This document shows positions 1-13,459 of a DNA stretch of 13,459 nt, one piece after another. The stretch's first letter is position 1; each line of letters begins with the position of its first letter. The DNA is from an uncultured Oscillospiraceae bacterium (lineage in GTDB: Bacteria > Bacillota > Clostridia > Oscillospirales > Oscillospiraceae), in contig CALWWS010000256.1 of assembly GCA_944385305.1 (NCBI GenBank), positions 1 through 13,459 of the forward strand, read 5' to 3'. The translations under genes and the position numbers were made by a program. The notes below the pieces were generated by a model. The model was not told where the DNA came from. It ran no database searches and was given only the letters and a program-made list of their open reading frames with translations.

Positions 1-96
1 CATCACGCCCAGAGGGCTTGGACTGAACACGTTGGCGTTCTTCAGCAGCTTAAAAAAGTTTTGCGGGGTTTTTCGCGTGGCCTCTAATTCAAACAT
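1..96 (-). CDS. N-terminus of an unidentified protein, possibly an amidohydrolase (isoaspartyl dipeptidase-like)
   Basis: Partial gene: the first 32 codons are present and the rest lies beyond the left edge. The ATG at 96 comes 3 nt after the stop of the hydratase gene and has a purine-rich ribosome site (AAGGAAGGAGCG) inside that gene's last codons, so it is very likely the third gene of the same operon. The visible residues contain LLKNANVFSPSPLGVM. That pattern (short strand, 'A-x-x-Y/F-x-P-x-x-x-G') resembles the first beta strand of metal-dependent amidohydrolases such as isoaspartyl dipeptidase (IadA). No catalytic motif is within the window, so this assignment is a guess from about 16 residues. 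That a gene starts here is well supported; its function is not. Confidence 0.6.
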   Translation of the reverse strand, partial: MFELEATRKTPQNFFKLLKNANVFSPSPLGVM

Positions 97-99
97 GGT

Positions 100-912
100 T
101 TACGCTCCTTCCTTGTTTTCTTTGGCAAAGCATACTTTTACAGTGCCGATGCCGTTTCCGAAATGTGCGTAGATGCACTCGCCGGGCGCGGCCTCGTGCA
201 TCATGGTGATAGATCCGGAGAGGATGATCTCTCCCGCCCGCAGGGATACGCCGTATTCCGCCAGCTTGTTGGCCAGCCAGGCGACAGACTCCACCGGGTT
301 GCCATAGACGGTGGAGGAGCAGGCGGTATCAATGGGAAGCCCGTTTTTTTCCACCACCACCCCCACCGTGCGGAAATCCAGGCCCATGACGTCGGTGAGC
401 TTGGAGCCTAAAACCACCTTGCCGCAGGCGGCGTTGTCGCAGATGCTGTCCTTGACCGATTTGCACAAAGGCCAGAAGCGGCGCTCCACCACTTCAATGG
501 CGGGCAGAACGCCCAGGGTGCAGGCCAGAACCTGTCCTGCGGTGACGCCGGGGCCGCTGAGATCGTGCTTGAGGACAAAGGCCAGCTCGCACTCTATGTT
601 GGGTACTCCGGTCAGCTGGGCGGGGGTGATGGGCCGATCCTGTCCCGCCAGAACTCCGTCGGTTATATGGCCGTAGTCCGGCTCGTGAATGCCCCGGTAG
701 GCCTGGACCGCCAGGTTGGTCAGGCCGATTTTTTTCCCTACCACCCGCTGCCCGGCGGCCTGCTTGAGGGCCACAGCGGCCAGCTGAATCCGGTAGGCGT
801 CCTCGTAGCTCATATCAGGATATCCGTTTTCTGTAAAGGCGGGGATGGGCGTATGAGTCATTTCCGCTTGATAGATCTGCTCTGCCAGCCGGCGAATAAC
901 GGCTTCCTCCAT
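100..912 (-). CDS. 2-keto-4-pentenoate hydratase family protein (MhpD-like)
   Basis: 270 residues, the usual length for the 2-oxopent-4-enoate hydratase/4-oxalocrotonate decarboxylase family in the fumarylacetoacetase superfamily. Known members add water to 2-oxopent-4-enoate (or a dicarboxylate homologue) to give 4-hydroxy-2-oxo acids, or decarboxylate 4-oxalocrotonate; they are cytosolic and Mg/Mn-dependent. Seen here: GKKIGLT (59-65), the PDYGHI loop (78-83), the metal-binding E107-x-E109 in NIECELAFVL, a third acidic ligand E140 in LPAIEVVE, and the C-terminal NPVESVAWLANKLAEYG and GEIILSGS. These match the E-x-E...E ligand set of MhpD. The ATG abuts the stop of the upstream aldolase gene with no gap and has GAGGAGG 8 nt upstream, so the two are probably translationally coupled. 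The true substrate is unknown. A product of the 4-hydroxy-2-oxo type would suit a pyruvate-releasing aldolase encoded next door (inference). Confidence 0.88.
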   Translation of the reverse strand: MEEAVIRRLAEQIYQAEMTHTPIPAFTENGYPDMSYEDAYRIQLAAVALKQAAGQRVVGKKIGLTNLAVQAYRGIHEPDYGHITDGVLAGQDRPITPAQLTGVPNIECELAFVLKHDLSGPGVTAGQVLACTLGVLPAIEVVERRFWPLCKSVKDSICDNAACGKVVLGSKLTDVMGLDFRTVGVVVEKNGLPIDTACSSTVYGNPVESVAWLANKLAEYGVSLRAGEIILSGSITMMHEAAPGECIYAHFGNGIGTVKVCFAKENKEGA

Positions 913-1827
913 TTATATCGCCTCCTCTTTTGAAAGCTGCTCCTCGAGCCAGGCAATCTGACGGTCAATCCGGGTCTGCTCCTCGGGAAGGACAAAGTCC
1001 TGGGGCGCATACACATCCGGCCGGGTAAAGCCCAGCGTGGAGATGGCGTACTTTGCCGCCGCGGTGGCGTTTTTGCTCATGGAGAGAATTTTGGAACTCT
1101 CCCGCACCAGCGCGTCCAGAGCCACAGTGCGCGCCACGTCGCGCCGGGCGGCCGCCCGGTAGGCCATGGCGAACAGGCGGGGGAAGCGGGCGGCCAGGGT
1201 GGGAACAAAGCCGTCTGCGCCCATCAGAACAGAGGGGAGGCCCAAGGGCGTGACGCCCTGCAGACAGCAGAAGGAGGTCGCGCCCAGCTCGGCTACGACC
1301 TGGGCAAAGGCGCCGTAAGAGCCGGAGCTGTCCTTGTAGCCTGCGATGTGATCAAACTGGGCAATGCGCAGGACTGTGTCCGCCCGTATGTTTTCGCCGG
1401 TGAAAAGGGGGATGTTGTAGATGAAGATGTCAATGCTGCTGGCCTTGCAGATGGCCTCAAAGTGACGGATGGTCTCATCCTGGGAGGTGTGTCTGTCATA
1501 AAAGACAGGGGTTACGGCGGCGCAGGTGCCGCCCAGCTGTTCCAGCCGTTTGAGGTTATCAATGACCCGGGCTGTGCTGGTGTCCATAATCCCTGCGATA
1601 ACAGGAACACGTCCGCCTGCCTGGCGCAGAACGATGGATATGGCACGATCCCGCTCGCTTTGGGACATGGACATGGTCTCGCCGTTGCTTCCGGCCACAA
1701 AGATACCGTCCACCCCTCCTTCTATGCAGAAGTCCACAAGCTTGCAAAAGCCCTCTTCGTCCACCCGCTCGTGCCTGTCAATGGGAGTGATGATTGGGGG
1801 GATAATGCCCTGATAGTGCTTTTTCAC
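913..1827 (-). CDS. DHDPS/N-acetylneuraminate lyase-family aldolase, not a true DapA
   Basis: 304 residues from the GTG at 1827. The fold family uses a class I Schiff-base mechanism on pyruvate or related 2-oxo acids. Seen: GSNGE (46-50) in place of the usual GTTGE/GSTGE loop, the catalytic Tyr137 in YNIP, and the Schiff-base Lys165 in GYKDSSG; Tyr and Lys match E. coli DapA Y133 and K161. The arginine after YNxP-S that binds aspartate semialdehyde in DapA (R138) is Phe here (YNIPLFTG), so lysine biosynthesis is unlikely. Pyruvate aldolase work on a 4-hydroxy-2-oxo acid fits the neighbouring hydratase (inference). Start choice: the predicted sigma-54 transcript begins near 1866, which rules out the upstream in-frame ATG at 2070. 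GTG 1839 has GAGAGG only 2 nt upstream, while GTG 1827 has AAAGG 4 nt upstream and gives a normal N-terminus; 1839 remains possible. Confidence 0.87.
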   Translation of the reverse strand: MKKHYQGIIPPIITPIDRHERVDEEGFCKLVDFCIEGGVDGIFVAGSNGETMSMSQSERDRAISIVLRQAGGRVPVIAGIMDTSTARVIDNLKRLEQLGGTCAAVTPVFYDRHTSQDETIRHFEAICKASSIDIFIYNIPLFTGENIRADTVLRIAQFDHIAGYKDSSGSYGAFAQVVAELGATSFCCLQGVTPLGLPSVLMGADGFVPTLAARFPRLFAMAYRAAARRDVARTVALDALVRESSKILSMSKNATAAAKYAISTLGFTRPDVYAPQDFVLPEEQTRIDRQIAWLEEQLSKEEAI

Positions 1828-1876
1828 GCTGCCTTTCACATCCTCTCTTGAGAAGTCAACTTCCGGCTTTATACTA

Positions 1877-1893
1877 AGCAAACAGGATACCAA
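1877..1893 (-). promoter_or_regulatory. Sigma-54 (-24/-12) promoter for the aldolase-hydratase operon
   Basis: On the minus strand the sequence reads TTGGTATCCTGTTTGCT. It has the invariant GG and GC separated by exactly 10 nt, the T before GG, the A of TGGCAC and a full TTGCT -12 block (consensus YTGGCACGrNNNTTGCW). The predicted start point is near 1866, about 40 nt before the GTG start of the aldolase. A sigma-54-type activator is encoded divergently, which strongly supports the call. Confidence 0.8.
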
Positions 1894-1957
1894 TTCCTCG
1901 GAATGCTGCAAAAGGGGAGGAAAGAAGGGAAAAGGCAGAAAGAAATTACTTTTTTTT

Positions 1958-1995
1958 TCATATCGCCTCCCTGAAGCAGCAGGGCGGCGATGTGA
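1958..1995. promoter_or_regulatory. Inverted repeat, probable upstream activator site for the sigma-54 activator
   Basis: Two 16-nt arms (TCATATCGCCTCCCTG at 1958-1973 and CAGGGCGGCGATGTGA at 1980-1995) pair at 14 of 16 positions across a 6-nt spacer. The centre is about 110 bp upstream of the predicted start point of the minus-strand operon, the classical position of an enhancer for a sigma-54 activator. It lies outside both predicted transcripts, so a role as DNA site is more likely than as RNA hairpin. The T-run is on the wrong side for a terminator on either strand. Confidence 0.65.
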
Positions 1996-2028
1996 AAGAA
2001 CAGAAAAGAGGTTGCAAATTTGAAAAAT

Positions 2029-2063
2029 ATATTGCAAAATAAAAATGCAGAATGCAATATAAT
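2029..2063 (+). promoter_or_regulatory. Promoter region of the activator gene with AT-rich inverted repeat
   Basis: A perfect -10 TATAAT is at 2058-2063. The best -35, TTGCAA at 2032-2037, is 20 nt away, longer than usual, so this may need help from an activator. ATATTGCA (2029-2036) is repeated inverted as TGCAATAT (2053-2060), overlapping the -10, and TTGCAAA also occurs at 2012-2018. This could be an operator for autoregulation or a second activator site. The predicted transcript starts near 2070, just ahead of the chosen GTG start. Confidence 0.5.
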
Positions 2064-2097
2064 GGGCCAAACCTACAGACTGATGGAGGAGATGACC

Positions 2098-3999
2098 GTG
2101 ACCGATTACAGCATCGCTTTTATCCTCTCCAGTAAGCTGGTGAGCAACTCCACGCGAAAGGCCTTAAGCCGGCTGAAACTGACCTATCCCGTGTACGCGC
2201 TGTCCATGAAAGACGCGCTGAAAAAAGCCAGAGATTTGATTGACCGGCACGGCACACAGGTCATTGTCAGCCGGGGAAAGACCTGCGACTTTTTGCAGCA
2301 GAATCTGGAGAGCCAGGTTATGGAAATGCCCTTCAGCAGCCTGAATGCGGCGTTTGTGGTACAGCAGGCCCTGCGGCACTCGGAAAAGATTGTCCACATC
2401 GGCACCAAACGGCTCAATCATTATGTCAGAGAGAGCCTGAAGCTGTTGGGCTATCCCCCGGATTTGATTGCCTTTTACCCCATTACCGACGACGGCCCTA
2501 TCAGTCAGTTGGTGCAAAAGGGCGTCGATGCGGGATTTGAGGTGTTTGTAGGCGGGGTGGTAGTGGCCAGCCAGGCAGAAAAATTGGGGAAATATGCCAT
2601 TGAATTCGGCGTGGATGAGCAGATTGTTGAGCTCACCATCCGCAATGCCGAGATGATGCTGCGGAGAATTATTGAAGAGAAGGAGAAGCAGGAGATTATT
2701 CGCATGATCCTCTTCTCCTCCACGGAGCCGCTGGTGGCGGTAAACGCAAAGCAGGAGATTATGCTCTCCAACCTGGCCTTTTCCAACATAGTGGGCTGCC
2801 CGCCGGAGGAGCTGCACGGAAGCCCCTTTGACCCGCTGCTCAAGCAGCACCACATCTATGACGCCATGGACGGCGGCGGAGCAGAGGATCCTGAGGCCGT
2901 ACATGTTATTATGAACCGGTCGCCTGTGCTTGTGAACGGGGCAAATTTTGGAAGTGTGATTACCATGCAGCGGTCGGAGCAAATCCAGCAGCTGGAGTAT
3001 CAGCTGCGCCAAAGTCTCTATACACGGGGCCTGACCGCCAAGCACACCTTTGCCGACATCATCGGAAACAGCCCGGCCATGCAGAATGTGCGCATACAGG
3101 CAATCAACTACGCAAAGTGCAGCGGCACTGTGCTGATCTCCGGGGAGAGCGGCACGGGAAAGGAGCTGTTTGCCCAGAGTATCCACAATGCCAGCAGGAG
3201 AAGCGGACAGCCCTTTGTGGCGATCAACTGCGCCTCCCTGCCTGCATCTTTGATTGAGAGCGAACTGTTTGGCTATGTGGGCGGCGCGTTTTCCGGGGCC
3301 AAAAAGGAAGGAAAAATCGGGTTGTTTGAGCTGGCCAATCAGGGAACCTTGTTTTTGGATGAGATCAGTGAGATCCCCATTGAAATGCAGGCCAAGCTGC
3401 TGCGTGCCATTCAGGAGGGGGAGATCCTGCGCATCGGCAGCGACAAGCTCACCCGGGTGGATGTGCGTATCATTTGCTCCACCAACCGTGAGCTCAAGGA
3501 GCAGTGCAGGCAGGGCAAGTTCCGGGAGGATCTCTACTACCGGATTTGCGTGCTGGAGCTGCTCCTTCCGCCCCTCCGGGAAAGGCTGGAGGATCTGCCC
3601 ATGCTCTGCTATAATCTGCTTATGCGCCACAATAAGCGCTACCATAAAAATATAACCTCCATCCAGCCGGAGGTGCTGCGCCTGCTCAGTCAGCGGGATT
3701 TGGGCGGCAATGTGCGGGAGCTGAGCAATCTCATTGAGAGGATGGTCATTCTGGCCACCGGGAGCAGCATTGATATGGAAACTCTGCGAAGCAGCGGACT
3801 GATACCGGCAGAGCGGGACAGCGCGGAAAAGGGCGTGCCGGTGAGCGGGGAAACCTACAATTTGAAGCACGGCGAACGGGAGACAATCCTGGCGGCGCTG
3901 GAGCAGGCGGGCAACCGGCGCCAGGCGGCTGCGCGGCTGCTGGGTATTCACCCCTCCACCCTGTGGAGAAAGATGAAAAAGTACGGTATGATAAGCTGA
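2098..3999 (+). CDS. Sigma-54-dependent transcriptional activator, PrpR_N-PAS-AAA+-Fis architecture
   Basis: 633 residues. The N-terminal ~190 residues resemble the PrpR_N sensor domain (EKIVHIGTKRLNHYV; DAGFEVFVGGVVVASQAEK), a coiled stretch with EEKEKQE follows, then a PAS-like domain (about 203-290). The AAA+ domain (about 320-560) has Walker A GESGTGKE (349-356), the sigma-54 contact loop as GAFSGA (396-401, usual GAFTGA), Walker B TLFLDE (417-422) and the FREDLYYR segment. The C-terminus (about 595-633) is a Fis-type helix-turn-helix (NRRQAAARLLGIHPSTLWRKMKKYG). It should bind an enhancer and remodel sigma-54 polymerase in response to a small ligand, perhaps an organic acid (inference). 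The GTG at 2098 has GGAGGAG 6 nt upstream and follows a predicted start point near 2070; in-frame ATGs at 2083 and 2092 lack a well-placed site. It is divergent from the operon it probably controls. Confidence 0.93.
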   Translation: MTDYSIAFILSSKLVSNSTRKALSRLKLTYPVYALSMKDALKKARDLIDRHGTQVIVSRGKTCDFLQQNLESQVMEMPFSSLNAAFVVQQALRHSEKIVHIGTKRLNHYVRESLKLLGYPPDLIAFYPITDDGPISQLVQKGVDAGFEVFVGGVVVASQAEKLGKYAIEFGVDEQIVELTIRNAEMMLRRIIEEKEKQEIIRMILFSSTEPLVAVNAKQEIMLSNLAFSNIVGCPPEELHGSPFDPLLKQHHIYDAMDGGGAEDPEAVHVIMNRSPVLVNGANFGSVITMQRSEQIQQLEYQLRQSLYTRGLTAKHTFADIIGNSPAMQNVRIQAINYAKCSGTVLISGESGTGKELFAQSIHNASRRSGQPFVAINCASLPASLIESELFGYVGGAFSGAKKEGKIGLFELANQGTLFLDEISEIPIEMQAKLLRAIQEGEILRIGSDKLTRVDVRIICSTNRELKEQCRQGKFREDLYYRICVLELLLPPLRERLEDLPMLCYNLLMRHNKRYHKNITSIQPEVLRLLSQRDLGGNVRELSNLIERMVILATGSSIDMETLRSSGLIPAERDSAEKGVPVSGETYNLKHGERETILAALEQAGNRRQAAARLLGIHPSTLWRKMKKYGMIS

Positions 4000-4047
4000 A
4001 GAGACTGCTTGCCGACGGGGTATCATCCCACCGGCAAGCAGTCTCTT
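3999..4047 (+). terminator. Hairpin at the end of the activator gene
   Basis: A 16-bp stem (AAGAGACTGCTTGCCG, 3999-4014, with CGGCAAGCAGTCTCTT, 4032-4047) begins at the last base of the stop codon. The loop is 17 nt. The T-tract is poor beyond the stem end, so termination may be partial, but a strong stem right after a stop codon is typical. Confidence 0.65.
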
Positions 4048-4053
4048 ATGGAA

Positions 4054-4097
4054 AACACAGAGGCGGCCTGTCCCGAAGGACAGGCCGCCTCTGTGTT
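4054..4097 (-). terminator. Perfect 20-bp hairpin terminator with UUCG loop
   Basis: Arms 4054-4073 and 4078-4097 are perfectly complementary over 20 bp. Read on the minus strand the loop is TTCG closed by C-G, the extra-stable tetraloop, and the stem runs into TTTTCC, so it is a textbook terminator for the DUF3793-flavodoxin-DtxR-like operon, whose last stop is 23 nt away. Read on the plus strand the loop is CGAA and it can back up the previous hairpin. Confidence 0.88.
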
Positions 4098-4119
4098 AGG
4101 AAGGAACCACTGGTCAGGC

Positions 4120-4533
4120 TCATATCGCCGCAAGGTGAACCCGGTCGGTCAGAAGCTGACGCTGGATCTCTTCCATGCTCTGAGGGGAGAGACAGTACAT
4201 GCAGCTGGCCGCGTCCGACTGGGCCACCTGGGCGTCCACCCCCAGGTAGGTGGTAAAATAGGTCTCCAGCATGGCACGCCGTGTGTAGTAGAGGTTTGCC
4301 TGCCGGATGCCGGCGGAGGTGAGGCGTACACTGCCGTAGTAGCGCTTCTCCACCAGGCGGGATTTGATCAGGCTGTGGAGCATGTGGGAGACGCTGGCGG
4401 GAGTGACCGCCAGGGCTCTGGCAATCTCCACCGAGCGGACGGGGTGGCCCCCGTCGCTGAGCTCGTAGATGGTCAGCAGGTAGCGGATGGCCGCCTGGGA
4501 GAGCTCCATCTCCGTGTTGTTGTTATTCTCCAT
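4120..4533 (-). CDS. DtxR-family-like protein lacking all canonical metal ligands
   Basis: 137 residues. It keeps the DtxR/MntR plan: a winged helix-turn-helix (EIARALAVTPASVSHMLHSLIKSRLVE, about 36-62; wing with RLTSAG) and a short dimerisation region, without the C-terminal SH3-like domain. It aligns almost without gaps to the other DtxR-type protein in this window (5731-6111), and at every metal position the ligand is gone: Asp to Arg17, Glu to Leu20, His to Arg86, Cys to Ala109, Glu to Met112, His to Tyr113. New cysteines (C111, C114) stand in the old metal segment SCMYC. It probably still binds DNA but should not respond to Fe/Mn in the usual way; another signal, or none, is possible (inference). 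The ATG has GAGGA 7 nt upstream, overlapping the flavodoxin stop, so it is the third gene of the operon. The longer frame to 4770 is a shadow over flavodoxin. Confidence 0.85.
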   Translation of the reverse strand: MENNNNTEMELSQAAIRYLLTIYELSDGGHPVRSVEIARALAVTPASVSHMLHSLIKSRLVEKRYYGSVRLTSAGIRQANLYYTRRAMLETYFTTYLGVDAQVAQSDAASCMYCLSPQSMEEIQRQLLTDRVHLAAI

Positions 4534-4543
4534 GTTCGTTTCC

Positions 4544-4975
4544 TCAGGCGGTGGCCAGGTCGCGGCCCAGGGCGCGGCAGGCCTCCAGGTCGTCCGGGCC
4601 GGGGGCCTCGTTGCAGATGAGACCCTCGGGGCAGCACAGACTGGCTCCCCGATCCTCCGTGCGCTGGTACCAGTCCCGCATCCACTGACCGTCCCCCCAG
4701 CCGTAGGAGCCGAAGAGAACCACCTTTTTCCCGGACAGACGGCCCTCCAGGGCGGTGAAAAAGGGCTCAAACTCCGCCTCCTCCAGCACCTCCGCCCCCA
4801 TGGCGGAGCAGCCCAGGGCCAGCCGGTCGTATTTGGCGGCCTCCTCAGGGCCGATCTCGGACACCTGAAACAGCTCCGCCTGGGCTCCCGCCGCTGCCGC
4901 GCCCTCCGCCACCGCCTGGGCCATGGCGCCGGTGTTGCCCGTGCCCGTCCAGTAAATCACAGCCAGTTTGCTCAT
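4544..4975 (-). CDS. Flavodoxin (short-chain)
   Basis: 143 residues, the size of a short-chain flavodoxin. It carries FMN as a one-electron carrier in the cytosol and commonly replaces ferredoxin when iron is scarce. Seen: the phosphate-binding loop TGTGNT (10-15) after the first strand KLAVIYW, and the second FMN loop GSYGWGDGQWM near residues 89-99 with aromatic residues positioned to stack on the flavin. The ATG at 4975 has GGAGGTG 6 nt upstream; an in-frame ATG at 4990 does not. It lies 56 nt after the DUF3793 stop and 10 nt before the DtxR-like start. Iron-box-like palindromes upstream of the operon agree with iron-responsive expression. Confidence 0.93.
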   Translation of the reverse strand: MSKLAVIYWTGTGNTGAMAQAVAEGAAAAGAQAELFQVSEIGPEEAAKYDRLALGCSAMGAEVLEEAEFEPFFTALEGRLSGKKVVLFGSYGWGDGQWMRDWYQRTEDRGASLCCPEGLICNEAPGPDDLEACRALGRDLATA

Positions 4976-5031
4976 GGTCAGCACCTCCATAAATCATAAA
5001 AAGTTATCTTCATTTCCGTATTTTTCCGCCG

Positions 5032-5613
5032 CTAAGCTGCCGCCGGCAGCTCCCCGCCAAAGAGGCCCAGCAGGGTGTTCCCCGCCTCCAGCCGGGCGCG
5101 CAGGATGTCCCGGCAGCGGTCAAAGCGCTGGAAGCAGCGGCGGGCCTGCTGCTCATTGTGATAGACCTTCCAGTAGCCGCAAAAGGTGCACCCCTCGCCT
5201 CGGTGGGCCAGAAAGCCCAGCACATCCTTGGGGGGATAGCCCAGAAACAGCCCAATCTCATGGGGAAAGCCGCTGTCCCGCAGCAGCCGGCGGCGCAGGT
5301 GGTTGAGCAGCGCGGACAGCTCCGACCCGGCGGGGTAGCCCGCCTGCTCCAGAAGCCGGGCCACATCCTCCCGGGCCAGCCAGCCCGCCAGCCGGGCGGG
5401 GCGGTAGACCAGCAGGAGAAAGCGCCGGTTGCAGCGGCACAGCACCTCAAAGCGTAGCCCCCGGCGCTCCAGCGCCCGGGTATACCAGGCCGCCAGACGG
5501 GAGAGGCGGGGATACTCCGAGGCCGACAGGGAAATGAGGCAGGCGGGCTTGAGCCCGGTGAGAGCGGGGGAGCAGTGGGCCACAACGGCCTGTTCAAAGG
5601 GTGCGGAGTACAT
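5032..5613 (-). CDS. DUF3793 family protein
   Basis: 193 residues, matching from memory the DUF3793 family of Clostridia. Seen: HCSPALTGLKPA (13-24), the strongly conserved block FPHEIGLFLGYPPKDV (116-131), then a CxxC in CTFCGYWKVY (142-151) and an Arg/Cys-rich helix (QARRCFQRFDRCRDIL). There is no signal peptide or membrane segment. The biochemical role of the family is not known to me. Its position first in an operon with flavodoxin, behind the same palindromes as feoA, suggests a job in iron limitation or redox adaptation, and the cysteines might bind metal (inference). The ATG at 5613 has AGGAGGTG about 4 nt upstream. A rival frame over nearly the same span (5010-5597) is rich in Pro/Trp/Cys and is rejected. 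Confidence 0.85.
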   Translation of the reverse strand: MYSAPFEQAVVAHCSPALTGLKPACLISLSASEYPRLSRLAAWYTRALERRGLRFEVLCRCNRRFLLLVYRPARLAGWLAREDVARLLEQAGYPAGSELSALLNHLRRRLLRDSGFPHEIGLFLGYPPKDVLGFLAHRGEGCTFCGYWKVYHNEQQARRCFQRFDRCRDILRARLEAGNTLLGLFGGELPAAA

Positions 5614-5628
5614 GGCGCACCTCCTGTG

Positions 5629-5644
5629 GTTAGTATATACTAAC
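5629..5644. promoter_or_regulatory. Palindromic operator site 1 (GTTAG-N6-CTAAC)
   Basis: GTTAGTATATACTAAC is a perfect 16-bp palindrome in the untranslated leader of the DUF3793 operon, directly upstream of the ribosome site. It shares the GTTAG-N6-CTAAC form with five other sites in this window. Confidence 0.75.
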
Positions 5645-5675
5645 TGGCGAGCGAAAGAAAAAAGGCCGTGCCGCA

Positions 5676-5691
5676 GTTAGCTGTGGCTAAC
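5676..5691. promoter_or_regulatory. Palindromic operator site 2 (GTTAG-N6-CTAAC)
   Basis: GTTAGCTGTGGCTAAC, exact match in both half-sites, lies a few bases downstream of the predicted start point (about 5695) of the DUF3793 operon, well placed for repression. Confidence 0.75.
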
Positions 5692-5701
5692 CTCTGTTTT
5701 C

Positions 5702-5730
5702 AAAATAACACACTTTATTTTTCCTGTCAA
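5702..5730 (-). promoter_or_regulatory. Sigma-A-type promoter of the DUF3793-flavodoxin operon
   Basis: On the minus strand a perfect -35 TTGACA (5730-5725) is followed after 17 nt by TATTTT (5707-5702). Predicted start is near 5695. The -35 directly abuts the stop codon of the upstream repressor gene. Confidence 0.75.
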
Positions 5731-6111
5731 CTACTTTTTTGAAGGTTGGTTTTTCAGGATGTGGGCGCGGATACAGTTGAAGGTCTGATCGCTGATGTCG
5801 TGCTCCACCTTACAGGCGTCATCCCGGGCAACCTGGGGGTCCACCCCCAGGGCAATGAGCCACTGGGTGAGCAGCCGGTGGCGCTCATACACCTGCTCGG
5901 CAATGGCGCGGCCGGCGTCGGTGAGCTCCAGCCAGCCCTCCTTGTCCATGGTGATATAGCCGTTTTCCCGCAGGCGGCTCATGGCCCGGCTGATGCTGGG
6001 CTTGGTATAGTTGAGCAGGTGCACCACGTCGATGGAGCGCACCATGCCGTTTTCCTGCTTGAGGCGGAGAATGGCCTCCAGATAATCCTCAACCGATTCA
6101 TTAATGGTCAT
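5731..6111 (-). CDS. Short DtxR/MntR-type metal-dependent repressor
   Basis: 126 residues: winged helix-turn-helix (about 24-68) and a dimerisation/metal region; the SH3-like C-terminal domain of classical DtxR is absent, as in MntR. All ligand positions are filled: D9 and E12 (SVEDYLEAI), H78 (YERHRLL), C100, E103 and H104 (DACKVEH). D9/E12 are as in MntR (D8/E11) while Cys at 100 is as in DtxR (C102), so metal preference cannot be read from this alone. The feo and flavodoxin neighbourhood argues for Fe(II). It should bind palindromic operators when metal-loaded, and the GTTAG-N6-CTAAC sites on both sides are the likely targets (inference). The ATG at 6111 has AAGGAG 8 nt upstream; the GTG at 6120 overlaps that site and is unlikely. 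It has its own promoter and shows no such palindrome there. Confidence 0.9.
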   Translation of the reverse strand: MTINESVEDYLEAILRLKQENGMVRSIDVVHLLNYTKPSISRAMSRLRENGYITMDKEGWLELTDAGRAIAEQVYERHRLLTQWLIALGVDPQVARDDACKVEHDISDQTFNCIRAHILKNQPSKK

Positions 6112-6174
6112 ATCTTCCACTCCTTTTCTGGGCGCAGAGGGTTTCCGGCGCGGTGCTGCGGGGGTAGTTTTGTT

Positions 6175-6203
6175 ATTTTACCATGAATGGACCCGGAGGG
6201 CAA
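6175..6203 (-). promoter_or_regulatory. Promoter of the DtxR-type repressor gene
   Basis: On the minus strand TTGCCC (6203-6198), 17 nt, then TAAAAT (6180-6175) with TGG directly before it, an extended -10 (TGnTAAAAT). Predicted start is near 6168, giving a leader of about 57 nt. Confidence 0.6.
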
Positions 6204-6228
6204 GGAGGGAAAAACTGCAAAAAGGGGG

Positions 6229-6257
6229 TTGACACAGGCGGTTAGTAGTGGTAAACT
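6229..6257 (+). promoter_or_regulatory. Promoter of the feoA1-feoA2-feoB operon
   Basis: A perfect -35 TTGACA (6229-6234), 17-nt spacer and a -10 TAAACT (6252-6257). The spacer and -10 are overlapped by operator site 3, so a repressor bound there would exclude polymerase. Confidence 0.7.
6241..6256. promoter_or_regulatory. Operator site 3 (GTTAG-N6-TAAAC)
   Basis: GTTAGTAGTGGTAAAC matches the consensus GTTAG-N6-CTAAC at 8 of 10 half-site positions and covers the spacer and -10 of the feo promoter. Confidence 0.6.
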
Positions 6258-6272
6258 TCAAGCGTGCATCGG

Positions 6273-6288
6273 GGTAGCAAATGCTAAC
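6273..6288. promoter_or_regulatory. Operator site 4 (GGTAG-N6-CTAAC)
   Basis: GGTAGCAAATGCTAAC matches 9 of 10 half-site positions, in the feo leader, 32 bp from site 3. Confidence 0.6.
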
Positions 6289-6307
6289 CCTATTTTTTGG
6301 CGGGGAA

Positions 6308-6323
6308 GTTAGTACCCGGCAAC
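6308..6323. promoter_or_regulatory. Operator site 5 (GTTAG-N6-GCAAC)
   Basis: GTTAGTACCCGGCAAC matches 8 of 10 positions and is 35 bp from site 4, just upstream of the feoA1 ribosome site. Sites 3 to 5 are each about three helical turns apart. Confidence 0.5.
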
Positions 6324-6348
6324 CAATTGGAAAGAGGTGAGCACCATT

Positions 6349-6558
6349 ATGCCGCTGACTATGGCGCCGTCCGGACAGGTGCATACGGTACAGCGTATCA
6401 CCGGACGGGATGAGATTCGCCGCTTTCTCGCAAGCCTGGGCTTTGTGGAGGGCGGAACTGTGACGGTTGTGTCGGAGCTGGCAGGCAATCTGATTGTCAA
6501 TGTAAAGGACACCCGGGTGGCCCTGAGCAAGGGAATGGCCAGCCGTATTCTGGTGTGA
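6349..6558 (+). CDS. feoA: FeoA-domain protein, first copy
   Basis: 69 residues, a single SH3-like FeoA domain. FeoA is a small cytosolic partner thought to modulate FeoB, the ferrous iron transporter. Seen: VQRITGRDEIRRFLASLGFVEGG, the typical 'L-x-x-x-G-F/I-x-x-G' turn, then V-x-V-V-S-E-L-A-G-N-L-I-V and a final VALSKGMASRILV, where 'ALxxxMAxxI' is the usual FeoA end. The ATG at 6349 has GAGGTG 9 nt upstream. A GTG at 6337 in the same frame overlaps that ribosome site and would add only 4 residues. It is first in the operon behind the promoter at 6229-6257. Confidence 0.9.
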   Translation: MPLTMAPSGQVHTVQRITGRDEIRRFLASLGFVEGGTVTVVSELAGNLIVNVKDTRVALSKGMASRILV

Positions 6559-6592
6559 CCGCCCAACGGAGAAGAAAGGGAGGAATTGGACA

Positions 6593-6838
6593 ATGACAAA
6601 TACCGCTGCGGCGGCGGGGCGCACCCTGCGCACCGTCAAGCCGGGGCAGACCGTCACCGTGAAAAAGCTCAACGGGGGCGGGGCGCTGCGCCGGCGGATT
6701 ATGGACATGGGCATCACCAAGGGCACCGACCTCTATGTGCGCAAGGTGGCGCCCCTGGGGGATCCGGTGGAAATCACGGTGCGGGGATATGAGCTCTCCA
6801 TCCGCAAGGACGACGCCGACAACATTGTTGTGGAGTGA
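6593..6838 (+). CDS. feoA: FeoA-domain protein, second copy
   Basis: 81 residues, a second FeoA domain (about 12-80): LRTVKPGQTVTVKKLNGGGALRR, then RIMDMGITKGTDLYVRKVAPLGDPVEI and the end GYELSIRKDDADNIVVE, the classic 'DMGI-x-x-G...PLGDP-x-E-x-x-x-R-G' core. This copy is closer to the canonical FeoA than the first. It starts 34 nt after feoA1 with GGGAGGAA 7 nt before the ATG. Two tandem FeoA proteins before FeoB are common in Clostridia; they may act as a pair, but no role split can be read here. Confidence 0.93.
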   Translation: MTNTAAAAGRTLRTVKPGQTVTVKKLNGGGALRRRIMDMGITKGTDLYVRKVAPLGDPVEITVRGYELSIRKDDADNIVVE

Positions 6839-6861
6839 TCGCCCTTCTTTTTTGAATAGGA

Positions 6862-6877
6862 GTTAGCGGCAGCAAAC
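6862..6877. promoter_or_regulatory. Operator-like site 6 before feoB (GTTAG-N6-CAAAC)
   Basis: GTTAGCGGCAGCAAAC matches 9 of 10 half-site positions. It lies in the 100-nt feoA2-feoB gap and is embedded in a small RNA hairpin (GGAGTT...AACTCC, 6859-6880). No convincing promoter is seen here; TATGAT at 6894-6899 has no -35. Confidence 0.4.
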
Positions 6878-6905
6878 TCCCCTTCAAAGACTCTATGATG
6901 TGTCA

Positions 6906-6921
6906 GCGGGCGCCTGCCCGC
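6906..6921 (+). other. Small hairpin directly before the feoB ribosome site
   Basis: GCGGGC (6906-6911), loop GCCT, GCCCGC (6916-6921), a perfect 6-bp GC stem ending at the base before AGAGGAGGA. It could tune feoB translation or mRNA stability. Confidence 0.4.
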
Positions 6922-6938
6922 AGAGGAGGAATGAGAAA

Positions 6939-9092
6939 ATGGGAATTACCATTGCGCTTGCCGGAAATCCCAACTGCGGCAAGACCACCATGTTCAACGC
7001 CCTGACAGGCTCCAACCAGTTTGTGGGGAACTGGCCGGGGGTTACGGTGGAGAAAAAGGGGGGCAGGCTCAGGGGCCATAAGGACATCGCCATTATGGAT
7101 CTGCCTGGAATTTACTCCCTGTCCCCATACACCCTGGAGGAGGTAGTGGCCCGCAACTACCTGCTGGGGGAGAGGCCGGACGCTATTTTGAACCTGGTGG
7201 ACGCCAGCAACATCGAACGCAACCTCTACCTCACCACCCAGCTGCTGGAGCTGGGCATCCCTGTAGTGGTGGCCCTGAACATGATGGATGTGGTGCGGAA
7301 AAACGGGGATCGGATTGACACCGCCAAGCTGGCCGCCGCCCTGGGCTGTCCGGTGGTGGAGACCTCCGCCGTCAAGGGGGAGGGGTGTGTGGAGGCGGCC
7401 CTGGCGGCAGCCAAGGCCGCCCGGGAGCAGAAGGGCTTTTCCCACCGCCACGCCTTTGACGACCAGGTGGAGCGGGCGCTGGAGGAGATAGAGAACCTCA
7501 CCCGGGACACGGTGCCCCAGGGGAGCGGCCGCTGGTATGCCGTCAAGCTCTTTGAGCGGGATGAAAAGGTGCTGGCCTCCCTGGCGCTGGATCAGGCCAC
7601 AGCCCGCCGCCTGGAGGAGATTACCGCCGCCTGCGAGGACGCCATGGAGGATGACAGCGAGTCCATTATCACCAACGAGCGCTATGGCTACATCGCCAAG
7701 CTGGTAGGCCACTGTGTGAAGAAGGGACGCAGCGGACTGAGTCTGTCGGATAAGATCGACCGGGTGGTGACCAACCGCTGGCTGGCCCTGCCCATCTTCG
7801 CCGGCATTATGTTTTTGGTCTACTACATCTCCATCGGCACAGTGGGTGACTGGCTCACCGGCTTTACCAATGACACCCTGTTTGGCGAGTGGATTTGCGG
7901 CAATCTGGGCGCCGCCCTGGAGAGCGCAGGCACAGCTCCCTGGCTGAGCGGCCTCATTGTGGACGGCATTGTGGGCGGCGTGGGCGCCGTCATCGGCTTT
8001 GTGCCCCAGATGCTGGTACTCTTCCTCATGCTGTGCATTCTGGAGGATGTGGGATACCTGGCCCGGGTGGCCTTTATCCTGGATCGGATTTTCCGCCGCT
8101 TCGGTCTGTCGGGCAAGAGCTTTATCCCCATGCTGGTGGGCTCCGGCTGCGGCGTGCCCGGAGTGATGGCCTCCCGCACCATTGAGAACGAGCGGGATCG
8201 GCGCATGACCGTCATGACCACCTGCTTTGTGCCCTGCGGGGCCAAGATGCCCATTGTGGGCCTGTTTGCCGGGGCTATCTTCGGCGGCTCCGGCCTGGTT
8301 GCGGTGTCCGCCTATTTCATCGGCGTGGCCTCCATTGTGGTCTCCGGTATTATTCTCAAGAAAACCAAGCCCTTTGCCGGTGAGGTGGCCCCCTTTGTCA
8401 TGGAGCTGCCCGCCTACCATATCCCCAGGGTGCCCAATGTGCTGCGGGGCACCTGGGAGCGGGGCTGGTCCTTTATCAAACGTGCGGGCACCGTAATCCT
8501 TCTGTCCTCCATCGCCCTCTGGTTCCTCCAGGGCTTCGGCGTGGTGGACGGCGCGCTGGTGATGGTGGAGGACAACAATACCTCCCTGTTGGCCGCCATC
8601 GGCGCGGTGGTGGCCCCCATCTTCGCCCCCCTGGGCTTTGGCGACTGGCGCTCCGCCGTGGCGGTGTTCACCGGCCTCATCGCCAAGGAGAATGTGGTGA
8701 GCACCTTCGGCGTGCTCTTCGGCTTTGCCGAGGTGGCAGAGGACGGGGCTGAGATCTGGGGCAATATTGCAGCCACCTTTACCGGCCTGACCGCGTACAG
8801 CTTTATGATCTTCAACCTGCTGTGCGCCCCCTGCTTTGCCGCCATGGGCGCCATCAAGCGGGAGATGAACAACCCCAAGTGGACCTGGGCTGCCATCGGC
8901 TATATGTGCGCCCTGGCCTATGCGGTGTCCCTGATGGTGTATCAGTTCGGCCTGCTCTTCACCGGCCATGGCTTCAGCGTGGGCACCGGGGCGGCGGTGG
9001 TGGTGCTCATCGCCATGGTGTGGCTGCTCTTCCGCAGAGGTTATCAGGGCGAGACCCGCACTCTGCGGGCTGTGGACGCCGTTGGGGCGTAG
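6939..9092 (+). CDS. feoB: FeoB ferrous iron transporter
   Basis: 717 residues, a GTPase-coupled Fe(II) importer of the cytoplasmic membrane. The N-terminal G domain has G1 GNPNCGKT (9-16), the switch with GVTVE (34-38), G3 DLPG (54-57), G4 NMMD (114-117) and G5 SAVKG (143-147). A helical linker domain follows (about 170-270). Membrane segments begin near 281 (WLALPIFAGIMFLVYYISIG). The conserved Gate cysteines are present in GSGCGVPG (401-408) and FVPCGAKMPI (430-439), with LLCAPCFAAMGAIKRE at 627-642. The ATG at 6939 gives the standard N-terminus and has GAGGAGGA 8-9 nt upstream; the in-frame extension to 6900 has no ribosome site. It follows two feoA genes and precedes a Cys-rich partner. 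Confidence 0.97.
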   Translation: MGITIALAGNPNCGKTTMFNALTGSNQFVGNWPGVTVEKKGGRLRGHKDIAIMDLPGIYSLSPYTLEEVVARNYLLGERPDAILNLVDASNIERNLYLTTQLLELGIPVVVALNMMDVVRKNGDRIDTAKLAAALGCPVVETSAVKGEGCVEAALAAAKAAREQKGFSHRHAFDDQVERALEEIENLTRDTVPQGSGRWYAVKLFERDEKVLASLALDQATARRLEEITAACEDAMEDDSESIITNERYGYIAKLVGHCVKKGRSGLSLSDKIDRVVTNRWLALPIFAGIMFLVYYISIGTVGDWLTGFTNDTLFGEWICGNLGAALESAGTAPWLSGLIVDGIVGGVGAVIGFVPQMLVLFLMLCILEDVGYLARVAFILDRIFRRFGLSGKSFIPMLVGSGCGVPGVMASRTIENERDRRMTVMTTCFVPCGAKMPIVGLFAGAIFGGSGLVAVSAYFIGVASIVVSGIILKKTKPFAGEVAPFVMELPAYHIPRVPNVLRGTWERGWSFIKRAGTVILLSSIALWFLQGFGVVDGALVMVEDNNTSLLAAIGAVVAPIFAPLGFGDWRSAVAVFTGLIAKENVVSTFGVLFGFAEVAEDGAEIWGNIAATFTGLTAYSFMIFNLLCAPCFAAMGAIKREMNNPKWTWAAIGYMCALAYAVSLMVYQFGLLFTGHGFSVGTGAAVVVLIAMVWLLFRRGYQGETRTLRAVDAVGA

Positions 9093-9109
9093 GAAAGCGA
9101 GGCGAGAGT

Positions 9110-9277
9110 ATGCCAAGTCCGGCTACCATTGTCATTGCGCTGGTTCTGCTGGGGATTGTGGCCCTGGTGGTGCGCTACCTGTGGAAAAACCGAAAGAAAG
9201 GCGGCTGTTCCTGCGGTGGGAACTGCGGAGGCTGCGGGGGACATTGTACAGATGCCTCGCATTCCCGGCAGAGCTAG
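9110..9277 (+). CDS. FeoB-associated Cys-rich membrane protein
   Basis: 55 residues. One N-terminal membrane helix (about 6-24, IVIALVLLGIVALVVRYLW), a basic stop-transfer patch (KNRKK), then a glycine-cysteine tail with five cysteines (C33, C35, C39, C42, C46) arranged CSC-GGNC-GGC-GGHC. This is the pattern of the small Cys-rich proteins found after feoB in Firmicutes. By its charge the tail should lie in the cytosol, where it could hand over or hold iron or an Fe-S cluster (inference). The ATG is 17 nt after the feoB stop with GAGG 7 nt upstream, and the operon terminator follows within 11 nt. Confidence 0.85.
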   Translation: MPSPATIVIALVLLGIVALVVRYLWKNRKKGGCSCGGNCGGCGGHCTDASHSRQS

Positions 9278-9287
9278 CAGAATAGAT

Positions 9288-9326
9288 AAAGCGCTCCGGC
9301 ATGTGCTTGCCGGAGCGCTTTTGCTT
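9288..9326 (+). terminator. Rho-independent terminator of the feo operon
   Basis: A perfect 14-bp stem (9288-9301 with 9308-9321), 6-nt loop, and T-rich tail (TTTTGCTTT). It also lies just past the end of the small minus-strand gene at 9338 and may serve both directions. Confidence 0.9.
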
Positions 9327-9337
9327 TCGGCCGGCAT

Positions 9338-9463
9338 TTAGCCCTGGGAAAACAGGGCGGCGGCCACACAAGGGGCGTTTACCACCAGAAAAATGGCGGC
9401 GGCGGCCAGCAGGCAGGCCAGCACCACCAGCGGCCTGCGCCGGAGCAAAATGATTTTGGGCAA
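9338..9463 (-). CDS. Small membrane peptide resembling the anchor of a PdaB-type deacetylase
   Basis: 41 residues from TTG at 9463, which has a strong ribosome site (AAAGGGGGA) 8 nt upstream. It has a basic start (PKIILLRRRP) and one hydrophobic helix (LVVLACLLAAAAIFLVV), then NAPCVAAALFSQG and a TAA stop. From memory, sporulation polysaccharide deacetylases of the PdaB type in GC-rich Clostridia begin this way (RRR, helix, VN-x-P), followed by a catalytic domain; here that domain is absent. It could be a genuine small membrane protein or the remains of a truncated gene. A minus-strand CATACACT at 9496-9489 equals the sigma-E -10 consensus but lacks a clear -35. Confidence that it is translated is moderate; function is unknown. 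Confidence 0.4.
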   Translation of the reverse strand: MPKIILLRRRPLVVLACLLAAAAIFLVVNAPCVAAALFSQG

Positions 9464-9641
9464 GGCGCGTTCCCCCTTTCTTTAAAAAAGTGTATGCCGC
9501 CCGTGGAGCGAAAAGAAGAAAAAGGAGGAGCGGAGGGCGGAATTTCGCAAAACCGGGCCGGGCGGGACGTACACAGGGGAACAAATCAGCTGCCCAGCCG
9601 TCAGAAAAAGATGGAAAGTGCTTAACGGCCTGTTTTACAGG

Positions 9642-9670
9642 TTGCTTTTTGGCCGGGGAGACGGTATAAT
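9642..9670 (+). promoter_or_regulatory. Promoter of the SLH-domain protein gene
   Basis: TTGCTT (9642-9647), 17 nt, then a perfect TATAAT (9665-9670). Predicted start is near 9677, about 38 nt before the ATG. Confidence 0.75.
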
Positions 9671-9714
9671 TTACATAACTTCTGGAAACCAAGGAGACGA
9701 TGGAGGTACACAGT

Positions 9715-12030
9715 ATGAGAGGAAAGCGATTTGCCGCCTTTGCGCTGTCTTTGATCCTGATGATTTCCCTTCTTGCGGTGCCCGCCGGGGCGGTTTCCTT
9801 TACGGACATGACGGGGCACTGGGCTAAGGAGGATGTGGAGTACCTGGCTACCCAGGGAGTGGTGAAGGGGACCAGCAACACCACCTTTTCCCCTGACCGC
9901 AAGATGACCGCCTGCGAGGCTCTGCTCTTCTGCTCCCGGGCCACCGGTGTGGACGCCGGAGACAAGGCGCAGATTGCCGCCGACTGGGCCGACAGGATGG
10001 AGGAACTGCTGCCTGAGGAGATGGTCTCCTGGGCGGCGGAGGAGATGGCCCTGTGCCTGGAGACCGGCATCATCTCGGAGACCGAACTGATGGCCCTCAC
10101 CACCTCGGGCGCCATTGAGAAGGCCATTACCAGGGAGAACCTGGCCATGTACCTGGTGCGGGCCATGCAGCTGGCCCCCCTGGCCGAGAGCCTGACCAAC
10201 TACAGTATGAGCTTTGCGGACGCCGGGAGCATTTCCCAGTCCCTCCAACCCTATGTGTATCTGCTGAATATGTACGGCATCGTCAAGGGCGACCAGGCCA
10301 ACCGCTTCAACCCCGACGGGGATCTCACCCGGGCGGAGATGGCCACCATGCTGCGCCGGGCCATTGACTTTATGGACGAGCGGGGCATCTACGCCGAGCT
10401 GCCCGAGTACACCACCTACGACTGGACGGCGGGCACCATTGTGGCCTCCACCACCAGCGCCGGTGTGACGCTGCTTACCCTGAACAACGACCTGTCGGGC
10501 ACCAAGTCGGTCTCCCTGCCTGCCGATGTAAAGATCTATGAGAACAACATGGAGACCACCACCAGCGCCCTCAAGGCAGGGCAGTATGTGCGGGTGAACT
10601 TCAACAGCAAGGGGGTTGCCACCTCCGTGCGTCTGGGGGGCAGCCTGACCACCTACAACGGTACGGTCACCGACCTGGAGGAGGACACTATCTCCATCAA
10701 CGTCAGCGGCCTGTCCAAGAAGTTTGACATCGACCGCTTCACCGAGGTGCAGGTTGGGAGTACGGCGGGAGACCGGGAGCTCATTGATCTGGACGCGGGC
10801 TACACCTCCGCGGTGTGCAAGGTGGATGAGCTGGGCCACCTGGCCGCCCTTCAGCTTACCGGTGGCACCCGGGCGGAGGAGGGGATCATTACGGCTGTGG
10901 AGACCGCTTCTGCCAACAGCCAGACCATCCAGGTCTCCTCCTTCAGCGGCGTGACCCAGCGCTATACCATTCCCGCCGGAACCGGAGTGTCCATCAACGG
11001 CGTGGCCGGCACCCTCAGCGCCAGCAACAAGGGCTACTATGTGAGCCTGCGGGTGTACAACGACGGCAGCAATCAGGTGGCCTCCGTGGCGGTGGACACC
11101 GTTACTACCTATGTGCAGGGTACCATCAGCAACTTTACCTACGCCAAGGCCACCAATACCGTCACCATTCTCAATACCCTTACCGGCAAGACCGAGACCT
11201 ATGACATCGCCTCCAACGCGGTGATCCTCTATAACGGAGAGGCCATTACCCTGCAGAAGATGACAAAGGGCAACTTTGTCACCGCCCGTATTACCGGCGG
11301 AGATGTGACTCTGCTGAACACTTACCCCGGCTCCTCCTCTGTCCAGGGCGTGATCAGCACCATCCGGTACGGCAGCCCCACCACCCTGGATGTGACCAAG
11401 GACGACGGCACGGTGGTCACCTTTGAGCTGGATCTCACCAGCCTGCCCGCCATCTACCGCAGCGGCACCCTGAGCAGCATTGACCGGATCAAGACGGGGG
11501 ACAGCGTGGTGATTACCCTGCGCTACAACCAGGTGTCCCGCATTGATGCCACCCCCCAGCAGGCCAATGTCTCCGGCACCATTACCAGCCTGACTATGGA
11601 GAGCAGCGGTGTGACTATTACCGTGCTCCTCTCCACTGGGGAGAGCGTCTCCTATGCCGTGGCCGATGGAGTTACCGTCAGCCAGGATGACAGCGTTATC
11701 TCGGTCTACGACCTCAAGCCGGACTATAAAGTGGGTATGGTGGTCAGTGGGGATCAGGTGGTCTCCATTGAGGTGGAGAAGTCCTCCACTTCCTCCAACA
11801 AGCTCACTGGTACCGTGCTGGCCACGGACACCACGGCGCGCACCATCACCATCAAGCCGGAGAATTCCGCGGGGGATGTGATTGTCACCGCGGACGTGAG
11901 CAACGCCAACCTCATCAATGTGGCCGGCGGCGCCTTCTCCCTTTCCAACCTGGCTCCCAACGAGGTGGTGGAGCTGTACGGCAGCTATGAGGGCGCCAAG
12001 TTTATCGCCACCCTGGTCATTCGCCTGTAA
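9715..12030 (+). CDS. Secreted SLH-domain protein with seven tandem beta-rich repeats
   Basis: 771 residues. A signal peptide (1 to about 26, MRGKRF-hydrophobic-AVPAGA) is followed by three SLH domains that anchor proteins to secondary wall polymers: about 28-77 (FTDMTGHWAKEDVEYLATQG), a degenerate one at about 85-152, and about 165-220 (NMYGIVKGDQANRFNPDGDL). The remaining 550 residues form seven diverged units of about 70 residues that begin 'V-x-G-T/V-I' and end with a 'G-x-x-V-x-x-I' strand, starting near 239, 315, 388, 467, 543, 619 and 697. It is rich in Thr/Ser/Val, with only a single cysteine after the SLH region. No catalytic motif is seen. An S-layer or surface scaffold role is likely (inference). 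The ATG at 9715 has GGAGGT 7 nt upstream; the ATG at 9700 has AAGGAG only 3 nt away. A terminator follows 18 nt after the stop. Confidence 0.92.
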   Translation: MRGKRFAAFALSLILMISLLAVPAGAVSFTDMTGHWAKEDVEYLATQGVVKGTSNTTFSPDRKMTACEALLFCSRATGVDAGDKAQIAADWADRMEELLPEEMVSWAAEEMALCLETGIISETELMALTTSGAIEKAITRENLAMYLVRAMQLAPLAESLTNYSMSFADAGSISQSLQPYVYLLNMYGIVKGDQANRFNPDGDLTRAEMATMLRRAIDFMDERGIYAELPEYTTYDWTAGTIVASTTSAGVTLLTLNNDLSGTKSVSLPADVKIYENNMETTTSALKAGQYVRVNFNSKGVATSVRLGGSLTTYNGTVTDLEEDTISINVSGLSKKFDIDRFTEVQVGSTAGDRELIDLDAGYTSAVCKVDELGHLAALQLTGGTRAEEGIITAVETASANSQTIQVSSFSGVTQRYTIPAGTGVSINGVAGTLSASNKGYYVSLRVYNDGSNQVASVAVDTVTTYVQGTISNFTYAKATNTVTILNTLTGKTETYDIASNAVILYNGEAITLQKMTKGNFVTARITGGDVTLLNTYPGSSSVQGVISTIRYGSPTTLDVTKDDGTVVTFELDLTSLPAIYRSGTLSSIDRIKTGDSVVITLRYNQVSRIDATPQQANVSGTITSLTMESSGVTITVLLSTGESVSYAVADGVTVSQDDSVISVYDLKPDYKVGMVVSGDQVVSIEVEKSSTSSNKLTGTVLATDTTARTITIKPENSAGDVIVTADVSNANLINVAGGAFSLSNLAPNEVVELYGSYEGAKFIATLVIRL

Positions 12031-12048
12031 TTTTCACGCTCTCTCAAA

Positions 12049-12072
12049 CGGGGCGCCCGAAGGGGCGCCCCG
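12049..12072. terminator. Bidirectional terminator between convergent genes
   Basis: A perfect 10-bp GC stem CGGGGCGCCC (12049-12058) / GGGCGCCCCG (12063-12072) with a GAAG loop lies between the stop of the SLH gene (12030) and the stop of the minus-strand gene (12081). T-rich sequence follows on the plus side (CTTGAATTTT) and GTTTGAGAG on the minus side. Confidence 0.8.
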
Positions 12073-12080
12073 CTTGAATT

Positions 12081-12545
12081 TTACGGATTGAGGGGCAGAT
12101 CCAACAGAAGCAGGGCGCCTGCCGTGGCCAGAAAGGGAAGGGGAGCGGCGTCCCGGGGAAAGGGGAGCACCAGCTCCTGCTGCTCCACCACCTGGCCGGT
12201 AAGGGTGACCAGCTCCCGTTGGAGGGCCAGGCAGATCTGCCCTCCCTCCAGGCTGGAGAGGGTAAGGGTGTCCCGGGGGGAGGTGCCGTAGCTCACTGCG
12301 CAGTGGGCCTGGAGGACCCGGGCCCGGGGGCCCGCCGTGCCCGGCAGAAGTACGGCGGTACACTTCACCGCCCCTGCCCCTGCCCAGCCCCGGGCGCCGG
12401 GGGAGATGACCAGCAGATCCAGGGGAGAGACGGCAAGCTCCCCCGGGTGACGCCCGGAGAGCAGCCGGTGTCCGCCCTCGGCCAGACGGGGGGCCAGGGC
12501 GGCGGCAATACCCTCGTCCCACTCCCAAACGCCGACACACAGCAA
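12081..12545 (-). CDS. Hypothetical protein, unrecognised
   Basis: 154 residues from TTG at 12545, which has AAAGGGGG 8 nt upstream. I do not recognise the family. It has a short N-terminal segment (LLCVGVWEWDEG), a predicted alternating beta/loop body with LDLLVISPGA and KCTAVLLPG, a well-formed segment CAVSYGTSPRDTLTLSSL, then LALQRELVTLTGQVVEQQELVLPF and a hydrophobic end LATAGALLLLDLPLNP. There is no signal peptide, membrane helix or known catalytic motif. The frame continues without a stop to an ATG at 12671, but that would run over the promoter region shared with proS. A competing ATG frame (12610-12365) is Pro/Trp/Cys-rich and is rejected. It converges with the SLH gene and diverges from proS. 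Confidence 0.65.
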   Translation of the reverse strand: MLCVGVWEWDEGIAAALAPRLAEGGHRLLSGRHPGELAVSPLDLLVISPGARGWAGAGAVKCTAVLLPGTAGPRARVLQAHCAVSYGTSPRDTLTLSSLEGGQICLALQRELVTLTGQVVEQQELVLPFPRDAAPLPFLATAGALLLLDLPLNP

Positions 12546-12588
12546 GCCATACGCCCCCTTTCTGACCACAGTTTGCGAAAATGGGGAA

Positions 12589-12655
12589 ATTTTATGCACC
12601 CAATCCCCAAGGAGGGCCCGGGGCGCTTGACTTTTCGGCGCAGTGTGCATAAAAT
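12589..12655. repeat. 11-bp inverted repeat in the divergent promoter region
   Basis: ATTTTATGCAC (12589-12599) and GTGCATAAAAT (12645-12655) are perfect inverted copies 45 bp apart. The right copy contains the -10 (TAAAAT) of proS, and the left copy puts the same TAAAAT in front of the minus-strand gene. Confidence 0.6.
12627..12655 (+). promoter_or_regulatory. Promoter of proS
   Basis: TTGACT (12627-12632), 17 nt, TAAAAT (12650-12655). Predicted start is near 12662, leaving a leader of about 42 nt, too short for a T-box riboswitch. Confidence 0.7.
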
Positions 12656-12703
12656 AATGCGTGTTACTCATTTAAATTAACTGAAAAGGATTGAGATAGA
12701 GCT

Positions 12704-13459
12704 ATGGCACAGGAGAAAAAGCAGGTGGAGCAGATCACCGATATGGAGGTGGACTTCGCCAAGTGGTTTACCGACGTGTGCAAGAAGGCGGAGCTCATCG
12801 ACTACTCCAGCGTGAAGGGCATGTTCATCTACCGGCCCTACGGCTACGCCATCTGGGAGAACATCCAGCGCATTCTGGACGGGGAGTTTAAGAAGTACGG
12901 CCACGAGAACGTGTACCTGCCCGTGCTCATTCCCGAGTCCCTGCTCCAGAAGGAGAAGGACCACGTGGAGGGCTTTGCCCCCGAGTGCGCCTGGGTGACC
13001 TACGGCGGCGGGGAGAAGCTGGAGGAGCGCATGTGCATCCGCCCCACCTCTGAGACCCTGTTTTGCGAGCACTACGCCAACATCATCCACTCCTGGCGTG
13101 ACCTGCCCAAGCTGTACAACCAGTGGTGCTCCGTGCTGCGGTGGGAGAAGACCTCCCGCCCCTTCCTGCGCCACCGGGAGTTTTTGTGGCAGGAGGGCCA
13201 CACCATGCACGCCACCGCTGAGGAGGCACGGGAGGAGACCGAGCGGATGCTCAATGTCTACGCCGACTTCTGCGAGAACGTGCTGGCCATGCCGGTGACC
13301 CGGGGGCGCAAGACCGACAAGGAGAAGTTCAACGGCGCGGAGGAGACCTATACCGTGGAGTGCATGATGCACGATAAGAAGGCCCTCCAGGCGGGCACCA
13401 GCCACTACTTTGGGGACGGCTTTGCCCGTGCCTTTGACATCACCTACACCGGCAAGGAC
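12704..13459 (+). CDS. proS: Prolyl-tRNA synthetase, N-terminal part
   Basis: The first 252 codons are present and the gene runs off the right edge. ProS charges tRNA-Pro with proline in the cytosol. The sequence is the type without the large editing insertion, shared by archaea, eukaryotes and many Clostridia: [22 protein letters not shown], then [16 protein letters not shown] (class II motif 1 region), the proline-binding [10 protein letters not shown], motif 2 [16 protein letters not shown], and [18 protein letters not shown] near the end of the window. The ATG at 12704 gives the normal N-terminus. Its ribosome site is weak: AAAAGGA is 13 nt away, with GATAGAG nearer. Confidence 0.96.

Follow-up and report, generated by a model that had tools for sequence, protein, structure and literature searches.

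Some gut bacteria carry, beside their genes for ferrous-iron uptake, a conserved relative of an iron repressor whose metal site is gone and which appears rebuilt for another job. The protein considered here is encoded in a stretch of 13,459 nucleotides from an uncultured Oscillospiraceae bacterium (hereafter, the window). Its best explanation, to which we give a rough probability of 0.45, is a winged-helix regulator that acts independently of metal at the loci of ferrous-iron uptake, found mainly in Oscillospirales, i.e., a conserved DtxR/MntR paralogue without the metal site. No description of a ligand-less DtxR protein at Feo loci was found in the titles and abstract openings of the open-access papers listed. 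A match to an "iron dependent repressor" or MntR profile does not have to mean metal sensing in these bacteria, a point of importance when regulons are annotated.

Family membership and loss of the metal site

The gene, the codons of its altered metal site and the gene of the intact protein with which it was compared are as follows.

4120..4533 (-): CDS of the ligand-less DtxR/MntR-fold protein, 137 aa
4474..4485 (-): codons 17-20, with R17 and L20 replacing the Asp and Glu ligands; R17 in 31/31 aligned proteins, L20 in 30/31, F20 in 1/31
4192..4203 (-): codons 111-114, Cys-Met-Tyr-Cys, at the old Glu/His ligands; C111 in 28/31, C113 in 28/31 (Tyr in the window), C114 in 10/31
5731..6120 (-): intact DtxR-family repressor with ligands D/E/H/C/E/H; PF01325 and PF02742 over cut-off

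The N-terminal helix-turn-helix profile PF01325 matches the window protein with 41.2 bits (cut-off 26), and the metal-binding and dimerisation profile PF02742 reaches 23.7 bits against a cut-off of 27; at E<=0.1 they match 31/31 and 29/31 of the aligned proteins, respectively. The window protein has the two-domain fold of DtxR/MntR. The best match listed in the fold comparison of its model is the Mn- and DNA-bound DR2539 repressor (8pw0_A, 124 residues aligned, rmsd 1.7), and phmmer matches the protein to 8pvt at E=2.6e-8. It is thus similar in fold and length to the short two-domain Mn repressors MntR and DR2539, but differs from them in that all six metal ligands are replaced and cysteines lie at the site. 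With DtxR/IdeR it shares PF01325 over the cut-off and a locus that also encodes an intact DtxR-type protein; however, it is without the ligands and, at 137 aa, too short for the third, SH3-like domain. Fe-S winged-helix regulators are known from the Rrf2 family (IscR, NsrR, RirA), which the window protein resembles in its winged helix, its cysteines and its iron-related setting, but PF02082 gives 19 bits, below its cut-off of 30, and the cysteines are located at the old DtxR metal site. Judged by sequence, it is a DtxR/MntR-fold protein that fails the metal site of the family, and by profile it is not FeoC.

The earlier note, made from the letters of the window, had described a near-gapless alignment to the intact repressor and the loss of all six ligands, and both observations hold. 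BLASTP aligns the ligand-less frame to the intact protein, 5731-6120(-), with 36/124 identities (29%), a single gap and E=1e-13, and the Asp, Glu, His, Cys, Glu and His ligands of the latter correspond to R17, L20, R86, A109, M112 and Y113. The loss extends to the homologues: D17, E20, H86, E112 and H113 are present in 0/31 of the proteins in alignment A2 (31 rows, on which the counts given with the codons above are based), and position 109 is V/I/A/L in 28/31, Asp in 2/31 and Glu in 1/31 (P0010). The homologue search gave three matches with the window protein as query and 12 with a relative from genome G073; ten of these 15 entered A2, the omitted ones (P0007, P0011, P0013, P0014, P0015) being shifted, chimeric or short. 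The two new cysteines that had been noticed, C111 and C114, are indeed present in the window protein, but the conserved pair is C111 and C113. C86 occurs in 13/31 proteins, and C113 and C86 occupy the positions of the two His ligands.

Distribution and phylogeny of the ligand-less proteins

Orthologues with the same ligand loss were found in five other genera among 149 related genomes searched. Profile A1 matched 41 loci in the genome collection. Two of the targets, those in L057 and L079, retain the ligands; the remaining 39/41 are without the Cys-Glu-His triplet, by which we define "ligand-less", or, in the truncated genes L075 and L081, whose N-terminal positions alone are readable, without D17 and E20. 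A Cys at 109, the place of the Cys ligand in intact proteins, is kept in some ligand-less proteins (the L039/L058 type, L066, L076, L077).

The branch with the C111/C113 pair (the CxC branch) comprises proteins from Intestinimonas, Pseudoflavonifractor, Merdimmobilis, Clostridium methylpentosum, some Ruminococcus and others. In the second branch (Dysosmobacter, Oscillibacter and their kin), R17 and L20 are present and the C111/C113 pair is absent; a Cys is found at column 85 in 13/18 proteins, and Cys or His at 109 in a few. Further ligand-less types occur in R. flavefaciens, in Flavonifractor-like bacteria (with Cys at 109 kept) and in Spirochaetales. The two branches, one with and one without the cysteine pair, beside an intact paralogue, offer a built-in contrast.

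In a tree of 87 rows from which the ligand columns had been removed, 43 triplet-bearing and 44 triplet-less proteins are split by one branch with an SH-aLRT of 83 (L004, L030, two rows below 100 aa and five duplicate rows were omitted). The alignment has just 114 columns, and long branches that meet were flagged in the tree, so that long-branch attraction is possible; as a reading of the sequences, a single ancient loss of the ligands would fit. Few loci belong to the CxC branch: of the best 30 loci in a draw from the order (394 genomes), 16 are ligand-less, and five of these are of this type. Profile A3 matched 11/300 genomes of the family at E<=1e-22. A draw from the class (391 genomes, of which 28 matched at E<=1e-24) contained one further clear ligand-less relative among the matches listed, L118; L135, from the same draw, is odd and was left unclassified.

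Genomic context

The neighbouring features of the window are listed below.

4054..4097 (-): hairpin, probable terminator just behind the ligand-less gene, 20-bp stem, TTCG loop; read directly from the sequence and absent from the consensus scan
4544..4990 (-): flavodoxin CDS, directly upstream of the ligand-less gene; PF00258 67.1 bits (cut-off 25), TIGR01753 136.9 (cut-off 123)
5032..5613 (-): DUF3793 CDS; PF12672 181.2 bits
6337..6558 (+): first FeoA-type ORF; a similar ORF lies in the Feo loci of relatives
6593..6838 (+): second FeoA; PF04023 80 bits
6900..9092 (+): FeoB; TIGR00437 568.5 bits (cut-off 315.65)
9110..9277 (+): small Cys-rich peptide behind feoB, of the FeoB-associated type; read from the sequence, with similar ORFs behind feoB in relatives

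The adjacency to flavodoxin stands as first described: some 10 bp separate the flavodoxin stop (4544) from the start of the ligand-less gene, both genes are on one strand, and they are probably co-transcribed. A Shine-Dalgarno-like GAGG, seen by direct reading, overlaps the flavodoxin stop before the ligand-less gene. Small Cys-rich peptides of the FeoB-associated type have been described (PMC8749426). On the other side, a sigma-54 activator with a PrpR_N domain (window 2020-3999) is convergent with the ligand-less gene. DUF3793 accompanies flavodoxin and GTTAG-N6-CTAAC operators at many loci, and the one paper listed under the name DUF3793 concerns a fungus.

The frequency of this context was counted at loci that had been found by sequence, independently of their context. 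From 63 loci entered, L057, with ligands kept, was removed, which leaves 62; L146 (regarded as L072), L135 and L154, which is partial, did not enter the count, duplicates were judged by hand, and the ligand-less gene of L079 was classed by its 74% identity to L066. FeoA/B, flavodoxin or DUF3793 is present in the fetched DNA at 51/62 ligand-less loci, near relatives among them not being independent, and at 46/62 FeoB or flavodoxin precedes the gene on the same strand at a distance of less than 450 bp. In 21/62, the same fetched DNA also contains a gene resembling the intact repressor. The order intact repressor-DUF3793-flavodoxin-ligand-less gene, divergent from feoA-feoA-feoB, recurs in L042, L044, L048 and L049. 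No Feo, flavodoxin or DUF3793 gene was seen in the fetched DNA of seven Ruminococcus-type loci (L053-L055, L063, L070, L071, L073; the flank of L054 and L063 is short on one side), of L157 and of three short or odd contigs (L062, L081, L095).

In the best 30 loci of the order draw, Feo, flavodoxin or DUF3793 genes lie within 1.5 kb in 14/16 ligand-less versus 2/14 ligand-keeping cases (Fisher p=1.3e-4, with near relatives not independent), and in the class draw 12/25 loci with a ligand-keeping DtxR gene have Feo genes within that distance. Since ligand-keeping DtxR genes thus also occur near feoB (2/14, 12/25), Feo linkage as such is a habit of the family; as far as gene order tells, the mark of the ligand-less gene is its place directly behind feoB or flavodoxin. 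The linkage of homologues to flavodoxin and DUF3793 persists in some relatives and not in all. The earlier note had held that homologues with the same neighbours and intact ligands would speak against its reading, and formally such cases exist: a DtxR gene follows flavodoxin-DUF3793 in L065, L068 and L079. The L079 copy and both further L068 copies keep the ligands and group with the intact repressors in the tree. Each of the three loci has, in addition, a member of the ligand-less branch behind feoB.

In the second branch, the stretch that separates the ligand-less gene from the Cys-rich gene contains a hairpin of 12 to 21 bp, which may be an mRNA element or an operator. The region was aligned in eight loci, and three were folded, with z of -3.5 (L066:7961-7990), -8.3 (L079:8640-8687) and -4.8 (L067:7936-7973).

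Comparison with FeoC

FeoC is found in ~5% of proteomes, mostly of gamma-proteobacteria (PMC10353542). It has a winged-helix fold, for which DNA binding is called not demonstrated (PMC7762939); it can hold an Fe-S cluster and shields FeoB from FtsH (PMC10710835), and its gene is positioned behind feoAB (PMC8749426). A metal-blind Feo-linked regulator would be an independent case to set beside FeoC.

One alternative to a DNA-bound regulator, which we consider rather unlikely, though it is the one that fares best, is that of a FeoC-like partner. It assumes that the protein, like FeoC in gamma-proteobacteria, acts on FeoB, on its stability or gating, and not on DNA, and that the cysteines are its oxygen- or iron-sensitive part. 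The ligand-less proteins are like FeoC as Feo-linked winged helices, and at many loci their gene lies behind feoB on the same strand, which is feoC's place (PMC8749426). The same source describes FeoC with and without a cysteine motif, and the C111/C113 pair is likewise found in one branch only. However, in the window the gene sits in an operon divergent from feoAAB and not behind feoB, the model retains a complete dimerisation domain, and the ancestry is that of DtxR. The window protein also gives no match to the FeoC profile PF09012 at E<=1. That profile is not among the 25 of 46 families listed for 31 relatives, and matches weakly in 3/17 second-branch proteins (best E 0.01). In a search of 99 genomes it gave 12 matches, which score 21-26 bits and so exceed the curated cut-off of 21, with none in the window's genome (~80% complete) and one in G112, a genome that also has a ligand-less gene. 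FeoC did not appear among the rows listed in the fold comparisons, an absence without weight. Judged from these data, the resemblance of the ligand-less proteins to FeoC lies in gene position, as seen in many relatives, and not in sequence.

Operators and DNA recognition

The operator-like sites, the promoter and the recognition helix are located as follows.

5629..5644 (.): perfect operator-like palindrome GTTAG-N6-CTAAC, kept in aligned relatives
5676..5691 (.): second perfect GTTAG-N6-CTAAC site, kept in aligned relatives
5702..5730 (-): promoter-like TTGACA-17-TATTTT before the DUF3793-flavodoxin-ligand-less operon; TTGACA identical in 8/8 aligned loci
6241..6256 (.): operator-like site with two mismatches, overlapping the feoA -10 element
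6273..6288 (.): operator-like site with one mismatch, 32 bp further
6862..6877 (.): operator-like site with one mismatch between feoA2 and feoB; comparable locations in some relatives
4363..4401 (-): recognition helix, residues 45-57; helical in the model, 3/13 residues identical to the intact protein

GTTAG-N6-CTAAC, which from knowledge of the family we take to be the binding site of the intact repressor, has seven matches in the window versus 2.2 expected, and 1/200 shuffles gave as many. Both perfect sites and TTGACA are retained in the eight aligned loci; in L046 and L056, perfect sites also lie ahead of the ligand-less gene's called start, and in L056 over it as well. The proposal that the ligand-less gene belongs to the regulon of the intact repressor is borne out to the extent that two perfect copies of the expected operator lie at the promoter of its operon, where the repressor would bind. 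At the feoA promoter (window 6229-6288), one site lies over the -10 element and another 32 bp downstream, a spacing that is 30-34 bp in relatives.

Another alternative is an anti-repressor: mixed dimers with the intact repressor would remove one metal site and lower repression, creating a feedback loop. Such a role, for which the operators beside the gene, the retained fold of the dimerisation domain and the intact-repressor-like gene in the same fetched DNA (the 21 loci counted above) might be quoted, is unlikely. The two proteins share just 29% identity, a deep branch separates the ligand-less proteins from the intact ones, and the last helix is the least conserved element.

The recognition helix had been called well kept, which does not hold at the level of residues: the 3/13 matches with the intact protein lie in a segment that is still helical in the model. 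Intact proteins (n=40) have K at 45 in 37, P at 46 in 30, S at 49 in 38 and R at 56 in 34 cases, whereas in CxC proteins (n=20) position 45 is mostly P, R or K, 46 is mostly A, 49 is mostly V or A (S in three, including the window) and 56 is variable. As the helix differs from that of the intact set, shared operators are doubtful. This weakens the suggestion that the protein is a constitutive competitor for the same GTTAG-N6-CTAAC operators. The locus and the fold are shared, conserved operators lie beside the gene and Ser49 is kept in the window protein, but with the residues usual at 45, 46, 49 and 56 mostly changed in the branch, we regard competition as improbable. An inspection of the aligned promoters by eye for a separate operator of the ligand-less protein brought out nothing beyond GTTAG-N6-CTAAC.

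The metal-independent regulator would itself have to bind DNA, and conservation bears on this differently in the two branches. The best-kept parts of the second-branch proteins are helix 1, helix 3 and the wing (entropy 0.70, 0.74 and 0.66 bits, versus 1.05 overall and 1.82 for helix 5), and DNA binding there looks like the retained function. In the CxC branch, the best-kept parts are helix 1 (0.88 bits) and segment 112-116 (0.84), and helix 3, at 1.36 bits versus a mean of 1.46, is close to average, which counts against our preferred reading. The conservation of segment 112-116 points to the altered site being functional.

Selection on the ligand-less gene

Eight pairs from the CxC branch have dN/dS ratios of 0.17-0.28 (Nei-Gojobori), and the window/G073 pair has 0.47; for the intact neighbours the values are 0.06-0.24 in eight pairs and 0.19 for window/G073. 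The ligand-less copy of the window is therefore faster-evolving than its intact neighbour (0.47 vs 0.19). On these ratios, the ligand-less gene is maintained by selection, less strictly than the intact one. The motif is CLCC in P0002 (84% identity) and P0003 (83%), and CMYC in the window protein; Tyr at 113 is shared by the window protein and its 97% relative P0001, so that Cys113 seems to have been lost recently in the window's lineage. A sequencing error at Y113 is unlikely because P0001, a cluster of nine member sequences, has CMYC in its representative too. A decayed copy without function is highly improbable, even with C113 lost and faster evolution in the window, given the open frame, the purifying selection and this 97%-identical cluster; conservation in relatives from several genera, together with dN/dS, rules out an isolated decay.

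Proposed role of the ligand-less protein

If the metal-independent regulator is the correct reading, then the following course of events can be proposed. When iron is scarce, the intact repressor would leave its operators, and feoAAB and the DUF3793-flavodoxin-paralogue operon would be made together. The paralogue would be in DNA-binding shape without metal and would bind sites of its own, not those of the intact repressor, thereby adding an iron-independent input to Feo expression or to FeoB activity. In the CxC branch this input would probably be the redox or Fe-S state, perceived via C111 and C113 at the old metal site. In the window's lineage, where C113 is now Tyr, the input may be altered or may rest on C111 and C114.

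The idea of a redox or Fe-S sensor, raised in the earlier note, is suited by the conserved cysteines of the CxC branch. It does not extend to the second branch, in which the C111/C113 pair is absent and thiol sensing would not be the shared function. A wider and more tentative view, possible though in our opinion doubtful, is that Oscillospirales evolved their own equivalent of FeoC. A DtxR paralogue would have lost its metal site once and settled in Feo loci, and in one branch thiolates would then have taken over the site, with C113 in the place of one His, C86 often in that of the other, and C111 in addition. The result would be a sensor of redox or Fe-S state that adjusts the uptake of ferrous iron regardless of the iron level.

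Several loci show additional features. In L156 (G590), two ORFs separate the ligand-less gene from the feoB side (L156:5786-8507), one of 77 aa and one of 700 aa, the latter resembling a metal P-type ATPase by eye. The Ruminococcus ligand-less gene of L053, with no Feo gene nearby, is convergent with a rubrerythrin-like gene, as judged by eye (L053:7914-9017); no such neighbour was seen in the fetched DNA of the related L054 and L055. In L019 (G122), a ligand-keeping DtxR protein of 217 aa has a C-terminal part that, by eye, is FeoA-domain-like.
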